DNA from: Caldilineaceae bacterium
GTDB lineage: Bacteria; Chloroflexota; Anaerolineae; Caldilineales; Caldilineaceae
Reading direction: 5' to 3'
DNA: 64,000 nt
Assembly: GCA_019637695.1 (NCBI GenBank)
Contig: JAHBVG010000015.1
Coordinates: forward strand, 1 to 64,000
Part shown: positions 1 through 64,000 of the stretch, one piece after another
How the letters are laid out: each line of letters opens with the position of its first letter
How positions within the stretch are numbered: position 1 is the stretch's first letter
Translations under genes and position numbers: made by a program
The notes under the pieces: generated by a model
Seen by the model: only the letters and a program-made list of their open reading frames with translations
What the model was told of the DNA's origin: nothing
Database searches by the model: none

Positions 1-37
1 TAATATCTAATACCCAATACCCCCAATATCCATTCAT
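1..37. repeat. Heptad-period array at window edge
   Basis: Words of the AATATCT / AATACCC type follow each other with a 7-nt period up to the stop codon of the next gene. It is probably one arm of a larger element cut by the window edge. Similar words recur at 19280 and 37465-37540. Confidence 0.7.
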
Positions 38-982
38 TTACTCCACCACTCTCCACATGGGGGCGCGGGCGGCGCGATAGGATGTCAACGCGGTGGCGGC
101 TGCCGATACAGTAGAGGGATCATAGCCGGCGCCGGTCAGATCTTGTGTACCGTCGTCGAAATCGTTGAGTTTACCTTCGCATAGGCCAATCGCCAGGGCG
201 ATAGTCTCACAGACTGCCCGCTCATCCTCAAGGATCAACACCCGCTCGCCTAACAAGGCCCGCCAGTGGTCCTGGATTTCGGGGTTGCGGCCATGAGAGG
301 TGTTGCTGGGGATAATGTGGAAATGCTGATAGCGCTTCTGCACCTCGGCCAGGATCGTCGTCACCGGAATGTGGGCCTGGATGGGATCGCCGATCAGGTT
401 GTTCACCTGCTGACGGCGCACCATGTCGTAGGGCTTTTCGTCGCCGATGGTGAAGAGATAGCCCTTCTTGCGCCGCTTCTCCCAACAATCGATGCTGGTA
501 TGGCGCGCCATAAAGTAGATCCCCAATTCGTAGGTCTCGTGGACCTGTCCGCCGCCGCCGCCTTCCAGATAGATCTTGCCCAGATCGTCGTCCATCTCCA
601 GCCCGGACTCAAACTGGCCGATCTGGAGTGGAACCCTGTCGCAATGGGCGTCGCCCACGGCGCCGAAAAGGATTTGGGGATGCTCTACATATCCCTTTTC
701 CACAAGGACGCGCATCAACGCGCCCAATTTGGTCTGAAGAACGCGCGGCACATCGCCCATGGATCCGGTCACGTCGAAGAGGACAGCGATGGCGAGCGAT
801 TCGGGATGCTCGGCGCTGTCCCTGCTTTCGCGCACCGCGCCGAACGGATTCATCTGATAGTGGACCTGCGCCACCCCAGTCGAACGTACATGGTCATCAT
901 AGGTGAAAGCGCTCTGGTTGGTCCGTCTCCGATGTGTCTGCCGCTGTTGGTACGCCTGATCGCTCCACTGTGAAAAGCCCAT
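38..982 (-). CDS. von Willebrand factor A domain protein
   Basis: This is a 314-residue soluble protein with no signal peptide or membrane segment. A vWA fold is indicated by the hydrophobic strand ending in DVTGSMG (about residues 70-76), a MIDAS metal site of the DxTxS variety, and a later Gly-rich loop followed by HETYE near residue 150. The first 60 residues are basic and Gln-rich. vWA proteins of this style often work with MoxR or other AAA ATPases, but no ATPase gene is adjacent. The start ATG follows a good AGGAGG site, and a strong promoter with twin dyads lies about 60 bp upstream. The partner and substrate are unknown; only the domain is assigned. Confidence 0.8.
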   Translation of the reverse strand: MGFSQWSDQAYQQRQTHRRRTNQSAFTYDDHVRSTGVAQVHYQMNPFGAVRESRDSAEHPESLAIAVLFDVTGSMGDVPRVLQTKLGALMRVLVEKGYVEHPQILFGAVGDAHCDRVPLQIGQFESGLEMDDDLGKIYLEGGGGGQVHETYELGIYFMARHTSIDCWEKRRKKGYLFTIGDEKPYDMVRRQQVNNLIGDPIQAHIPVTTILAEVQKRYQHFHIIPSNTSHGRNPEIQDHWRALLGERVLILEDERAVCETIALAIGLCEGKLNDFDDGTQDLTGAGYDPSTVSAAATALTSYRAARAPMWRVVE

Positions 983-1020
983 TGTTTGCCTCCTGTTAAA
1001 CGATAGAACGAATCTTCTTA

Positions 1021-1068
1021 GTGTATTTGTTACACAAACAATATAGTGTAAAAATTACGCAAAGTCAA
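1021..1068 (-). promoter_or_regulatory. Sigma70 promoter with two GTGTA-N5-TACAC dyads
   Basis: Reading the minus strand, TTGACT (1063-1068) and TATATT (1040-1045) are separated by exactly 17 bp. One dyad (GTGTA-N5-TACGC, 1046-1060) lies inside the spacer. A second (GTGTA-N5-TACAC, 1021-1035) covers the expected start point. The two are direct repeats 25 bp apart, as expected for a repressor binding twice. The regulator is unknown. Confidence 0.65.
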
Positions 1069-1202
1069 GGGGCAATTTTTCTATAGAGCTTGTGCAATCG
1101 CGTTCACAACCCGTTTCAACGGATTTGCTGTACCAGACGCCGAATTGATTCGGCGGGTTCGTTGCACCATAGCCTATCAAGATGGTCGTCAACGGGCCAT
1201 CG

Positions 1203-1211
1203 TGCTATAAT
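1203..1211 (+). promoter_or_regulatory. Extended -10 promoter
   Basis: TGC-TATAAT forms a perfect extended -10 element about 60 bp before the ATG of the TIM-barrel gene. The -35 region at the right distance is weak, which is usual for extended -10 promoters. Confidence 0.5.
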
Positions 1212-1272
1212 CGGCGCAGACAATAGACCAAAGACATCATCCAAATCGCTACGGCTCAATAGAAGATTGCTC

Positions 1273-2103
1273 ATGGCTCAACCCATCACCGACACATCTA
1301 AACTCTGCATCCACACCATCACCGTCAAACCCTGGCCGATTGAGACGGCCATCGACCGTTTCGCCGCCCACGGTGTCAGCGGGATGACCGTCTGGCGCGA
1401 CGCCTTGCAGGGCCGCGACATTGCCGCCACAGGACGGCGCATCGGCGAGGCAGGGATGGATGTGGTCTCCCTCTGTCGTGGCGGTTTCTTCCCCGCGGAG
1501 ACGGAGGCGGCGCGGCAGGCCGCTATCGACGACAACCGCCGCGCTATCGACGAAGCCGCCGCCCTGGGCGCGCCGTTGATCGTCCTCGTCTGCGGGGCTG
1601 TGCCCAAACAGCCGCTCGTCCTCTCGCGCCAGCAAATCCAGGATGGCATCGAGGCGGTGATCGACCAAGCTGCCGCGGCGGGCATACGCCTGGGCATCGA
1701 GCCGCTGCATCCGATGTACGCGGACAGCCGCTCGGCCATCACCACCCTGCGCCAGGCCAACGACCTCTGCGCCGCCATCGATTCGCCGTGGGTGGGCGTG
1801 GCCGTGGATGTCTATCATCTTTGGTGGGACCCAGAGTTGGAGGCGCAGATCGGGCGCTGCGGCGAGATGGGCAAGCTCTTCGCCTTCCACATCTGCGATT
1901 GGCGCACCCCCACCGAAGATCTGCTCAACGACCGCGGCCTCATGGGCGAAGGCTCGATCCCCATCCGCCAGATCCGCGGCTGGGTGGAGGAAACTGGCTT
2001 CAACGGTTTCAACGAAGTCGAAATCTTTTCCAACCGCTATTGGGCCGGGGATCAGGAGCAGTTCCTCGGCAGGATTGTGGACGCGTACCTGCAACACTCG
2101 TGA
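1273..2103 (+). CDS. Sugar phosphate isomerase/epimerase family protein (AP endonuclease 2-like TIM barrel)
   Basis: This 276-residue protein carries the xylose isomerase-like TIM-barrel pattern. Metal-binding acidic and His residues occur in strands such as GIEPLHPMYADSRS, VGVAVDVYHLWWDP, FHICDW and the final FNEVEIFSN. These are the positions that hold the divalent metal in tagatose epimerase and inositol-pathway isomerases. The ATG at 1273 is preferred over upstream in-frame starts because homology-like sequence begins there and the extended -10 element lies upstream. It precedes a Gfo/Idh/MocA gene on the same strand, so a role in oxidising and epimerising a sugar or cyclitol is likely. 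The exact substrate cannot be read from the sequence. Confidence 0.85.
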   Translation: MAQPITDTSKLCIHTITVKPWPIETAIDRFAAHGVSGMTVWRDALQGRDIAATGRRIGEAGMDVVSLCRGGFFPAETEAARQAAIDDNRRAIDEAAALGAPLIVLVCGAVPKQPLVLSRQQIQDGIEAVIDQAAAAGIRLGIEPLHPMYADSRSAITTLRQANDLCAAIDSPWVGVAVDVYHLWWDPELEAQIGRCGEMGKLFAFHICDWRTPTEDLLNDRGLMGEGSIPIRQIRGWVEETGFNGFNEVEIFSNRYWAGDQEQFLGRIVDAYLQHS

Positions 2104-2275
2104 GGGAGCAGATAGCAGTTAGCCCAGATAAAGACGGGGAAGGCAAAAGGCAAAGGGCAAAAGGCAAAAGTGGTGGCAAATTGCAGGTTTGCAAGCGGCA
2201 ACTCGCCCCTCGCAATTCGCCCCTCGCAACACGGAACACTCATTACTCATTACTCATTCTCTTTCGGAGCATCTC
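2104..2275. repeat. Heptad-period arrays (three word families)
   Basis: Three arrays follow each other. They are AAAAGGC-type words (about 2142-2172), CTCGCCC/CTCGCAA words (about 2205-2232) and CATTACT words (about 2240-2262). All have a 7-nt period but unrelated sequence. The last array ends just before the ribosome-binding region of the next gene. Confidence 0.7.
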
Positions 2276-3427
2276 ATGGCAGAACATCGAATCGGCGTGA
2301 TTATGAACGGCGTCACCGGGCGCATGGGGACAAACCAACACCTCGTGCGCTCGATTTTGGCGATCCGCAAGCAGGGGGGCGTGCAGACCCGCAACGGGGA
2401 TTACATCATCCCCGATCCTGTGCTGGTAGGGCGCAATGCGGACAAATTGGAGCGACTGGCTGAGGCTCACGGCGTCAAACGGTGGACGACGGACCTGGAC
2501 GAGGCGCTGGCCGACAATCAGAATCAGATCTACTTTGACGCGCTGGCGACCAATCTGCGTGTAGCCAATGTACTCAAGGCGATTGAGGCGGGCAAAGCGG
2601 TCTACTGTGAGAAGCCCACCGCCACCAACACTGAGGATGCGTTGAGCTTGGCGCGAGCGGCTACAGCAGCCGGGGTCAAGAACGGCGTCGTGCAGGACAA
2701 GCTCTTCCTGCCTGGGCTGCTCAAACTCAAGTATTTGATCGACAATGGTTTCTTCGGGCAGATTTTGTCCGTGCGCGGGGAGTTCGGCTATTGGGTCTTC
2801 ACGGGGTTGGATCAACCGGCGCAGCGCCCGTCTTGGAACTATCGCAAAGAAGAGGGAGGCGGCATCATCCTCGATATGTTCGCCCATTGGCGCTATGTCA
2901 TCGACAACCTCTTCGGCAAGGTGAAGGCGTTGAACTGTATCGGCGCCATCCACTTGCCGGAGCGCGTGGATGAGCGCGGCGACCGCTATCAAGCCACGGC
3001 GGACGATGCCGCCTACGGCATGTTCGAGCTGGACAACGGCGTGATCTGCAACTTCAACTCGTCGTGGACGGTGCGCGTGCGCCGTGATGATCTGCTTACC
3101 CTGCAAGTGGACGGGACGGATGGCAGCGCCGTCGCTGGTCTGCGCGAGTGTCTGATCCAGCCTCAGGCGATGACGCCCAAGCCGGTCTGGAACCCGGACA
3201 TCCCCAGCCCCATTAACTTCTTCGAGACCTGGCAGCAGATGCCCACCAATCAGGTTTACGACAACGCCTTTAAAGTACAGTGGGAAGCTTTTCTGCGCCA
3301 CGTGGTCGAGGATACGCCCTTCCCCTGGGATCTGCTGGAAGGGGCCAAAGGCGTGCAACTGGCCGAACTCGGCTATCAATCGTGGGAGAAGCGGCGCTGG
3401 CTGGATGTGCCGGCGTTGGAGATTTAG
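2276..3427 (+). CDS. Gfo/Idh/MocA family oxidoreductase
   Basis: This 383-residue NAD(P)-dependent dehydrogenase has an N-terminal Rossmann fold beginning [14 protein letters not shown], followed by the family signature CEKPTA near residue 110. The C-terminal half carries [14 protein letters not shown], which contains the Asp and His expected in the catalytic region. The family oxidises or reduces sugars, inositols and their derivatives. The ATG at 2276 was chosen because upstream in-frame codons are made of repeat words. The stop codon TAG is part of the following heptad array. It probably works with the preceding TIM-barrel protein; the substrate is unknown. Confidence 0.9.
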
Positions 3428-3545
3428 GGATTGGGGATTAGGGATTGGGCGGTCGTGTGGACTTTCTGAAATTGCCTGATCGCCCAATCTCGCCGACCGC
3501 AACGGTCGGCAATCGCTGTTAATGGGAGATTGGGCGATTAGGCGA
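3425..3545. repeat. Heptad-period element between convergent genes
   Basis: The element starts at the stop codon of the upstream gene with TTAGGGA-TTGGGGA-type words. A spacer follows that contains CCGACCGCAACGGTCGG, a small hairpin. It ends with CGCCCAATC / GATTGGGCG arms that pair with each other. It may act as a bidirectional terminator. Confidence 0.7.
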
Positions 3546-3554
3546 TTTTTATCA

Positions 3555-4286
3555 TCAGGTGTCGCTCGCCGGGGGAATCGTGCTGCCATTGGTTACCAAC
3601 CAGACGCCCTCAACGGCTGCCCCCTCTCTGGCCTCTGCTGTGATCCATTTGCCCGCGGCGATGGGGATTACTTTGGCTCCCAACTTTGCAAGCAGGCTCG
3701 CCCGCCGCGCTGCTCTCGCTACATCTGAAGTACCGATTCCCCATGATATTTCCGCGAGGAGGTAGATGGGCGTATTCTCTCCATCTACCCCGCGGGCAAT
3801 GAGATCAGCCTGGATGATCTCGTCAAACTCAATGCGACTCAATTGACCATCAGTGACAGCATCCTCAAGCAGATTCGTCAACTCCTGGGCAGAAGGTACG
3901 ATGACACGCCTGGCAATGCGGCTAAAGTAAGCCGACGCCCGTCTTCGATAGAGTTCCTCAAGTTGCCATCCTTTGAGCGTGCCCACATCCCCCTCAACCC
4001 GATCCATGTGTGTGCTGATTTGGTCCAGGTTCCCTTCAACCCGATCCATGCGTGTGTTGAGTCGGCCCAGATTCTCTTCAACCCGATCCATGCGCGTGTT
4101 AATCTGCCCTATAAACGCCGATACCTGGCTCTCGAGGGCATTCACACTGGTCGAGAGTCGTTCAATGGATGCAATCATCTCTGCAAAGTCTGGAAAAAGC
4201 ACGCGGCGAAGTTCGTCCCGCCATTCAGGACGCTCATGCAGCAATTTGAGCAAATCGTGGAAATCCTCAACCGTAAACGCCATCAT
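3555..4286 (-). CDS. Coiled-coil PD-(D/E)XK-like protein
   Basis: This 243-residue protein resembles the uncharacterised coiled-coil PD-(D/E)XK-like proteins common in cyanobacteria and Chloroflexota. Residues 1-60 are helical. Residues 62-103 are three 14-residue repeats built around TRMDRVEGNL, a coiled coil that can grow or shrink by 42-bp units. The C-terminal part is predicted alpha/beta with Asp161 and LLAEIS (Glu179), which fits a degenerate nuclease core with Glu-x-Ser in place of Glu-x-Lys. No activity is proven for the family. ATG at 4286 or 4283 could be the start; the AGGAGGT site touches the first and sits 3 nt from the second. Confidence 0.7.
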   Translation of the reverse strand: MMAFTVEDFHDLLKLLHERPEWRDELRRVLFPDFAEMIASIERLSTSVNALESQVSAFIGQINTRMDRVEENLGRLNTRMDRVEGNLDQISTHMDRVEGDVGTLKGWQLEELYRRRASAYFSRIARRVIVPSAQELTNLLEDAVTDGQLSRIEFDEIIQADLIARGVDGENTPIYLLAEISWGIGTSDVARAARRASLLAKLGAKVIPIAAGKWITAEAREGAAVEGVWLVTNGSTIPPASDT

Positions 4287-4300
4287 ACCTCCTGAGGAGG

Positions 4301-4329
4301 ATTATACATGGTTGCAATGGCGCTGTAAA
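4301..4329 (-). promoter_or_regulatory. Strong promoter with almost no leader
   Basis: On the minus strand TTTACA (4324-4329) and TATAAT (4301-4306) are 17 bp apart. Transcription should begin near 4294, only about 8 nt before the ATG. The ribosome-binding site would then form the very 5' end of the message. The site is part of a CCTCCTNAGGAGG palindrome. Confidence 0.6.
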
Positions 4330-4490
4330 TTTGGATATTAGAGATTAGATATTGGGTATACGATCTGAAATCGCCTAATCGCTCAATCGCTTCGAGTTCG
4401 AGATTTGGCGATTAGGCGATTTCAGATCATCTTCGAGACAGCTAATCTCTAATCACCAATCCCTAATCACCAATCCCTAATCCCCAGTCA
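4330..4490. repeat. Nested heptad-period element
   Basis: Four arrays are nested here. GATATTA/GAGATTA words come first, then TCGCCTAATCGC words, then the reverse complement of the second array. Last come CTAATCA/CCAATCC words that pair with the first. The distal array overlaps the last codons and stop of the minus-strand gene ending at 4477. It is one of the longest elements in the window. Confidence 0.75.
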
Positions 4491-5502
4491 CCTTTATTGC
4501 CTGCGCCTCCGCCCGCAATGCCAACTCCATCGCCAGGAAACAGTGGTCCTGAGGCATGGCGGTTTCGGTGCGGTTGAGGATGTCGTTGACAAGATCCTGG
4601 CCGTAGGTGATGGGCGTCTCCGAGGCGTCGATGTAGCGGGTCTCGTTCTGATCGACGAGGAAGAGATGGTTGCCGCCGGGCCGCCCGGCAATGTCCACAT
4701 ATTTGCGCAGTTCGATGTAGCCCTCGCTGCCCAGGATGGTCAGCCGCCCATCGCCCCAGGTGGGCAGCCCGTCCGGTGTGAACCAATCCACGCGCAGATA
4801 GCCCGTGCGCCCGTTGTCGGCGCGCAGCAGGGCGTCGCCGAAATCTTCCAACTCCGGCCATTGGGGATGGTGATAGTTCCCCACCTGCGAAGCGACGATC
4901 TCCGCCCCTTTTGCTCCCGTAAAATAGAGGAACTGCTCGAATTGGTGCGAGGCGATATCGGTGAGGATGCCGCCGTACTTCTCTTTTTGGAAGAACCAAT
5001 CCGGGCGGCCTTGTGCGCGCAACCGGTGCGGTCCCAGGCCGATGGTCTGGATCACCTCGCCGATGGCGCCGGCAGCGATCAACTCGCCGGCCTTGAGCGA
5101 AGCCGGGTTTTCCAGCCGCTCGCCGTAGAAGATCGAATAGATCCGCCCGGTTTCCTTTTGGACGCGACGCGCTTTCTCAAGTTGATCCATCGTTGTGAAG
5201 CCCGGTTTATCGCTCATATAATCTTTGCCGTGGCGCATCGCCTCCACGCCCAGCGGACCGCGCTCCGACGAGATCCCCGCGCTGATCACCAGTTGGATCG
5301 ACTCATCCTCAAGGATTTCCGCTTTGCTCTCGACCGCCCGCGCTTGTGGAAAGCGTCCCCTATACTCGGCCAGCAGATCCGGTTCCACGGCGTGGACGGC
5401 GACCAGTTCGGCCCCGGCTTCAAGCAGCACACGCGTCTGCGAATAAATGTGCGGATGGTTGATGCCAATCGTAGCAAAACGGATGGGTGGGGGGGTGGAC
5501 AT
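4477..5502 (-). CDS. Gfo/Idh/MocA family oxidoreductase
   Basis: This 341-residue protein starts with IRFATIGINHPHIYSQTR, a Rossmann-type strand with a His-rich turn in place of the usual Gly motif. The equivalent of the EKP signature reads SDKPGFTT. Downstream GGILTDIASHQFEQFLY carries the Asp and His expected of the family. An AAAGGAG site precedes the ATG. The last residues (VTGD) and the stop codon are encoded by a heptad array, so the C-terminus has been shaped by the repeat. It is followed upstream by a third paralogue in the same orientation. Substrate unknown. Confidence 0.85.
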   Translation of the reverse strand: MSTPPPIRFATIGINHPHIYSQTRVLLEAGAELVAVHAVEPDLLAEYRGRFPQARAVESKAEILEDESIQLVISAGISSERGPLGVEAMRHGKDYMSDKPGFTTMDQLEKARRVQKETGRIYSIFYGERLENPASLKAGELIAAGAIGEVIQTIGLGPHRLRAQGRPDWFFQKEKYGGILTDIASHQFEQFLYFTGAKGAEIVASQVGNYHHPQWPELEDFGDALLRADNGRTGYLRVDWFTPDGLPTWGDGRLTILGSEGYIELRKYVDIAGRPGGNHLFLVDQNETRYIDASETPITYGQDLVNDILNRTETAMPQDHCFLAMELALRAEAQAIKVTGD

Positions 5503-5575
5503 AGTAGCTCCTTTATGTAGGTATTGGGTATTGGATGGCGTTCGTCTTTCTTCGTCTCTTCTTCCCTTCTACGCC

Positions 5576-6784
5576 TCATCCTCTTGACGGGAACTGATCA
5601 TACCCGCGCAGATCGACGGTCTTCCCCGCACGCGCCCAGGGGATGTCACCGCGCTCAGCGGGGAGGATGCCTTTTTGGTAGCAGTCGAAGAAAATCTCGG
5701 AGAGTCCTTCGATCCAACCTCGTTCGCCTTCGTTGTGGCGCAACTCTTGAGGAAAGGAATGGATCTCGCTCGATTCCTGCACGCCGTTCATACAGCGGGT
5801 CTGCGCCAGCGCGGCCTCAATGCCGCAGAGGGGCCGTTCCCCACGGCGGATGGCAGCGACACAGTGGCCGAGTTTGGCGGCGTGCGCGTCAGCTTCGGGG
5901 TTGCCGTAGCTGCGCACCCGCCCATCGTGGAACTGGGCCAGGATCTGGCTATCGCGCCCGCTGTAGGTGATCACTGCATCCTCAAACTGGAAGTGAAAGA
6001 TAGGGCCAAGTTCCGCTTCCACAGGGTGGGCCGTGTAAAAGAGGATCTCCGCGCCGCTGGCGGTGAGGGCGCGCATGGCCGCTGTGTCATAATTCTCAAT
6101 GGCATTGGCCCGGTAGAGTTCCGCCCCCACGCTGACCGGCTGCGCGCTCTGATCCGGGCTTTCGCCCAGCAGATAAAACATATTATGCAGGTGGTGCGCC
6201 GTGGCGTTGTTGAGCGGGCTGTCGAGGATATACGCGCCGCTTTCGTCGGTGATGCGGCCCGCCCAACGGTTGCGCGTGTAATAGAGTTGTCCGCGCGGCC
6301 AGAGTGTGAGGCTCTTCAACCGCAGCGGCGCGCCAAAAAGCCCTTCGGCAATGTTCTCTTTGAGCGTCTGAATTGGCCGGGTATAGGACCAGTTATAACC
6401 GACTGCTACGAATGCAGCGCTCTCTTGCTCCAGCCGCAGCGTCTCCAATCCATCCTGAACCGTAGCGGCCAGGGGTTTTTCACAGAGGACGTTGGATCCA
6501 CGGCGCAAGGCCAACCGCGTCTGCGCCATGTGGTGGTGGATGGGTGAGACCACGATCAACAGATCGACGGTATGATGCTCGTATAGCCCTTCGAGATCGG
6601 CATAGACAGGGATCGCCTCCTGGCGCAGCCCTTCCATGTGAGGCGAGCGGTCTGCATAAGGATCGACAGCGCCCACCAGTTGGATATCGAGATTCGATGA
6701 CTCTTTGCGGATCAGATCGAGATAGTTCCCGCCATAGCCGCCGATCCCTACCAGGCCAACGGCGATTGTTTGTTGTGGGGTCAT
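5576..6784 (-). CDS. Gfo/Idh/MocA family oxidoreductase
   Basis: This 402-residue protein has a clear N-terminal nucleotide-binding motif VGLVGIGGYGGNYLDL and the family signature CEKPLAAT near residue 100. The middle contains ESGAYILDSPLNNATAHHLHNM, the Asp/His-bearing substrate region. It is transcribed toward the related gene ending at 4477, about 70 bp apart, with a short GGTATTG double repeat between them (5520-5533). The two may form a unit for a sugar or cyclitol. It is divergent from the ABC transporter that starts at 7285. Confidence 0.88.
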   Translation of the reverse strand: MTPQQTIAVGLVGIGGYGGNYLDLIRKESSNLDIQLVGAVDPYADRSPHMEGLRQEAIPVYADLEGLYEHHTVDLLIVVSPIHHHMAQTRLALRRGSNVLCEKPLAATVQDGLETLRLEQESAAFVAVGYNWSYTRPIQTLKENIAEGLFGAPLRLKSLTLWPRGQLYYTRNRWAGRITDESGAYILDSPLNNATAHHLHNMFYLLGESPDQSAQPVSVGAELYRANAIENYDTAAMRALTASGAEILFYTAHPVEAELGPIFHFQFEDAVITYSGRDSQILAQFHDGRVRSYGNPEADAHAAKLGHCVAAIRRGERPLCGIEAALAQTRCMNGVQESSEIHSFPQELRHNEGERGWIEGLSEIFFDCYQKGILPAERGDIPWARAGKTVDLRGYDQFPSRG

Positions 6785-7284
6785 GTCTGCTCGCTTTGGG
6801 TGACACCGCTATAGATTCTCCCTTTCAGTGTACAGGGTTGACCCTCTATCGAAAAATAAGCAACCCTCCAAACCGGGTGTAGTTCAAAAGGTGAGGTCTT
6901 CATAATCCCTGATATTTTGCGAAGACAGCAGCGTTGGAACGCTCTAAGAGGAGGTGGTTTCCTTGTTTGACAATCAAAACGGACGGCGCTACAATGGCCT
7001 TGCTTCTTTGAAATAGCTTTTCCCAGCAACCGACACTTTCTTCTGGATTCCCCCCCATGACTGGCACTTGCACCATTATTCGCAATTGCCTGGGATTGCT
7101 CCGGTTGTTGGCGCAAGCCAAAACATTAATCTTCTCACATCACTCGGTACTTCTCCCCATGATGGGTGGCATAGTTGTTTTTCTTATCAATGCATTGCCG
7201 TATAGCCAGCGAGAGCAGCAAAATGTCTGTCCCTGGTTTTAATTGCGCTCTGCTCACAGATCTACTGCCAAGAGGAATGGTCCG
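6785..7284. other. 500-bp divergent intergenic region
   Basis: This stretch separates the oxidoreductase gene (minus) from the ABC transporter operon (plus), so it should hold both promoters. I see no convincing -35/-10 pair. A short palindrome AGGGTTGACCCT lies at 6834-6845. Small overlapping reading frames on the minus strand (6781-7121) are weak. One contains a strand VLIVKQGNHLLLER that looks vaguely like the start of a Nudix domain and could be a gene remnant. Confidence 0.35.
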
Positions 7285-8292
7285 TTGACTCAATCTTCTC
7301 AACCCGAAACACCCATTCTTGAGATCAAAAATCTCAAGACCTATTTCTTTCTCGAAAACGGCGTGGTGCGCGCCGTCAATGGCGTGAATCTTTCCCTGGC
7401 GCACCAATCCACGTTGGGTATTGTCGGTGAGAGCGGTTGCGGCAAAAGCATCACCGCCAGCTCGGTGATGCGGTTGATCAAATCACCGCCGGGGAAGATT
7501 GTGGAGGGCGAGATCATTCTGCACCGCAAGGACGGCGCTTCCGTCGACCTTGCCAAGCTGGATGCCACCGGCGCGCAGATGCGGGCCATCCGTGGGGCGG
7601 AAGTCGCCATGATCTTCCAGGAACCCATGACCTCGCTGAATCCTCTGCACATGATCGGCGACCAGATCTCGGAAACCATCCGCCTGCACCACAAGTCCAG
7701 CAAAAAAGAAGCGATGGCGCGAGCGGAAGAGATGCTGCGCCGCGTCCACATTAGCGCGCCCGAACAACGACTCTACACGTATCCGCACCAGTTGAGCGGC
7801 GGTATGCGCCAGCGTGTGATGATCGCGATGGCGCTTTCGTGTAACCCGTCGGTGCTGATTGCCGATGAGCCGACCACGGCCCTGGATGTGACCGTACAGG
7901 CGCAGATCCTCGATCTGATGCAAGAACTGCAAGACGATTTCAAATCCTCCATCATTATGATCACCCACAACCTGGGCGTCGTTTCCCAGATTTCGGAATA
8001 TGTAGCGGTGATGTACCTGGGCAAGGTGGTGGAATACGGCCCCACGCGCGCAATATTCCGCCATCCCCTTCACCCTTACACACAGGGTTTGCTCCTTTCG
8101 GTGCCTGTGTTGGGGCGCAAAAAAGCCAAACTTGTGCCAATCGAAGGGATGGTCCCCCATGCATCGGAGGTAATCCGTGGCTGCGCCTTTGCCGCCCGGT
8201 GTCCTCATGTCATGCCCATCTGCCGGGAACAGGAACCGCCCCTGCGCGATCATGAGCCAGGTCATCAGGCTGCCTGCTGGCTGCATGAATGA
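7285..8292 (+). CDS. Opp/Dpp-type ABC transporter ATP-binding protein (OppD/DppD-like)
   Basis: This 335-residue ATPase subunit has Walker A GESGCGKS, signature LSGGMRQR and Walker B LIADEPTTALD. Its C-terminal Cys-rich oligopeptide-ABC tail includes CAFAARCPHVMPIC. It energises uptake of peptides or oligosaccharides together with the downstream permeases. A TTG start at 7285 is preferred because AGAGGA lies about 8 nt upstream; an in-frame TTG at 7243 lacks such a site. It opens an operon in which the second ATPase sits far downstream, after a cytochrome gene. Confidence 0.93.
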   Translation: MTQSSQPETPILEIKNLKTYFFLENGVVRAVNGVNLSLAHQSTLGIVGESGCGKSITASSVMRLIKSPPGKIVEGEIILHRKDGASVDLAKLDATGAQMRAIRGAEVAMIFQEPMTSLNPLHMIGDQISETIRLHHKSSKKEAMARAEEMLRRVHISAPEQRLYTYPHQLSGGMRQRVMIAMALSCNPSVLIADEPTTALDVTVQAQILDLMQELQDDFKSSIIMITHNLGVVSQISEYVAVMYLGKVVEYGPTRAIFRHPLHPYTQGLLLSVPVLGRKKAKLVPIEGMVPHASEVIRGCAFAARCPHVMPICREQEPPLRDHEPGHQAACWLHE

Positions 8293-8305
8293 TCTGGACA
8301 TCTGA

Positions 8306-8400
8306 TTTGGGTGTATTCGTGAGGGTTTGGGTGGACGGCAGACGAGCAATGGCTCGCACAGACGATTTTTGTGAGACGTCCACCCAAACCCCTACCCATC
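8306..8400. repeat. Dispersed long palindrome, copy A
   Basis: The arms GGGTTTGGGTGGACG and CGTCCACCCAAACCC enclose a core containing GGCAGACGAGCAATGGCT and GCACAGACGA. Copies B (47853-47993) and C (23726-23848) share arms and core. This copy is shorter because the outer arms are reduced to GGTGTATTCGTGAG. It lies between the ATPase and binding-protein genes of the transporter. Confidence 0.8.
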
Positions 8401-8481
8401 CTGGTTCTTGCCGCCTTTTTCAGGCGTGAGAATATTGTAGGTTATCCCTGTTTTGAATGTTCAAGGAGAAAGGAAGAAAGT

Positions 8482-10701
8482 ATGGCACAAATTCGAAGAG
8501 TAGCAATCCTGTTGCTGCTGGTCGCTGTGCTGGTTATGGCTGCTGCCTGTGGCGCAGAGGAACCGGCTGCCCCTGCCGCTCCCGCGGCGCCAGCCGCGCC
8601 GGCCGCGCAGCCCACCACCGCACCCGCTGCGGAACCAGCGGCCCCGGCAGCCCCTGCCGCAGCCGAGGAGATGATCGAGACGCCCTACGGTCCTCGCCCG
8701 GCGGGCACCGTCGACTATCCCGATCCGCCCGAACTGGATCTGGGTGGTGTGATCGTTGAACCCATGCCCATCGACCAGATCGTAACCTACCGCGCGTTGG
8801 ACAGCTACAACGAACCGGAATGGGTGACGGCATTGGTGGAAGCCGGCGAACTGCCCCCCGTTGAGGAACGCCTGCCTGTGGAACCCAAGGTCGTGCTGAC
8901 TGGCGGCTTGTCCGACGGCATCGGCATCTACGGCGATTCCTGGCGCGATTTCTCGGCCTGCCCCACGGCGGGTTGGAACAACGGCGCTGGCGTCACCTCG
9001 GGCTGGTTCGGCATCGAGGCCATGTCGTTCAACTATCAGGCGCTGGTCAAGACCGGTCCGCTCTTCCGCGCTGATCAGGATCTGGAACCCTTCCCCAACC
9101 TGGCCAAAAGCTGGGAATGGAGCGACGATGGTCTACAGTTGACCATGAACCTGATCGAAGGCGCCAAGTGGTCTGATGGCGCGCCCTTCACCGCCGACGA
9201 TGTCATCTTCACCTGGGAAGATCTGATCAACGATCCCAATGTGGTGCGCTTTGGCCCTAAGGGCGATGCCTTCAATCTGGACGGCCAACCCAGCATTCTG
9301 GAGAAGGTTGACGATTACACCATTCAGTGGACTTTCGCCACGCCGTTCCCCAAGTTTCTCTATTATTACATGGACGAGGGTGACTTCAATATCTCTCCTG
9401 CCCATGTCTTGAAAGACAACCACCCCAGATATAATGACAGCATCGACTACACCAGCTTCGCCAACATCCTCCCGCCCGACGCCCTGCCGGCTGTCACCAT
9501 GGGGCCGTGGGCGCCTGTGGAGTATGTGACCGACGAACTGTTGATCATGCGCCGCAATCCTTACTTCTGGATGGTGGACGAAGCGGGCAACCAGCTTCCC
9601 TACATCGACGAAGCCGTCTACCAGAAGGGTCCCAGCGGTGTGGGCCGCACCCTGTGTACCTTAGCCGGTGGCTGTGACCACACCAACCTGGAGAACCCTT
9701 CCAGCGAATTTGTGGAAGCCCTGCGCCGCGCCCAGGAACCCGATGCTGAGTTCATCATGAACTGGGGTCCCGAAGATCTCTCTTTCCAGTTGGAGTTGAA
9801 TCAGTCTGAGAGTCTCGGCATCACCAACGACCGTGACCGTGCCATTCGCCAACTCTTCCGCGAGGACGATTTCCGCCGTGCGTTGAGCCATGCCATTGAC
9901 CGCGAAGGTATTGCCCAATCGATCATGCGCGGTCCCTTCCTGCGTGGTTTCCCGGGCGGACTCTTCCCCGGGTCGCCTGAGTTCGACAAAGCTTCAGTCG
10001 TCTACTACGGCTACGATGTTGATAAGGCGCGAGAGTTGTTAGCTGGTTTGGGCCTGGAAGACACCGACGGCAACGGCACGCTCAACTTCACCGATGGCCC
10101 GGCTGCGGGTCAGGATGTGATTGTCAGTATGTCGACTTCGCAGGATCAGGCTGAAAGTGTCACTATCGGTGATCAGTTGGTAGCTATGTTTGAGGCTGTA
10201 GGCATCCAGGTAAACGCTCGACCTATGACCAGCCAGACGCGCACTGATCAAGTGACCAGTGGTCAATGGGATATGAGGGTTGACCGCAACGCTGACTTCC
10301 TGCTGCCCTTCAAGAACTGTCAGAACATGGCTCCTCTCACACCTTTGACACCGGTTTGGAATCGGGAAGCTCAAGGGAGCGAACGTGTGTTACGTGATTG
10401 GGAAGAGGAGATGGTTGATCTGATCACCGAGTACTGTGCTTCACAGGACCCGGCTGAGCGGAAGCAGTTGATCAACCAATACAACTATCTGTTCACGTAT
10501 CATAACTATGTCTTGGGCACGATTATTGGTCGCAAGGGCCTGGCCCTTGCCAGCCGCTTCAAGAACGTACCCGGCGGCACCCCGCCCTACATGTACCAGT
10601 GGGTCGAGGATGCCATCATGTCGGAGGTGATCTGGACGCCTGCGGAACAACACAAGCCGCAGGTCCGCCCGAACACCATTCCGGTCTACAGCAACGACTA
10701 A
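8482..10701 (+). CDS. ABC transporter substrate-binding lipoprotein (family 5)
   Basis: This 739-residue extracytoplasmic binding protein belongs to the oligopeptide/dipeptide family. Residues 1-22 form a lipoprotein signal peptide with lipobox MAAAC (Cys23). An Ala/Pro-rich linker to about residue 65 follows. The family core has WSDGAPFTADDVIFTWE, the usual signature of SBP_bac_5 proteins. The C-terminal domain contains FRRALSHAIDREGIAQ and DVDKARELLA. At over 700 residues it is longer than Escherichia coli OppA (about 540). ATG at 8482 follows AAGGAG. It captures the substrate outside the cell for the two permeases that follow. Peptide or sugar substrate cannot be told apart here. Confidence 0.93.
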   Translation: MAQIRRVAILLLLVAVLVMAAACGAEEPAAPAAPAAPAAPAAQPTTAPAAEPAAPAAPAAAEEMIETPYGPRPAGTVDYPDPPELDLGGVIVEPMPIDQIVTYRALDSYNEPEWVTALVEAGELPPVEERLPVEPKVVLTGGLSDGIGIYGDSWRDFSACPTAGWNNGAGVTSGWFGIEAMSFNYQALVKTGPLFRADQDLEPFPNLAKSWEWSDDGLQLTMNLIEGAKWSDGAPFTADDVIFTWEDLINDPNVVRFGPKGDAFNLDGQPSILEKVDDYTIQWTFATPFPKFLYYYMDEGDFNISPAHVLKDNHPRYNDSIDYTSFANILPPDALPAVTMGPWAPVEYVTDELLIMRRNPYFWMVDEAGNQLPYIDEAVYQKGPSGVGRTLCTLAGGCDHTNLENPSSEFVEALRRAQEPDAEFIMNWGPEDLSFQLELNQSESLGITNDRDRAIRQLFREDDFRRALSHAIDREGIAQSIMRGPFLRGFPGGLFPGSPEFDKASVVYYGYDVDKARELLAGLGLEDTDGNGTLNFTDGPAAGQDVIVSMSTSQDQAESVTIGDQLVAMFEAVGIQVNARPMTSQTRTDQVTSGQWDMRVDRNADFLLPFKNCQNMAPLTPLTPVWNREAQGSERVLRDWEEEMVDLITEYCASQDPAERKQLINQYNYLFTYHNYVLGTIIGRKGLALASRFKNVPGGTPPYMYQWVEDAIMSEVIWTPAEQHKPQVRPNTIPVYSND

Positions 10702-10790
10702 GTTGATGGAATGCGATGATGGGATGATGGGATGATGGCATCGTGTCCATATCCCATCATCCCATCATCTTCGCTCGCTGCCAAAGGCTC
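10702..10790. repeat. Repeat-word hairpin (GATGATGG)
   Basis: Three GATGATGG words (period 8) are followed by a short spacer and the complementary CCCATCATCCCATCATC array. The two arms can form a stem of about 17 bp. It lies between the binding-protein and first permease genes and may lower downstream expression or stabilise upstream mRNA. Confidence 0.7.
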
Positions 10791-10796
10791 TAACCC

Positions 10797-11795
10797 ATGC
10801 TGAATTTCATCATTCGCCGCCTGTTGATCTCAGTGCTTGTGCTGATCGCCATTGCTGTGACCTCATTTTTTATTATTCAGTTGCCTCCCGGCGATTTTGC
10901 CTCTACCTATAAACAGTTCTTGATCCAGACAGGCGGTATGACCGAAGACCGCGCCGAAGAGATGACCCAGTTGGTGCGCAGGCAATATGGCCTGGATCAG
11001 CCGGTTCATATGCAGTTTTTTACCTGGGTGCGGGGGATTGTCACCGAGGGCAAATTTGGCTATTCCTTTGCCTACCGCCGAGACGCCGGCGATATTATCA
11101 TGGACCGGCTGCCCAAGACGCTGATGCTGGCGTTGGCCGCCCACCTCACCTCGACGATTGTGGGGGTGTTGGCGGGGATCTACGTAGCCCCGCGCCAATA
11201 TGGCTGGGCGGATAATATTTTAAGTGTCATTGCCTTTATCTTTACGTCGATCCCGCGCTTTTTCATCGCGCTGGTTATCCTCTATGTATTGGTCTTCACT
11301 TTCCGCCAGAGCCATGTCACTTCGTTTTTCTCGCCAGAGTATGTAGTCGCGCCCTGGTCCTGGGCTAAATTCGTCGATCTCATGAGCCACATCTGGCCGG
11401 TGATCGTCGTGGCCGGGCTGGGCGGCGTGGCGCGCAATATGCGCGTCATGCGCGGCAATCTGTTGGATGTCCTCAACGCCCAATATGTCACCACTGCCCG
11501 CTCCAAAGGATTGCATGAGCGGGGTGTGATCTACAAACATGCTGTGCCCAACGCTCTGCACCCCATGGTCGCCTACCAGGGAACTGCGCTCCCCTATATG
11601 TTGCAAGGTGAATTGGAGGTGACCATTGTCATGGGGATTGCCACCTTAGGCCCGATCTTCTATCAATCGCTGGCGACACAGGATATTTATCTGGCTGGGG
11701 GTATCTTGTTGGCGATCTCCTCTTTGATCGTACTCGGCAACCTGATCGCCGATCTGCTGCTGGCGGTCCTCGATCCGCGCATTCGATATAGTTAG
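10797..11795 (+). CDS. ABC transporter permease (OppB/DppB-like)
   Basis: This 332-residue inner-membrane permease begins MLNFIIRRLLISVLVLIAIA, the typical first helix of OppB/DppB proteins, followed by a long periplasmic loop. Five further hydrophobic segments follow. The conserved cytoplasmic loop that contacts the ATPase reads NVLNAQ-like with YVTTARSKGLHERGVIYKHAVPNA (EAA motif region). It forms the transmembrane pore with the next permease. The ATG is preceded by little recognisable ribosome-binding sequence, and a repeat-word hairpin lies just upstream. Confidence 0.92.
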   Translation: MLNFIIRRLLISVLVLIAIAVTSFFIIQLPPGDFASTYKQFLIQTGGMTEDRAEEMTQLVRRQYGLDQPVHMQFFTWVRGIVTEGKFGYSFAYRRDAGDIIMDRLPKTLMLALAAHLTSTIVGVLAGIYVAPRQYGWADNILSVIAFIFTSIPRFFIALVILYVLVFTFRQSHVTSFFSPEYVVAPWSWAKFVDLMSHIWPVIVVAGLGGVARNMRVMRGNLLDVLNAQYVTTARSKGLHERGVIYKHAVPNALHPMVAYQGTALPYMLQGELEVTIVMGIATLGPIFYQSLATQDIYLAGGILLAISSLIVLGNLIADLLLAVLDPRIRYS

Positions 11796-11897
11796 GAGGG
11801 GCGCTGATTGAGGCAGGACGACTGCTCGCCATTGAGTTGACGTTGCAATCCGCTCCAACCCATGCCCCTACTTTACCCGACCGGAGGGTTAGTCCTG

Positions 11898-13037
11898 ATG
11901 AGTGTAGCCGTAAGCGAACCATTATCCGTAGAAGAAAAAATTGAGCCGATCCGTCCTCAGCGGCGCGAGACCTATTATCAGCTTGTGTGGCGGCGCTTCC
12001 GGCGCAGCAAACCGGCCATTGTCGGTGGCCTGATGGTGGCAATGCTCTTGTTGTTGGCGATCTTTGCCGATTTTTTTGCGCCTTACCCCCTGACCCAAAC
12101 CAACGCCCGTAACGCCTTCATCCCGCCCACTAAAATTCACTTCATCGACAGCGAAGGGAATTTTCACCTCCGCCCCTTTGTCTATGAACAGGTGGTGGAA
12201 GTGGACATGCGCACCTTTGCGCCCATCTGGACGGAGAACACCGATCAGCGTTACCCCATTCAGTTTTTTGTGAAGGGATGGGAGTACAAACTCTTCGGCT
12301 TCATCCCTATGGACCGCCATCTCTTCGGTGTGGAAGGGACAGATATCTTCCTTTTGGGGACAGATAAATTGGGCGCCGATCTGTGGAGCAAATCGTGTGA
12401 GGCAGGCCGTATTTCGCTGACCATGAGCATTTTCGGAACCTTTATCAGCGTCATCATTGGCGCGGCGGTGGGCGTCATCTCCGGCTACTACGGCGGCTGG
12501 TTCGACACGATTGTGCAGCGTTTCGTCGAGTTCATCACCGCCTTTCCGACGTTAGCGCTCTGGCTTGCCCTGGCCGCCATTGTGCCCCGCACCTGGGATT
12601 CGTTCCGAATTTTTATCATCATGGCCTTTATCTTCGCTCTCCTCTCGTGGACAACGCTGGCGCGCGAGGTGCGCGGCAAGGTCCTCTCGTTGCGCGAAAC
12701 CGACTTTGTGATGGCCGCCAAGGAAATGGGCGCATCGGACAAACGGATCATGTTTTTGCACGTGCTGCCCAATACCTTCAGCCATATTATCGTGATCCTG
12801 ACCCTGACCATCCCGGGGATCATCCTGGCCGAGGCATTCCTCAGCTTTTTGGGGATCGGCATCCAACGTCCGCTGATCAGTTGGGGCCTGCTCATGCAGG
12901 ACGCCCAAAATCTGCGCACCCTGGGCGAGACGCCGTGGATCATGGCCCCGGCTGCCTTTATCATTCTGGCAGTGCTGGGCTTCAACCTGTTGGGCGATGG
13001 TCTGCGCGATGCGGCGGATCCCTATTCGACTACCTGA
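11898..13037 (+). CDS. ABC transporter permease (OppC/DppC-like)
   Basis: This 379-residue partner permease has an N-terminal cytoplasmic segment, a first helix around [18 protein letters not shown] and a long insert of about 100 residues before the transport core. The EAA loop reads [22 protein letters not shown]. The insert after the first helix (roughly residues 75-155) is longer than in Escherichia coli OppC and probably lies outside. ATG at 11898 was chosen over 11862 because GGAGGG lies 9 nt upstream. It is followed by a heptad array and then the cytochrome gene. Confidence 0.92.
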
Positions 13038-13085
13038 GAATAGGGATTGGGGACTGGGGATTGGAGACTGGGTTGTTGAAAACCG
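13038..13085. repeat. Heptad-period array
   Basis: TAGGGAT-TGGGGAC-TGGGGAT-TGGAGAC-TGGG words run directly after the stop codon of the permease gene. Only one arm is evident, so this copy may be a half element. Confidence 0.7.
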
Positions 13086-13190
13086 CCCCGGTGCAACTCC
13101 TGTTTTGATGTAACTACTAAGCCCTATGCTCCAAGCAGGTCCGTGACCTGACTAGAGCAGGGGTAGCGCAAAAGATGTTGAGATATAGTC

Positions 13191-14981
13191 ATGAACAAAT
13201 TATCAAAATGGGGCTGGTCAGTGTTGATCTTTGCCCTGGTGAACATGGCGCTGATCTTGCTGAACAGCCTGCAAGAGGCAGCACCACTCTTTGCCCAACC
13301 CTCCACAACTGGCGAGGAAACACTGTCCGGCGTGGTGGTGAATCAGGATGGACCCGTGGCAGGCGCCACCGTGCGGGTACAGCTATCCCTGGAATCGACG
13401 CTGACCGCCGAGGACGGATCGTTCACGTTGACCGGCCTTGAGAAAGGCCAATCAGTCACGGTAACAGCATGGGCAGCCGGCCATTATATCGGCATGAACG
13501 TGGGCGCAGCCGGTGGACCGCCCATCGAGATCACCCTCTTCCCCTATTTTATGACCGACAACCATCTCTACGAGTGGGCGTCGAGGGATGGGGTGAAGGG
13601 ATCGGCCAGTTGCGGGCTTTGCCATACGGCCTATGTGGAGTGGCAGGCTGACGCACACGGCCAGAGCGCCACCAATCCCCGCTTTCTTTCCATGTACGCG
13701 GGGACCGATATCCACGGCAACCGCAGCCCGGAGCCAGAAAAGACTAGCCTGGGCATTCCGTTGCCGCCGGATCTAAATGAGCCATACTATGGGCCGGGCC
13801 ACTCGTTGGATTATCCTAACCGGCCGGGCAATTGCGCCACCTGCCATATCCCTGTTGCGGCGAAGATGACAAACAAACAGAATTGTTCGTGGTCCGGCTG
13901 CCATGCCACCACCGTCGTCGCCAATTCGTATGGGCTTCTCGAAAATGCACCCTTCCCCATCGATCTGACGGGAACAGCCGCCGAGGGGATCACGTGCGAG
14001 TTCTGCCACAAGATCGGGGATGTGATCCTGAACCGCGAGACGAAACTACCCTATGCGGACATGCCTGGCATCCTTTCCGTGCGGCTGCACCGGCCACGAG
14101 AGGGGCAGGACATCTTCTTCGGCACGGTGGATGACGCCCACCCAGCCGAGATCGGCGAGAACCATGATACCTATCTTCCGCTATTGAAAGAGAGCGCCTT
14201 TTGCGCCAGTTGCCATTACGGCATTATGGGTGGCGTGGTGGGCAATATGCAGGTCACTAATGGCGTACTTGTCTATAATTCCTATGGCGAATGGCTGGAT
14301 AGTCCTTACAGCGACCCGGAGACAGGCCAGACCTGCCAGGATTGTCACATGCCGGTGGTGGAGACAGACGCGGAGACCAACTATTTTGTCTTCCCCGAGC
14401 AGGGCGGGTTGGCCCGTGATCCCAGCCAGGTTCACAACCACCGGATGTTGGGCATATCTGACGAGGAATTTATGCAGAATTCGGTGAGCATGACCACCAC
14501 GGCGAAAGTTGTGGGCGATCAAGTATTGGTCAACGTGCGTATTACCAATGATCGGACCGGCCATCATATCCCCACAGATTCGCCGCTCCGCCACATGATG
14601 CTGGTGGTGGAGGTTAAAGACGCCAGTGGGCAACCGCTCTTCCCAACCGCTGGCTCAACGCTCCCCGACTGGGCGGGGAACTACGCCGGTCTGCCCGGCA
14701 GAATGTTCGCCAAAGTCTTGCAGGACGAGTGGACCGGCGAGATGCCCACCGGCGCGTATTGGCGTCCTGTGCGGTTGGTCTCCGACACACGGCTGCCCGC
14801 GCACAAGACCAGCGCCAGCTATTACCAGTTCGCCATTCCCAATGGGAGCGACAGCCAGGATTTGACCGTGGAAACGCGTCTCATCTTCCGCCGGGCGTAC
14901 CAGCAATTGCAGGAATGGAAAGATTGGAACGATCCCGATATCCTGATGAAAGAAGAGATCGTGCGGCTGCATTCTCAGTAA
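13191..14981 (+). CDS. Secreted hexaheme cytochrome c with carboxypeptidase-regulatory-like domain
   Basis: This 596-residue exported protein has a signal peptide in residues 1-36 ending LFAQ. Residues 44-115 look like a carboxypeptidase-regulatory Ig-like domain ([18 protein letters not shown]). Six heme c sites follow: CGLCH (141), CATCH (215), CSWSGCH (232, a CX4CH site), CEFCH (269), CASCH (338) and CQDCH (382). The last third is heme-free and beta-rich. Multiheme proteins of this layout carry electrons at the cell surface. No haem lyase, quinol oxidase or other redox gene is adjacent. It lies inside the ABC transporter operon, between permease and second ATPase, which is odd. Confidence 0.88.
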
Positions 14982-15008
14982 ACGGAAGAAGCGGGGATGC
15001 AAGGAGGC

Positions 15009-15068
15009 AGGGGTATGCGTGGGGCGGAAGCACATGGCGAGCGCTCCTTCCGCCCCACGCATACCCCT
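15009..15068. terminator. 22-bp perfect stem-loop
   Basis: Arms 15009-15030 and 15047-15068 are perfectly complementary over 22 bp and enclose a 16-nt loop. No T-run follows, so it is not a classical Rho-independent terminator. It separates the cytochrome gene from the second ATPase gene. It could act as a processing or attenuation site. Confidence 0.65.
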
Positions 15069-15114
15069 ACGTTACCTGTACAGTTATAATCTATTCAATT
15101 CGAAACGAACCAAC

Positions 15115-16212
15115 ATGACCCAACCCGAAACCCCAAACCAGCAGCAAACCAAAGGCAATGTGCAGTTGATCTGGAAGGAGACCCCTGCCGTCGAGGGCGA
15201 CAATTATATCCTCGAAGTCAACGATCTGAAACAGCATTTCCCTATTCAGAAGGGCTTTCTGCAACGGGTCGTCGGCCATATCAAGGCCGTGGACGGTGTC
15301 AGCTTCAAGCTGCGTGAGCAGGAGGTGCTGGGCATTGTGGGCGAAAGTGGTTGTGGAAAAACCACCACCGGACGCTCAATTCTACGCCTTTATGATCCGA
15401 CCGCTGGTGAAGTCTGGTATCGTCGCAAGGATGGCACCCGCGTCAATGTCGCCAGCCTTGATCAAAATGCCATGAAAGAGTTGCGCCGCGAGATGCGCAT
15501 GATCTTTCAGGATCCCTTCAGCTCGTTGAATCCGCGCTTTACCGTCAAGGATATTATCGGCGAACCGCTGATCATCCACCGGGTTGCCCGCGGCCGCGAA
15601 CTTGAGGATCGAGTGGCGCAGTTGATGCAGAGTGTGGGCTTAAACCCCGACTATATGAGCCGCTATCCCCACGAGTTTTCCGGTGGACAGCGCCAGCGGA
15701 TTGGTCTGGCGCGGACGCTTGCCCTCAATCCGCGTCTCATCATTGCCGATGAGCCGGTCTCCGCGCTGGATGTGTCGGTGCAGGCGCAAGTCTTGAATCT
15801 GCTCCAGGAATTGAAAGATGATCTGGGGCTGACGTTGATCTTTATCGCCCATGATCTCTCTGTGGTTGAGCATATCTGCGACCGCATCGCCGTCATGTAC
15901 CTGGGCCGCATTGTCGAGATGGCTGCTTCCGATGAATTGCTCTACCATCCGTTGCATCCTTATACCGAAGCGTTAGTCTCTGCGGTGCCGCCGGCGGATC
16001 CAGATATTCGGGTCAACCGTATCATCCTCGAAGGGGACATCCCCAGCCCGGCCAACCCGCCCAGCGGCTGTGTTTTCCATCCCCGTTGTCGTTACAATGA
16101 CGGTAATCGGTGCGTCCAAGAGATTCCAGTACTGCGCGAGATCGAGCCTAACCATTTTGCCAGTTGTCACTATGCTGAGGAATTACATCTGCAAGGGATT
16201 ATAAGCGCATGA
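15115..16212 (+). CDS. Opp/Dpp-type ABC transporter ATP-binding protein (OppF/DppF-like)
   Basis: This 365-residue second ATPase subunit has Walker A GESGCGKT, signature FSGGQRQR, Walker [13 protein letters not shown] and the C-terminal oligopeptide tail [15 protein letters not shown]. It pairs with the OppD-like protein encoded at 7285-8292. ATG at 15115 is preferred; the upstream in-frame codons run through the 22-bp hairpin. A TATAAT at 15085-15090 hints at an independent promoter with a poor -35. The stop overlaps the next start by 4 bp. Confidence 0.93.
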
Positions 16213-16565
16213 TGAAAAATGCCAACCGTACACTGGCCTTTTTAGCCTATCTGATCCCGGTGATCGTCCCACTCTATATCATCCTTTTACGGTCGAAGGA
16301 TGGCTTTGCACGCTATCATGCGTACCAATCCCTCTCCCTCTGCGCTGCTGCGTTGATCGTGCCTCTGGTATGGGCAATCGCCGCCTGGGCAATGGTGTGG
16401 ATTCCACTGGTGGGGGCCTTACTCTCGGCGGCCAGTTTCGCCCTGGTGATCGGCGCCTATCTTGCGATCGTGGTTGGATGGTTCTACGGCATGACCTCCG
16501 CCCTACAGGCTCTGGTTCGCCCGGTGCCGCTCTTTGGTGGATGGGGAGAGCGATTCCTGACCTAA
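16209..16565 (+). CDS. Small Tic20/DUF4870-like membrane protein
   Basis: This 118-residue protein consists of three hydrophobic helices. The sequence [14 protein letters not shown] after the first helix is typical of the DUF4870/Tic20-like family, whose role in bacteria is not known. It starts at the ATGA overlap with the upstream ATPase gene, so it is translationally coupled to the ABC transporter operon and closes it. A transport-accessory role is possible but is only an inference from position. Confidence 0.7.
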
Positions 16566-16592
16566 AGAGAATGCAGATAGAAAGCGGAAGTT

Positions 16593-16646
16593 TTGTAGGT
16601 CACGTTTCTATACGTGACTTGTCCGGTATGGAAACCGAACCTACAA
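16593..16646 (+). ncRNA. Possible three-way junction RNA structure
   Basis: An outer stem TTGTAGGT (16593-16600) / ACCTACAA (16639-16646) encloses two hairpins, CACGT-TTCTAT-ACGTG and CCGGT-ATGGAA-ACCG. Together they would make a small cloverleaf in RNA or a cruciform in DNA. It is not a tRNA: arm lengths and conserved residues do not fit. It lies after the transporter operon. Confidence 0.4.
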
Positions 16647-16681
16647 GCAAAAGTAGTGGTTTCAATCTGTTTTGACTTTAA

Positions 16682-16711
16682 TTGCCCGTTTTTCGGAAGC
16701 AGTGCTACAAT
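16682..16711 (+). promoter_or_regulatory. Putative promoter for the GH4 gene
   Basis: TTGCCC (16682-16687) and TACAAT (16706-16711) are 18 bp apart, with a TGC extension directly before the -10. Transcription would start near 16718 and run at once into the terminator at 16730. Confidence 0.45.
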
Positions 16712-16729
16712 TCATCTCGGTTATCAAGC

Positions 16730-16756
16730 GCCGGATGCAAATCCGGCTTCTTTTTT
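16730..16756 (+). terminator. Rho-independent terminator or attenuator
   Basis: The stem GCCGGAT / ATCCGGC closes a GCAA tetraloop and is followed by TTCTTTTTT. It lies between the putative promoter and the GH4 start at 16823. A second small hairpin, GACTAAA-TCGC-TTTAGTC (16773-16790), follows it. It either ends the transporter operon or acts as a leader attenuator of the GH4 gene. Confidence 0.75.
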
Positions 16757-16822
16757 AAGATCTATTCTCCCAGACTAAATCGCTTTAGTCATTTACCTTC
16801 CTTCAATCAAGGAGCATACACT

Positions 16823-18166
16823 ATGCCAAAGATCACCTTTATCGGCGCGGGGAGCCTGGTCTTTACCCGCCGCCTCTGCAATGACATTCTGCTCTCCCCC
16901 GCCCTCAAAGACAGCACCATCAGCCTGATGGATCTCGATCCCAAGCGTTTACGCCAGGCCCAGGAGATTGTGCAGGGGATCGTCGAGCGCCGCGGCGTCT
17001 CCGCCAGGGTCGAAGCCACCACCGACCGCCGCCAGGCCGTTACCGGCGCGGACTATGTGGTCACCACCTTCCAACAGGGCGGATTGGACGCCTACAAACT
17101 CGACATTGAAATTCCACAAAAGTACGGCGTGGAGCAGTGTGTGGGCGATACGCTGGGGCCGGGCGGCGTTTTCCGCTCGCTGCGTACTATCCCCGTGCTG
17201 TTGGAACTGGTGCAGGATATGGCCGAAGTCGCGCCCGACGCCCTGCTGCTCAACTATGTCAACCCCATGGCCGCCAACTGCTGGGCCGTGGACGCAGCCA
17301 CGGGCTGGCCGCACATCGGTCTCTGCCATAGCGTACAGGGGACGAGCGAAATGCTGGCCCGTTGGATCAACGTGCCCTATGACGAAATCAACTTCCTCTG
17401 CGCAGGCATCAATCACCAGGCATTCTTCCTCGAATTCCGTCGCGGCAAAGAGGATCTCTATCCCCAAATTTGGGAAGCAATCGGGCGGCCCGAAGTCAAG
17501 GCCGAGGAACCCGTGCGCATCGAGTTGATGGAACATTTCGGCTACTTTGTCACCGAATCCAGCGGCCATGCCAGCGAGTATTCGCCCTATTTCCGCAAGA
17601 GCGCGCAGATGGTCAACGAGGCGTTGGTTCCCCGCTTCAGCGATCCGCGCAACAGTTGGTTCGATTCCGCACGCACCGGCGGCTATTATCGCCACTGTAT
17701 CGAGCGGCTGGGCAAATTCCAGGAGGAGTTCGACGAGATCCGCAACACCGATCCCGGCGCGGAACGTTCCCACGAGTACGGTTCGTGGATCATCGAGGCC
17801 GTGGAGACCAACAACCCGATCCGGGTCAACGGCAACGTGCCCAACACGGGCCTGATCACCAACCTGCCCGAAGGTTGTTGCGTCGAAGTGACCTGCCTTG
17901 TCGATGCCAATGGCGTGCAGCCCACTTTCGTTGGGGCTATCCCCACGCAGTTGGCCGCGCTTAACCGCACCAATATCAACGTGCAGGAGTTGATCGTCGA
18001 GGCCGCGCTGAGCGGGGACACCGACGCCGTTCACCACGCCGTCATGCTCGATCCGCTCACCGCCGCTGTCTGTACGCTGCCACAGATCCGCGCCATGGTG
18101 AACGAGATGCTCGACGCCCAGGCGCGCTGGCTGCCGCAATTTGAGCTTGAACCGGTCATGGCCTGA
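16823..18166 (+). CDS. Family 4 glycoside hydrolase (alpha-galactosidase/alpha-glucosidase type)
   Basis: This 447-residue GH4 enzyme needs NAD+ and a divalent metal. The N-terminal Rossmann motif is [22 protein letters not shown] (around 144-149), LCHS with metal ligand Cys168, and CAGINH with His198 are the family markers. GH4 enzymes cleave alpha-glycosides by an oxidation-elimination mechanism rather than by acid/base hydrolysis. ATG at 16823 follows AAGGAG. A paralogue lies 1.2 kb downstream. The exact sugar specificity (galactoside, glucoside or uronide) cannot be fixed by eye. The product probably feeds the nearby oxidoreductases. Confidence 0.92.
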   Translation: MPKITFIGAGSLVFTRRLCNDILLSPALKDSTISLMDLDPKRLRQAQEIVQGIVERRGVSARVEATTDRRQAVTGADYVVTTFQQGGLDAYKLDIEIPQKYGVEQCVGDTLGPGGVFRSLRTIPVLLELVQDMAEVAPDALLLNYVNPMAANCWAVDAATGWPHIGLCHSVQGTSEMLARWINVPYDEINFLCAGINHQAFFLEFRRGKEDLYPQIWEAIGRPEVKAEEPVRIELMEHFGYFVTESSGHASEYSPYFRKSAQMVNEALVPRFSDPRNSWFDSARTGGYYRHCIERLGKFQEEFDEIRNTDPGAERSHEYGSWIIEAVETNNPIRVNGNVPNTGLITNLPEGCCVEVTCLVDANGVQPTFVGAIPTQLAALNRTNINVQELIVEAALSGDTDAVHHAVMLDPLTAAVCTLPQIRAMVNEMLDAQARWLPQFELEPVMA

Positions 18167-18177
18167 GAAGATTCAAC

Positions 18178-18362
18178 GCAGAGAGAGCAGAGAAATAGAT
18201 CACAGATTACACAGATAGAGATTGGGAGATTTCCGGTTGCAGCAATCGGCGGGATTGGGGGATTTCCAGAAAGAGTTCTCTCTGGAATCCTGAAAATCCT
18301 GCAAATCCATGTCCTCTCTGGAATCCGTGTAAATCTGTGCAATCTGTGATCAGTTTTTTGTC
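18178..18362. repeat. Imperfect palindrome of repeat words
   Basis: The left arm GATCACAGATTACACAGAT pairs with the right arm ATCTGTGCAATCTGTGATC. Between them are 9-nt words of the AATCCTGAA type and a short GGGATTGGGGGA tract. It lies between the first GH4 gene and the nucleotidyltransferase gene and belongs to the same general class as the heptad elements. Confidence 0.6.
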
Positions 18363-18385
18363 TGCCCCGTAGAGGATTGACGTCT

Positions 18386-19231
18386 ATGGACGCGGGGAGG
18401 GTTTGGTCCGCAAAGCTGAAGTCGTATCTGCCGTCGCTGATGGCGGAGCAGCCGATCCTGGCCGGGTTCGCGGATCGGGCAGCGATCCTGCTACATGGAT
18501 CGACTAGCCGTGGCGTGGACGATCCATTCTCGGATCTCGATCTCTACGTGCTGCTGCGCGCCGAAGATCTGGCCGAGTTCGACCGATCCTCGCCGATCCG
18601 CTTTCACGAGTTCATGCTTGACGGCAAAAAGGGCCATTGGAATGCCCATGCGCTGGAAGAGTTCGCCGCCCGCGTGGATCACTGCGACATGGCGTTGATC
18701 TCGGAACTGCGCACGAGCATCGCCATCCACAATCAGTTGGACGGCGCAAGCGAGCTGATCGAACGGGCAAAATCACCCATGAGGGCTGAGGTGCAGCGCA
18801 CCTTCTTCTTTTACAACTATTATCAGATGCGCAACTTCCACCGCGCCAGCGACAACCCTATGGAACGGGGAGACGGTCTGGCGGTGCTTTTTTCGCTGTC
18901 GCAGACAGTGGCTTATGCGCTGCGCGCTGCGCTCATCCTTGACGGCGAACCGTATCCCTACGAAAAGTGGCTGCGCCGAGAGGCACTGCGCCATCCTACC
19001 GGGGAGCAATTAGCGCCGCATGTGGACGCCATCCTTGACGCCATCACCACGGACGCGCTGCGGCTGCCCGGTCCTGAGCGGCAGAACCCGTTGAGCCAGA
19101 GCGTGCGGCAGATGCGCCAGATCCTGATTGACGCCGCCCGCGCTCAGGGGATCGACGAACCCTGGCTGAACCAATGGTGGCTTTACATCAACCAGGCCGA
19201 AAGGGCGACGGCGGATGTGCATTGGGGCTGA
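18386..19231 (+). CDS. Nucleotidyltransferase-fold protein
   Basis: This 281-residue protein has an N-terminal polymerase-beta-like nucleotidyltransferase core. [18 protein letters not shown] (about 39-55) carries the Gly-Ser motif and the DxD metal pair. The rest is helical with a conserved-looking segment [11 protein letters not shown]. The layout resembles aminoglycoside or lincosamide nucleotidyltransferase-like proteins of unknown substrate. ATG at 18386 is preferred over TTG at 18377 because AGAGGA lies 9 nt before it. It sits between two GH4 genes, so a small sugar-containing substrate is thinkable, but there is no direct evidence. Confidence 0.75.
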
Positions 19232-19254
19232 GGGAAAGACGACCGCAGATGAAC

Positions 19255-19312
19255 ATAGGCCACAGACCCAATATCTAATATCCAATATCTATCAACCAAT
19301 TCCATTTAGAAA
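19255..19312. repeat. Short heptad-period array
   Basis: CCAATAT-CTAATAT-CCAATAT-CTATCAA words precede the second GH4 gene. This is a single arm of the AATATCC family also seen at 1-37 and 37464-37540. Confidence 0.6.
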
Positions 19313-19322
19313 GGCATTTCCC

Positions 19323-20702
19323 ATGCCCAAGATCACTTTCATCGGCGCCGGCAGTTTCGGCTTCACCCGCAAGCTGGTGCGCGATGTCCTCACCTTCCCC
19401 TCGTTGGAGAACTCGACAATCTCGCTCATGGATATCGACCCGGTCAAACTCGATTACATCGGCCAGGCTGTGAACCGGATCGTGCGCGAGGGGAACTATC
19501 CGGCTACCGTCGAAACAACCACCAGCCGCGAGGAAGCGCTCACCGGCGCGGACTACGTGATCGTCACCATCCTCGCCGGTGCGATTGACGTCTGGCAGTA
19601 CGATATCCTCATCCCCCAGAAATATGGGATCGACACCAACATCGGCGACACGCGCGGGCCGTCGGGGATCTTCCGCGCCATGCGCACCGTACCGGTGATG
19701 CTCGACATCGCCCGCGACATGGAGCGCCTCTGCCCGGACGCGGTGATGCTCAACTACACCAACCCCATGGTTATGAACTGCCGCGCCATCCAGAGCCAGA
19801 CCAAGATCGTGACCACCGGTCTCTGCCACAGCGTGCAGGGGACCGCCGAAATGCTGGCTGGTTGGATCGGCGCGCCTATGGATGAGATCTCCTACGTCTG
19901 CGCGGGGATCAACCACATGGCCTGGTATTTGGAGTACAGTTGGAACGGCGAGGACGCCTACCCGCTGATCCGCAAGGCGATCACCGAGCGGCCTGAGGTT
20001 TACAACGAGGAGCAGGTGCGCAACGAGATGTATCTGCACCTCGACTACTATCCCACCGAGTCGAGTGGACACCATTCCGAGTACAACCCCTGGTTCCGCA
20101 AACGGCCCGACCTGATCGAAAAGTATTGCACCCACGGCACCGGCTGGAATCCCGGCGAGTCGGCCTATGTCCTCAAGCGCTACCGTGAGCGCGAGGCCAA
20201 CTGGAGCGAGGCAATCACCGAGTGGTTGAACGATCCTGCGCCGCTGGATCTGGAACGCGGCCACGAATACGCGGCCTACATCATCAATGCCCTGGAGGGC
20301 GGTACGCCCTTCAAGTACAACGGCAACACGCTGAACAACGGGCTGATCGACAACCTGCCGCAGGGATCGTGTGTGGAAGTGCCGGTGTGGGCCAGCAAGG
20401 ATGGGTTGGAAGCTGTGCGCGTCGGCGCGCTGCCGCCGTCGGTGGCGTTGCTCACCGGCGTCAACGCTCAGATCGAAGAACTGGCGATTGAGGGCATCCT
20501 CACCGGCGATCCGCGCAAGATCTTCCAGGCCATCGCCCATGATCCGCTCAGTTCTGCCGTCCTCAGCCTCGCCGAGATCCGCCAGATGGTGGACGAAATG
20601 TTGGAGCAGAACCGCGACTATCTGCCCACCTTCAAGCATTTCCGCGTCGAAGGGGATCGTCCCATGCGACTCCTCACCCAGGAGATGGTGGCGGCGGATT
20701 AA
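19323..20702 (+). CDS. Family 4 glycoside hydrolase, second paralogue
   Basis: This 459-residue protein shares its whole plan with the enzyme encoded at 16823. It has Rossmann motif [26 protein letters not shown] with Cys168, and CAGINH with His198. The spacing is identical in the first 200 residues, so the two genes are clear paralogues that have diverged. ATG at 19323 follows AGAAAGG. Having two GH4 genes around a nucleotidyltransferase suggests a set for related alpha-glycosides or uronides. NAD+ and Mn2+ dependence is expected from the family. Confidence 0.92.
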
Positions 20703-20838
20703 GGAATGAATAAAGAATAATGAAAAAAAGAAAGGGTACAGGATCAATCGCCAATGGACGATCTGATCCTGTACCCTTTCTTCATTCATCATTCATCGCT
20801 TAAGCGCCAACTCCCCAATCACCAATCACCAATCCCTA
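20703..20838. repeat. Heptad element with 19-bp perfect hairpin
   Basis: GAATGAATAAAGAATAATGA words and their complement CATTCATCATTCAT flank a perfect 19-bp stem (20728-20746 with 20764-20782). A second array of CCAATCA-CCAATCA-CCAATCC words (20806-20838) runs into the stop codon of the convergent gene. It probably terminates both genes. Confidence 0.75.
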
Positions 20839-21840
20839 GCGTAGCCCCGGTCGCTTGCCGCTGAAATCATGGTGCTTGTCGAGCAGCCGTTCAAGCTCAT
20901 TGATAGCGTCCTGGGTGGCGTCTTCAAGATCGGCGTGGATGGTCTCTGAATCCATCATGTAGACCAGGCGGGTCCAATAGGTGTTGTAGATGATCCCCAG
21001 CCAGGTAATGAACTTGAGATTTTCCTCCAACGATTGCAGCGGACGGCCCAGGAAGTAGGTCAGGAAGGAGACGATGCTCAGCCCGCCGAAGATGAGGCTG
21101 AACACGGGTTCGCGCAGCCACGCGCCCAGCCCTGCGGCCACGAGGAAGGCGGCAATCCCTAGCCCGAAGAGGATGCGATACATCCAGATTGTCGTGTTGT
21201 ACGGGCGCATAAACGCGTCGAGGATCGTGTCGAACATACGGTTGTTGCGCTGAAAGCCCTGGTGGATGTGTTCGCGCCAATACTCGTAGAGCGTCGGATC
21301 GATCTCGGCCAGTTTGGGTTGATGGGCAAGCGGAAGGCGCCCCCCGACTTGTGTCCGCGCGGAAAGCGGGGTAAGGGTTGGGCGCACACGGGGGCTATCC
21401 TCTCTGGTCGAGAAGACTGAGGGTCGATCCATAGATTCCTGTTCCTCTTCAAAAGTGGGTGTCGAGTGGGGACGGTTGGCCGAGGAGGCGATACCGGTAG
21501 CGGCAAACGCGGCGGGTTGGGATACACTCGTCCACGGTGGACGTTCGCGGGTCGCCTCTTCAAGGATCGGTGCAGGATCGTCATCGGCGCCGTCGTAGAC
21601 TTCGTCGTCGGCGTAGGCAATGGTAGACGCGTGCGCCTCTTCGCCTTTTTCGTCGTAGAGAAACGCTTCCTCTTCGTATGAAATTCGCTCGGCCTCGTCG
21701 AGGGCCTCTTCATCCTCGCGCGTTTCGTCCCAATGGAAGGATGAAACAGGGCTGGCTGCGCGTTCATCCTCTTCCAGCGAGGCAGGCGTCGAGGATTCAT
21801 CCTCTGGCTCAATGGGTCGTTTCGTTTCTTCTGATTGCAT
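20836..21840 (-). CDS. Acidic two-TM membrane protein
   Basis: This 334-residue protein has a long, acidic, low-complexity N-terminal region (about residues 1-185), rich in Glu, Asp, Pro and Ser. A conserved-looking module follows with two membrane helices, near LFGLGIAAFLVAAGLGAWL and VFSLIFGGLSIVSFLTYFLG. A helical tail comes next, with WLGIIYNTYWTRLVYMMD. The two helices plus tail recall two-TM domains attached to TRADD-N-like modules in predicted conflict systems of cyanobacteria. That resemblance is tentative. ATG at 21840 follows TTGGAGGAAAGC. The stop codon lies in a heptad array. Confidence 0.6.
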   Translation of the reverse strand: MQSEETKRPIEPEDESSTPASLEEDERAASPVSSFHWDETREDEEALDEAERISYEEEAFLYDEKGEEAHASTIAYADDEVYDGADDDPAPILEEATRERPPWTSVSQPAAFAATGIASSANRPHSTPTFEEEQESMDRPSVFSTREDSPRVRPTLTPLSARTQVGGRLPLAHQPKLAEIDPTLYEYWREHIHQGFQRNNRMFDTILDAFMRPYNTTIWMYRILFGLGIAAFLVAAGLGAWLREPVFSLIFGGLSIVSFLTYFLGRPLQSLEENLKFITWLGIIYNTYWTRLVYMMDSETIHADLEDATQDAINELERLLDKHHDFSGKRPGLR

Positions 21841-22015
21841 GCTTTCCTCCAAGATTGCTGCAATAGATTCTGCTGTGATGGTCAAACTGGGGCCATTATA
21901 CGGTGAATCGGCGGTCAGTTCAACCGGGTAAAACTTGACGGGAATTGACAGCACCTCACGGCAGCGCTACACTCTGATGGCATATTGGTCGCCTATCCTC
22001 ACCCACGAATCGACA

Positions 22016-22615
22016 ATGACCACCTTTTACCTGATCCGACACGGCGAGAACGATAGGATTGCGGGAGATCAGTCGCTCAATGCCAACGGGCGACGGCAAG
22101 CCCAGATCACCGCTGCATTCCTGAAGGATCGCCGGATCGACGCCGTCTATGCCAGTCCTCTGGCGCGGGCGCGCGAAACAGCGCAAGCCATCGCCGACGC
22201 GCTAGGATCCACCGTGATCGAGGACGCCCGCCTGCGCGAGCGCGCCAACTTTGGCGATTCCCCTGGCCAGACGCTGGAGGAGTTCATCTCGATGTGGCAA
22301 GACTGCGACCGCGATCGCGATTTTGTCCCTGTGGTGGGGCTATCCGCGCGGCAGAACGGTCAACGGCTCGAGGCGTGGATGCGTGAGGTCTACCATACTC
22401 GCCCGCAGGGCATTGTGGTCGCTGGCACACACGGCGGCACGATCACCGATTTCCTGTTGAATTATTTCTCGCCTGCTTTCCTCAATGGATATCGAAGCAA
22501 TTTTCTCCACAACATTCGCAACTGCTCGATCACCATCCTGCATTTCGATGGCGCTCAATTCACGCTCGAAGCCCTGGCGGTTGACGAACACCTGTTGCCC
22601 ATTGCTCCTATGTAA
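22016..22615 (+). CDS. Histidine phosphatase (phosphoglycerate mutase-like)
   Basis: This 199-residue protein opens with TFYLIRHGEND, the RHG motif with the catalytic His. YASPLARARETAQAIA follows, with a conserved Arg, and the second catalytic His is in VVAGTHGGTI. The short length and motif spacing fit a broad-specificity phosphatase rather than a glycolytic mutase. ATG at 22016 is the natural start; an in-frame ATG at 21977 would add 13 residues. Substrate unknown. Confidence 0.88.
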   Translation: MTTFYLIRHGENDRIAGDQSLNANGRRQAQITAAFLKDRRIDAVYASPLARARETAQAIADALGSTVIEDARLRERANFGDSPGQTLEEFISMWQDCDRDRDFVPVVGLSARQNGQRLEAWMREVYHTRPQGIVVAGTHGGTITDFLLNYFSPAFLNGYRSNFLHNIRNCSITILHFDGAQFTLEALAVDEHLLPIAPM

Positions 22616-22656
22616 AACTCATTCCATCCCACTTCCACCAGAAAGAGTGATCTCCC

Positions 22657-23664
22657 ATGCAATATCGACAACTTGGCCGCAGCGGTATCCTTGTCTCGCC
22701 CATCTGCCTGGGGACAATGAACCTCGGCGGTCCCACGCCAGAGGATGAATCCATCGCCTTGATCAACCGCGCGCTCGACGCCGGCATCAACTTCATCGAC
22801 ACCGCCAATTCGTACAATGACGGCGAGAGCGAACGCGTTGTAGGCAGGGCGCTCAAAGAGAACGGTAAACGCAATCAGATCGTGCTGGCGACGAAGGTCC
22901 ACAGTCGCGTGGGCAAAGGACCGAACGAGGGGGATCTCTCGCGGTATCACATTGTCAAAGCCTGCGAGGATTCGCTGCGCCGCCTCCAGACCGACCATGT
23001 GGATCTCTACCAGGCGCACCGCCCTTCGGATCGCGTGCTACAGGAAGAGTGGCTGCGCGCGCTGGAAGATCTGGTGCAGGCGGGCAAGGTGCTCCACATT
23101 GGGTGCAGCAACTTCGCCGCCTGGCAGTTGATGGAAGGATTGGCTATCAGCGACAAACGGGGCTGGTCCTCTTATGTCAGCGTGCAGCCGCCCTACAACA
23201 TTGTGGATCGGCGCATTGAAAATGAACTGGTGCCGCTCTGCCAAAAATACGACGTGGGCATCATCCCCTGGTCGCCGCTGGCAATGGGGATGGCCGCGGG
23301 CAAATATTTGCCCGGCGCGGCTGCCCCGGGCGATTCCCGATTGGCGAAGGGGCAGAACATGATGAATGTGCGCGTCACCAATCGGGCGCGTGAAGTCGGC
23401 GCAGCCATCATTGAGATGGCGAAAGATCGGGGCGTCACCCCCGGCCAACTTGGGTTACTCTGGGTCAAGGATCAACCGGGGATCACCGCGCCCATCATCG
23501 GTCCGCGTACAATGGCGCATTTGGAGGACGCGCTCCCCGTCCTCGACATGACGCTGGCGGATGAAGATCGTCCACGTTTTGATGCACTGGTCCATCCCGG
23601 CAACGCTGTCTCCGATTTCCACAACAGTTCATGGTGGATGAAGGCGCGGGTCGAGGATCGATGA
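22657..23664 (+). CDS. Aldo/keto reductase
   Basis: This 335-residue NADPH-dependent oxidoreductase carries the full catalytic tetrad of the family: Asp48, Tyr53, Lys80 and His121, in FIDTANSYNDGESE, VLATKV and LYQAHRP. The C-terminal cofactor region includes APIIGPRTMAHLEDAL. The sequence is close in style to the bacterial YdhF/Tas-like aldo/keto reductases that act on sugars or aldehydes. It lies among sugar-catabolism genes. A hairpin at 23681-23701 follows the stop codon. Confidence 0.92.
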   Translation: MQYRQLGRSGILVSPICLGTMNLGGPTPEDESIALINRALDAGINFIDTANSYNDGESERVVGRALKENGKRNQIVLATKVHSRVGKGPNEGDLSRYHIVKACEDSLRRLQTDHVDLYQAHRPSDRVLQEEWLRALEDLVQAGKVLHIGCSNFAAWQLMEGLAISDKRGWSSYVSVQPPYNIVDRRIENELVPLCQKYDVGIIPWSPLAMGMAAGKYLPGAAAPGDSRLAKGQNMMNVRVTNRAREVGAAIIEMAKDRGVTPGQLGLLWVKDQPGITAPIIGPRTMAHLEDALPVLDMTLADEDRPRFDALVHPGNAVSDFHNSSWWMKARVEDR

Positions 23665-23680
23665 GGATGACAATGACAAC

Positions 23681-23701
23681 GCCCGCGTATTTTACGCGGG
23701 C
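23681..23701 (+). terminator. Stem-loop after aldo/keto reductase gene
   Basis: GCCCGCGTA-TTT-TACGCGGGC forms a perfect 9-bp stem 17 bp after the stop codon. There is no T-tract after it, so its terminator strength is uncertain. Confidence 0.6.
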
Positions 23702-23725
23702 GCCGTTCATGTAATGAAATGTAAA

Positions 23726-23848
23726 GGGTGTGTTCAAAATGAGTTGGTCGTCTGGGTAGGGGTTTGGGTGGATGGCTCACAAAGATCGTCTGCGTAAGCC
23801 ATTGCTCGTCTGCCATCCACCCAAACCTTTACGAATCATCTTATTCGC
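23726..23848. repeat. Dispersed long palindrome, copy C
   Basis: This copy is inverted relative to copy B. It begins GGGTGTGTTCAAAATGAG and continues GGGTAGGGGTTTGGGTGG. It has the core GCCATTGCTCGTCTGCC and ends CCACCCAAACCTTTACG. Its end abuts and slightly overlaps the stop codon of the Rpn gene at 23841. Confidence 0.8.
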
Positions 23849-24785
23849 CTCCGTCCTCTGTTGGAGCGTGAGCGATGATCCCGATTATCTCTTCCTCTGC
23901 AAGACCCGTGATGTCGGCGATTGTAGCAAAGTCAAAGCCTCGGTTGTGCATGGCGATAGCAATCAGCATAGCACGTCGGCGCTCGCCTTCTTCACGGCCT
24001 TCTTCACGGCCTTCTTCACGACCCTGCTGATAGTGACGTTCTTTCTCTCGCGCCAGTGCAGTGATCAACATGCTGTGTACCTCCTCGGTCGAACGGTAGA
24101 CATCCTCTAGCGATTCGTAGTCTTGGGGACGAATCCGCCCATGCACCGCCAACTGCTTCAGCCAGTTCAAGAAGAGCGAGACCGCCCGCTTGTCCTCCTC
24201 GCCTTCAAACAACGCCAACAACCACTCCATCAGCACGTCAATGTCGTAGCGCGACTCGGCCAGGAAGAGCGTAGAGACGATGTTCTGAATGCCCTCCAAC
24301 TGCTCGGCGCTGTACTCGTTCTCGGCTATTTTGAAGTAGCGGAAGCCGATGGCATATTCGCCCAGGTCGGGCTCTGACTCAATCAGGTCGGCCATCTCCA
24401 CGGCGGCGGTCCAGCGGGCGTCTCCATTATACAACAGAATCGGGAAGACCGGCGGCAGTTTGCGCGCTTTGGCATTGTTCGCCACCCAGTCCATGTAGAA
24501 GTTGGTGACGTAGTTGAGCAGCCGCAGCGCCATCCAGCGGTCCACTGTGGATTGGAACTCCAGCAGCACGTAGACGTAGAGCTCGTCCTCGCCCAACGGC
24601 AGCCGGTAGATGAGGTCGCTTTCCGTCTCTTTGTAATGCTCTGAGACAAAGGACTTGTCCACCGTTTCGGCGCGCTCGAAGTCCAACTGCGCCACCCACG
24701 GCTGCGCCACGAAGCTCTCCATCAACTGCCGAAAGATTGTCCGATTCGAGAAGAGGATCTTGTACCCGCTGTCGTGGATGTTCAT
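23841..24785 (-). CDS. Rpn-family PD-(D/E)XK nuclease (YhgA-like putative transposase)
   Basis: This 314-residue protein begins with IHDSGYKILFSN, the usual opening of Rpn/YhgA-like proteins. The nuclease core has Asp57 (ESDLIYRL) and Glu76-x-Gln78 (VLLEFQST), matching the family's D...ExQ motif, followed by DRWMALRLLNYV. The tail has three REEG units encoded by 12-bp repeats, then a short helix-turn-helix-like end. Rpn proteins of Escherichia coli promote RecA-independent recombination and cut DNA. ATG at 24785 follows GGAGGAGAG. Its promoter holds a LexA-like box. A second, frameshifted relative lies at 57120. Confidence 0.85.
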   Translation of the reverse strand: MNIHDSGYKILFSNRTIFRQLMESFVAQPWVAQLDFERAETVDKSFVSEHYKETESDLIYRLPLGEDELYVYVLLEFQSTVDRWMALRLLNYVTNFYMDWVANNAKARKLPPVFPILLYNGDARWTAAVEMADLIESEPDLGEYAIGFRYFKIAENEYSAEQLEGIQNIVSTLFLAESRYDIDVLMEWLLALFEGEEDKRAVSLFLNWLKQLAVHGRIRPQDYESLEDVYRSTEEVHSMLITALAREKERHYQQGREEGREEGREEGERRRAMLIAIAMHNRGFDFATIADITGLAEEEIIGIIAHAPTEDGGE

Positions 24786-24820
24786 CTCTCCTCCATTTGG
24801 TGTTTTTTCTTGTTCCCTCC

Positions 24821-24848
24821 AGTCTATCCGAACAAGCGTTCTTGTCAA
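24821..24848 (-). promoter_or_regulatory. Promoter with LexA-like SOS box
   Basis: On the minus strand TTGACA (24843-24848) and TAGACT (24821-24826) are 16 bp apart. The spacer carries CGAACAAGCGTTCT on the plus strand (24829-24842). This matches the Gram-positive-type SOS box CGAACRNRYGTTYC at 13 of 14 positions. A repressor bound there would sit between -35 and -10. Confidence 0.6.
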
Positions 24849-24962
24849 ATTGAGTAAAAGCTAGAGCCTCAATGGATGATCAAGAGTGTAAAAAACCGGT
24901 CACTCGTCGCTTGACTTTCCTCATTTTCCGCGTGAAACTGATAGAAGTTATGCACTTGAAGC

Positions 24963-24996
24963 AGACCTGCCAGGTTTCGGAAAACCTGGCAGGTCT
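24963..24996. repeat. CCTGCCAGGTTT palindrome, copy 1
   Basis: The arms AGACCTGCCAGGTTT and AAACCTGGCAGGTCT enclose a 4-nt spacer. A second copy lies at 56167-56202. Both are intergenic and on the 5' side of a plus-strand gene. Confidence 0.75.
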
Positions 24997-25062
24997 CAAG
25001 TGAAGCAAAACCGCTTTATCTCTCCATCCCCGCGGATGGTCACAACTTAAAGGAGTCTGATT

Positions 25063-25971
25063 ATGTCTGCTACACCCTTGTTGCGTGGCGTCTTCGCCCC
25101 TATCCTCACCCCTGTCGATGAACAATTGAATCCCGACGCCGGGCGGCTGGCCGAATTTGGCCGCTATCTTTTGGACAACGGCTGCCACGGATTGGTAGTC
25201 TTCGGCACCACCAGCGAAGCGACTTCCTTCTCGGTCAAGGAACGCATCGCTTTGGTGGATGGTTTGCTCGAAGCGGGTCTCCCCGCCGACAGACTCGTGA
25301 TCGGCACCGGCGCTGCCGCCATCACCGATACCGCCGAACTCTCCGCCCATGCCGTCAACGCAGGGACGGCCGGGGTGATGATGCTGCCTCCCTTCTATTA
25401 CAAGGGCATGAGCGATCAGGGTCTCTTCGACGCCTACGCTCAGATCATTGGTCGCGTGGACGACGACCGGCTCAAGATCTACCTTTATCACATTCCGCCG
25501 GTGTCACAGGTGCCGCTCACGCTTAACCTGATCGAGATGCTGATCACCCACTTCCCCAACACAGTGGTGGGGATCAAAGACAGCAGCGGCGATTGGAACA
25601 ACCAAAAGGCAATGTTGGAGCGTTTCCCTGGCTTCGGCATCTTCACCGGCAGCGAGAAATTCCTGCTCGACAACCTGCGTTTGGGAGGACGGGGCACGAT
25701 CTGCGCCACCGCCAATGTAATCCCCGCGCAGATCCGCGATCTCTTCGACAACTGGCAGGCCGCCGACGCCGAAGGTCGCCAATCCGCGCTGATGTGGATG
25801 CGCGACGTGCTGGGCGGCTATGCGGCCATCCCCGCGCTCAAGGCGCTGGTGGCCCAGCGCACCGGCGACGCCGGCTGGCTGCGTGTGCGTCCGCCCTTTG
25901 TGGCGTTGACCGAAGCAGAACAGAAGACGCTCTACGCCAAGGGTGAGCGAGTACTTTCCCCTGTTGGATAA
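25063..25971 (+). CDS. Dihydrodipicolinate synthase/N-acetylneuraminate lyase family aldolase
   Basis: This 302-residue class I aldolase has the family's marker VVFGTTSEA (Thr pair at 49-50). The pyruvate-binding Tyr lies in KIYLYHIPP (140-142), and the Schiff-base Lys172 is in VVGIKDSSGD. The context is sugar catabolism and there is no other lysine-pathway gene. A 2-keto-3-deoxy sugar acid aldolase role is therefore more likely than DapA proper. Mannonate dehydratase, encoded next, yields 2-keto-3-deoxygluconate, a natural substrate. ATG at 25063 follows AAAGGAG. Confidence 0.88.
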   Translation: MSATPLLRGVFAPILTPVDEQLNPDAGRLAEFGRYLLDNGCHGLVVFGTTSEATSFSVKERIALVDGLLEAGLPADRLVIGTGAAAITDTAELSAHAVNAGTAGVMMLPPFYYKGMSDQGLFDAYAQIIGRVDDDRLKIYLYHIPPVSQVPLTLNLIEMLITHFPNTVVGIKDSSGDWNNQKAMLERFPGFGIFTGSEKFLLDNLRLGGRGTICATANVIPAQIRDLFDNWQAADAEGRQSALMWMRDVLGGYAAIPALKALVAQRTGDAGWLRVRPPFVALTEAEQKTLYAKGERVLSPVG

Positions 25972-25981
25972 GTCAGACTAA

Positions 25982-26078
25982 CGCTGATGATGGGATGATG
26001 GGATGATGGGGTGTTGCGGAGAATAGAATTCGCAATTCGCCCCTCGCAATTCGCCCCATCATCCTATCATCTTTTTTA
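25982..26078. repeat. Composite repeat-word hairpin
   Basis: GATGATGG words (period 8) form the left arm and CCCCATCATCCTATCATC forms the right. Between them lie TTCGCCC-CTCGCAA-type heptads, the same words as at 2205. It separates the aldolase and mannonate dehydratase genes. Confidence 0.7.
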
Positions 26079-26123
26079 TTTCCCCAACCATTTCCCACGA
26101 AAGAAACAGAGGAGAGACTCACC

Positions 26124-27101
26124 ATGCCCGAACAGATGCGCATTGCGCTGGGCCAGTTCAACCAGCTTACCGACGAAATGTTGACTTACATCCAACAACT
26201 GGGCGCCAAAGATTTTTTGATGAACACGCCCAATCTGCCCGGCGACAAACAGTGGGAATATGAGGACCTGAAGGCGGCCAGGGATCGCGCCGACGCCGCT
26301 GGTCTGCGCTTGATGGCATTGGAAAATGTGCCCGTCTCTTTTTACGACAAGGCCATGCTGGGATTGCCCGGTCGCGATGAGCAGATCGCCCACATGCAGA
26401 CCACTATCCGCAACATGGGCAAGGCGGGGATCCCGATCCTGGGCTACCACTGGATGCCCAACAAGGTCTGGCGAACGCCCAACCCAGAGGTATTGCGCGG
26501 CGGCGCGCTGGGCACACGCTTCAACCTGGCCGAGCATGATCCGGATGAGTTGACCCACGGGCGCGTCTACACTGCGGACGAAATGTGGGCAAACTATGAG
26601 TACTATTTGGAGCGCATCCTTCCCGTGGCCGAGGAAGCCGGGGTGACGCTGGCCCTCCATCCCGACGATCCGCCGGTGGAATCATTGGGCGGCGTGGCGC
26701 GCATCTTCCGCAACTTCGAGGGCTTCCGCCGCGCCATGGATACCTTCACCAGCCCCAACCACGGATTGGACTTCTGCATGGGCTGTTGGTCCGAGATGGG
26801 CGGCCACGACTATGTGATCGACGCCATCCGTCATTTTGGCAGCCGCGGCCAGATCGTCTACGTCCATTTTCGCGATGTGCAGGGGACCGTTCCCTGCTTT
26901 AACGAATGTTTTATCGACGAGGGCAACGTCGATCACTTTGAGGCCATGAGAGCGCTCAAGGAGTCGGGATTTACCGGCTTTATGATCGATGATCACGTGC
27001 CGGCCATGATCGACGACACTCCGTGGGGGCATCGCGGACGCGCCTACGCCATCGGCTACATGACCGCCATGCTGGAGATGGTCAACAAACTGGCGGCGTG
27101 A
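26124..27101 (+). CDS. uxuA: Mannonate dehydratase family protein
   Basis: This 325-residue TIM-barrel enzyme has the UxuA pattern. LMALENVPV, GYHWMPNKVWRTP, LALHPDDPPVESLGG and GLDFCMGCWSEMG all carry likely metal and substrate ligands, and VYVHFRDVQG and FIDEGNVD follow. The usual reaction is D-mannonate to 2-keto-3-deoxygluconate plus water. It is shorter than the Escherichia coli enzyme (394 residues), so some peripheral segments are missing. The adjacent DapA-like aldolase could cleave the product or a phosphorylated form. The gene ends with a 4-bp overlap with the next start. Confidence 0.88.
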   Translation: MPEQMRIALGQFNQLTDEMLTYIQQLGAKDFLMNTPNLPGDKQWEYEDLKAARDRADAAGLRLMALENVPVSFYDKAMLGLPGRDEQIAHMQTTIRNMGKAGIPILGYHWMPNKVWRTPNPEVLRGGALGTRFNLAEHDPDELTHGRVYTADEMWANYEYYLERILPVAEEAGVTLALHPDDPPVESLGGVARIFRNFEGFRRAMDTFTSPNHGLDFCMGCWSEMGGHDYVIDAIRHFGSRGQIVYVHFRDVQGTVPCFNECFIDEGNVDHFEAMRALKESGFTGFMIDDHVPAMIDDTPWGHRGRAYAIGYMTAMLEMVNKLAA

Positions 27102-27664
27102 ACCAGCAGCGAGATCCCATCCAACGCATCCATCTGATCGGCGCAGCCGGGAGCGGGAAGAGTACCGTTGCCCGGCTGCTAGCGGATCGCCTCCAATCGC
27201 CGTGGTATGAATTGGATGTGATCGGTTACGAAGGCGGATGGGGGGCGAAGCGTTCCCTGGCGCAGCGGCTGGCCGATATTGAGCGCATCCTCGCCCAGCC
27301 GCGCTGGATCACCGAGGGGATCTTCCTCTGGTGGCCTCACTCCCTCTTTTCCGCCGCTGACGTAATCCTCTGGCTGGATCTGCCCTGGTATCTTTCCTTG
27401 CCGCGCATTGTCACCCGGCACATCTGCGCGGATTGGGCGGGCAACAATCGTCATCCGGGTATGATCAAACTGCTCAAATTCGTCTGGTATTGCCGCGGAT
27501 ATTATCTGGCGCGCACACCGACCATCCCCACTGACCCCAACCAGGATGGACCCGTGACGCGCGTCACGGTGGAAGCGTTCCTGGCCCCTTACACCGCCAA
27601 AGTGATCCGCTGCCGGCATCCGCAGGCCATTGAACGATTTCTACAGGGCCTTCCCCAAACTTGA
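27098..27664 (+). CDS. P-loop nucleotide kinase-like protein
   Basis: This 188-residue protein has Walker A IGAAGSGKSTVARLLA near residues 13-25 and a Walker B-like strand VILWLDLPWYLS. The pattern matches the adenylate kinase-like or topology modulation (FlaR-type) family, whose substrate is mostly unknown. A GTG start at 27098 overlaps the stop of the mannonate dehydratase gene (GTGA), so translation is coupled. In this setting a sugar-acid or gluconate-type kinase role is thinkable, but the fold alone does not show it. Confidence 0.75.
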   Translation: MNQQRDPIQRIHLIGAAGSGKSTVARLLADRLQSPWYELDVIGYEGGWGAKRSLAQRLADIERILAQPRWITEGIFLWWPHSLFSAADVILWLDLPWYLSLPRIVTRHICADWAGNNRHPGMIKLLKFVWYCRGYYLARTPTIPTDPNQDGPVTRVTVEAFLAPYTAKVIRCRHPQAIERFLQGLPQT

Positions 27665-27744
27665 CGCAATGGCAAAGCTGTCGAGAATAGAGGGATAACC
27701 ATCTTGCTCAACCTGTCTCCGCCTCCCCTTTTAAGGAGTTCAAC

Positions 27745-28662
27745 ATGAACTACCCCACACTCGCTACTGATTTACTCGAATCACGCCTTGCGCCGCCGCA
27801 GGGCCAGGTACGCATGGTGTTGGATACTGACACCTACAACGAGATCGATGATCAATTTGCTGTTGTCCATTCGCTTCTCTCGCCCGAACGTCTGACGGTG
27901 GAAGCGCTCTATGCCGCGCCTTTCTTCAACAGCCGTTCAAGCGGACCAGCCGATGGCATGGAAAAGAGCTATGCCGAGATTTTGCGCCTGCTAGAGCGTC
28001 TTGACTGGCCTGCGGAAGGCTTTGTCTACAGAGGCTCAACGGACTATCTGCGCGATGCTATGACGCCTCAACCCAGCGCCGCCGCCGAAGACCTGGTGAA
28101 GCGGGCGTTGGCTTCACAAGAGAATCCGCTCTACGTGGTGGCGATTGGGGCCATTACCAACGTTGCTTCGGCGATCCTGATGGAGCCATCTATTATCGAA
28201 CGTATTGTCGTCGTCTGGTTGGGCGGCCACGCGCTGAGTTGGGCCCACACGCGGGAATTCAACCTCAAGCAAGATCCGCCGGCGGCGCGGGTGATCCTCG
28301 ATAGCGGCGTGCCCCTGGTGCTGATCCCCTGTATGGGCGTGACAAGCCATCTCCACAGCACCGTGCCTGAGATCGAAAGGTATGTGCAGGGGCAGGGCGC
28401 CATCGGCGATTATCTGGCCGAGACCTTCAAATCCTATCACAGCGATCATCTCGGCTGGTCCAAAGAGATCTGGGATCTGGCGCCCATCGGCCATCTGCTC
28501 AACCCAGAATGGACGCCGAGCGAACTTGTCCCCAGCCCGATTCTGGCCGAGGATATTACCTGGCAGTTCGATGCAAGTCGTCACCCGATCCGCTGTGCGC
28601 ATTTTGTCAAACGCGATCCAATTTTACGCGATCTTTTTTTGAAGCTGAGAGCAAGGACGTAA
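27745..28662 (+). CDS. Nucleoside hydrolase family protein
   Basis: This 305-residue protein has the family hallmark DTDTYNEIDDQFAV (about 27-40), the Asp cluster that binds calcium and activates water. Later conserved elements are VVAIGAITNVASAI and the His region GGHALSW. Such enzymes split ribonucleosides into base and ribose. The usual DxDxxxDD motif has an Asn-Glu variant here, so specificity may differ from purine or pyrimidine hydrolases. ATG at 27745 follows AAGGAG. Confidence 0.85.
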   Translation: MNYPTLATDLLESRLAPPQGQVRMVLDTDTYNEIDDQFAVVHSLLSPERLTVEALYAAPFFNSRSSGPADGMEKSYAEILRLLERLDWPAEGFVYRGSTDYLRDAMTPQPSAAAEDLVKRALASQENPLYVVAIGAITNVASAILMEPSIIERIVVVWLGGHALSWAHTREFNLKQDPPAARVILDSGVPLVLIPCMGVTSHLHSTVPEIERYVQGQGAIGDYLAETFKSYHSDHLGWSKEIWDLAPIGHLLNPEWTPSELVPSPILAEDITWQFDASRHPIRCAHFVKRDPILRDLFLKLRART

Positions 28663-28666
28663 CTCT

Positions 28667-30487
28667 ATGGCGCATAGTGTTGTTCTTCGCAGGGCGCGAC
28701 CATTTTCATTTCTACGTCTGTCGCCGGATCTCCTTTTTTGGGGCGCTCTGCTACTCCTCAATGGCCTGCTCTTTCTGCCCGCTTACCTGCTCAACCAGGA
28801 AAGTAGCCGCTTGCTGCCCTTTGACGTAATCCGGCATGATGGCTGGCATCTGTTGCAAGATCTGGCCGTGGCGCGTCCCAATTTCGATCTCTTCCGCTTG
28901 AACTTGGAACTTTTCCTTTTTGTGGCCCTTTGGATCTTCGTCAAGCCGCTGCAACGGGGATGGGTACGTGGACTATTCATCGCCATCTACTTGCTCGCCT
29001 TCTGCTATTACATCTACGAAGGGATCTCGCTCTTTATCTACTTTTCCGAACCGGTTTTCTACAGCCAATCCCATCTGATCACGGCAGGGCTGCCCTTTTT
29101 GCTGCAAAGTCTCCAGCTTTCCGCAGCTACGTACGTGGCGGCAGGCTTCTCCTTTTTAGCCTTCATCGGGTTGATCTATTGGCTGGCCCGCTTGATGACC
29201 GAAGAGGCGCGCGTGGCCCAACTCAGCCGCGCTACCCGAGGAACCATGCTTGGCGTCTGCGGGTTCATGCTGGCGTTGCTCGTCTACTTGGCCGGGAATC
29301 TCGCCAGCCCGGAGATGGTGGTGAGCAGTCTCTTCGCCAAGCTTGAACAAAATTTGGCCGAGTCCGCCCGTGTGTATGAGAAAATTCATGGTTACGACGA
29401 TAGTGTGATCTTCGAAACTTACGATTACACAGACAAAGTTCTGGAAACCAAACCCAATATCTACCTCATCTTCATCGAGTCATACGGGAGCGTACTCTAC
29501 AAACGCAAAGATTGGATCAAACCCTATCGCGACCTCCTGGCCGAGGTAGAAGCGGAACTCAGCGCGGATGGATGGTCCATGGCGTCGGCGTTGAGCGAGT
29601 CGCCCATCTGGGGCGGCGGCTCGTGGATGTCCTACACCAGCGCGCTCTTTGGTTTGCGCATCGACAATGACGCCGAATATCTGGCCCTTGTCGATACCTA
29701 TCAGCACAAAGCGTACCCCGATTTCGGCGCTTATTTGCGCAGCCAGGGCTATCACTATGCCTGGCTGACTTCGATTTCCCGTGAGTTGAAAGAGGATAGA
29801 TGGCAGGTATACCAGCGCTTCTACGGCATGGATCACTGGGTACGCTTCAAAGATCTCAACTATGTAGGGCCAATGGTCAGTTGGGGACCAGCCCCGCTCG
29901 ATCAATACTCGCTCAACTTTGCCCGTGAACTTGTGGAAGAGAGTACCGATAAGCCGATCCTGTTTTACAACCTGACCCAAAACTCACACTATCCCTGGTA
30001 TGAATTAGGTGAGCTTGCCGATGATTGGCGCGACCTGAACGATCCGGACTATCCTCAACCCAACGCACCAGCGGAATTGATCAAACATGACGCCAAACGG
30101 CAGAACTATTTCAACAGCATCCGCTATGAATTGAAGATGTTAAGCGACTTCATCCGCAGCGACACGGCGGAGAATTCGATCTTCGTGCTAGTCGGCGATC
30201 ACCAGCCGCCGCAGGTCTCGCGCCGCGATGACAGTTCCGATACGCCAATCCACATTATCAGCCGCGACGCCGACTTTATCGCGTCCTTTTTCGAGTATGG
30301 CTTCGAGGAGGGCATGGATGTTTCTGTGATCGAACCGGCCTTACGCCACGAGGGGATCTACTCGCTGATGGTGCGCCAACTTCTTCAGCAATACGGCGAA
30401 GAGGGAGTAGACCTACCGAACTATTTGCCGAATGGTGTTTCATTTAGTGTAACCGATCCTGAACCCACACCCGAACCCGAACCGTAG
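28667..30487 (+). CDS. Lipoteichoic-acid-synthase-like membrane sulfatase-fold protein
   Basis: This 606-residue protein has about five hydrophobic helices in the first 215 residues, then a large extracellular alkaline-phosphatase/sulfatase-fold domain. Motifs in that domain are NIYLIFIESYGSVLY, FYNLTQNSHYPW and FVLVGDHQPP, the last with metal ligands. The plan is that of LtaS/phosphoglycerol transferases. Cell envelopes of this group are poorly known, so the acceptor is uncertain. A short Pro/Glu tail ends the protein. ATG at 28667 lies 4 bp after the preceding stop. Confidence 0.82.
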   Translation: MAHSVVLRRARPFSFLRLSPDLLFWGALLLLNGLLFLPAYLLNQESSRLLPFDVIRHDGWHLLQDLAVARPNFDLFRLNLELFLFVALWIFVKPLQRGWVRGLFIAIYLLAFCYYIYEGISLFIYFSEPVFYSQSHLITAGLPFLLQSLQLSAATYVAAGFSFLAFIGLIYWLARLMTEEARVAQLSRATRGTMLGVCGFMLALLVYLAGNLASPEMVVSSLFAKLEQNLAESARVYEKIHGYDDSVIFETYDYTDKVLETKPNIYLIFIESYGSVLYKRKDWIKPYRDLLAEVEAELSADGWSMASALSESPIWGGGSWMSYTSALFGLRIDNDAEYLALVDTYQHKAYPDFGAYLRSQGYHYAWLTSISRELKEDRWQVYQRFYGMDHWVRFKDLNYVGPMVSWGPAPLDQYSLNFARELVEESTDKPILFYNLTQNSHYPWYELGELADDWRDLNDPDYPQPNAPAELIKHDAKRQNYFNSIRYELKMLSDFIRSDTAENSIFVLVGDHQPPQVSRRDDSSDTPIHIISRDADFIASFFEYGFEEGMDVSVIEPALRHEGIYSLMVRQLLQQYGEEGVDLPNYLPNGVSFSVTDPEPTPEPEP

Positions 30488-30549
30488 ATCATTGTTGACG
30501 ACCGAAGGAAGAACTCAAGTTTTTCCAATAAGCAAAAGGTGGATCTCCC

Positions 30550-31242
30550 ATGCGCTATCAAATCCTGCTTCTAAGTTTAGTCGTGCTTCTTCTGTCTGCC
30601 TGCGCCAATACGCCACCCGCGGCGCAGACAGCCGCAGCCACAGCCGAGGCGGCGCCGACGCTGGCTATTTCAACCGAGGAGGGCATTCGCACCTTTGTCG
30701 TCGTGTCCGAAGAATCTGAGGCTTCATACATTGCCGAGGAGCAGCTCTTCCAGGGCGCGCTGGATAAGTACAACCTGCCCATCGGCCTGGCGACTGTGCG
30801 CGGCAGCACCAAACAGATCGAAGGAACGCTTCAATTAGATCTGGCGACAGCAGAGTTAGGCCCTACCCGCTTTACAGTGGATCTCGTTTCGCTAGTCACC
30901 GGTCAGAATGATCGCGACGGCTGGATCCGCGGTAATGCCCTAGAGTCCAACCGCTATCCGTTGGCGGTCTTCGAGCCTACGGAGATCCAAAATGCACCCA
31001 CGAATTACCAAGAAGGCCAGGAGGCTAACTTCCAATTGGTGGGTGATATGACCATCCGCGATATTACAGCCCCGATGACCTTCGATGTGACCGCCACCCT
31101 GCAAGGTGGGGAGATCCGCGGTTTTGCCGAAGCCAACAGCCAGATGACCGATTGGGGTTTCGATCCGCCCAGCTTCCTCGGCACGTTGACCGTCGCCAAC
31201 GATTTCATCATCCGTGTGGATTTCGTGGCACGCGCCCAATAG
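30550..31242 (+). CDS. YceI-family lipoprotein
   Basis: This 230-residue protein has a lipoprotein signal with lipobox LLSAC at about residues 14-18. An Ala-rich linker is followed by a lipocalin-like YceI domain. Typical strands include GSTKQIEGTLQLD, RDGWIRGNALESNRYPLAVF and DMTIRDITAPMTFDV. YceI proteins bind isoprenoid-type lipids. It precedes the P450 gene, so it could deliver a hydrophobic substrate. That is an inference from order only. Confidence 0.88.
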   Translation: MRYQILLLSLVVLLLSACANTPPAAQTAAATAEAAPTLAISTEEGIRTFVVVSEESEASYIAEEQLFQGALDKYNLPIGLATVRGSTKQIEGTLQLDLATAELGPTRFTVDLVSLVTGQNDRDGWIRGNALESNRYPLAVFEPTEIQNAPTNYQEGQEANFQLVGDMTIRDITAPMTFDVTATLQGGEIRGFAEANSQMTDWGFDPPSFLGTLTVANDFIIRVDFVARAQ

Positions 31243-31306
31243 CGAACCCTGGCGCTGGGTGCGGGCCTTTGAAGGATGCGTGAAACGTGATATCAAAGGA
31301 AGCCCG

Positions 31307-32674
31307 ATGATGACAGCCAATACCATCCCGCTCACCGCCGTTCCTGGCCCGAAACCACTGCCGCTGATCGGCAACCTGCGCTATCTGCGGCCCGACACCC
31401 ATCGGGCGTTGGTCCGCGCCCGCGAGGAATATGGCGATCTCGTCCACTTTCAAGTGAACAATCGTCATCTCTACTTCGCTGCTCATCCTGAAGATGTGAA
31501 ATATATTTTGGTTGACAACAACCGCAACTATCACAAAGGGCGCGGCATCCAAAAGGCCAAGCCCTTGTTGGGGGAAGGATTATTGACCAGCGAGGATGAT
31601 TTCTGGCGTCGGCAGCGCCGCCTGGCCCAGCCGGCCTTCCACCGGCAGCAGATCGCCAGTCTCGCCGACACCATGACAACATCCACAGCGGTGTTGATCG
31701 ACCGCTGGCAGCCGCTGGCCCGCTCAGGCGCAACCTTGAACGTAGCCGAAGAGATGATGGGGTTGACGCTCGACATCGTCACCAAAGCGCTCTTCAGCAC
31801 CGCGCTCACGCCCGAAGAGATCCACGAGGTTGGCGCGTCCATGGCGCCGCTGTTGCGCCATACCATCCAGCGTACACAGGCCGTCTTCGATTTTATCGAG
31901 AAGTTGCCGCTGCCATCGAACCGCCGTTCCAAGCAATTGGGCATGCGGCTGGATCAGATCGTCTACCGCATCATCGAGGCGCGGCGGCAGAGTGGCGTAG
32001 AACACGCCGATCTGCTGGGCATGTTGATGGCCGCCCGCGACGAAGAGACCGGCGAGTCGATGACTGATGTCCATCTGCGCGATGAGGTGATGACGCTCTT
32101 TTTGGCTGGTCATGAGACCACAGCGTTGCTCCTCTCGTGGACATGGGCGCTGCTCTCCTGGCATCCGGATGTGCGTCGTCGCGCCCAAGAGGAGGTCGAT
32201 CAGGTGCTGGGGGATCGGACGCCCACTGCCGAAGATGTAACGCGTCTCCCCTACCTGGGCATGATCCTTTCAGAGTCGCTGCGGCTCTACCCGCCAGCCT
32301 GGGCGATTCCACGCCGTCCACTCGCCGAGGATGAGATCCGCGGCTATCGCATTCCAGCAGGGTGTACTGTCCTCGTCAGCCCTTACGTTACCCATCGTCA
32401 CCCCGACTTTTGGGAGAACCCGGAAGGCTTCGATCCTGAGCGGTTCACATCCAAAGCAGTGAAAGATCGCCACCGATTCGCCTATTTCCCTTTTGGCGGC
32501 GGTCCGCGGATCTGCATTGGCAATAACTTCGCGTTGATGGAAGCCACCCTGGTCGTCGCCATGATCCTCCAACGCTATGAGATCAATCTGATCCCAGGCC
32601 ATGCTGTGGAAGCGGAAGTTGCCTTTACCTTGCGTCCAAAAAACGGCGTACCGGTCTCGCTCAAAGCGCGCTAG
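31307..32674 (+). CDS. Cytochrome P450
   Basis: This 455-residue soluble P450 has the oxygen-binding helix LAGHETTALLLSW, the ExxR motif in ILSESLRLYPPAW, and the heme-binding loop FPFGGGPRICIGNNFA with axial Cys403. It looks like the bacterial class that receives electrons from ferredoxin or a flavodoxin-type partner. No redox partner gene is adjacent. ATG at 31307 follows AAAGGA and replaces a longer in-frame extension that overlaps the preceding gene. The substrate is unknown; an isoprenoid or fatty acid would fit the preceding YceI gene. Confidence 0.95.
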   Translation: MMTANTIPLTAVPGPKPLPLIGNLRYLRPDTHRALVRAREEYGDLVHFQVNNRHLYFAAHPEDVKYILVDNNRNYHKGRGIQKAKPLLGEGLLTSEDDFWRRQRRLAQPAFHRQQIASLADTMTTSTAVLIDRWQPLARSGATLNVAEEMMGLTLDIVTKALFSTALTPEEIHEVGASMAPLLRHTIQRTQAVFDFIEKLPLPSNRRSKQLGMRLDQIVYRIIEARRQSGVEHADLLGMLMAARDEETGESMTDVHLRDEVMTLFLAGHETTALLLSWTWALLSWHPDVRRRAQEEVDQVLGDRTPTAEDVTRLPYLGMILSESLRLYPPAWAIPRRPLAEDEIRGYRIPAGCTVLVSPYVTHRHPDFWENPEGFDPERFTSKAVKDRHRFAYFPFGGGPRICIGNNFALMEATLVVAMILQRYEINLIPGHAVEAEVAFTLRPKNGVPVSLKAR

Positions 32675-32748
32675 CTTTCCATTTTGAGCGAGTAATTTTG
32701 TGGTAGAATGTGGGCGGTGCTTGTGACGGATGTTTGAGGAAATGAGCT

Positions 32749-32991
32749 ATGACCCAGACACGAATTACCACAATCGGCGGTTCGGCTGCTGTGTTGATCT
32801 CGACAGAGATCTTGGAGCAAATGGGTGTGCAAATTGGAGATGCAGTTGACGTCGCCGTGGTGGATAATACATTGGTCGTGCGTCGTGTGGATGAAGACGA
32901 TAAACCAGAACGTACATTGGAAGAAATCATCGACGAGATCTTTGAACGCCGGGCGGATGCTTATCGCCGTCTGGCAGAAGGTGCAGAGTGA
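32749..32991 (+). CDS. AbrB/MazE-type antitoxin
   Basis: This 80-residue protein has an N-terminal swapped-hairpin DNA-binding domain (ITTIGGSAAVLISTEILEQM, then GDAVDVAVVDN). An acidic helical tail would bind and block the toxin. Its stop overlaps the start of the Doc toxin gene by 4 bp. Antitoxins of this kind bind their own promoter. Doc toxins are more often paired with Phd antitoxins, so this is a less usual pairing. Confidence 0.85.
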   Translation: MTQTRITTIGGSAAVLISTEILEQMGVQIGDAVDVAVVDNTLVVRRVDEDDKPERTLEEIIDEIFERRADAYRRLAEGAE

Positions 32992-33377
32992 CAGCATCAC
33001 CACGCTTCATCACGAAAGAAATCGCACTCCTGTTACATGCACGTTCAATTGAAGAACACGGCGGTTCCCATAGTTTGCGCGACAAAGGAGGCTTTGAATC
33101 GACCTTGACTGCGGCGGAAAACCGTTACCTCTATGAAGAAGCAAGCCTGGCTGTGTGCGCTGCCACCTATGCCTATCATTTGACCAAAGCCCATGCCTTC
33201 ATCGACGGCAACAAACGAATTGCAGCGGCTGTCGCTGAAACGTTTTTAGAGTGGAATGGGCTTTGGTTGGATGCTACCAACGACGAGATCGTAGATCTCT
33301 TCCTGACAATCGCCGCCAACCAATGTACGCGCGAAGAAGGAGAAGCCTTCTTCCAACAAAAAACAGAGACCCCTTGA
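32988..33377 (+). CDS. Doc-type toxin (Fic family)
   Basis: This 129-residue protein carries the Fic/Doc motif AFIDGNKR (starting just after His69, giving HAFIDGNKR), with His, Asp, Gly-Asn-Lys-Arg all present. Doc enzymes phosphorylate elongation factor EF-Tu and stop translation. The intact motif suggests an active toxin. A GTG start at 32988 lies in a GTGA overlap with the antitoxin gene, giving coupled translation. The pair stands alone between metabolic genes. Confidence 0.88.
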   Translation: MTASPRFITKEIALLLHARSIEEHGGSHSLRDKGGFESTLTAAENRYLYEEASLAVCAATYAYHLTKAHAFIDGNKRIAAAVAETFLEWNGLWLDATNDEIVDLFLTIAANQCTREEGEAFFQQKTETP

Positions 33378-33483
33378 ACGGCTAAATTCGGGGAATCCTG
33401 CCAGCCTTCTCCTATCCCAACGATGACTGCTGCGTCTTGCGGCATATCTACCCCCAACATTTCCGAATTTCAAGGCATCACGC

Positions 33484-34323
33484 ATGGACAAAGTCATCAT
33501 CACCGCCGCCGTCACCGGATCGCGGCCTACCAAAGAGATGAACCCGGCTGTGCCTTACACGCCCGCCGAGATCGCAGATGCCGCTGTGGAATGCTGGCAA
33601 GCCGGCGCATCCGTTGCCCATATCCATGTGCGCGATCCGCAGACCGGCGCCCCTTCGTCAGAGATCAACTTGTTCCGCGAAGTATTGGATCGCATTCGCA
33701 GCCGTTGCGATATGCTCGTCAACCTCACCACCAGCGGTCTTAACATTTCCGCTGCCAGCGAGGATGAACTCATTGACCGGCGACTGGAACCGGTGAACCT
33801 GCGCCCGGATATCTGCTCACTCGACATTGGATCGCTCAACTTTCAGGATCGTCCTTTCGTCAATTCGCCCCGCTTTGGAGAAACTGCGGCCCGGCGCATG
33901 CGCGATCATGGCGTCAAACCGGAGATCGAAGTCTTCGACGTGGGCCACATCGATCAGGCCCGCCATTGGATAGAAAACGGCCTCATCGCCGATCCGCCCT
34001 ACTTCCAACTCTGTATGGGTGTACGCTGGGGCATCCCCGCCTCGCCGGAAAATCTTATCTTCATGCAGCGCAAACTCCCCGCTGGCTGTCACTGGTCTGT
34101 CCTCGGCGTAGGACGTCACCAACTGTCTATGATCACGATGGGGGTGCTGTTGGGCGGCCATGTGCGCGTCGGCTTTGAGGACAACCTCTTCCGGCGCAGA
34201 GGTGAGTTAGCCAAAAGCAACGCCGAGATGGTGGAAATGGCGGTTGATGTAGTACAAACCTTGCAGCGCGAACCCGCCACCCCCAAGGAGGCGCGCGCAC
34301 TGTTGGGCATTCCACCGTTGTGA
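33484..34323 (+). CDS. BKACE family protein (beta-keto acid cleavage enzyme, DUF849)
   Basis: This 279-residue TIM-barrel enzyme is related to 3-keto-5-aminohexanoate cleavage enzyme. [18 protein letters not shown] opens the barrel, and [14 protein letters not shown] carries the two metal-binding His residues. A later segment is [19 protein letters not shown] enzymes condense a beta-keto acid with acetyl-CoA and split it into acetoacetate and a CoA ester. The substrate of this copy is unknown. The next gene starts 8 bp after it. Confidence 0.9.
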
Positions 34324-34330
34324 TGCCGCT

Positions 34331-35095
34331 ATGCCAATTGCGACCTTTCGCTTCTACGCCGATCTGAATGACTTTCTGGCCCCTGGGTTGCGCCAGATCG
34401 ATTTTCCACATTCCTTTAACGGTGAAGCCTCGGTCAAGGATCGCATTGAATCGTTAGGCGTCCCTCACCCAGAAGTTGGCGCTATCGTCGTCAACGGGCA
34501 GCCGGTCACCTTCCTTTACCTCATCCAAAATGGGGATAGGGTCGCCGTCTATCCTGAGTTCCATTGCCTATCCTCTGATTTCGCCGTGGTGCGCGAACCG
34601 TATACAGGCGAAAAGCGCTTCATTTTGGATGTCCATCTGGGCAAGCTGGCGAATTATCTGCGCATGTTAGGTTTCGACACGCTCTACCGCAACGACTACG
34701 CCGACGAACAACTGGCCCGCATCGCCGCCGAGGATGGCCGCATCCTCTTGACACGGGATCTGGGACTGCTCAAACGCCGCGAGGTGATCTACGGCTATTA
34801 TGTGCGCTCACTCGATCCAAATCAACAGGTGGCGGAAGTGCTGCGCCGCTTTGATCTCATCGACGCCATCGAACCCTTTCATCGCTGTTTGGCCTGCAAC
34901 GGGCTGCTAACTGCCGTCGCCAAAGAGGAGATCTTCGACCGCTTGCTGCCCAAAACTCGCCGCTATTACGATGAATTCTATTGCTGCCGCGTCTGCGCGC
35001 AGATCTATTGGAAAGGTTCGCACTTTGAGCAGATGCAGCGCTTTATTGAGGATCTGCACAAACGAACGCCGCCGCTGAGGACAGCGGACGAATGA
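34331..35095 (+). CDS. Mut7-C RNase-domain protein with ubiquitin-like N-terminus
   Basis: This 254-residue protein has a beta-grasp (MoaD/ThiS-like) N-terminal domain (about 1-90). It lacks the terminal Gly-Gly used for conjugation. A Mut7-C domain follows, beginning FILDVHLGKLANYLRMLGF. LLTRDLGLLKRR carries an acidic PIN-like site. The zinc ribbon has paired cysteines in RCLAC and CCRVCAQIYW. Mut7-C domains are predicted RNases; the fusion is a recognised arrangement. It is probably cotranscribed with the BKACE gene. Confidence 0.88.
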   Translation: MPIATFRFYADLNDFLAPGLRQIDFPHSFNGEASVKDRIESLGVPHPEVGAIVVNGQPVTFLYLIQNGDRVAVYPEFHCLSSDFAVVREPYTGEKRFILDVHLGKLANYLRMLGFDTLYRNDYADEQLARIAAEDGRILLTRDLGLLKRREVIYGYYVRSLDPNQQVAEVLRRFDLIDAIEPFHRCLACNGLLTAVAKEEIFDRLLPKTRRYYDEFYCCRVCAQIYWKGSHFEQMQRFIEDLHKRTPPLRTADE

Positions 35096-35096
35096 C

Positions 35097-35168
35097 AGTG
35101 GACGACAGACCGCAGACCGCATTACATGCCACCTGCCACTTGCAACTTGCAACCCTGCTTCCCCGCCG
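35097..35168. repeat. Heptad-period array (CTTGCAA / CTGCCAC words)
   Basis: ACAGACCGCAGACCGC and CACCTGCCACTTGCAACTTGCAA follow the stop codon with a near 7-nt period. The second word family also appears in complement at 53570-53620. It is a single arm and its complement is not in this space. Confidence 0.55.
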
Positions 35169-35197
35169 TGTATTTCCCCCCGAACCTTACCGACCAT

Positions 35198-35227
35198 TTG
35201 TCATTTCCTCCAATTCGACACTATAAT
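35198..35227 (+). promoter_or_regulatory. Promoter for sucCD
   Basis: TTGTCA (35198-35203) and TATAAT (35222-35227) are 18 bp apart. The transcript would have a leader of about 140 nt before the sucC start. The leader can form a small hairpin GTGCAATTTTTCGCAC soon after the start point. Confidence 0.6.
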
Positions 35228-35374
35228 CGACTATAGTTTGTGCAATTTTTCGCACTTTGTTCTACCTCAATCACAGCCGTTGCTGATGTTCCCATAGAGA
35301 TTGGAGTTGTCCTGGCGCATATGGCCGGCGCCGTTGGCAATCTCTACCTCCACCCGCAGATAAGGAGACAAAAC

Positions 35375-36529
35375 TTGAAGTTACACGAATACCAATCTAA
35401 GCAGATTTTTGCCCGGTATGGGATCCCGATCCCTAGCGGCGACGTTGCCACAACGCCTGCCGAGGCGCGCGCAATCGCCGAACGTCTCGGTAAGACTGTG
35501 GTGATCAAGAGCCAGGTGCTGGTCGGTGGGCGGGGCAAAGCCGGTGGGATCAAACTGGCGAAGACTCCCGCTGAGGCTGAAGCCGTGGCCGGTCAGATCC
35601 TCGGCATGGATATTAAGGGGCTGACCGTCAATAAAGTTTTGGTGGACGAAGCCGCTGATATTAAATCGGAGATCTACCTGGGCGCTGTGCTAGATCGAGC
35701 CGCCCGTAAGATTGCAATCATGGCGTCGAGCGAAGGCGGCGTGGAGATCGAAGTCGTCGCCGCCGAGACACCCGAGAAGATTATCACCGTCCATGCGCAT
35801 CCCTTTTTGGGGTTGCCCGATTACCAGGCGCGCAATCTGGCCTATGGCATCGGTCTGCCCAAGGAACATGTATCCGCCTTCGTCAAGATCGCGCAGGGCC
35901 TCTTCCGCGCTTTTGTCGAGACCGACGCCAACCTGGCCGAGATCAACCCGCTGATCATCAATGGCGCTGGTCAACTTGAGGCGGTGGACGGGAAGATCGT
36001 GCTTGATGATAGCGCCCTCTTCCGCCACGCGGATCTGGCTGAATTGCGCGATCCGCAAGAAGAGGATGAATCGGAGCGGCAAGCGCGCGAGGCCGGGCTC
36101 AGCTTCATCAACCTGGATGGCGAGATTGGCTGCATGGTCAACGGCGCAGGTCTGGCGATGACCACTATGGATATCGTCAACCTCTTTGGCAGCAGCCCGG
36201 CCAACTTCCTTGATATTGGCGGCGGCGCGCAAGCGGACAAAGTCGCCACTGCGCTGCGCATTATCCTCAGCGATGAACGGGTCAATGCGGTGCTGATCAA
36301 CATCTTCGGCGGCATCACCCGCTGCGATGAAGTAGCCAAGGGGTTGCTTGAGGCATTGGCCCAGCTCAACACCGACGTACCTTTTGTGGTACGTCTGGTT
36401 GGCACGAATGAAGAGGAAGGACGCCAGATCCTGGCCGAGTCGGAGTTTGACGTTACCCCAGCCACGAGCCTGGCTGATGCGGCCCAAAAGGCTGTCGCTG
36501 CCGCCAAGAAAAAGGGAGAGGCTGCATGA
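35375..36529 (+). CDS. sucC: Succinyl-CoA synthetase (ADP-forming) beta subunit
   Basis: This 384-residue protein begins [17 protein letters not shown], the standard N-terminus of SucC. An ATP-grasp fold follows, with [36 protein letters not shown] and [13 protein letters not shown]. It catalyses succinyl-CoA plus ADP and phosphate to succinate plus ATP. The start is TTG at 35375, with AAGGAG 7 nt upstream; the in-frame extension to 35240 is unlikely. sucD follows with a 4-bp overlap. Confidence 0.97.
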
Positions 36530-37392
36530 GCATTTTAGTTGGCAAGGATACACGATTGGTCGTCCAGGGGATTACCGGACGTGAGGGCGCCTTCCACACG
36601 AGCCAGATGATCGAATATGGCACCAATGTCGTCGGCGGCGTCACCCCCGGCAAGGGCGGTGAATGGGCAGTGGGCAACGTCCCTGTCTTCGATACGGTGA
36701 AAGAATCAGTGGATGCCACAGGCGCCAATACGAGCATCATCTATGTGCCGGCGCGCTTTGCCCCCAGCGCCATTATGGAAGCCGCTGATGCTGGCATTGC
36801 GCTCATCATCTGCATCACCGAGGGCATCCCTGCGCTGGATATGGTGAAGGTGCGCGCCTTCCTCGACGCTACCCACAGCCGCCTGATCGGTCCCAACTGT
36901 CCAGGGTTGATCACACCGGGCGAGGCTAAAGTTGGGATCATGCCCGGTCACATCCACACGCCGGGGAACGTCGGCATCGTCAGCCGCTCCGGCACGCTGA
37001 CCTACGAGGTCGTCTACGCGCTGACGGCGCGCGGCATCGGCCAGAGTACAGCCGTGGGCATCGGCGGCGATCCGATCAACGGCACGAGCTTCCTCGATGT
37101 ATTGAAGATGTTTGAAGCTGACGCTGGCACCGAGCAGGTGGTGATGATCGGCGAAATCGGCGGCACCGACGAGCAAAAGGCCGCCGAATACATCAAGACC
37201 ATGAGCAAACCGGTGACAGGCTTTATCGCCGGTCAGACGGCGCCTCCTGGCAAGCGCATGGGCCATGCTGGCGCCATCATCTCTGGCGGGGAAGGCACAG
37301 CCGCCGAGAAGATCGAAGCGCTCAAAGCTGCGGGCGCCGCCATTGCCCGCCATCCCGAAGAGATCGCCGATCTGGTGGCGCAGAACCTCTAG
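36526..37392 (+). CDS. sucD: Succinyl-CoA synthetase alpha subunit
   Basis: This 288-residue subunit has the CoA-binding Rossmann domain ([20 protein letters not shown]), the CoA ligase region [13 protein letters not shown] and the phosphohistidine loop [11 protein letters not shown] with His247. It completes the heterotetramer with SucC. An ATGA overlap with sucC gives coupled translation. A strong stem-loop follows at 37418-37441. Confidence 0.97.
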
Positions 37393-37410
37393 CGGCTTGC
37401 TCAACCCATA

Positions 37411-37450
37411 AAGAAATCCGGTAGATCGACAGATCTACCGGCCTTTCTTC
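37411..37450 (+). terminator. Terminator after sucCD
   Basis: The stem CCGGTAGATC / GATCTACCGG with a 4-nt loop GACA is followed by CCTTTCTTCT, and an A-rich stretch precedes it. This makes it a likely bidirectional Rho-independent terminator between convergent genes. Confidence 0.8.
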
Positions 37451-37463
37451 TGAGTGGGAGAAG

Positions 37464-37541
37464 ATATTGGATATTAGGTATTGGGTATTCGTAGAGACAG
37501 ATCGTACACAATATCCAATACCCAATACCCAATACCCGATT
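37464..37541. repeat. Heptad-period hairpin (CAATACC words)
   Basis: GATATTG-GATATTA-GGTATTG-GGTATTC words pair with CAATATC-CAATACC-CAATACC-CAATACC words across a spacer of about 20 nt. It lies between two convergent genes and ends one base before the stop codon of the response regulator gene. Confidence 0.8.
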
Positions 37542-38215
37542 TACATCCCTGGCTGTTGCGTCGTCCAGCCGTCGCGCATGGCAACGAGGACCGCTTCCGT
37601 GCGGCTGTTTACATCCATTTTGCTGAAGATATTGCTCAAATGAGTCTGCACGGTTCTTTCGGAGATCACGAGTTCGCGGGCGATTTCTTTGTTGCTGTAG
37701 CCGCGCAGTAGCGCCTGCATTACATCCATTTCGCGTCGGGTGAGCTTTTGGTGAATGAACTTCTTGGCATCGGTTGGCAGTTGATCGTTGTAGGCGTTGA
37801 AGTTGGTCAATCGCTGGCGTAGATCGTTGTCGGTGATCGTGCGGCTTGTGCGGACAGAGCGGATGGTCTTCACAAGGTCGCTGGCCGCTGCCGATTTGAG
37901 GACGTAACCGCTGGCCCCAGATCGCAACATGTCCGCCACTATGCTATCATCTTCAGACGCAGTCAGGCCGATCACCAATACGTCGGGCATGGTCATCTTA
38001 ATACGGCGGGTAGCTTCAATGCCGGTCATCATCGGCATGTGAACGTCCATCAGGATCACGTGGGGTCGCGGACCGTTGACCACCTTTTCGATAGCATCCT
38101 GGCCGTTACTGGCTTCACCAACAACCACAATATCCTCTTCCATTTCAAGTAGCGAGCGCATTCCCTGCCTCACCAGCATGTGGTCATCGGCCAAAAAAAC
38201 TCGTGTCGTTCTCAT
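37541..38215 (-). CDS. NarL/FixJ-family response regulator
   Basis: This 224-residue regulator has a receiver domain with acidic pair Asp10-Asp11, phosphoacceptor Asp57 (LMDVHMP), Thr85 and Lys107. The C-terminal LuxR-type helix-turn-helix is LTRREMDVMQALLRGYSNKE with ISERTVQTHLSNIFSKM. No histidine kinase gene is in the window, so it is an orphan with an unknown partner. Its upstream region contains a long inverted repeat. Confidence 0.95.
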   Translation of the reverse strand: MRTTRVFLADDHMLVRQGMRSLLEMEEDIVVVGEASNGQDAIEKVVNGPRPHVILMDVHMPMMTGIEATRRIKMTMPDVLVIGLTASEDDSIVADMLRSGASGYVLKSAAASDLVKTIRSVRTSRTITDNDLRQRLTNFNAYNDQLPTDAKKFIHQKLTRREMDVMQALLRGYSNKEIARELVISERTVQTHLSNIFSKMDVNSRTEAVLVAMRDGWTTQQPGM

Positions 38216-38271
38216 AATGCCTGAATCCCTTCGTGTTCCTGAAGTCCTTGTGATTTGGGTGTGAGTTCAAG

Positions 38272-38369
38272 TTGGGGCAAATGAAGTGCCGGGGACTTTT
38301 TGTCGGTGCAACCGTGTTTTCTCTCATGTCGCCATCTTCTTTGTGAAGTCCCCGGCACTTTCGCCCCAA
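38272..38369. repeat. Inverted repeat AAGTGCCGGGGACTT with 47-nt loop
   Basis: Perfect 15-bp arms at 38284-38298 and 38346-38360 are extended imperfectly by TTGGGGC / GCCCCAA. The rest of the 382-bp space (38370-38597) has no gene. It holds a small hairpin GTAGGCGATTCTGCCTAC near 38494 and the ribosome-binding site of the malate synthase gene. Confidence 0.65.
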
Positions 38370-38597
38370 AAGAGCAATATGATATTCTAGTTAAGAGTAT
38401 CTACAAGGATTCGCTTAGGAACAATGGTACTTTGGTACTCATAGGGTGAAATTTACCGCGGATCGGCGTAGAAACTTCCTTGAGGACAATGAATTTGTAG
38501 GCGATTCTGCCTACGTGAAACCCCTACCTCCATTTCGTGGTTTTAGCGGAGCCTCTACTTAAGTCTATATCCTTCCACCCACAGAAAGGATCTATCG

Positions 38598-40199
38598 ATG
38601 ACGCAGCAAGCGAGTGAGAATGCAGGAAAGGCGCATGTAGAAATTATTGGATCAATTCTGCCCGGCTTCGAGCAGATTTTAACTGATGCCGCGTTGGCCT
38701 TTGTCGCCGATCTGCACCAACGCTTCAATGGACGACGCCTGGAACTGCTGGCCGGCCGTACTGAACGTCAGGCGCGGATCGACGCCGGTGAGGTCCCTGG
38801 CTTCCTGCCCGAAACGGCGGATGTACGCACCCGCGCCTGGCAGGTCGCCTCCACGCCAGATGATCTCCAGCAGCGCTGGGCCGAGATCACCGGCCCTGTG
38901 GACCGCAAGATGATCATCAATGCGCTCAACTCCGGCGCTGATGTCTTCATGGCCGATCTGGAGGACGCCAACTCGCCCACATGGACGAATTGCATTGAAG
39001 GACAGATCAACCTCTATGATGCCGTCCGCCGCCAGATCCGGCTGGAAGACCCAGAGCGCGGCCGGATCTACGAACTCAACGATAAGATCGCGACGCTGTT
39101 GCTGCGTCCGCGCGGATGGCATCTTGTCGAGAAACATCTGTTGGTAGACGGCGAACCGATCTCGGCCAGCCTCTTCGACTTTGGTCTCTATGTCTTTCAT
39201 AACGCCGCCGAACGCCAGCGGCGCGGCACCAACTGCTATTTCTATCTGCCCAAGCTGGAGAGCCATTTGGAGGCGCGACTCTGGAACGATGTTTTCGTTT
39301 ACGCTCAAGAGCAGTTAGGCATCCCACGTGGATCGTTCCGCGCCACCGTGCTGATCGAGACGATCCTTGCCGCGCTGGAGATGGAGGAGATCCTCTACGA
39401 GTTGCGCGAACATTCGGCGGGTCTCAACGCTGGCCGTTGGGATTACATCTTCAGCGCCATTAAGAAATTCCGCCATGATGGCAGCCGTGTCCTCCCCGAC
39501 CGCGCCCAGGTGACAATGACGGTTCCTTTCATGCGTGCCTATACCGAGTTGATGGTGCATACCTGCCACAAGCGCGGCGCTCATGCTATCGGCGGCATGG
39601 CGGCCTTCATCCCCAGCCGCCGCGACCCAGAGATCAACGAGCAGGCGTTCACCCGCGTTCGTGCGGACAAGGAACGTGAGGCTAACGACGGCTGCGACGG
39701 CAGTTGGGTCGCTCACCCCGATCTGGTGGGATTGGTGCGCGAGATTTTCGAGGCCAAACTGGGCGACAAACCCAACCAAAAGGACCGTCTGCGTGAGGAT
39801 GTTGAGATCGAAGCGCACGAGATCACTGGCGTCCATGTGCCGGGGGGAACGGTGACCGAGGCCGGGCTGCGCACCAATGTGGATGTTTCGTTGCAGTACA
39901 TCAACGCCTGGCTGCTGGGCAACGGCGCTGCTGCCATCTACAATTTGATGGAAGACGCCGCTACCGCCGAGATCTCCCGTTCGCAGATCTGGCAGTGGAT
40001 CCGTCACGGGGCCACACTGACCGATGGCCGCCCGGTAACCCGCGATCTCTACGAGCAGATCCGCGCCGAGGAGTTGTCCAAACTTGGCGGCGCAGATCAT
40101 CAGCGCTACGGCGACGCCGCTGAAATTCTCGATAAACTCGTCCTCACCGACGACTTTATCGAGTTCCTCACCTGGGTGGCTTACGATTATTTGGAGTAA
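38598..40199 (+). CDS. aceB: Malate synthase A
   Basis: This 533-residue enzyme condenses glyoxylate with acetyl-CoA to malate. Its length and sequence match the A-type enzyme. [44 protein letters not shown] and [20 protein letters not shown] lie in order. Isocitrate lyase, the other glyoxylate-shunt enzyme, is not in this window, so glyoxylate may come from elsewhere or the gene may be distant. ATG at 38598 follows AAAGGA. Acetyl-CoA synthetase is encoded next, which suits growth on acetate. Confidence 0.97.
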
Positions 40200-40225
40200 T
40201 CGTTAGAGTACAGATTAGGCAGGGT

Positions 40226-40350
40226 AAAAGGGATTGGAGATTGGGGACTGGGTTGAGAACCTCTCATCTCCCAATCGCTGTATATGAGAGATTGAGCGAT
40301 TAGGAGATTTCAGATCCTCTACTCGATCCCCAGTCCCCGATCCCCCAACA
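40226..40350. repeat. Nested heptad-period element
   Basis: GGGATTG-GAGATTG-GGGACTG words form the outer left arm and GATCCCC-AGTCCCC-GATCCCCC the outer right arm. Inside, TCTCATCTCCCAATCGC pairs with GAGAGATTGAGCGATTAGG. It lies between aceB and the acetyl-CoA synthetase gene. Confidence 0.8.
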
Positions 40351-40458
40351 TGCCAAATTCCTCAAACTGTGCTATCATCTCCGCAGTTTCCCCAAGTCGT
40401 GTAATCATCAGAACCACCCAATTCATTTATCCTTTTTTGCCTGAGGAAGGAGAGAGGC

Positions 40459-42408
40459 ATGACGACGACATTGGAGCCGAACATCCACCCCGATTCGCAA
40501 CGCGAAGTGGAGATCCTCGCCGCGGAGAGTGAGATCTATCATCCATCCCCCGAAGTGGTGGCGCAGGCCCTGATCCCCAATTACATGGATTTACGGACAG
40601 AGGCCCTGGCCGATGTGGAATCCTATTGGGATGCACGCGCCCAAGAGATGGTCGATTGGTTTGAACCCTACGAGAAAGTACTCGACGATAGTGGCAAACC
40701 TTTTTACAAATGGTTTGTGGGTGGGAAAACCAATATTGCTTACAACGCCTTAGATCGCCACGCCAAGACCTGGCGCAAAAACAAGCTCGCCATGATCTGG
40801 GAAAGTGAAGATGGCGAACATCGCACCTATAGCTTCTTCCGGCTTTGGCAAGAGGTGAACAAATTCGCCAATGTCCTTAAGAGCATGGGTGTGAAGAAGG
40901 GCGACACTGTCACCATCTATATGGGCCGCGTGCCGGAACTGCCCATGGCCATGCTGGCGACAGCCAAGATCGGCGCCATCCACAGCGTCGTCTATGGCGG
41001 CTTTAGCGAGCAGTCGCTGGCTAGTCGTATTGAGGACGCGCAGAGCAAAGTACTCGTCACCTGTGATGGCGCGTGGCTGCGCGGCAAGACAGTCAACCTT
41101 AAAGAGATCGTCGACGAAGCCGTACGCCGCAGCCCCGTTGTGCAATCGGTGATCGTCCTCAAGCGAACCGGCCAACCGGTGACAATGGAACAGGGCCGCG
41201 ATTACTGGTGGCACGATCTCATGTCGCTGCCCATCGCCAGCCCCAAGTGCGAATCCGAACCGATGGACGCCGAAGATCCGCTCTTCATCCTTTACACCAG
41301 CGGCACCACGGGCAAGCCTAAGGGTGTTCTCCACACCATCGGCGGCTATCAGGTCTACATTGCCACGACGCTCCAATATGTCTTCGACCTGAAAGATGAG
41401 GATCGCTACTGGTGCGCCGCCGATCCGGGGTGGATCACGGGCCACAGCTACATTGTCTACGCGCCGCTGATCCTCGGAGCGACCAGCTTTATGTACGAAG
41501 GCGCGCCCGATTATCCTTACCCCAACCGTTGGTGGCAGCTTGTGGAAAAATACGGGATCACCATCCTCTACACTGCGCCCACAGCGATCCGCGGGTTGAT
41601 GCGCTTCGGCGATGCCTGGGCCACCCGCCACGATCTTTCCAGCCTGCGCCTGCTCGGTTCCGTGGGCGAGCCGATCAACCCTGAAGCCTGGCGTTGGTAT
41701 CACCGCGTGATTGGCAAAGAGCAATGCCCAATTATGGATACGTGGTGGCAGACCGAGACCGGCGGTTTTATGATCACGCCGACGCCGGTAGTTCCGCTCA
41801 AGCCCGGCAGCGGTACGCTCCCCTTCACCGGCATCGAGGCGGACGTTGTGCGCGAGGATGGTACGTCCTGTGGCCCCAACGAAGATGGCTATCTCGTCCT
41901 TAAAAAACCGTGGCCGGGGATGGCGCGCACGGTCTGGGGAGACCCAGAGCGTTACATTCAGCAGTATTGGGCCGAGTTTGCCAAACAGGGATGGTACTTC
42001 TCTGGCGACAGCGCCCGCAAGGATGATGACGGCTACTTCTGGATCATCGGGCGTATGGACGATGTCCTCAAGGTGTCAGGCTATCGCCTGGGCACAGCCG
42101 AGGTGGAAAGCGCTCTGGTCAGCCACAAGCTCGTCTCCGAGGCGGCGGTCATCGGCGTGCCGGATGAGTTGAAGGGCAATGTGATCTACGCGTTTTGCAT
42201 CCTCAACAGCGGGGTAACGGGCAACGGCGATCTGGCGGACGAACTCAAACGCCACGTGCGCACTGAGGTCGGTCCCATTGCCGTGCCGGCCAAGATCGAG
42301 TTCGTGGACAGCCTGCCCAAGACGCGCAGCGGTAAGATCATGCGCCGCCTGCTCAAAGCGCAGGTGCTGGGCCAGCCGATTGGGGATACGAGTACGTTGG
42401 CGGACTAA
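40459..42408 (+). CDS. acsA: Acetyl-CoA synthetase
   Basis: This 649-residue AMP-forming ligase converts acetate, ATP and CoA to acetyl-CoA. The ATP-binding loop YTSGTTGKPKG, WWQTETGG and the C-terminal PKTRSGKIMRR, with the Lys used for adenylation and acetylation control, are intact. Length is typical (about 650). ATG at 40459 follows GGAGAG. Together with malate synthase and SucCD it supports use of C2 compounds. Confidence 0.97.
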   Translation: MTTTLEPNIHPDSQREVEILAAESEIYHPSPEVVAQALIPNYMDLRTEALADVESYWDARAQEMVDWFEPYEKVLDDSGKPFYKWFVGGKTNIAYNALDRHAKTWRKNKLAMIWESEDGEHRTYSFFRLWQEVNKFANVLKSMGVKKGDTVTIYMGRVPELPMAMLATAKIGAIHSVVYGGFSEQSLASRIEDAQSKVLVTCDGAWLRGKTVNLKEIVDEAVRRSPVVQSVIVLKRTGQPVTMEQGRDYWWHDLMSLPIASPKCESEPMDAEDPLFILYTSGTTGKPKGVLHTIGGYQVYIATTLQYVFDLKDEDRYWCAADPGWITGHSYIVYAPLILGATSFMYEGAPDYPYPNRWWQLVEKYGITILYTAPTAIRGLMRFGDAWATRHDLSSLRLLGSVGEPINPEAWRWYHRVIGKEQCPIMDTWWQTETGGFMITPTPVVPLKPGSGTLPFTGIEADVVREDGTSCGPNEDGYLVLKKPWPGMARTVWGDPERYIQQYWAEFAKQGWYFSGDSARKDDDGYFWIIGRMDDVLKVSGYRLGTAEVESALVSHKLVSEAAVIGVPDELKGNVIYAFCILNSGVTGNGDLADELKRHVRTEVGPIAVPAKIEFVDSLPKTRSGKIMRRLLKAQVLGQPIGDTSTLAD

Positions 42409-42435
42409 TAAAGAAAACAGATAGAGTTCGTACAA

Positions 42436-42512
42436 TCGTAGGGGCGCTGGCGGACGCAGCGTCCGCTTGCTGCGCCCGGCGGGTGCGGCAAGCAGCACCC
42501 GTACCGAATGCA
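42436..42512. terminator. GC-rich stem-loops between convergent genes
   Basis: GGACGCAGCGTCC and GGGTGCGGCAAGCAGCACCC form two GC-rich hairpins after acsA. There is no clear T-run. The next heptad element at 42536 probably adds to termination for both convergent genes. Confidence 0.5.
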
Positions 42513-42535
42513 TGATATTCAAGTGTCTTCTCTAT

Positions 42536-42600
42536 AAAGTGTAATGGGTAATGCGTAATCCGTAGTGACTTTCCCAATTACGGATTACGCATTACGCTTA
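42536..42600. repeat. Heptad-period hairpin (GTAATGC words)
   Basis: GTAATGG-GTAATGC-GTAATCC-GTAG words pair with TTACGGATTACGCATTACGC across a spacer of about 15 nt. The right arm encodes the last residues and stop codon of scpA on the minus strand. Confidence 0.8.
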
Positions 42601-43342
42601 ATACAATCTCCCCGAAGATCTCCTCTTGCTCCACCACAATCTCGCGCTGCTTGATCAATTCCAAAATCGCCAGGAAGGTGATGACAATCTCCATCCGGCT
42701 GCGCTGCTCTGAGAGGAGCGTGCTGAAATGGATGGCTACGCTTGTGCCGTCCGCGGCGGCGCGCACACGCTCGCGCACAATTTCGATCTGCTCGGCAATG
42801 GTAATGGGGTAGGTATGTACGCGCGGGCGGGGCGGATCCGTGGGGATACGGCGCAGCGCTCGTTGGAGCGCATGGGTCAGTTTGTCCAGGCTGACGCCGG
42901 TGAGATCGAGTTTCCGCTCAAATTTGGGCGTCGGGGCCAAACGCACAAAGGCGCGCAGACCAGCATCCTGGCGCAGGTGCAACCCCTCGGCCACGCTTTT
43001 GTAGCGGCGATATTCCAGCAACTGCTTGATGAGCGAGTCGCCGCTTTCCTCTTCTTCCTCTTCCGGCGGACGTGGTTTGGGCAGCAATGTACGCGACTTG
43101 ATGTAGAGCAACTTGGCCGCTACCACCAAAAAATCAGCCAGCGCCCCCGGCTCGATCTCTTCCAAATCCTCAATGGCTTTGAGGTAGGAATCAGTCACCG
43201 CCACCAGGCTGATCTCGTTGATGTCCATCTCCTCGCGCTCGATCAAATGCAGCAGCAGATCCAGCGGTCCTTCAAAAAAGGGCAAGCGTACGGGGTAACC
43301 AGCGCCGAATAGATTGGGTTTAATGGGGAGAGACGTGGACAT
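42578..43342 (-). CDS. scpA: Segregation and condensation protein A
   Basis: This 254-residue kleisin links the two heads of the SMC dimer and helps compact and segregate the chromosome. The N-terminal motif FFEGPLDLLLHLIEREEMDI and the segment GALADFLVVAAKLLYIKSR are characteristic. An acidic loop PPEEEEEESGD is in the middle. The usual partner scpB is not adjacent. The C-terminal VMRNP and the stop are encoded by heptad words (GTAATGC), so the natural end may have been replaced. ATG at 43342. Confidence 0.95.
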   Translation of the reverse strand: MSTSLPIKPNLFGAGYPVRLPFFEGPLDLLLHLIEREEMDINEISLVAVTDSYLKAIEDLEEIEPGALADFLVVAAKLLYIKSRTLLPKPRPPEEEEEESGDSLIKQLLEYRRYKSVAEGLHLRQDAGLRAFVRLAPTPKFERKLDLTGVSLDKLTHALQRALRRIPTDPPRPRVHTYPITIAEQIEIVRERVRAAADGTSVAIHFSTLLSEQRSRMEIVITFLAILELIKQREIVVEQEEIFGEIVLSVMRNP

Positions 43343-43370
43343 TCGGGTGTTCCTCTGCGGCAGGGGGGAC

Positions 43371-43440
43371 GGGTGATAGGTGACTGGGACAGCGTTGTGC
43401 TTCACGATCCCAGTCACCAGTCACCTATCACCTCTCCCCT
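43371..43440. repeat. Heptad-period hairpin (GTCACCA words)
   Basis: GTGATAG-GTGACTG-GGA words pair with CAGTCAC-CAGTCAC-CTATCAC across a spacer of about 25 nt. The right arm contains the stop codon of the minus-strand amidase gene. Confidence 0.8.
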
Positions 43441-46400
43441 CTCTGAATGCGCACAATCTCGTCATAGAGCAGATCGCGCCACTTGCGACCTTCCAGCCAT
43501 TCGCTGCCAGGGCAGGTGGTGCGGTTGTCGGGGAACTCGCGATGGCCCCAAATGTGTTGCAGAGGAACATGTAGATCTTGCATCAGCCACGCCACCAGAT
43601 GGGCGCCTGCACTCAGTTGTTCGGGCGTGGGCACACTGCCATTCATAAAGCTCCCGGCAAAGACAATGCCCACCGAATACTCGTTGTGACCAGCGGTGTG
43701 ATATGCGACCCGTTCCAGCGGTTGTGTGCGCAGGATAGTGCCATCGGCGCGCACAAAGTAATGGTAGCCGATCCCCGGCCAGGGACGCTTGTTACGGCTA
43801 GGGTCCTCGCTGATGTGCAGATCGGCGATCCGTTCTGGGCCCACATGTGGAGGAACCGCCGTGTGATGGATGGCAATGTGGGTGATCATGCTGCGGCGCC
43901 GTTCATCGTAGCGCAGCGTAGGATGCTGGGGCAGTTGGCCCACCACATCCACCACAGTGGGTTGGATCAGCATCTGCACCCGGTTCGGCTCGGCGCGCAA
44001 CGCCTCGATCTCCTGGCGCAGACGCGCATTTTCGGCGCGCAACCCGGTTACCTCTTGGTGAAAAATGTCGTTCTCATATTCCAACTGGCGGACGCGCCCC
44101 TCGATCTCAGCGGACGGATTCTGCTGGGGCGCGTCGGGCTGCCGCTCAGGCGCGATCTGTACCTCTTGCAGCAGCAGATCCTTCCAGCGTCGCCCACGCA
44201 GCCACTGTTCCCCTGGCGAACGATGGGGGATCAACTCGCTGACACCCCTGACCTCTGCCGTCGAAAGCTGAGGATACTGGGTGAAGAGCCAGGCAATTAG
44301 CCTGCCGCCCGCTTCGATCTGCGCTGGACTCGGCGGGAAATCGTCGAAGCTGCCGGCGAAGGCGATGTTGATGGCGTGGGCGATGTATGGTTTTTCCCCG
44401 TCCACCACTTGCAGCAGCGGCTGGGTCTGGTAGATCGCGCCATTCTCGGCAACGTAGAACTGATAGAGGATGCCGGGCAACCCGCGCTCACGGAAGCCGC
44501 GCGTAATCACGTCGATGGGCACATCCGCGGCGACGCCCGTATGGTTCACCACGATCAGGTGGATATCCTCAGGGCTACGGCTGTAGAACATCAGCGGATC
44601 GCGCGGCAACTGCGCGGTGATATCCTGGATTGGCGGCCTGGCAACCGAGGGCGGCGCCAATTGCGGCGCAACGGCAACGCCATTCCCCGATGTGGGCAGT
44701 TGAGGACGCGGGATACGCGCTTGCACCGCCTCACGCAGCAGCCGACGCCAGTTGGGACCTTCGCTAAAGGTAGCGCCAGGACTCAACGTTGGGATCAGTT
44801 CACCCAGGCCCACAATTTGATCGACGCCGATTTTGGGGAACTTCTGGAGCAGCCAGGCGCAGAGATCGGCGGTGGCGTTGATCTGCTCGTAGGACGGCGT
44901 CACCTCGTTGAACTCACCCTCCAGCGCGATGTTGATGCCAGCCACAGCCCATTCGGCGTCGGTGACAGCATCCTCAATGGCGCTTACCTGAAGGATTTCA
45001 CCACTCTGAGCGATGACGAAATTGTAGGCAATGCCAGGGTAGCCCGCGTCGATGTGCGCCTGGGCGAGGACGGGCAGCGGCAGGATCGGCGGCGCGCCCG
45101 TATGGCTGAGTACAAGGTAGCGCAAGTGTTCCAAGGAACGTCTGAGGTAGCGCTGATGACCTGTGGGCAGCCCTTCCGCCGCCTGGAAAATTTCTGGTTC
45201 GGGGGGCGGATCATATGTGGCATCGTCAGCCGCGTAGCTGGTCGTAACCTCGCTGTATGATGGCGCGGCTGGCGTTGGCAGGCTCCATGATGGCGTGCGT
45301 TCCGCTTCAGCAACCCGGCTCCGGCTGGGCGTGTCCACAGGTCGAGGCTGGGATGGGGTGGGCAGCACCGTCATCCAGCGGATCAAGGTGTCAGATTGCT
45401 GATCCTGAAACCAGGTCACGCCTTCATGGAGCAGATCCAACACCATTGTATAATTCCCCGGCTCTTTGGGGAGTTGGACCTGCGCGCTGATCGTCACATG
45501 TTGCTCGGGCGGCACATCGTGGGGCAGCGGAGAAAGCACCTGCTCTTCGGGGGATAGCGCCACTGCGACCTGATTTTGGTAGAAATGATACCCAAGCCGC
45601 ACCGGTTGTGGACCCTCCTGGGGCCAGGTGAGCGCGCCTAAGTTATGGACTGTCACCGGGAAGATGATGGTCTGGCCGGCGTAGAGGGTTTGGGGGAGCC
45701 GCGCCTCCATCCAATGCGCCCGGTAGCGAGGACCTGGCGGCAGGGGCGCTTCCTCTTGGGCGGCTGTTTCTCTCTCTTCGGGCAGGGTCTTGGTCGCGCT
45801 TTGCCAACGGTAGGGGTAACGCAACGCCTGTACAAAATCGCGGATCACGCCCGGTTTGCCCTCAATGTGCCAGTAGTCGATCATGGGCCAGCGGTGCAGG
45901 ATCAACGCGCGGATCTTCTGGTTGCCCGGTTCAATATTCCAGCGATGGATTTCGGCGTAGGCTTCTTGGATCCACCCGGTGTTGCTATCTTCCCACGGCT
46001 GAGACTGATTGGCCTCGGTAATATAGATCGGCATATGGCGCAGGTTGGAGGGGATGGCATACATAAAATCCCGATAGACCTGAAAGTGAGAAGCGTGCTG
46101 CGGAAAGGCGTCCACCGGGCTGTCATCGAGGATCAAGGCGGGATCGGCGCCGTGGGTGTAGGCGTGCAGGGTAATGCCGTCGCACTCGTTGGGGCCGATC
46201 AACATGAGGATGTCTTGGAAATATTTGATCCAATCGCCGTGGGGGTTGCCGGGGTAGACTGTATGCGTATTCCACGGGCAGACGGCGCCGATCAACACCC
46301 GATCCTCGGTATGGTCCGGCGCCAGGTGAATGGCGTTGCGGCAGAGACGATAGCAGCGCGCGTAGCGGTCGGGTGTAATCGGTTCGCCGGCGTCGACAAA

Positions 46401-46859
46401 GAGCGAAGTCTCTTCGTGGTTAATGTCCGCCAAATCGGGGTACAAAGCATTGTGGCGTTGCGCCAATCCGCGCAGAAAGGGATCGCCCTCATCGACAGGG
46501 CGCACAAGGCCGCGCACGCCAGGACGCTCGACAGCGTAGTTCATTTCGTTGCCAATGATCCAGAGGTGGCAGCCGCGGCTGGCAGCGACGAAATTGGCGC
46601 AGCGGCGGGCGAAATTTCCATATTCGCTGGTGACGGGCAGCGTACCGTGCGGATAGTAACCGTGGTTCAGCCGCACGATCACCGTCAACCCCTGCTCGCT
46701 GAAGGCGGAATAATCCTTACCGCTGCGATCATTGGGGTCGTGACCAATGGCCTCGCTGAAGAGAATCCAGCCGGGGCGACCCGCCTCCAGCATATAGAGT
46801 TCCCCACCGGCTTCTTGAACACCAAAAATCATCTCGGCGTCGAACCGCGTCTGGGCCAT
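43428..46859 (-). CDS. Glycosidase-like domain fused to three amidase-type (PGRP) domains
   Basis: This 1143-residue protein has no visible signal peptide. Residues 1-365 resemble a clan A glycosidase barrel, with Glu105 in WIIGNEMN and Glu282 in IYITEAN as candidate acid/base and nucleophile. Residues 380-500 form an Ig-like domain and 500-570 a Pro/Ser linker. Three amidase_2-like domains follow at 578-715, 765-900 and 990-1140, with a coiled coil at 918-957. Only the third keeps zinc ligands (IHHTAV, YHTAGHN, GHREF, TCPG). The first two have SHTGAP/NHTGVA but lack the later His and Cys. A cell-wall or glycan-processing role is likely. ATG at 46859 follows GGAGGG. Confidence 0.8.
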   Translation of the reverse strand: MAQTRFDAEMIFGVQEAGGELYMLEAGRPGWILFSEAIGHDPNDRSGKDYSAFSEQGLTVIVRLNHGYYPHGTLPVTSEYGNFARRCANFVAASRGCHLWIIGNEMNYAVERPGVRGLVRPVDEGDPFLRGLAQRHNALYPDLADINHEETSLFVDAGEPITPDRYARCYRLCRNAIHLAPDHTEDRVLIGAVCPWNTHTVYPGNPHGDWIKYFQDILMLIGPNECDGITLHAYTHGADPALILDDSPVDAFPQHASHFQVYRDFMYAIPSNLRHMPIYITEANQSQPWEDSNTGWIQEAYAEIHRWNIEPGNQKIRALILHRWPMIDYWHIEGKPGVIRDFVQALRYPYRWQSATKTLPEERETAAQEEAPLPPGPRYRAHWMEARLPQTLYAGQTIIFPVTVHNLGALTWPQEGPQPVRLGYHFYQNQVAVALSPEEQVLSPLPHDVPPEQHVTISAQVQLPKEPGNYTMVLDLLHEGVTWFQDQQSDTLIRWMTVLPTPSQPRPVDTPSRSRVAEAERTPSWSLPTPAAPSYSEVTTSYAADDATYDPPPEPEIFQAAEGLPTGHQRYLRRSLEHLRYLVLSHTGAPPILPLPVLAQAHIDAGYPGIAYNFVIAQSGEILQVSAIEDAVTDAEWAVAGINIALEGEFNEVTPSYEQINATADLCAWLLQKFPKIGVDQIVGLGELIPTLSPGATFSEGPNWRRLLREAVQARIPRPQLPTSGNGVAVAPQLAPPSVARPPIQDITAQLPRDPLMFYSRSPEDIHLIVVNHTGVAADVPIDVITRGFRERGLPGILYQFYVAENGAIYQTQPLLQVVDGEKPYIAHAINIAFAGSFDDFPPSPAQIEAGGRLIAWLFTQYPQLSTAEVRGVSELIPHRSPGEQWLRGRRWKDLLLQEVQIAPERQPDAPQQNPSAEIEGRVRQLEYENDIFHQEVTGLRAENARLRQEIEALRAEPNRVQMLIQPTVVDVVGQLPQHPTLRYDERRRSMITHIAIHHTAVPPHVGPERIADLHISEDPSRNKRPWPGIGYHYFVRADGTILRTQPLERVAYHTAGHNEYSVGIVFAGSFMNGSVPTPEQLSAGAHLVAWLMQDLHVPLQHIWGHREFPDNRTTCPGSEWLEGRKWRDLLYDEIVRIQRGER

Positions 46860-46865
46860 AGACCC

Positions 46866-46954
46866 TCCGGGAAAAGAATAATGATGAAAGAATAAAGAAT
46901 GTGGAATGAGGATCTTGCCCCATTTCACATTCTTTATTCTTTATTCTTTCCTTT
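46866..46954. repeat. Heptad-period hairpin (AAAGAAT words)
   Basis: GAATAATGATGAAAGAATAA-type words pair with the CATTCTTTATTCTTTATTC array across a short spacer. It ends at the stop codon of the CysQ-like gene and lies in the leader of the amidase gene, both on the minus strand. Confidence 0.8.
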
Positions 46955-47839
46955 TTACCAGAAGCCGTCATCCTCGTTGAAGCCTGCTTCTTCAACAATG
47001 TGCGAGACGGTTTCGATGATGCGATTGTGGATGGTGGCGTTGCTGGCGATGACGCCGTTGTGGGCGCGCACATCGCGCTTGTTGTATTCGAGGCGATTGC
47101 CCCAGCAATCGGTGATCTCGCCGCCAGCGGCGCGCAACACAGCTTCGGGCGCGCAGATATCCCACTCTTTGCAGCCAGGGCTGGGGTGGATGTAGATGTC
47201 GGCGAGTTGACGGGCAATCTGCCCAACCTTCAGCCCTACGCTGCCTGTGCGCCGTTCGCTGGTAATGCGCAGCGAGCGACGGATATCGTCCACAATCTGT
47301 TTGCGGTGGCTGCGGCTACTCACCAGCACCATCTGGCGCAATTCCCTGCGGTCGCTGACGCGGATCGGGATCTTCTCATTTTCCTCATACAAAAAAGCCC
47401 CCTGGCCTACGATGCCGGTGTAGAGCAATCCACCGTCGGGTTGATGTAGCACCCCCAGCACCGGACGCCCACCAATCGCCAGCCCGATCATAATCGAGAA
47501 TTCGCCGTTGCGGGCGATGAACTCCTTAGTCCCATCCAGCGGATCGATGATCCAGACCCGTTCTTTCTCCAGGCGCGATAGATCGTCTTGGGATTCTTCG
47601 GAAAGAATGCCATCGTCGGGGAAGGCAGCGTGGATGCGCGAAACAATGTGCTGATTGGCCGAGCGATCCGCCTCAGTGACAGGTTCATCCGGCGATTTAT
47701 ATTCCACCTCAGATGAACCTACATAGAATGTATTGACTATGGTTCCAGCCTCGCGGGCTACTTTCATGACAAGCGCTAGTTCCGCTTGAAGATCGTAGGT
47801 GGGCATTCCCCTGTTCTGAATTGTCTCTTGCTGGGACAT
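46955..47839 (-). CDS. CysQ/inositol-monophosphatase family phosphatase
   Basis: This 294-residue metal-dependent phosphatase has the family motifs [14 protein letters not shown] (Glu81) and [12 protein letters not shown] (Asp99, Asp102), with [11 protein letters not shown] near the end. The TKEF variant is typical of CysQ-like 3'(2'),5'-bisphosphate nucleotidases, which recycle PAP from sulfate assimilation. Inositol monophosphatase activity is an alternative. AAGGAG lies 6 nt before ATG at 47839. A long palindrome (copy B) lies just upstream. Confidence 0.88.
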
Positions 47840-47852
47840 GATGTGCTCCTTA

Positions 47853-47993
47853 TTTGGGTGTATTCAGAATGGGTTGATGATTCGTAAGGGTTTGGGTGAA
47901 CGGCAGACGAGCAACGGCTTACGCAGACGAATTTGGTGAGTCGTCCACCCAAACCCCTACCCAGACCGCCAACTCATTTTGAACACACCCTCC
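47853..47993. repeat. Dispersed long palindrome, copy B (fullest copy)
   Basis: The outer arms TGTATTCAGAATGGGTTGATG and CCAACTCATTTTGAACACAC, the middle arms GGGTTTGGGTG / CACCCAAACCC and a core with GGCAGACGAGCAACGGCTT make an imperfect palindrome of about 140 bp. The remainder of the 303-bp space (47994-48142) has no gene that I can see. Confidence 0.8.
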
Positions 47994-48142
47994 TTATTTA
48001 ACCACCCGAGGCAGTTCACAGGGAACCACCATCAACTGCCATCAACTCCTGATTTTCATTGAATTGCGCACCTGCTCCAATCGATGGGGACAAGCGCAGT
48101 GCATTCTAGCATAGGAGAAATAAAAGGCAAATCACCCCAGCG

Positions 48143-50404
48143 CTATCGTATCCCAATCGGATCTTGTTGCGCCTGCACCAGCACACGGTTGAGGAGATTG
48201 AGCAGCGGCCCGCGCTGTTCCATGCCGCTTTCGCCGTAGTCGCTCATGCCCAGGTAGATCCCCTGGCGCGTGCGGCGGATCAGCCCGAGCATCAGGCGGC
48301 GCAATGTCTCCTGGCGTTGCTGATATTCGTGGAAGTCGCTCCAGAGCGCGCCGGCCGGCCATTGTCGCGAGAGGACGTGGGGATGGGTGAGGGGTTGGTA
48401 GAGCCGCTCCCACCAGCCGCCGGCGCCGATGTCGAGCCAGAATTGAATGTCCACGGCACGGTTGCGCATGAGGAAGGTGTAAGCCGGCGCGATGAAAACA
48501 ACCTCTTCGTCCTCTTGCCAGCCGGGGACGTAGAGCGCACCCAGCGCGCCGCTTTCGATCAGCGCCAAATAGACGCGGCCAATCCCCACGGCGCGCTTTT
48601 GTGGATCGTCGTCGTCGCTCTCTTCAATAGCCCAGCGAAAGTTGCGCGCCGATTCCACCAGTTGATTGGTCACCCGCGCCGCGTCTACATTTTGGTGAAA
48701 GCCAAATCCGGGCTGGCTCAACACCTCGCCAAAGATGCGGGCAAAGAATTGATCCAGCGGCGTGAAAGTCGTCTCGGTCTGGTAATTCTCGATCCAGCGG
48801 CGCAGCCGTTCGTACTGCTCACCAGCGCGGAAGGTGATGCGGTTTTGTACGGGCGTTTTCAACGAGGGGAAGGGCGCCAGCGTCCCCGCGTTTTGGCCGC
48901 GGATGCCGTAGGCCACGCGCCCTAACAGCGTTGCCCGCACAGGGTCGAGATCCTCAATGGCGACGCCCAGGGTCAGCGTGACATCACTGGGCTGTGGGTA
49001 GCGCTGCCATGTCGGGTGGGCCAGCGCCGCCAGCGTGAGCAGGGCACGCGCTGCGGGTTCGGCGTTGAGGGCGCGGCTGGGCCGGTGAGTGGTGGATGGG
49101 ATACCGCGCGCCGACAGGCGAGTTTGCAGGCTAAAGCGCAGCGCGTCGCTGACAAACGGGGCAAGGATGGCGATCGCGCCGGGGGCGACGCCACGGTCGC
49201 GCACAAGCCGTTCGACCTCATCCACCGTCCACTCGATCATCTGCGGGTAAAAGCGGTGGGTCCGGTAAACCAACGGCAGCGGCGTGAGGATCGCATCCTT
49301 GCGCCCGTTTTGCGTTCCATTGGCATAACCTGTTTCGTTTGCCGTCACCTGTGGCAGGATATTCGCCTGGGGCTTTAGCCCTTCGATAGCCTGGGGCTTT
49401 AGCCCCAGGTCCCCGTCCGAATTCAAATCGCCCTGTGCGGTGCGCCGTCCGCGTACGGCTTTGTCCACCAGGCGCACCATCCGATCCAGCGAGCGCGGCA
49501 TGAGATGGCTCTCGCCCAAGCGCAGTTGCAGATCGCAGATCCCGGCCAGATCCGCTGCGCCCTCTGGATTGGCGCCCAAAAAGACACGATAGCCGGCGTC
49601 CTCATCTACAACGATCAGCGCGCTCTCCAAATGTGGGATCCAACGGCGCGCCAGCGATTGAGCGGCGTGGGTGTCCTCTTCGGCGTTGTCCATGACCAAG
49701 TGGCGCTGCGAGCGGAAGAGATGGGTGCGGCTCCAATCGTTGGTGAGGACCTGACTTTCAAAGAGTTCGATCCAGAGGCTGAAGTCAACCAGCGAGTCGC
49801 GCAGACAGAGTTCGCGGAATTGGCGGCTGATCCGTTTGGCCGTCTGCAACACGTTGAGCCGCGCCGCCATCTCCTGCCCTTGGGGAACGGCCAATTCGAG
49901 ACGCTGATACGTTTCCTCAATGGAAAAGCCAAGCAGCGCGGCCTTGTTCAGATTGTCGAGGACCTGGCTCACCACACGGCTGGGTTCCACGCGGATGGCG
50001 TCAAACTCAGCCTGCTCAAAGGCAGCATTCACAAATTGTTCCATGTGGTACTGCGCCGTCTCCAGGTTGAGGAAGGTCGGTTCCTGGCGCGGATCGGCGA
50101 AGCCAGCCTTCTCAGCCAGCAGCGGCCAATAGAGTTCCACAGCGGCGCGGGCAAGACCGGCAAAGGTCGTCACCCGCACCGGTGGACCGGGGGGCACGTC
50201 GGCGGCGCGCAACGCCTCGTAATATGGACGCGCCAGCGTGCGTTGCGGCGTTAGCACCAAAATATCATCGCCGCGCACCCGCTCCTGGCGCAGCAGCCAC
50301 TTGATCCGCTCGACGGCCAGCGTCGTCTTGCCGCTGCCAAAAGGGCCGGTCAAATAGAGTCGGTTGCGGGCTAGGAGGAGATCTGCATGCATCTGTTTAT
50401 CCAT
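48143..50404 (-). CDS. UvrD/SF1-like helicase-related protein
   Basis: This protein of about 753 residues has Walker A GPFGSGKTTLA near residue 20. A motif Ia-like strand ILVLTPQRTLARPYY follows. The Walker B position reads LVMDNAEED instead of the usual DExQ, and LPLVYRTHRF is a later arginine-bearing motif. The C-terminal half is divergent. This points to a UvrD/AddB-like ATPase, possibly without full helicase activity. Residues near 330-345 contain LGLKPQAIEGLKPQA, encoded by an inserted repeat. The ATG at 50404 overlaps the stop of the PIN toxin gene by 8 bp (50392 is an alternative). Confidence 0.72.
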   Translation of the reverse strand: MDKQMHADLLLARNRLYLTGPFGSGKTTLAVERIKWLLRQERVRGDDILVLTPQRTLARPYYEALRAADVPPGPPVRVTTFAGLARAAVELYWPLLAEKAGFADPRQEPTFLNLETAQYHMEQFVNAAFEQAEFDAIRVEPSRVVSQVLDNLNKAALLGFSIEETYQRLELAVPQGQEMAARLNVLQTAKRISRQFRELCLRDSLVDFSLWIELFESQVLTNDWSRTHLFRSQRHLVMDNAEEDTHAAQSLARRWIPHLESALIVVDEDAGYRVFLGANPEGAADLAGICDLQLRLGESHLMPRSLDRMVRLVDKAVRGRRTAQGDLNSDGDLGLKPQAIEGLKPQANILPQVTANETGYANGTQNGRKDAILTPLPLVYRTHRFYPQMIEWTVDEVERLVRDRGVAPGAIAILAPFVSDALRFSLQTRLSARGIPSTTHRPSRALNAEPAARALLTLAALAHPTWQRYPQPSDVTLTLGVAIEDLDPVRATLLGRVAYGIRGQNAGTLAPFPSLKTPVQNRITFRAGEQYERLRRWIENYQTETTFTPLDQFFARIFGEVLSQPGFGFHQNVDAARVTNQLVESARNFRWAIEESDDDDPQKRAVGIGRVYLALIESGALGALYVPGWQEDEEVVFIAPAYTFLMRNRAVDIQFWLDIGAGGWWERLYQPLTHPHVLSRQWPAGALWSDFHEYQQRQETLRRLMLGLIRRTRQGIYLGMSDYGESGMEQRGPLLNLLNRVLVQAQQDPIGIR
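49366..49409. repeat. CCTGGGGCTTTAGCCC repeat inside helicase gene
   Basis: CCTGGGGCTTTAGCCC occurs twice, separated by 8 bp. The second copy is a perfect hairpin CCTGGGGCT-TT-AGCCCCAGG. Both are in frame and add the GLKPQA duplicate to the protein. Confidence 0.75.
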
Positions 50405-50834
50405 CTTCAGTATCGACCGTGTTGATCCAGGTGAACAAAGGAGACATTTGTTTGTACAAACGTCGGTCGAGGGTCCATAGCTCTGCATCAAACTTCTCGG
50501 CTACAGCCAAATAGTGGGCATCGTAGGTTGCTGCGAGCATATAGTTGTCAGCCAACAGAAGCGCCCGTGCATGGATCTCTTCACTGCCGTAGAGTTGGAT
50601 CGGAAAGCTCAGGGCGAGTCTTAACGCTTGCTGTATTGCCTCCGCCGAGAGACTCCTCTGTCTTTGATATTGATAGATTCCGTTGACAGTTTCATAAAAC
50701 AGAAGTGTAGGAGCGACTAGCAGTCGCCGTTCGCGTTGCCACTGTCGCCATAGGGATCGTAGTCGCTGTGTATTGGGGTTTACCAGGAATTGAACTAGAA
50801 AGCTGGCATCAATACAGATCGGAGAATTGCTCAT
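50397..50834 (-). CDS. PIN-domain toxin (VapC-like)
   Basis: This 145-residue PIN domain protein starts SNSPICIDASFLVQFLV, with catalytic Asp9. FYETVNGIY supplies a conserved Glu. The late acidic residues appear in ATYDAHYLAVAEKFDAELWTLD. VapC toxins cleave tRNA or rRNA. The start at 50834 overlaps the antitoxin gene by 26 bp. The stop overlaps the helicase-like gene, so three genes form one tight unit. Confidence 0.88.
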   Translation of the reverse strand: MSNSPICIDASFLVQFLVNPNTQRLRSLWRQWQRERRLLVAPTLLFYETVNGIYQYQRQRSLSAEAIQQALRLALSFPIQLYGSEEIHARALLLADNYMLAATYDAHYLAVAEKFDAELWTLDRRLYKQMSPLFTWINTVDTEDG

Positions 50835-51114
50835 TGCGCCCCTCTCTGGCTTCCCGAATGACCTCGGCAGCATGGCGAATGCGCTGATCTCCCAATTCAA
50901 CCCGAATCTGCGCATGGAGTTCATCGAGTTGGGCTTCCCACTCTCCACTTTGATGCTGTTGCGCAGCCATCCGTTGATACTCCTCAATTGCCAGCATCAC
51001 CATCTGCGGTTTGCCGTTCTTCTCCACCAGGATCGGCTGTTTGTGTTCCACCACTTCGTTCATCAACTCGCCAAAATGAATGCGCGCTTCTGTTGCGCTG
51101 ACAGTACGGGTCAT
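50809..51114 (-). CDS. Phd/YefM-family antitoxin
   Basis: This 101-residue protein has the Phd/YefM opening TVSATEARIHFGELMNEVVE. A strand pair ILVEKNGKPQMVMLAIEEY follows, with a charged helical tail that would bind the PIN toxin. ATG at 51114 follows a GGGAGGG site. A palindromic operator lies 15-34 bp upstream, which suits autoregulation. Confidence 0.9.
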   Translation of the reverse strand: MTRTVSATEARIHFGELMNEVVEHKQPILVEKNGKPQMVMLAIEEYQRMAAQQHQSGEWEAQLDELHAQIRVELGDQRIRHAAEVIREAREGRNEQFSDLY

Positions 51115-51128
51115 GGTTCCCTCCCTGA

Positions 51129-51148
51129 TTTTGATCAACAGGTTGATC
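51129..51148. promoter_or_regulatory. Twin TTGATCAA operator of the toxin-antitoxin unit
   Basis: Two copies of the self-complementary octamer TTGATCAA are separated by 4 bp, just before the antitoxin start. The layout fits binding of two antitoxin dimers. This is an inference from position and symmetry. Confidence 0.6.
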
Positions 51149-51236
51149 AATTCGCTTCCTCAATTCTAGCGGGATCGGTGGCGATGTCAATTCAGATCGC
51201 ACATGGGCTTTGAGTGTTCCTATGCTACAATCGAAA

Positions 51237-51314
51237 AAAGGGATTGTTGATTGGTGACTGGGGATTGGATTTGCCTCTGCCCAGTCCCCAGTCACCAGTC
51301 CCCAATCCCTAACT
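51237..51314. repeat. Heptad-period hairpin between divergent genes
   Basis: GGGATTG-TTGATTG-GTGACTG-GGGATTG words pair with CCCAGTCCCCAGTCACCAGTCC-type words across a spacer of about 17 nt. It lies between divergent genes, so it cannot be a terminator for either. Confidence 0.8.
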
Positions 51315-51333
51315 CACACAGGAGACCAACCTC

Positions 51334-52413
<1,080 letters not shown>

Positions 52414-52424
52414 TCAGACCTTCC

Positions 52425-52545
52425 TTTGTAAACACGGATTGAAAGGAACATAGACTGTGCGATCCGTGTTCTTTCAGATCCGTGTTTACAAAAATAGCTA
52501 TCTCCCCTTTGCGTCTTTGCCTCTTTGCCTCTTTGCATTGAATTT
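52425..52545. repeat. Repeat-word palindrome at a convergent gene pair
   Basis: GTAAACACGGATTGAAAGGAAC pairs imperfectly with GTTCTTTCAGATCCGTGTTTAC. It is followed by TTTGCGTC-TTTGCCTC-TTTGCCTC words (period 8), which encode the basic C-terminus of the PAP2 protein. Confidence 0.7.
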
Positions 52546-53538
52546 TTCGTCCTTTAACCAATAGCGCCGGGCGAGGCGATCCGTAATTGCGGCCAGAGTG
52601 ACGCCAATGGCCGAGCCGGTAATCACGTCAAAGGGATAGTGCGCGCCGAGGTAGATGCGAGAATAAGCCACCAGCGTGGCAATCGGGTAGACGATGGGCC
52701 GCAGCCAGGGGATATACTTTGCCGTGATGTACGCGCCGCCGAATGCCGCCGACGCATGTCCTGACGGGAATGACCAGTTGCCCGGCTTCTTACCCACGAT
52801 GATGGCGCGCACAATATCGATAAAGGGACGCCGACGGCGGAAGTACATCTTAATGGGACCTTCTACGACCAATGCCGCGGCAATCGTGGGCAGTGATATT
52901 CGTTTTAGCAATGCCCATGTTTGCTGAGGACGGAAAGGGAAAGCCAGCGCCACGAAGATCATGTAGATCCACCCGCCGGTGAAGATGGCCGAAAGGCGAC
53001 TGAAGAAGCTATCGATCCTTTTGGTGCGCGGCGTGTAGACATTGATCAGCACGAAAAGTCGCGTGTCGATCTTGGCGGCCAGGCTGATCCCCGGGTGGCG
53101 CAGGACAGCGTCGAGCAGATAGCGTCGTGGGCGCGCCAACTTCTCTGGGTGACCTTGCAGTTCGGGGTTGGTCACCTCTTGAATCGCCTCGGCGATGGCT
53201 TCGTAGGGTTCGCCTTCCAGGGTAGCCGCTTCTCTGGCCGCCGCTTCAATGACTGCCATCGCCTCATCCACATCACCGGACGCGCTATCGCAAGCCGCTT
53301 TGATAACGTCAGCGGCCATCTTAACCTGATCAGGCGCGGGCGCGTCCTTGTCTACGTCTACATCAACATCATCAGCCGTTTTCTCGGCTGTTTCCTTGAG
53401 CAACTCATCGACAAGCGCCAGCGCCTTCTCTGGTGTGTCGATGTGGGCCAGCGCCTTTTCCAATTCCTTCTCAATCGGCTCCGCCGCAGCACGGGTCTCT
53501 TCGTCGGGTTTCTGCCAGGGTTTTTCTTCGTTGTACAT
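52498..53538 (-). CDS. PAP2-family phosphatase
   Basis: This 346-residue protein has an acidic helical N-terminal region of about 135 residues, then a membrane PAP2 domain. The catalytic motifs are complete: Lys230 to Arg237-Pro238 (MYFRRRRPF), Ser259-Gly260-His261 (FPSGHASAAF), and Ser293-Arg294 with His300 and Asp304 (SRIYLGAHYPFD). It may dephosphorylate undecaprenyl pyrophosphate or another lipid phosphate. The final KRQRGKDAKGR is encoded by repeat words. AAAGGAG lies 7 nt before ATG at 53538. Confidence 0.9.
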   Translation of the reverse strand: MYNEEKPWQKPDEETRAAAEPIEKELEKALAHIDTPEKALALVDELLKETAEKTADDVDVDVDKDAPAPDQVKMAADVIKAACDSASGDVDEAMAVIEAAAREAATLEGEPYEAIAEAIQEVTNPELQGHPEKLARPRRYLLDAVLRHPGISLAAKIDTRLFVLINVYTPRTKRIDSFFSRLSAIFTGGWIYMIFVALAFPFRPQQTWALLKRISLPTIAAALVVEGPIKMYFRRRRPFIDIVRAIIVGKKPGNWSFPSGHASAAFGGAYITAKYIPWLRPIVYPIATLVAYSRIYLGAHYPFDVITGSAIGVTLAAITDRLARRYWLKDEKFNAKRQRGKDAKGR

Positions 53539-53569
53539 CGTAAGTCTCCTTTTAGGAGGCGGCGAGCAG

Positions 53570-53656
53570 GGTGGCAAGTGGCAGGTTGCAGGTTTGCAAG
53601 TTACAGGTTTGCAGGTGACAATTGTTCACGCACCACCCACTACGCACTACGCACTA
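53570..53656. repeat. Two heptad arrays (GGTTGCA and GCACTAC words)
   Basis: GGTGGCA-AGTGGCA-GGTTGCA words are followed by CACCCACTACGCACTACGCACTACC. The second array contains the stop codon and last codons of the acylase gene on the minus strand. Confidence 0.7.
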
Positions 53657-56084
53657 CCAGCCTTTGCACCGCCTTCGTCTCCACAGCTTCTCTCCCCCAC
53701 GGCATAGGATGGTACATGCCATCCAGCCACATGGGGAGTTGATCCACGTAATTGTCGCTGAGCGGATGGCCCGATTGCCCCGTTACGGTGATCGACTGCA
53801 TGGCGTCCCAATCGCCTACTTCAATGATCTGCCGGTAGCCCGCCACAACCTGCACCAATCCGGGCGGCAGTTCCGGCGCGTAGTAGGTTTGATTGGCCGT
53901 GGTGCTGTCTCCACCTACAGGGAACGGGCCCCGGTTAAAGTAGCCGCTGAGCAGGCGCACGCTCCCCATCGGGTGGATGTAACGCACCTGGTGCATCCGT
54001 CCCCAGGCCCAGTGGCGTGGCGTCGGGTTGACCTCGCGCCGGATACGTTTGACCGCCCGCGTCAGCGCTTCCATGATCACTTCATCGCGGCTGCGTTGCC
54101 GTCCGCTTGCTATGTCAGTGTACCAGACCGACACTTCGTCATTCCGTAAGATCTCAAGCAGACGCGTTTCGGCGCGCAACATGAATCCATTGGCGACGAA
54201 GAAGGGGCTGATCGTCTCGCCTTTGTAGCTTTTAAAGAGGTGGCCCAACTTATCGCCAAAGACAATTTCCAGCAAATGGAGCTTGGTATAGTGGAAGACC
54301 AGGGCTGCGCCGCTGTCAACTTCCATGCTGTGGCTCCAATTGCGCAGCATGTTGATGGCGATTTTCACATACGGATCGTCGCTGTCTTGCTGGGTGAAAT
54401 AGGGGGTGAGCATCTCGGCGTAGAGGCTGGTGGTATCCAATTGGATGCGCGCCATGTCGCGTGGACCCATCCGCTTCTTCGTTTTGAGCATTTCCTCAAT
54501 CCGTTGGGCGCGCCAGCCGGGCAAAAATTCGACGCCGAGGAAGTGAGGATAATCGTCGCCGACGATCTTGTTGTTGGCGGTGACGATCATCCCCGATGGT
54601 GGGTTGAAGATCCGCGGCAAACCGTCCGCGGGGATCATCCCCGTCCACGCGTAGTCGTCGTTCCACCCTGGCGCGGGGAGCATCCCCAACCCAGCGGCGC
54701 GCATGGGGACATGCCCGGCCAGCCGGTAGCCGATGTTGCCATCCACATCGGCGTAAGTGACATTCATGGGCGGCACACTCCACGCATCCAGGGCGTTGTT
54801 GAATTCGTCCCATCCGCTCGCCTCGTTGAGTTTCAACACTGCGTTTATCATGTTGCCCGGCGCGTGGCCGGTCCAACGCAGCGAGAGGGGGATGCTGGCG
54901 CGGTTGCCCACCAACCGGCTGATCAGCGGGCCGTGGCGCGTGATCACTACTTCTTCGATATGGGGTTCACGTTGGTTGCGCACAAGGATCTCTTCGCGCA
55001 GGAGGGTGGCCCTTTCCCACACTCCGTTCGCCTCAAAGCGCAGGGGATCGTCGGGATCTGCGCGCTCCACAAAAAGGTCCTGTACATCGGGCAACGCATT
55101 GGTCAACCCCCAGGCGGTCCGCTCGTTGTGGCCGATGATCACCCCGGGTACGCCGGCAAAGGACGCGCCGCTCACTTTGAGATCAGGGCACTCCAAATGG
55201 TTCTCGTACCAGATGCCGGGGATGGTCAGGGTCAGGTGTGGATCGTTGCAGAGGATCGGTCGCTCGCTGATCGTCTTTTCGGGACCGATCACCCAACTGT
55301 TGCTGCCCAGCAGCGCGCCCTGTGGACCTGTCCATAGTTTGATCTTCTCGTATTCGCCCAGCAGCAATCCGGCGGTTTCCACCAGGCGCAGGGCGCTCTC
55401 GCTGCCTACCCCTTCGGCAATCAGCGGGTTGTCCTGAGGATAGCCGGGTTCCAATTCGGCGGCGCGCAGCGGATCCATCTGTGCGGCCAGTTGCAGACGC
55501 ACCAGTTCGCTTTCCCAATTGATGCTCAGACACCAGCCCATAAACTTGCCAAAGGCGAGTACATCCACCGGCGTCCACGGGGACGGCTGGCGACGCAGCA
55601 AGTTGAACTCTGCCGCCAGCCGTCCGGGCCGGCTGCCAATGTAAGCGTTGACGCCAGCGACATAGGCTTCCAGTGTGGCGCGATTTTGAGGATCAAGCGT
55701 TGTCCACTCAATTTCGGCGCTACGACGGAAACCAATCGTGCGGCTGAAGCGATCCACATCGAGCGCAACTTTGCCGAAGAGTTCAGAGAGAGTACCCGCC
55801 GCGATGCGCCGTTGCTGTTCCATCTGCCAGAGCCGCTCCTGCGCGTGGACAAATCCCTGCGCGCGCCATAGATCCGCGCGGGTTTGGGCGTAGATGTGGG
55901 GGATGCCGTGTTTGTCGCGCAGGATCTCCACAGGCGCGGTGAGCCCATTGAGATCGATTGTCCCCGCAGTTTGGGGCAGTGGCCGCTGGATCAGCCACCA
56001 ATAGACATAGGTGAAAAGTCCGCCAAAAAGGGTGATGATCACAAAGAGGAGGATCAAAATTGTGATTAGAATTGGGATGCTCAT
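53640..56084 (-). CDS. Penicillin acylase family enzyme (Ntn hydrolase)
   Basis: This 814-residue protein has an N-terminal membrane anchor (residues 4-30). An alpha chain of about 230 residues starts VEILRDKHGIPHIYAQT. The self-processing site is LLG-SNSWVIG, with Ser261 as the new N-terminal nucleophile. The beta chain continues with GVIIGHNERTAWGLTN and other conserved segments. Such enzymes hydrolyse amides, including penicillins and acyl-homoserine lactones. The real substrate is unknown. The last residues VVRSA come from a heptad array. Confidence 0.92.
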   Translation of the reverse strand: MSIPILITILILLFVIITLFGGLFTYVYWWLIQRPLPQTAGTIDLNGLTAPVEILRDKHGIPHIYAQTRADLWRAQGFVHAQERLWQMEQQRRIAAGTLSELFGKVALDVDRFSRTIGFRRSAEIEWTTLDPQNRATLEAYVAGVNAYIGSRPGRLAAEFNLLRRQPSPWTPVDVLAFGKFMGWCLSINWESELVRLQLAAQMDPLRAAELEPGYPQDNPLIAEGVGSESALRLVETAGLLLGEYEKIKLWTGPQGALLGSNSWVIGPEKTISERPILCNDPHLTLTIPGIWYENHLECPDLKVSGASFAGVPGVIIGHNERTAWGLTNALPDVQDLFVERADPDDPLRFEANGVWERATLLREEILVRNQREPHIEEVVITRHGPLISRLVGNRASIPLSLRWTGHAPGNMINAVLKLNEASGWDEFNNALDAWSVPPMNVTYADVDGNIGYRLAGHVPMRAAGLGMLPAPGWNDDYAWTGMIPADGLPRIFNPPSGMIVTANNKIVGDDYPHFLGVEFLPGWRAQRIEEMLKTKKRMGPRDMARIQLDTTSLYAEMLTPYFTQQDSDDPYVKIAINMLRNWSHSMEVDSGAALVFHYTKLHLLEIVFGDKLGHLFKSYKGETISPFFVANGFMLRAETRLLEILRNDEVSVWYTDIASGRQRSRDEVIMEALTRAVKRIRREVNPTPRHWAWGRMHQVRYIHPMGSVRLLSGYFNRGPFPVGGDSTTANQTYYAPELPPGLVQVVAGYRQIIEVGDWDAMQSITVTGQSGHPLSDNYVDQLPMWLDGMYHPMPWGREAVETKAVQRLVVRSA

Positions 56085-56166
56085 AGCCTGATCATTTGGG
56101 GACAGTGGTTGCCGGGTAAAATTGGTCCTTTATACAATAGACATTATCAGTAATTGCGATTCTCTG

Positions 56167-56202
56167 GAGACCTGCCAGGTTTTCTGCAACCTGGCAGGTC
56201 TC
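56167..56202. repeat. CCTGCCAGGTTT palindrome, copy 2
   Basis: GAGACCTGCCAGGTT pairs with AACCTGGCAGGTCTC across a 6-nt spacer. It is the same element as at 24963. It lies in the 284-bp space between divergent genes. Confidence 0.75.
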
Positions 56203-56285
56203 ATTGCCGATAATGTCTAATAGCAGATTAGCCAATAGAGGGGCTGATCGTCTGTTGGTTCTGCTCCGAAACGAAGATCTGTCAA

Positions 56286-56315
56286 TTGTCCAACCCAATC
56301 GGGATCGGCTATAGT
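56286..56315 (+). promoter_or_regulatory. Promoter for the glutamine amidotransferase-like gene
   Basis: TTGTCC (56286-56291) and TATAGT (56310-56315) are 18 bp apart, about 55 bp before the ATG at 56369. Confidence 0.5.
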
Positions 56316-56368
56316 ATTTGATCAGCGCCCTATTCTTTTCAACACATTCATGACCCCAGTGAGCGACT

Positions 56369-57112
56369 ATGAAGACAAATCCAATCGTCGGCGTAACCAC
56401 CAAACACGGCAGCAACGAATGGGTGCAGAAGAATACGATCAACTATCTGAACGCGTTGGCGGCGTTGGGTGCGACCGCCGTTGTGCTTTCGCCCGATCAA
56501 CCGGCGGTCCTGCCCGATGGGACGACCTTTGCCCCCGATGAGGAAGGGCGCTTGCCTGAGGCGATCCTCGATTATTTGGATGGGCTGATCCTTTCCGGCG
56601 GCGGGGATGTGCATCCTCGCTACTTCAACCGACCGTTGGAGGGCGCCGAGCCAGAGAGCATCGACCTCAAGCGCGATGAACTGGAGTTGAGGCTGGCGCG
56701 TCAGGCATTGGCCGCGGATCTGCCACTCTTTGGGATCTGTCGGGGTTGTCAGCTTCTCAACGTGGCGGCGGGCGGCGGCATGGTCCAACATTTGCCGGGG
56801 CATCGATCCCCTGCGGATCGTACGGCAATGCATGAAGTGCTGGTGCAACCGGGCGTCCGCTTTCGCCATATGGTTGGCGACGCGACGCTGACGGTCAACA
56901 CCTTCCACCATCAGGGCGTGGATCTGGCAACCCTGGCGCCGGGGCTGATCCCTGCGGCGACGGCCCAGCCCGATCCCTGGCTGCTCGAAGCCTTTGAAAG
57001 CCCAGATCACCGCTGGGTCCTCGGCGTACAGTGGCATCCTGAGCGGCTCTTTGAACTGCCCGAAGCGCACGCGCAGATTTGGGCCAGCTTCATCCACGCC
57101 TGCGGAGGATAA
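56369..57112 (+). CDS. Gamma-glutamyl-GABA hydrolase-like class I glutamine amidotransferase
   Basis: This 247-residue protein has a class I GATase fold. The nucleophile Cys124 lies in FGICRGCQLL, and the His and Glu of the triad are in VQWHPE. ILSGGGDVHP precedes the nucleophile. The pattern fits the PuuD family, which cleaves gamma-glutamyl amides such as gamma-glutamyl-GABA, rather than a synthetase subunit. No other putrescine-pathway gene is nearby. The frameshifted Rpn gene starts 8 bp after its stop. Confidence 0.9.
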   Translation: MKTNPIVGVTTKHGSNEWVQKNTINYLNALAALGATAVVLSPDQPAVLPDGTTFAPDEEGRLPEAILDYLDGLILSGGGDVHPRYFNRPLEGAEPESIDLKRDELELRLARQALAADLPLFGICRGCQLLNVAAGGGMVQHLPGHRSPADRTAMHEVLVQPGVRFRHMVGDATLTVNTFHHQGVDLATLAPGLIPAATAQPDPWLLEAFESPDHRWVLGVQWHPERLFELPEAHAQIWASFIHACGG

Positions 57113-57119
57113 GCAGCGT

Positions 57120-58137
57120 ATGACAGTCTCCAATTCCACACGATCACTTCTTCCGCCAGATCTTTAGTGATCAATCGATCCTGGCGGACTTCATCGAAAA
57201 CTATCTGCCGCGCGATGTGGTGGATCATCTCGATCTGAATTCGTTGGAACTCCACAAAGAGAGCTTCATTGACGAAGAGCTACAGGAACATCAATCGGAT
57301 CTGCTCTGCCGCATCCGCCAAAAGAGCGGCGAGGATGCCTTCCTCTACTTTCTACTGGAACACAAGAGCTACCCGGATCGCTGGGTGGCGCTGCAACTTT
57401 TGCGCTACAAATTGCGAATCTGGGAGCAGATTCGCACTGGCAAAGAGGATCTCTCGCCCATTCTGCCGGCGGTCCTCTATCATGGGACGACACCGTGGAA
57501 CGCACCGCGCTCGCTGGCGGAACTTGTGCATACGCCCGATCTCTGGCGGCGTTACGTTGCCGACTTTGAGTACCTGTTCTTCGATTTGAGCCAAAGCCAG
57601 GACATCCATCTGACGGGTCGTACTCCTCTCGTGGCAGCATTGTTGATCTTGAAGCATATCTTTGCTGCGGATCTTGAACTTCAGTTCGTGCGTATTGTCC
57701 GCCTTCTGTGGGAAGGGCTTGATCGCCAGCTCGCGTTGACCTATCTCGAGGTGATAGTGCGGTACGCTACAGCCAGTGGTAAAATGAGTGAACAAAATGT
57801 GAGGCAGACACTGCGGCAGGCTGTTTCGGAAGGAGAGAAAGCTATGGCAACCTGGATCGATAAGTACATTGAGCAAGGTCTTCAGCAAGGTCTTCAGCAA
57901 GGTCTTCAGCAAGGTCTTCAGCAAGCGGCAGACATTGCCTATCGACAATTAATGCTTGTGCTACGGCACAGGTTTGTGGAGATCCCACCGATGTTGGATG
58001 AACAATTGCGGAAGATGAATATTGCAGAGATCGAGTACTTGACAAACGCCGCGCTAGAAGCCGCCTCATTGGACGAGTTCCGTAGAGCGGTGGCTATTCT
58101 CGTGAACACCACCCCCAGCAGTGATAATGAATCTTGA
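57120..58137 (+). pseudogene. Rpn-family PD-(D/E)XK protein with N-terminal frameshift
   Basis: The natural ATG at 57120 encodes MTVSN and then runs to a stop after 15 codons. Shifting by one base near 57134 restores a perfect family N-terminus, PHDHFFRQIFSDQSILADF, in frame with the rest. The simplest reading is one extra T in AATTCC. The core is otherwise intact with QSDLLCRI (Asp) and FLLEHKSYPDRW (Glu-His-Lys). The tail has four GLQQ units coded by 12-bp repeats. If not frameshifted, the frame must start at an ATT (57133) or an internal GTG (57217). queA overlaps its stop by 4 bp. Confidence 0.8.
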
Positions 58138-59261
58138 AGACCGATCTCTTTGACTACAATTTGCCCGCTGAATTCATCGCCCAGCAGCCAGCCCACCCGC
58201 GGGATCAGAGCCGGTTGCTGGTGTTGGATCGCGCTACGGGCGACATTGAACATCGCCACTTCTATGAGATTGGTAACTATCTGGCCGCCGGCGATCTGCT
58301 CATCGCCAATGATAGCCGCGTGATCCCGGCCCGGCTGCATGGACACAAAACCAGCGGCGGCGCAGTCGAGATATTCCTGCTCGACCCACTCGATGAAGAC
58401 GGCCAGGAATGGGAATGTCTCACCCGCGGGCGCAACCTGCGCGCAGGAAGCATCATCCGCCTTGACGGCAGCGCCCCATCATCTTCCCAGTCCCCAGTCC
58501 CTAATCCCCACTCCCCCTCTGCGGAGATCACCGCCGTCCTCTCTTCGGGCAACCGCATCGTGCGCTTCTCCCACCCCATCCGCCCTTATTTGGATGAACT
58601 GGGCGAGGTGCCGCTGCCCCCATACATCACCGCCTACAGTGGGGATCGGGAGCGCTACCAGACGATCTACAGCCGTCCCGAAGGGAGCGTGGCCGCGCCT
58701 ACGGCAGGGTTGCACTTTACGCCGGAACTCTTGCTTGACCTGCGCCGCCAGGGCATCGGCTGGGACACGGTGACGCTGCACGTAGGGTTGGACACCTTCC
58801 GCCCGGTGACAGCGGATCAGATCGAGGATCACACGATCCACACCGAGCGGGCGCAGATGAGCGCCGAGACAGCGCGACACATCAACGAAACAACGCTTCA
58901 GGGTGGGCGGATTGTGGCGGTTGGCACAACTTCGGTGCGGACACTCGAATGGGCGGGGACAGGCGCACAGGGCATCGATCCGTACGATAGCGCCGCCTGC
59001 CCGTGGAAGCGGGTCTCCGCCTTTGCCGGGCCAGTCAACCTTTTTATCCGTCCTGGGTATCGCTTCCGCGCCGTGGACGGGCTGATTACCAACTTTCACC
59101 TGCCCAAATCCTCACTGCTCATGCTCGTGAGTACCTTCATTGCCCAGGCCCATCCCCAAGATGTTGATGCGGGCCGGCGTATCCTTTTGGCGAGTTATGA
59201 AGCAGCCAAAGCAGAAGGCTATCGGTTCTTCAGCTTTGGCGATGCCATGTTGATTTTCTGA
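58134..59261 (+). CDS. queA: S-adenosylmethionine:tRNA ribosyltransferase-isomerase
   Basis: This 375-residue enzyme adds the epoxycyclopentanediol group in queuosine synthesis on tRNA. It begins KTDLFDYNLPAEFIAQQPA, then DLLIANDSRVIPARLHGHK, and later YQTIYSRPEGSVAAPTAGLHF and GTTSVRTLEW, all typical. A TTG start at 58134 overlaps the previous stop (TTGA). Between about residues 115 and 130 an extra Ser/Pro-rich loop (SSSQSPVPNPHSPS) is encoded by a heptad array, an in-frame repeat insertion. Confidence 0.95.
   Translation: MKTDLFDYNLPAEFIAQQPAHPRDQSRLLVLDRATGDIEHRHFYEIGNYLAAGDLLIANDSRVIPARLHGHKTSGGAVEIFLLDPLDEDGQEWECLTRGRNLRAGSIIRLDGSAPSSSQSPVPNPHSPSAEITAVLSSGNRIVRFSHPIRPYLDELGEVPLPPYITAYSGDRERYQTIYSRPEGSVAAPTAGLHFTPELLLDLRRQGIGWDTVTLHVGLDTFRPVTADQIEDHTIHTERAQMSAETARHINETTLQGGRIVAVGTTSVRTLEWAGTGAQGIDPYDSAACPWKRVSAFAGPVNLFIRPGYRFRAVDGLITNFHLPKSSLLMLVSTFIAQAHPQDVDAGRRILLASYEAAKAEGYRFFSFGDAMLIF
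58477..58520. repeat. Heptad array inside queA
   Basis: CAGTCCC-CAGTCCC-TAATCCC-CACTCCC words sit in frame in queA. They are the same words as the intergenic arrays at 4440-4490 and 51290-51310. Only one arm is present. Confidence 0.8.
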
Positions 59262-59377
59262 ATTGGCTCTATCGTTCTTCTTTCTTCGCTCTACATTTGT
59301 ATCTTTTCCGACCTGCCGACTTTGGGCCGTTGGAACAATGTGTCTGCGTCTGTATCTACCTCCTATGACTGCATCCA

Positions 59378-59406
59378 TTGAGGGGTAAGGATGCGCTCTC
59401 TACAAT
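59378..59406 (+). promoter_or_regulatory. Promoter for the PRC-barrel lipoprotein gene
   Basis: TTGAGG (59378-59383) and TACAAT (59401-59406) are 17 bp apart, about 45 bp before the ATG at 59450. Confidence 0.55.
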
Positions 59407-59449
59407 AGATACCAATTGTAATTTGAATCATTGAGAGGAGTATCTTCAG

Positions 59450-60517
59450 ATGAAGTCAGTCCAATCGAAACTATTTTCTATATTGATCATCTTCACGTTG
59501 GTCATGGCTGCATGTGGCGCGGATGAACCTGAGGCAACCGTAATCACCCAGGATGATGTGATTGTCGCCGAAGGCGCGCCTGAAGGCGCGGTGACCCCAC
59601 TCACCGAAGACGTGGTGGTGCAGGAGCAAGCCACACCCACAGCGGAGGGTGCTGTGATCCAAGAGCAGGTAGTTACACCGGCCGCGCCAGCCGCGGAGGC
59701 TCAACCTCAGGTCACGCCAGCCCCGGCTACAGACCCAGGGGGCGAGCCAGCCGTTGCCGTCGAAGAGGTGATGCTGAAGGCTTCGACCCTGCTTGATTTC
59801 AACGTCAGCAACCTCCAAGGGGAGGATCTGGGCGTCGTTTCAGATCTCGTCATCGATACAAACACAGGGCTGATCCCCTATGCGATTCTGAGCAGTTCAG
59901 GCTTCCTGGGCTTTGGCGGCGAAAACGTACTTGTCCCCTTTTCTGCATTCTCCCTGAGCCAAACGGGGACCGAACTGCTGTTGCCTTTTGCCAGCGCGGA
60001 TCAGATCCAAAATGCGCCGACTGTCGGCGACGATTGGCCAACCTGGGGAGACGCGGCGTGGGGTGATCAAGGCGCCGCAGCCTGGGGACAGACCGAGTTT
60101 GGTCAGGGACTGCCCGCAGTGGGGCAGAGTACCAACGCGCTGCGCGTCTCTAACTTGATGGGCTATGGGGTAGGCGCACATGGAGAGTTAGGGAATGGCT
60201 CGATAATGGATCTATTGGTGGATCTACAGACCAATCGCGCCAAATGGCTTGTGGTGGACTACGCAGGCGCAGCGACAACCACCGGCGCTGTGACCAGTGT
60301 GGATTACGCCAATCACCTGGTCTTGGTCCCCTTCGGCGCCATGGATTGGCCCAACCTGGGGCAAGAAATTGGCTTAAGCCCGACGATTGATCCTGCGGCG
60401 CTCGCCGGCGCACCTCTGGTGGAAAGAGTTGAACTCGAACAGGCCGAGTTTCTCAACCCGAATTTTGATACGGAAGTCGTCTCCTATTGGGAAGGCTACG
60501 GGCACCAGTTCCAATAG
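59450..60517 (+). CDS. Lipoprotein with two PRC-barrel-like domains
   Basis: This 355-residue lipoprotein has lipobox VMAAC (Cys22). A long acidic and Ala/Pro linker runs to about residue 105. Two PRC-barrel-like repeats follow, the first starting near ASTLLDFNVSNLQGEDLG and the second near ALRVSNLMGYGV. Both have a D(L)VIDTNTG / DLLVDLQTN turn. PRC barrels are small beta domains found in photosystem H subunits and RimM and are widespread outside photosynthesis. A Trp/Gly-rich stretch (PTWGDAAWGDQGAAAWG) joins the repeats. Function unknown. Confidence 0.8.
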   Translation: MKSVQSKLFSILIIFTLVMAACGADEPEATVITQDDVIVAEGAPEGAVTPLTEDVVVQEQATPTAEGAVIQEQVVTPAAPAAEAQPQVTPAPATDPGGEPAVAVEEVMLKASTLLDFNVSNLQGEDLGVVSDLVIDTNTGLIPYAILSSSGFLGFGGENVLVPFSAFSLSQTGTELLLPFASADQIQNAPTVGDDWPTWGDAAWGDQGAAAWGQTEFGQGLPAVGQSTNALRVSNLMGYGVGAHGELGNGSIMDLLVDLQTNRAKWLVVDYAGAATTTGAVTSVDYANHLVLVPFGAMDWPNLGQEIGLSPTIDPAALAGAPLVERVELEQAEFLNPNFDTEVVSYWEGYGHQFQ

Positions 60518-60600
60518 AGTGATTAGGGATGAGTGACTGGGGATTAGGGAAACGTAAAACCTCTCCCCAATAACCAGTCACCTATCCCCAGTCACTACAA
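60518..60600. repeat. Heptad-period hairpin
   Basis: GTGATTA-GGGATGA-GTGACTG-GGGATTA words pair with CTCCCCA-ATAACCA-GTCACCT-ATCCCCA words across a spacer of about 14 nt. It fills the space between the convergent lipoprotein and pyrD genes. Confidence 0.8.
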
Positions 60601-61584
60601 TCAATGCGCCACCGGCACAGGCGCGCCGGTCGGTGTCGTCGCGTAGATCGGCTCCTTGTGCGCCAATCCACGCACCTGATTGACATCCTCGTAGCCATGA
60701 CCTTCAAGCCAGACCTTCATTTCCTCTAGAATTTGCGTTAGCGCCTCACCGCCTCGATAGTAGATAGCGCTGCCCACACCCACTGCTGTTGCTCCCGCCA
60801 TCAACATCTCTATCGCATCGCGTCCGGTATTGACACCGCCTGTCCCAATAATGGGGATGTCGGGGCAGGCTCGCCGCGCGTCGTAGACAGCTTTGAGGGC
60901 GATGGGCTTGAGCGCTGGCCCGCTGATCCCGCCGCTGCGGTTGGCCAGCACCAGTTGTCCACTCTCGGCGTCAATAATCAGCCCTGGCATGGTGTTGATG
61001 GCGCAGAGCGCGTCGGCGCCTGCCTCGGCCACGGCGCGGGCGATGCGCCCAACGCTGGGGACATTGGGCGCCAGCTTGACGATCACGAGGATGCCCGCAG
61101 CGCGCACGGCATCCTTTACATAGCCGGTGACCGCCGCCGCGCTGTCGGGGTTGCCCGCGAAGGGTTCGCCAAATTCGCTGCCCACATTCGGACACGAGAT
61201 GTTGACCTCAATAAAGTCAGGGGCCGCTTTCGCCACAATCGCCGCCACCTGGCCGAACTCGGCGTCCGTCCCCGCGAAGATGCTGGCGATGAGGGGGACG
61301 CCCAGCGGTGCCAGTTCTTCTTTGGCTTTGGCGAGCAGCGCCACCTCCGCCTCTGCCCCAGGATTGGCAAGCCCAATGGCGTTGATCAGCCCGCCGCCCC
61401 AATCCACGCAGGAGGGATTAACGTGACCGGCCCGCGGCGTCGGCCCGCAGCTTTTGGCCGTCACCGCGCCGCAGCCGCATTCCGCCGCCCGCACCAACAG
61501 GCTGACCGTCGTCCCCCAAATGCCGCTGGCGAGGACAAGCGGGGTGGGGAAGGTGCGGTTAAGGAAGTCGATCTTGAGGTTCAT
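60601..61584 (-). CDS. pyrD: Dihydroorotate dehydrogenase
   Basis: This 327-residue flavoprotein oxidises dihydroorotate to orotate in pyrimidine synthesis. [33 protein letters not shown] and [18 protein letters not shown] are typical of class 1 enzymes, probably the soluble type that uses an electron-transfer subunit. No pyrK-like gene is adjacent. ATG at 61584 was chosen over longer in-frame extensions that run through the repeat array. It follows pyrE after a 92-bp hairpin. Confidence 0.93.
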
Positions 61585-61597
61585 TATTGTCTCCGAA

Positions 61598-61682
61598 AAA
61601 GAAGAATGAAGAATGGGTTGACGAAGTCGGTTTCTCAATTGGTGATAGATTGCTCTACACAATCTTTATTCTTCATTCATTC
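61598..61682. repeat. Repeat-word hairpin inside the pyr cluster
   Basis: GAAGAATGAAGAATGGG pairs with CTTTATTCTTCATTCATTCC across a spacer of about 45 nt. It contains the stop codon of pyrE and separates pyrE from pyrD. Confidence 0.7.
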
Positions 61683-62270
61683 CTTTAGAAACGAAAGTAC
61701 CTCCGCTCGCTTCTCTTCACTCAACATCCCACTGGCGACGAGGGTATCGAGGATTTCCGTCAGGCGGAAGACGCTGTGCGCATGGATACCGGCGGCAGCG
61801 AGCTTCTCCACGCCGCCCTGCTCGCGGTCGATGAGGACGATCACATGCTCGATGATCAGCCCCACGGCGCGCAGTCGTTCGGCGGTGGTGATGGTGCTGC
61901 CGCCGCTGGTGATCAGATCTTCGATGACAACCACCCGCTCGCCGGGCTGCCAGAGTCCTTCAATATCCTTGCCCAGCCCGTGCGCTTTGGCCTCTTTGCG
62001 CGGATAGATCATCGGCGCATCCGCAACCAGCGAGACCGCCGTGCCAATCGGCAGCGCCGCATAGGGGACGCCGGCGATCCGCTCGCAGGGGAGCGTGCGC
62101 AGGATCTCGGCGTAGGCGTGCGCCGCCATCTGTAGCAACGTCGGGCGACTCACCAGCAGTCGCAGATCCACATAGATGGGCGATTGGATGCCGCTGGCCA
62201 GGGTAAAGCTGCCAAACTTGACAGCGCCCAAATTGGCCAATCCCTGAATCAATCTCTCTCGGTCGTACAT
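61677..62270 (-). CDS. pyrE: Orotate phosphoribosyltransferase
   Basis: This 197-residue enzyme joins orotate with PRPP. The PRPP loop [17 protein letters not shown], the segment [13 protein letters not shown] and the helical end are all typical. The start lies 3 bp after the stop of pyrF, so the two are translated together. The stop codon TGA is part of a GAATGAAT-type array. Confidence 0.95.
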
Positions 62271-62273
62271 CTC

Positions 62274-63068
62274 TTATCTCCGTGCGTTGTTGATCTCATC
62301 ACGCACCTGCCGCGCTGTCGCGCCGTGATCCGCCGCCAGGGTAACGCCGCGCGCTGCGTTGATAATCAGCCCACTGCCAACAGTGCGCAACCCTGCACGG
62401 ACCACCTCTGCCACCGCGCCGCCCTGCGCCCCGATCCCCGGCACTAGGATACAGGTGTCGGGCGCGACCGCGCGCACAGCCCGCAAGGCATCCGGATAGG
62501 TAGCGCCGACCACCAGGCCCACATTGGGCGACCAGCGGGGGGCGGTTTCAGCCACATGCACATAGAGCGGACGCCCATCCACGCCCAGAGTTTGGAATTC
62601 CCCGGCGCTGGGGTTGGAAGTGTGGCAGAGGACGAAAATCCCCTTGCCAGGGTAGGCTGCAAAGGGATCGATGTTATCGCGACCCAGATAGGGGCTGAGG
62701 GTGACAGCGTCCGCGCTCCACACCTCAAAACAGGCTTTGGCATAAGCCGCCGCCGTGGAGCCAATATCCCCGCGCTTGGCGTCGAGGATCACCGGGATCT
62801 CGGCGGGGATGGCGGCTAATGTATTGCGCAGTAATTCCATCCCGGCAGCGCCCAGCGCTTCGTAAAAGGCAATGTTGGGCTTGTAGGTGCAGACCAGACC
62901 GTGGGTCTCTTCGATCACAGCCAGATTCCAGCGCAGCAGATCGGCCGTGAGATCGTCCGCTCCGCTACGGTATCGTGCGGGCAACTGCTCCGCCACCGGA
63001 TCCAGACCCACGCAGAGCAGGCTATGGTTGCATTCAACCGCCCGCGCCAACTTTTCGTAAAAGGACAT
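62274..63068 (-). CDS. pyrF: Orotidine 5'-phosphate decarboxylase
   Basis: This 264-residue decarboxylase makes [13 protein letters not shown], the catalytic [14 protein letters not shown] (Lys and Asp), SPYLGRDNI and VPGIGAQGG fit the longer subfamily seen in actinobacteria and myxobacteria rather than the short Escherichia coli type. GGAAGGGG lies upstream of ATG at 63068. A TACAAT-like -10 lies about 80 bp upstream, with no clear -35. Confidence 0.95.
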
Positions 63069-63177
63069 CTCGTTCCCCTTCCACTTGATGTGGTTGACAA
63101 TCGGTTGGAGTAAAGGGGCGGCATGCTGTCCCCCCTCCAGGTTTATTGTACACCAATGCCAGGGGAAAGGAGGGACG

Positions 63178-63250
63178 TGGGCGATTAAGAGATTAAGCGA
63201 TTGGGATCTCGTCCAGTTTCCACTCCCCCAATCGCCTACTCCCTTAATCT
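63178..63250. repeat. Heptad-period hairpin (GGCGATT words)
   Basis: GGCGATT-AAGAGATT-AAGCGATT-GGG words pair with CCCCCAATCGCCTACTCCCTTAATCTCT across a short spacer. The right arm contains the stop codon of sfsA. Confidence 0.75.
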
Positions 63251-63972
63251 CTCAAGACGACCGGGATCTCCTTTGCCAACTGGATCGAACGGGTGGTGAG
63301 GTCGCAGGTGTAGGCGTAGATTGAGACGCCGTTATCAGCCGCGCGCGCCAATGCTGCTGCAAATTCTGGATCGCGTTCTGTGAAGGGTGAGAAGCGCACA
63401 GCGTCTGGGCGCTGCACGATGAAGATCACGGCGGCGTCCTCGCCAGCGTGGATCCGTTCGACCAATTCGTCCACGTGGCGGCGTCCGCGCAGGGTGGGCG
63501 CATCGGGGAAGCGCGCCACGCCGTCGATCACCAAGGACGCCGATTTCACCTCCACCCAGCAGACGCCGCCATCCTCGTTGCTCAAGCGAAAATCAAGCCG
63601 GCTGACGACGCCCTCTGGCCCGGCGGGCAGACTCACTTCGCTGCGCATCGCCGTGTAGCCATGAAATTGAGGGAAGAAGCCGCTCTCCCATCCTTCGCGA
63701 AAGACGGCGTTGGGCAGTTGAGTGTTGAGGCTCACCAGTTGTCCACTTTCGGGATGCTCGACAAAGCGGAGGGTGTGCGTCGTGCGCCGGGTGAGGACAC
63801 CCGCCTGATCCAAATGGACCACCGCGCCGGGGATCAGCAACTCCTGAAGCCGCCCCGGATCCGGACAATGGGCGCGCACGATCTCACCGCTGCCATGCAG
63901 CCGGGCGTGGATCACATAGCGGTTGGGGCGTTCGAGAAAGGTGGCTGGTTCCACATCAAAGGTGAAGTTCAT
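63244..63972 (-). CDS. sfsA: SfsA family protein
   Basis: This 242-residue protein shows the SfsA pattern. [13 protein letters not shown] and [18 protein letters not shown] lead the N-terminal OB-like domain. [22 protein letters not shown] holds a PD-(D/E)XK-like core, and [28 protein letters not shown] follows. Escherichia coli SfsA affects sugar fermentation genes and binds DNA; its fold suggests a nuclease. It lies upstream of the pyr cluster on the same strand. The stop codon lies in a heptad array. Confidence 0.93.
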
Positions 63973-64000
63973 GGCTGGGGATCGGTGACTGGTGATAGGG
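63973..64000. repeat. Heptad-period array at right edge
   Basis: GGGGATC-GGTGACT-GGTGATA-GGG words lie just before the sfsA start. The array is cut by the window edge. Confidence 0.65.

Follow-up and report, generated by a model that had tools for sequence, protein, structure and literature searches.

We analysed a 64,000-nucleotide stretch of a Caldilineaceae bacterium contig (hereafter the window; GenBank JAHBVG010000015.1, positions 1 to 64,000), in which one minus-strand gene encodes a protein that joins an N-terminal glycosidase-like barrel, an Ig-like domain, three Amidase_2 domains and a long helix (Table 1). The reading frame is open from the ATG at 46859 to the stop at 43428 (1143 codons, minus strand), in agreement with the single chain of 1143 residues that an earlier note on this DNA had described, and the domain composition listed there was recovered by Pfam, AlphaFold2 and Foldseek. 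Orthologues share the residue at which the ATG starts the protein; an in-frame GTG at 46928, which would add 23 residues, is absent from orthologues and was rejected as the start, the ATG being the codon that carries a ribosome-binding site. The neighbours of the gene are scpA and genes for an inositol monophosphatase, a UvrD-type helicase and an acetyl-CoA synthetase; no holin or lysis gene adjoins it, and the gene is thus outside any phage lysis cassette. A PHROG search matched the protein to an endolysin. The architecture is real and conserved, built from known parts plus a clan GH-A barrel outside the named families, and we found no description of the full architecture, or of a link between scpA and an amidase, in the open-access papers searched.

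Table 1. Features of the barrel-amidase gene and its immediate neighbours in the window.
Feature	Position	Strand	Residues or evidence
scpA (SMC_ScpA), directly downstream	42578..43417	-	Pfam 125 bits
Coding sequence, 1143 aa, ATG start	43428..46859	-	Start backed by ribosome-binding site and orthologue starts
Amidase_2 domain 3, aa 975-1142, complete site	43434..43937	-	H998, Y1032, H1106, T1114, C1116
Long helix / coiled coil, aa 915-955	43995..44117	-	AlphaFold2 helix 371-411 of the modelled half
Amidase_2 domain 2, aa 750-911, non-catalytic	44127..44612	-	N772, V873, Ser at Cys position
Amidase_2 domain 1, aa 563-722, non-catalytic	44694..45173	-	S585, L685, Ser at Cys position
NBR1-type Ig-like domain, about aa 380-500	45360..45722	-	Pfam N_BRCA1_IG E=1.8e-4; Foldseek 4ole
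Clan GH-A-like (beta/alpha)8 barrel, aa 1-352	45804..46859	-	AlphaFold2 pLDDT 90.7; Foldseek
E282, candidate nucleophile at strand 7	46014..46016	-	Glu in 59/61 family barrels
N104-E105, candidate acid/base after strand 4	46545..46550	-	Invariant, biased by search pattern
Ribosome-binding site GGAGGG	46863..46868	-	Read directly; three bases 5' of ATG
Inositol monophosphatase-family gene, upstream	46955..47839	-	Kept only in L006 and L050 among loci

The N-terminal barrel in cells and viruses

Sequence searches did not place the barrel of the window protein in a named glycoside hydrolase (GH) family: Pfam returned no family match and a profile search against PDB sequences returned no match, so that a fold search was required. 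The barrels of some relatives gave isolated, weak Pfam hits to DUF5722, Glyco_hydro_cc or GH39. An AlphaFold2 model of residues 1-505, built with 57 family sequences (pLDDT 90.7), shows eight strands arranged as in a (beta/alpha)8 barrel and, after them, the Ig domain; the top fold matches of its barrel were GH158, GH79, GH26, GH44, GH5 and GH128 (Foldseek), which do not point to a substrate. N104-E105 come just after the strand at residues 99-102 (strand 4) and E282 lies in that at residues 278-284 (strand 7), which are the positions expected of the Glu pair in a clan GH-A barrel. The earlier note had proposed a clan A glycosidase-like domain with Glu105 and Glu282 as its catalytic pair, to be abandoned if the first 365 residues contained no TIM barrel; a barrel was modelled there, with both Glu residues where the note had placed them.

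The invariance of Glu105 is biased because the peptide WIIGNEMN served as one search pattern for barrel loci. Glu282, which lies outside all search patterns, is replaced in two of the 61 barrels (Gln in L007, Ala in L036) and occurs in every aligned viral barrel, where the Asn-Glu pair is also kept. Further conserved positions in the family alignment are R63, H232, Y234 and W324, which we take to be typical companion residues in clan GH-A. At residue 15 (46815-46817, minus strand), in the first barrel strand, the window protein has Gln where 57 of 58 sequences have His, possibly a lineage-specific change at the barrel mouth. The Ig part that follows the barrel has human NBR1 (4ole) as its fold match; its N_BRCA1_IG score in the window protein (22.4 bits) lies below the gathering score of 28 bits, the same model was matched in 20 of 57 alignment members (best member E=4.4e-9), and the Ig domain of L036 exceeds the gathering score at 55.3 bits.

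A scan of species genomes found 60 barrel loci, nearly all of them in Chloroflexota, and the barrel is present in 230 of 298 genomes of the Chloroflexota class, as a single copy in the window's genome. The full architecture is found in 19 relatives besides the window protein, and other cellular barrel proteins carry M23, SH3_3, LysM, F5/8C or a ParG/RHH-like domain. Three proteins (L044:5269-6939, L041:5653-6921 and L043:5650-6921) have an N-terminal ribbon-helix-helix-type domain with LysM and the barrel and are without a signal peptide; the N-terminal domain of L044 matches ParG. In two genomes (L009:177-3209 and L046:2439-5837), an M23-barrel paralogue lies directly 5' of the three-amidase gene, giving a tandem of two signal-less wall hydrolases ahead of scpA.

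The barrel is also encoded on 20 IMG/VR contigs, where it is fused to M23 (L118, L121 and L123), to GH108 and SH3_3 (L110 and its near-copies L107-L109) or to a PF11860 muramidase (L119), and these viral fusions to wall hydrolases mark the barrel as a lysin module. The viral status of the contigs was judged by neighbouring genes, which include minor tail and head proteins, several contigs being without a PHROG neighbour match. On L110, the barrel gene lies ~600 bp after a holin gene (phrog_199), and the barrel-GH108 protein itself matches the endolysin phrog_315. A search of named phage records (INPHARED) found no barrel, which leaves the IMG/VR contigs as the basis of the phage evidence. In the barrel tree, viral barrels are spread among deep branches and interleaved with cellular ones; a direction of transfer from phage to cell was sought in this tree but could not be read from it, and the cellular clade is not seen nested in phages. 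One frame on a viral contig (L117:2890-4416) joins the barrel to a Dam-type DNA methyltransferase; the fusion may be genuine or may stem from the assembly.

Amidase domains and zinc ligands

All three amidase domains score above the Amidase_2 cut-off of 26 bits (38.2, 40.3 and 91.4 bits for domains 1, 2 and 3, respectively), and the protein holds the only Amidase_2 matches of the 6.8 Mb genome (Pfam). AlphaFold2 modelled three amidase folds (pLDDT 88.6; pTM 0.38 for the amidase half), the fold matches of which include LysC, PGRPs, Ts2631 endolysin, T7 lysozyme and AmpD (Foldseek); the lack of an amidase fold in domains 1 and 2, which the earlier note had named as evidence that would overturn its reading, was not seen, both folds being modelled. 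The curated cut-off of the AmpD equivalog model (NF008758) was not reached (37.2 versus 143 bits). The helix region ahead of domain 3 gave weak coiled-coil matches in Pfam.

Active-site residues were surveyed in 20 three-amidase proteins (the window protein and 19 relatives). The zinc ligands are complete in domain 3 of all 20 and in domain 1 or domain 2 of none (0 of 20 each), in line with the earlier view that the last amidase is intact and the first two are degenerate. The site Tyr is kept in 19 of 20 copies of domain 3, 13 of 20 of domain 2 and 11 of 20 of domain 1, and mean all-pairs identity is 55%, 47% and 44% in the same order. The earlier note had also stated that the degenerate copies keep the fold-defining NHTG/SHTG start and lose the later His and Cys. 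The zinc ligand at that start is, however, the first His of HHT; domain 1 has Ser585 and domain 2 has Asn772 in its place, and both copies have therefore lost all three zinc ligands. In the amidase tree, the window's domain 1 sits on a long branch, and the domain 3 sequences form one supported group that also takes in the intact domains from L011 and L018, a grouping which implies that the other copies lost their zinc site long ago.

In PGRP-LB, zinc is bound by H42, H152 and C160, residues that are conserved in the catalytic PGRPs only, and Y78 is catalytic; animal PGRPs without zinc ligands bind peptidoglycan (PMC8124813). Domains 1 and 2 have the Amidase_2 fold without the zinc ligands and, by analogy, may bind peptidoglycan. 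A separate Anaerolineae group of barrel and amidase proteins (L014, L017, L026, L034 and L047) has Ser in place of the zinc Cys and does not adjoin scpA.

Export and the scpA neighbourhood

We assessed signal peptides from a hydropathy scan of N termini. Peak N-terminal hydropathy is 0.61 in the window protein, compared with 2.7-3.3 in L095, L096, L100, L103 and L104, and the scan found no N-terminal signal peptide of the kind that would define a Sec-secreted autolysin. Among the Chloroflexota relatives with a resolvable start, N-terminal hydropathy is low and the scan found no clear signal peptide; three Sumerlaeota relatives have high N-terminal hydropathy. Within the window's genome, the N terminus is clearly signal-like in 5 of 10 other Amidase_3/M23 proteins sampled, so the absence belongs to this protein and not to the lineage. 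The absence of a signal peptide that had been read from the sequence is borne out by the scan. Three M23 peptidase proteins of the same genome (L097, L098 and L101) are also without visible signal peptides, and such wall hydrolases therefore extend beyond the barrel family. Phage endolysins normally lack signal peptides, and the window protein, too, has a wall-hydrolase domain without one; the presence of the barrel in phage endolysins could plausibly explain why the signal peptide is missing.

The gene scpA encodes the condensin kleisin, a cytoplasmic protein. All 21 members with an intact amidase whose DNA extends beyond the gene (the window, 18 further three-amidase loci, and also L011 and L018) have it as the next gene downstream, in the same orientation; none of the 25 other barrel loci (each with at least 1 kb downstream) does. 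Because the genes upstream of the amidase-scpA pair vary among loci, this adjacency is more than plain synteny. In several loci, the frames of the gene and scpA overlap by a few bases or sit within tens of bases of each other; in the window, the scpA frame may start after 10 bases (at a GTG) or after 85 (at an ATG). By this adjacency, the gene and scpA form an operon-like unit. A 16-base inverted repeat (GGTGATAGGTGACTGG ... CCAGTCACCTATCACC, 43372-43432, minus strand) spans the stop codon and the gap before the scpA ATG. We infer that the gene and scpA are co-transcribed, for the window by inference only, because its gap holds this repeat.

Proposed function and likeness to known systems

We consider the prospects slightly better than even that the protein is a cell-encoded, endolysin-like peptidoglycan hydrolase, signal-less and linked to scpA, that reaches the wall without Sec. 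Domain 3, judging from its complete active-site residues, would act as a zinc N-acetylmuramoyl-L-alanine amidase and release the stem peptide from the glycan, and domains 1 and 2, as zinc-less PGRP folds, may hold peptidoglycan and so give avidity. The barrel, with its intact Glu pair, would recognise and probably cleave a wall-associated glycan; since phages join the barrel to muramidases, the bond that these cut is a less likely target than a different glycan or linkage. Such a protein would most likely arrive at the wall by a Sec-independent route and act near the time of division, when the cell has both to segregate its chromosomes and to cut its wall. The related Litorilinea aerophila offers a precedent: it has a peptidoglycan-like layer, and a surface hook protein without a signal peptide has been reported (PMC13319060).

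Alternatively, the protein could process or sense muropeptides in the cytoplasm, with domain 3 acting like AmpD on fragments that have been imported, the barrel taking off a sugar in the manner of NagZ, and domains 1 and 2 sensing fragments. The absent signal peptide and the operon-like tie to a gene with a cytoplasmic product are consistent with such a role, and relative L044, with its ParG/RHH-like, LysM and barrel domains, looks cytoplasmic and counts against a role at the wall. The genome in which the protein is the sole Amidase_2 protein also encodes AnmK, MurQ and MraY, and the presence of AnmK and MurQ makes a cytoplasmic muropeptide role possible; PGRP-LB, whose zinc ligands are the same, binds the monomeric muropeptide TCT and also acts on it (PMC8124813). 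However, the protein falls short of the AmpD model, its three binding or cutting domains fit a polymer, and the M23 and muramidase domains of its relatives act on the polymeric wall. AnmK, moreover, has a patchy distribution: it occurs in 95 of the 298 class genomes and is missing from many that have the same architecture, which weakens AmpD-type recycling as a class-wide function, and overall we regard the cytoplasmic role as rather unlikely.

We would rate as very unlikely a captured phage endolysin, or a contractile injection system cargo, aimed at other cells. The PHROG endolysin match, the occurrence of the barrel in phage endolysins and the two contractile-injection-type loci of the window's genome would suit such an origin, but those loci lie on other contigs and not near the gene, which is itself kept beside scpA across the class, and the barrel tree gives no sign of the cellular clade lying within phages. 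Of the two loci, which are of the extracellular contractile injection type, one has a sheath, three tube proteins and an AAA ATPase (L105, G000:C129:88000-107000) and the other a sheath and baseplate proteins (L106, G000:C76:31000-50000). It is also possible, and in our judgement distinctly unlikely, that the scpA link is mere conserved gene order and the barrel a binding module without hydrolase activity: the activity of the barrel is a prediction, two barrels lack Glu282, the window protein departs from the nearly constant His at residue 15, and a stem-loop lies between its gene and scpA. Against this, the scpA adjacency survives changes in the upstream genes, the two reading frames overlap or all but meet at several loci, and, those exceptions aside, the Glu pair and the GH-A positions near it are conserved, also in phages.

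The walls and the division of Chloroflexota are poorly understood, and the endolysin-like hydrolase that we favour is a candidate wall enzyme, widespread and conserved, that presents three testable oddities: a family of GH-A barrels that is not covered by Pfam and is also used by phages, a pair of pseudo-amidases that may serve as binding modules, and an unbroken link to scpA. If that link is functional, the coordination of segregation with wall cutting becomes testable in Chloroflexota, and the barrel could become a tool to lyse Chloroflexota filaments. A broader proposal, which we offer tentatively and think unlikely to hold as a whole, is that a signal-less endolysin-like hydrolase with pseudo-amidases that bind peptidoglycan is coupled to condensin, tying segregation directly to wall cutting or muropeptide sensing, and that the barrel founds a GH-A family of its own, new, fitted to the walls of the lineage and shared with its phages. 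The function is predicted, and the interest of the protein rests on the unbroken scpA link and the phage-shared module.

Among known systems, the zinc amidases LysC, Ts2631 endolysin and PGRP-LB have a fold and an H-Y-H-C site like those of domain 3 (PMC8124813, PMC4573324); compared with Amidase_2, T7 lysozyme and PGRP amidases, the window protein has three copies per chain, two of them without zinc ligands, together with a GH-A barrel and an Ig domain. Animal non-catalytic PGRPs have the same zinc-less fold as domains 1 and 2 (PMC8124813), whereas the latter are bacterial, share a chain with a presumably active copy and are putative in their binding. The clan GH-A families GH158, GH79, GH26, GH5, GH128 and GH39 share the barrel, the Asn-Glu after strand 4 and the Glu at strand 7, but the window barrel is without a sequence match to a solved structure. 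NagZ belongs to a different family, GH3; staphylococcal Atl is Sec-secreted, and its glycosidase is GH73. Like the window protein, Atl joins Amidase_2 to a glycosidase in a single precursor (PMC2837410). AmpD and NagZ, a cytoplasmic amidase and glycosidase that process muropeptides (PMC5061867), are without signal peptides, as is the window protein, which nevertheless lies below the AmpD model cut-off. Finally, the endolysins of uncultivated phages (L107-L110, L118, L119, L121 and L123) combine the same barrel with wall hydrolases and have no visible signal peptide, but theirs is paired with M23, GH108 or a muramidase rather than with a three-amidase tail.
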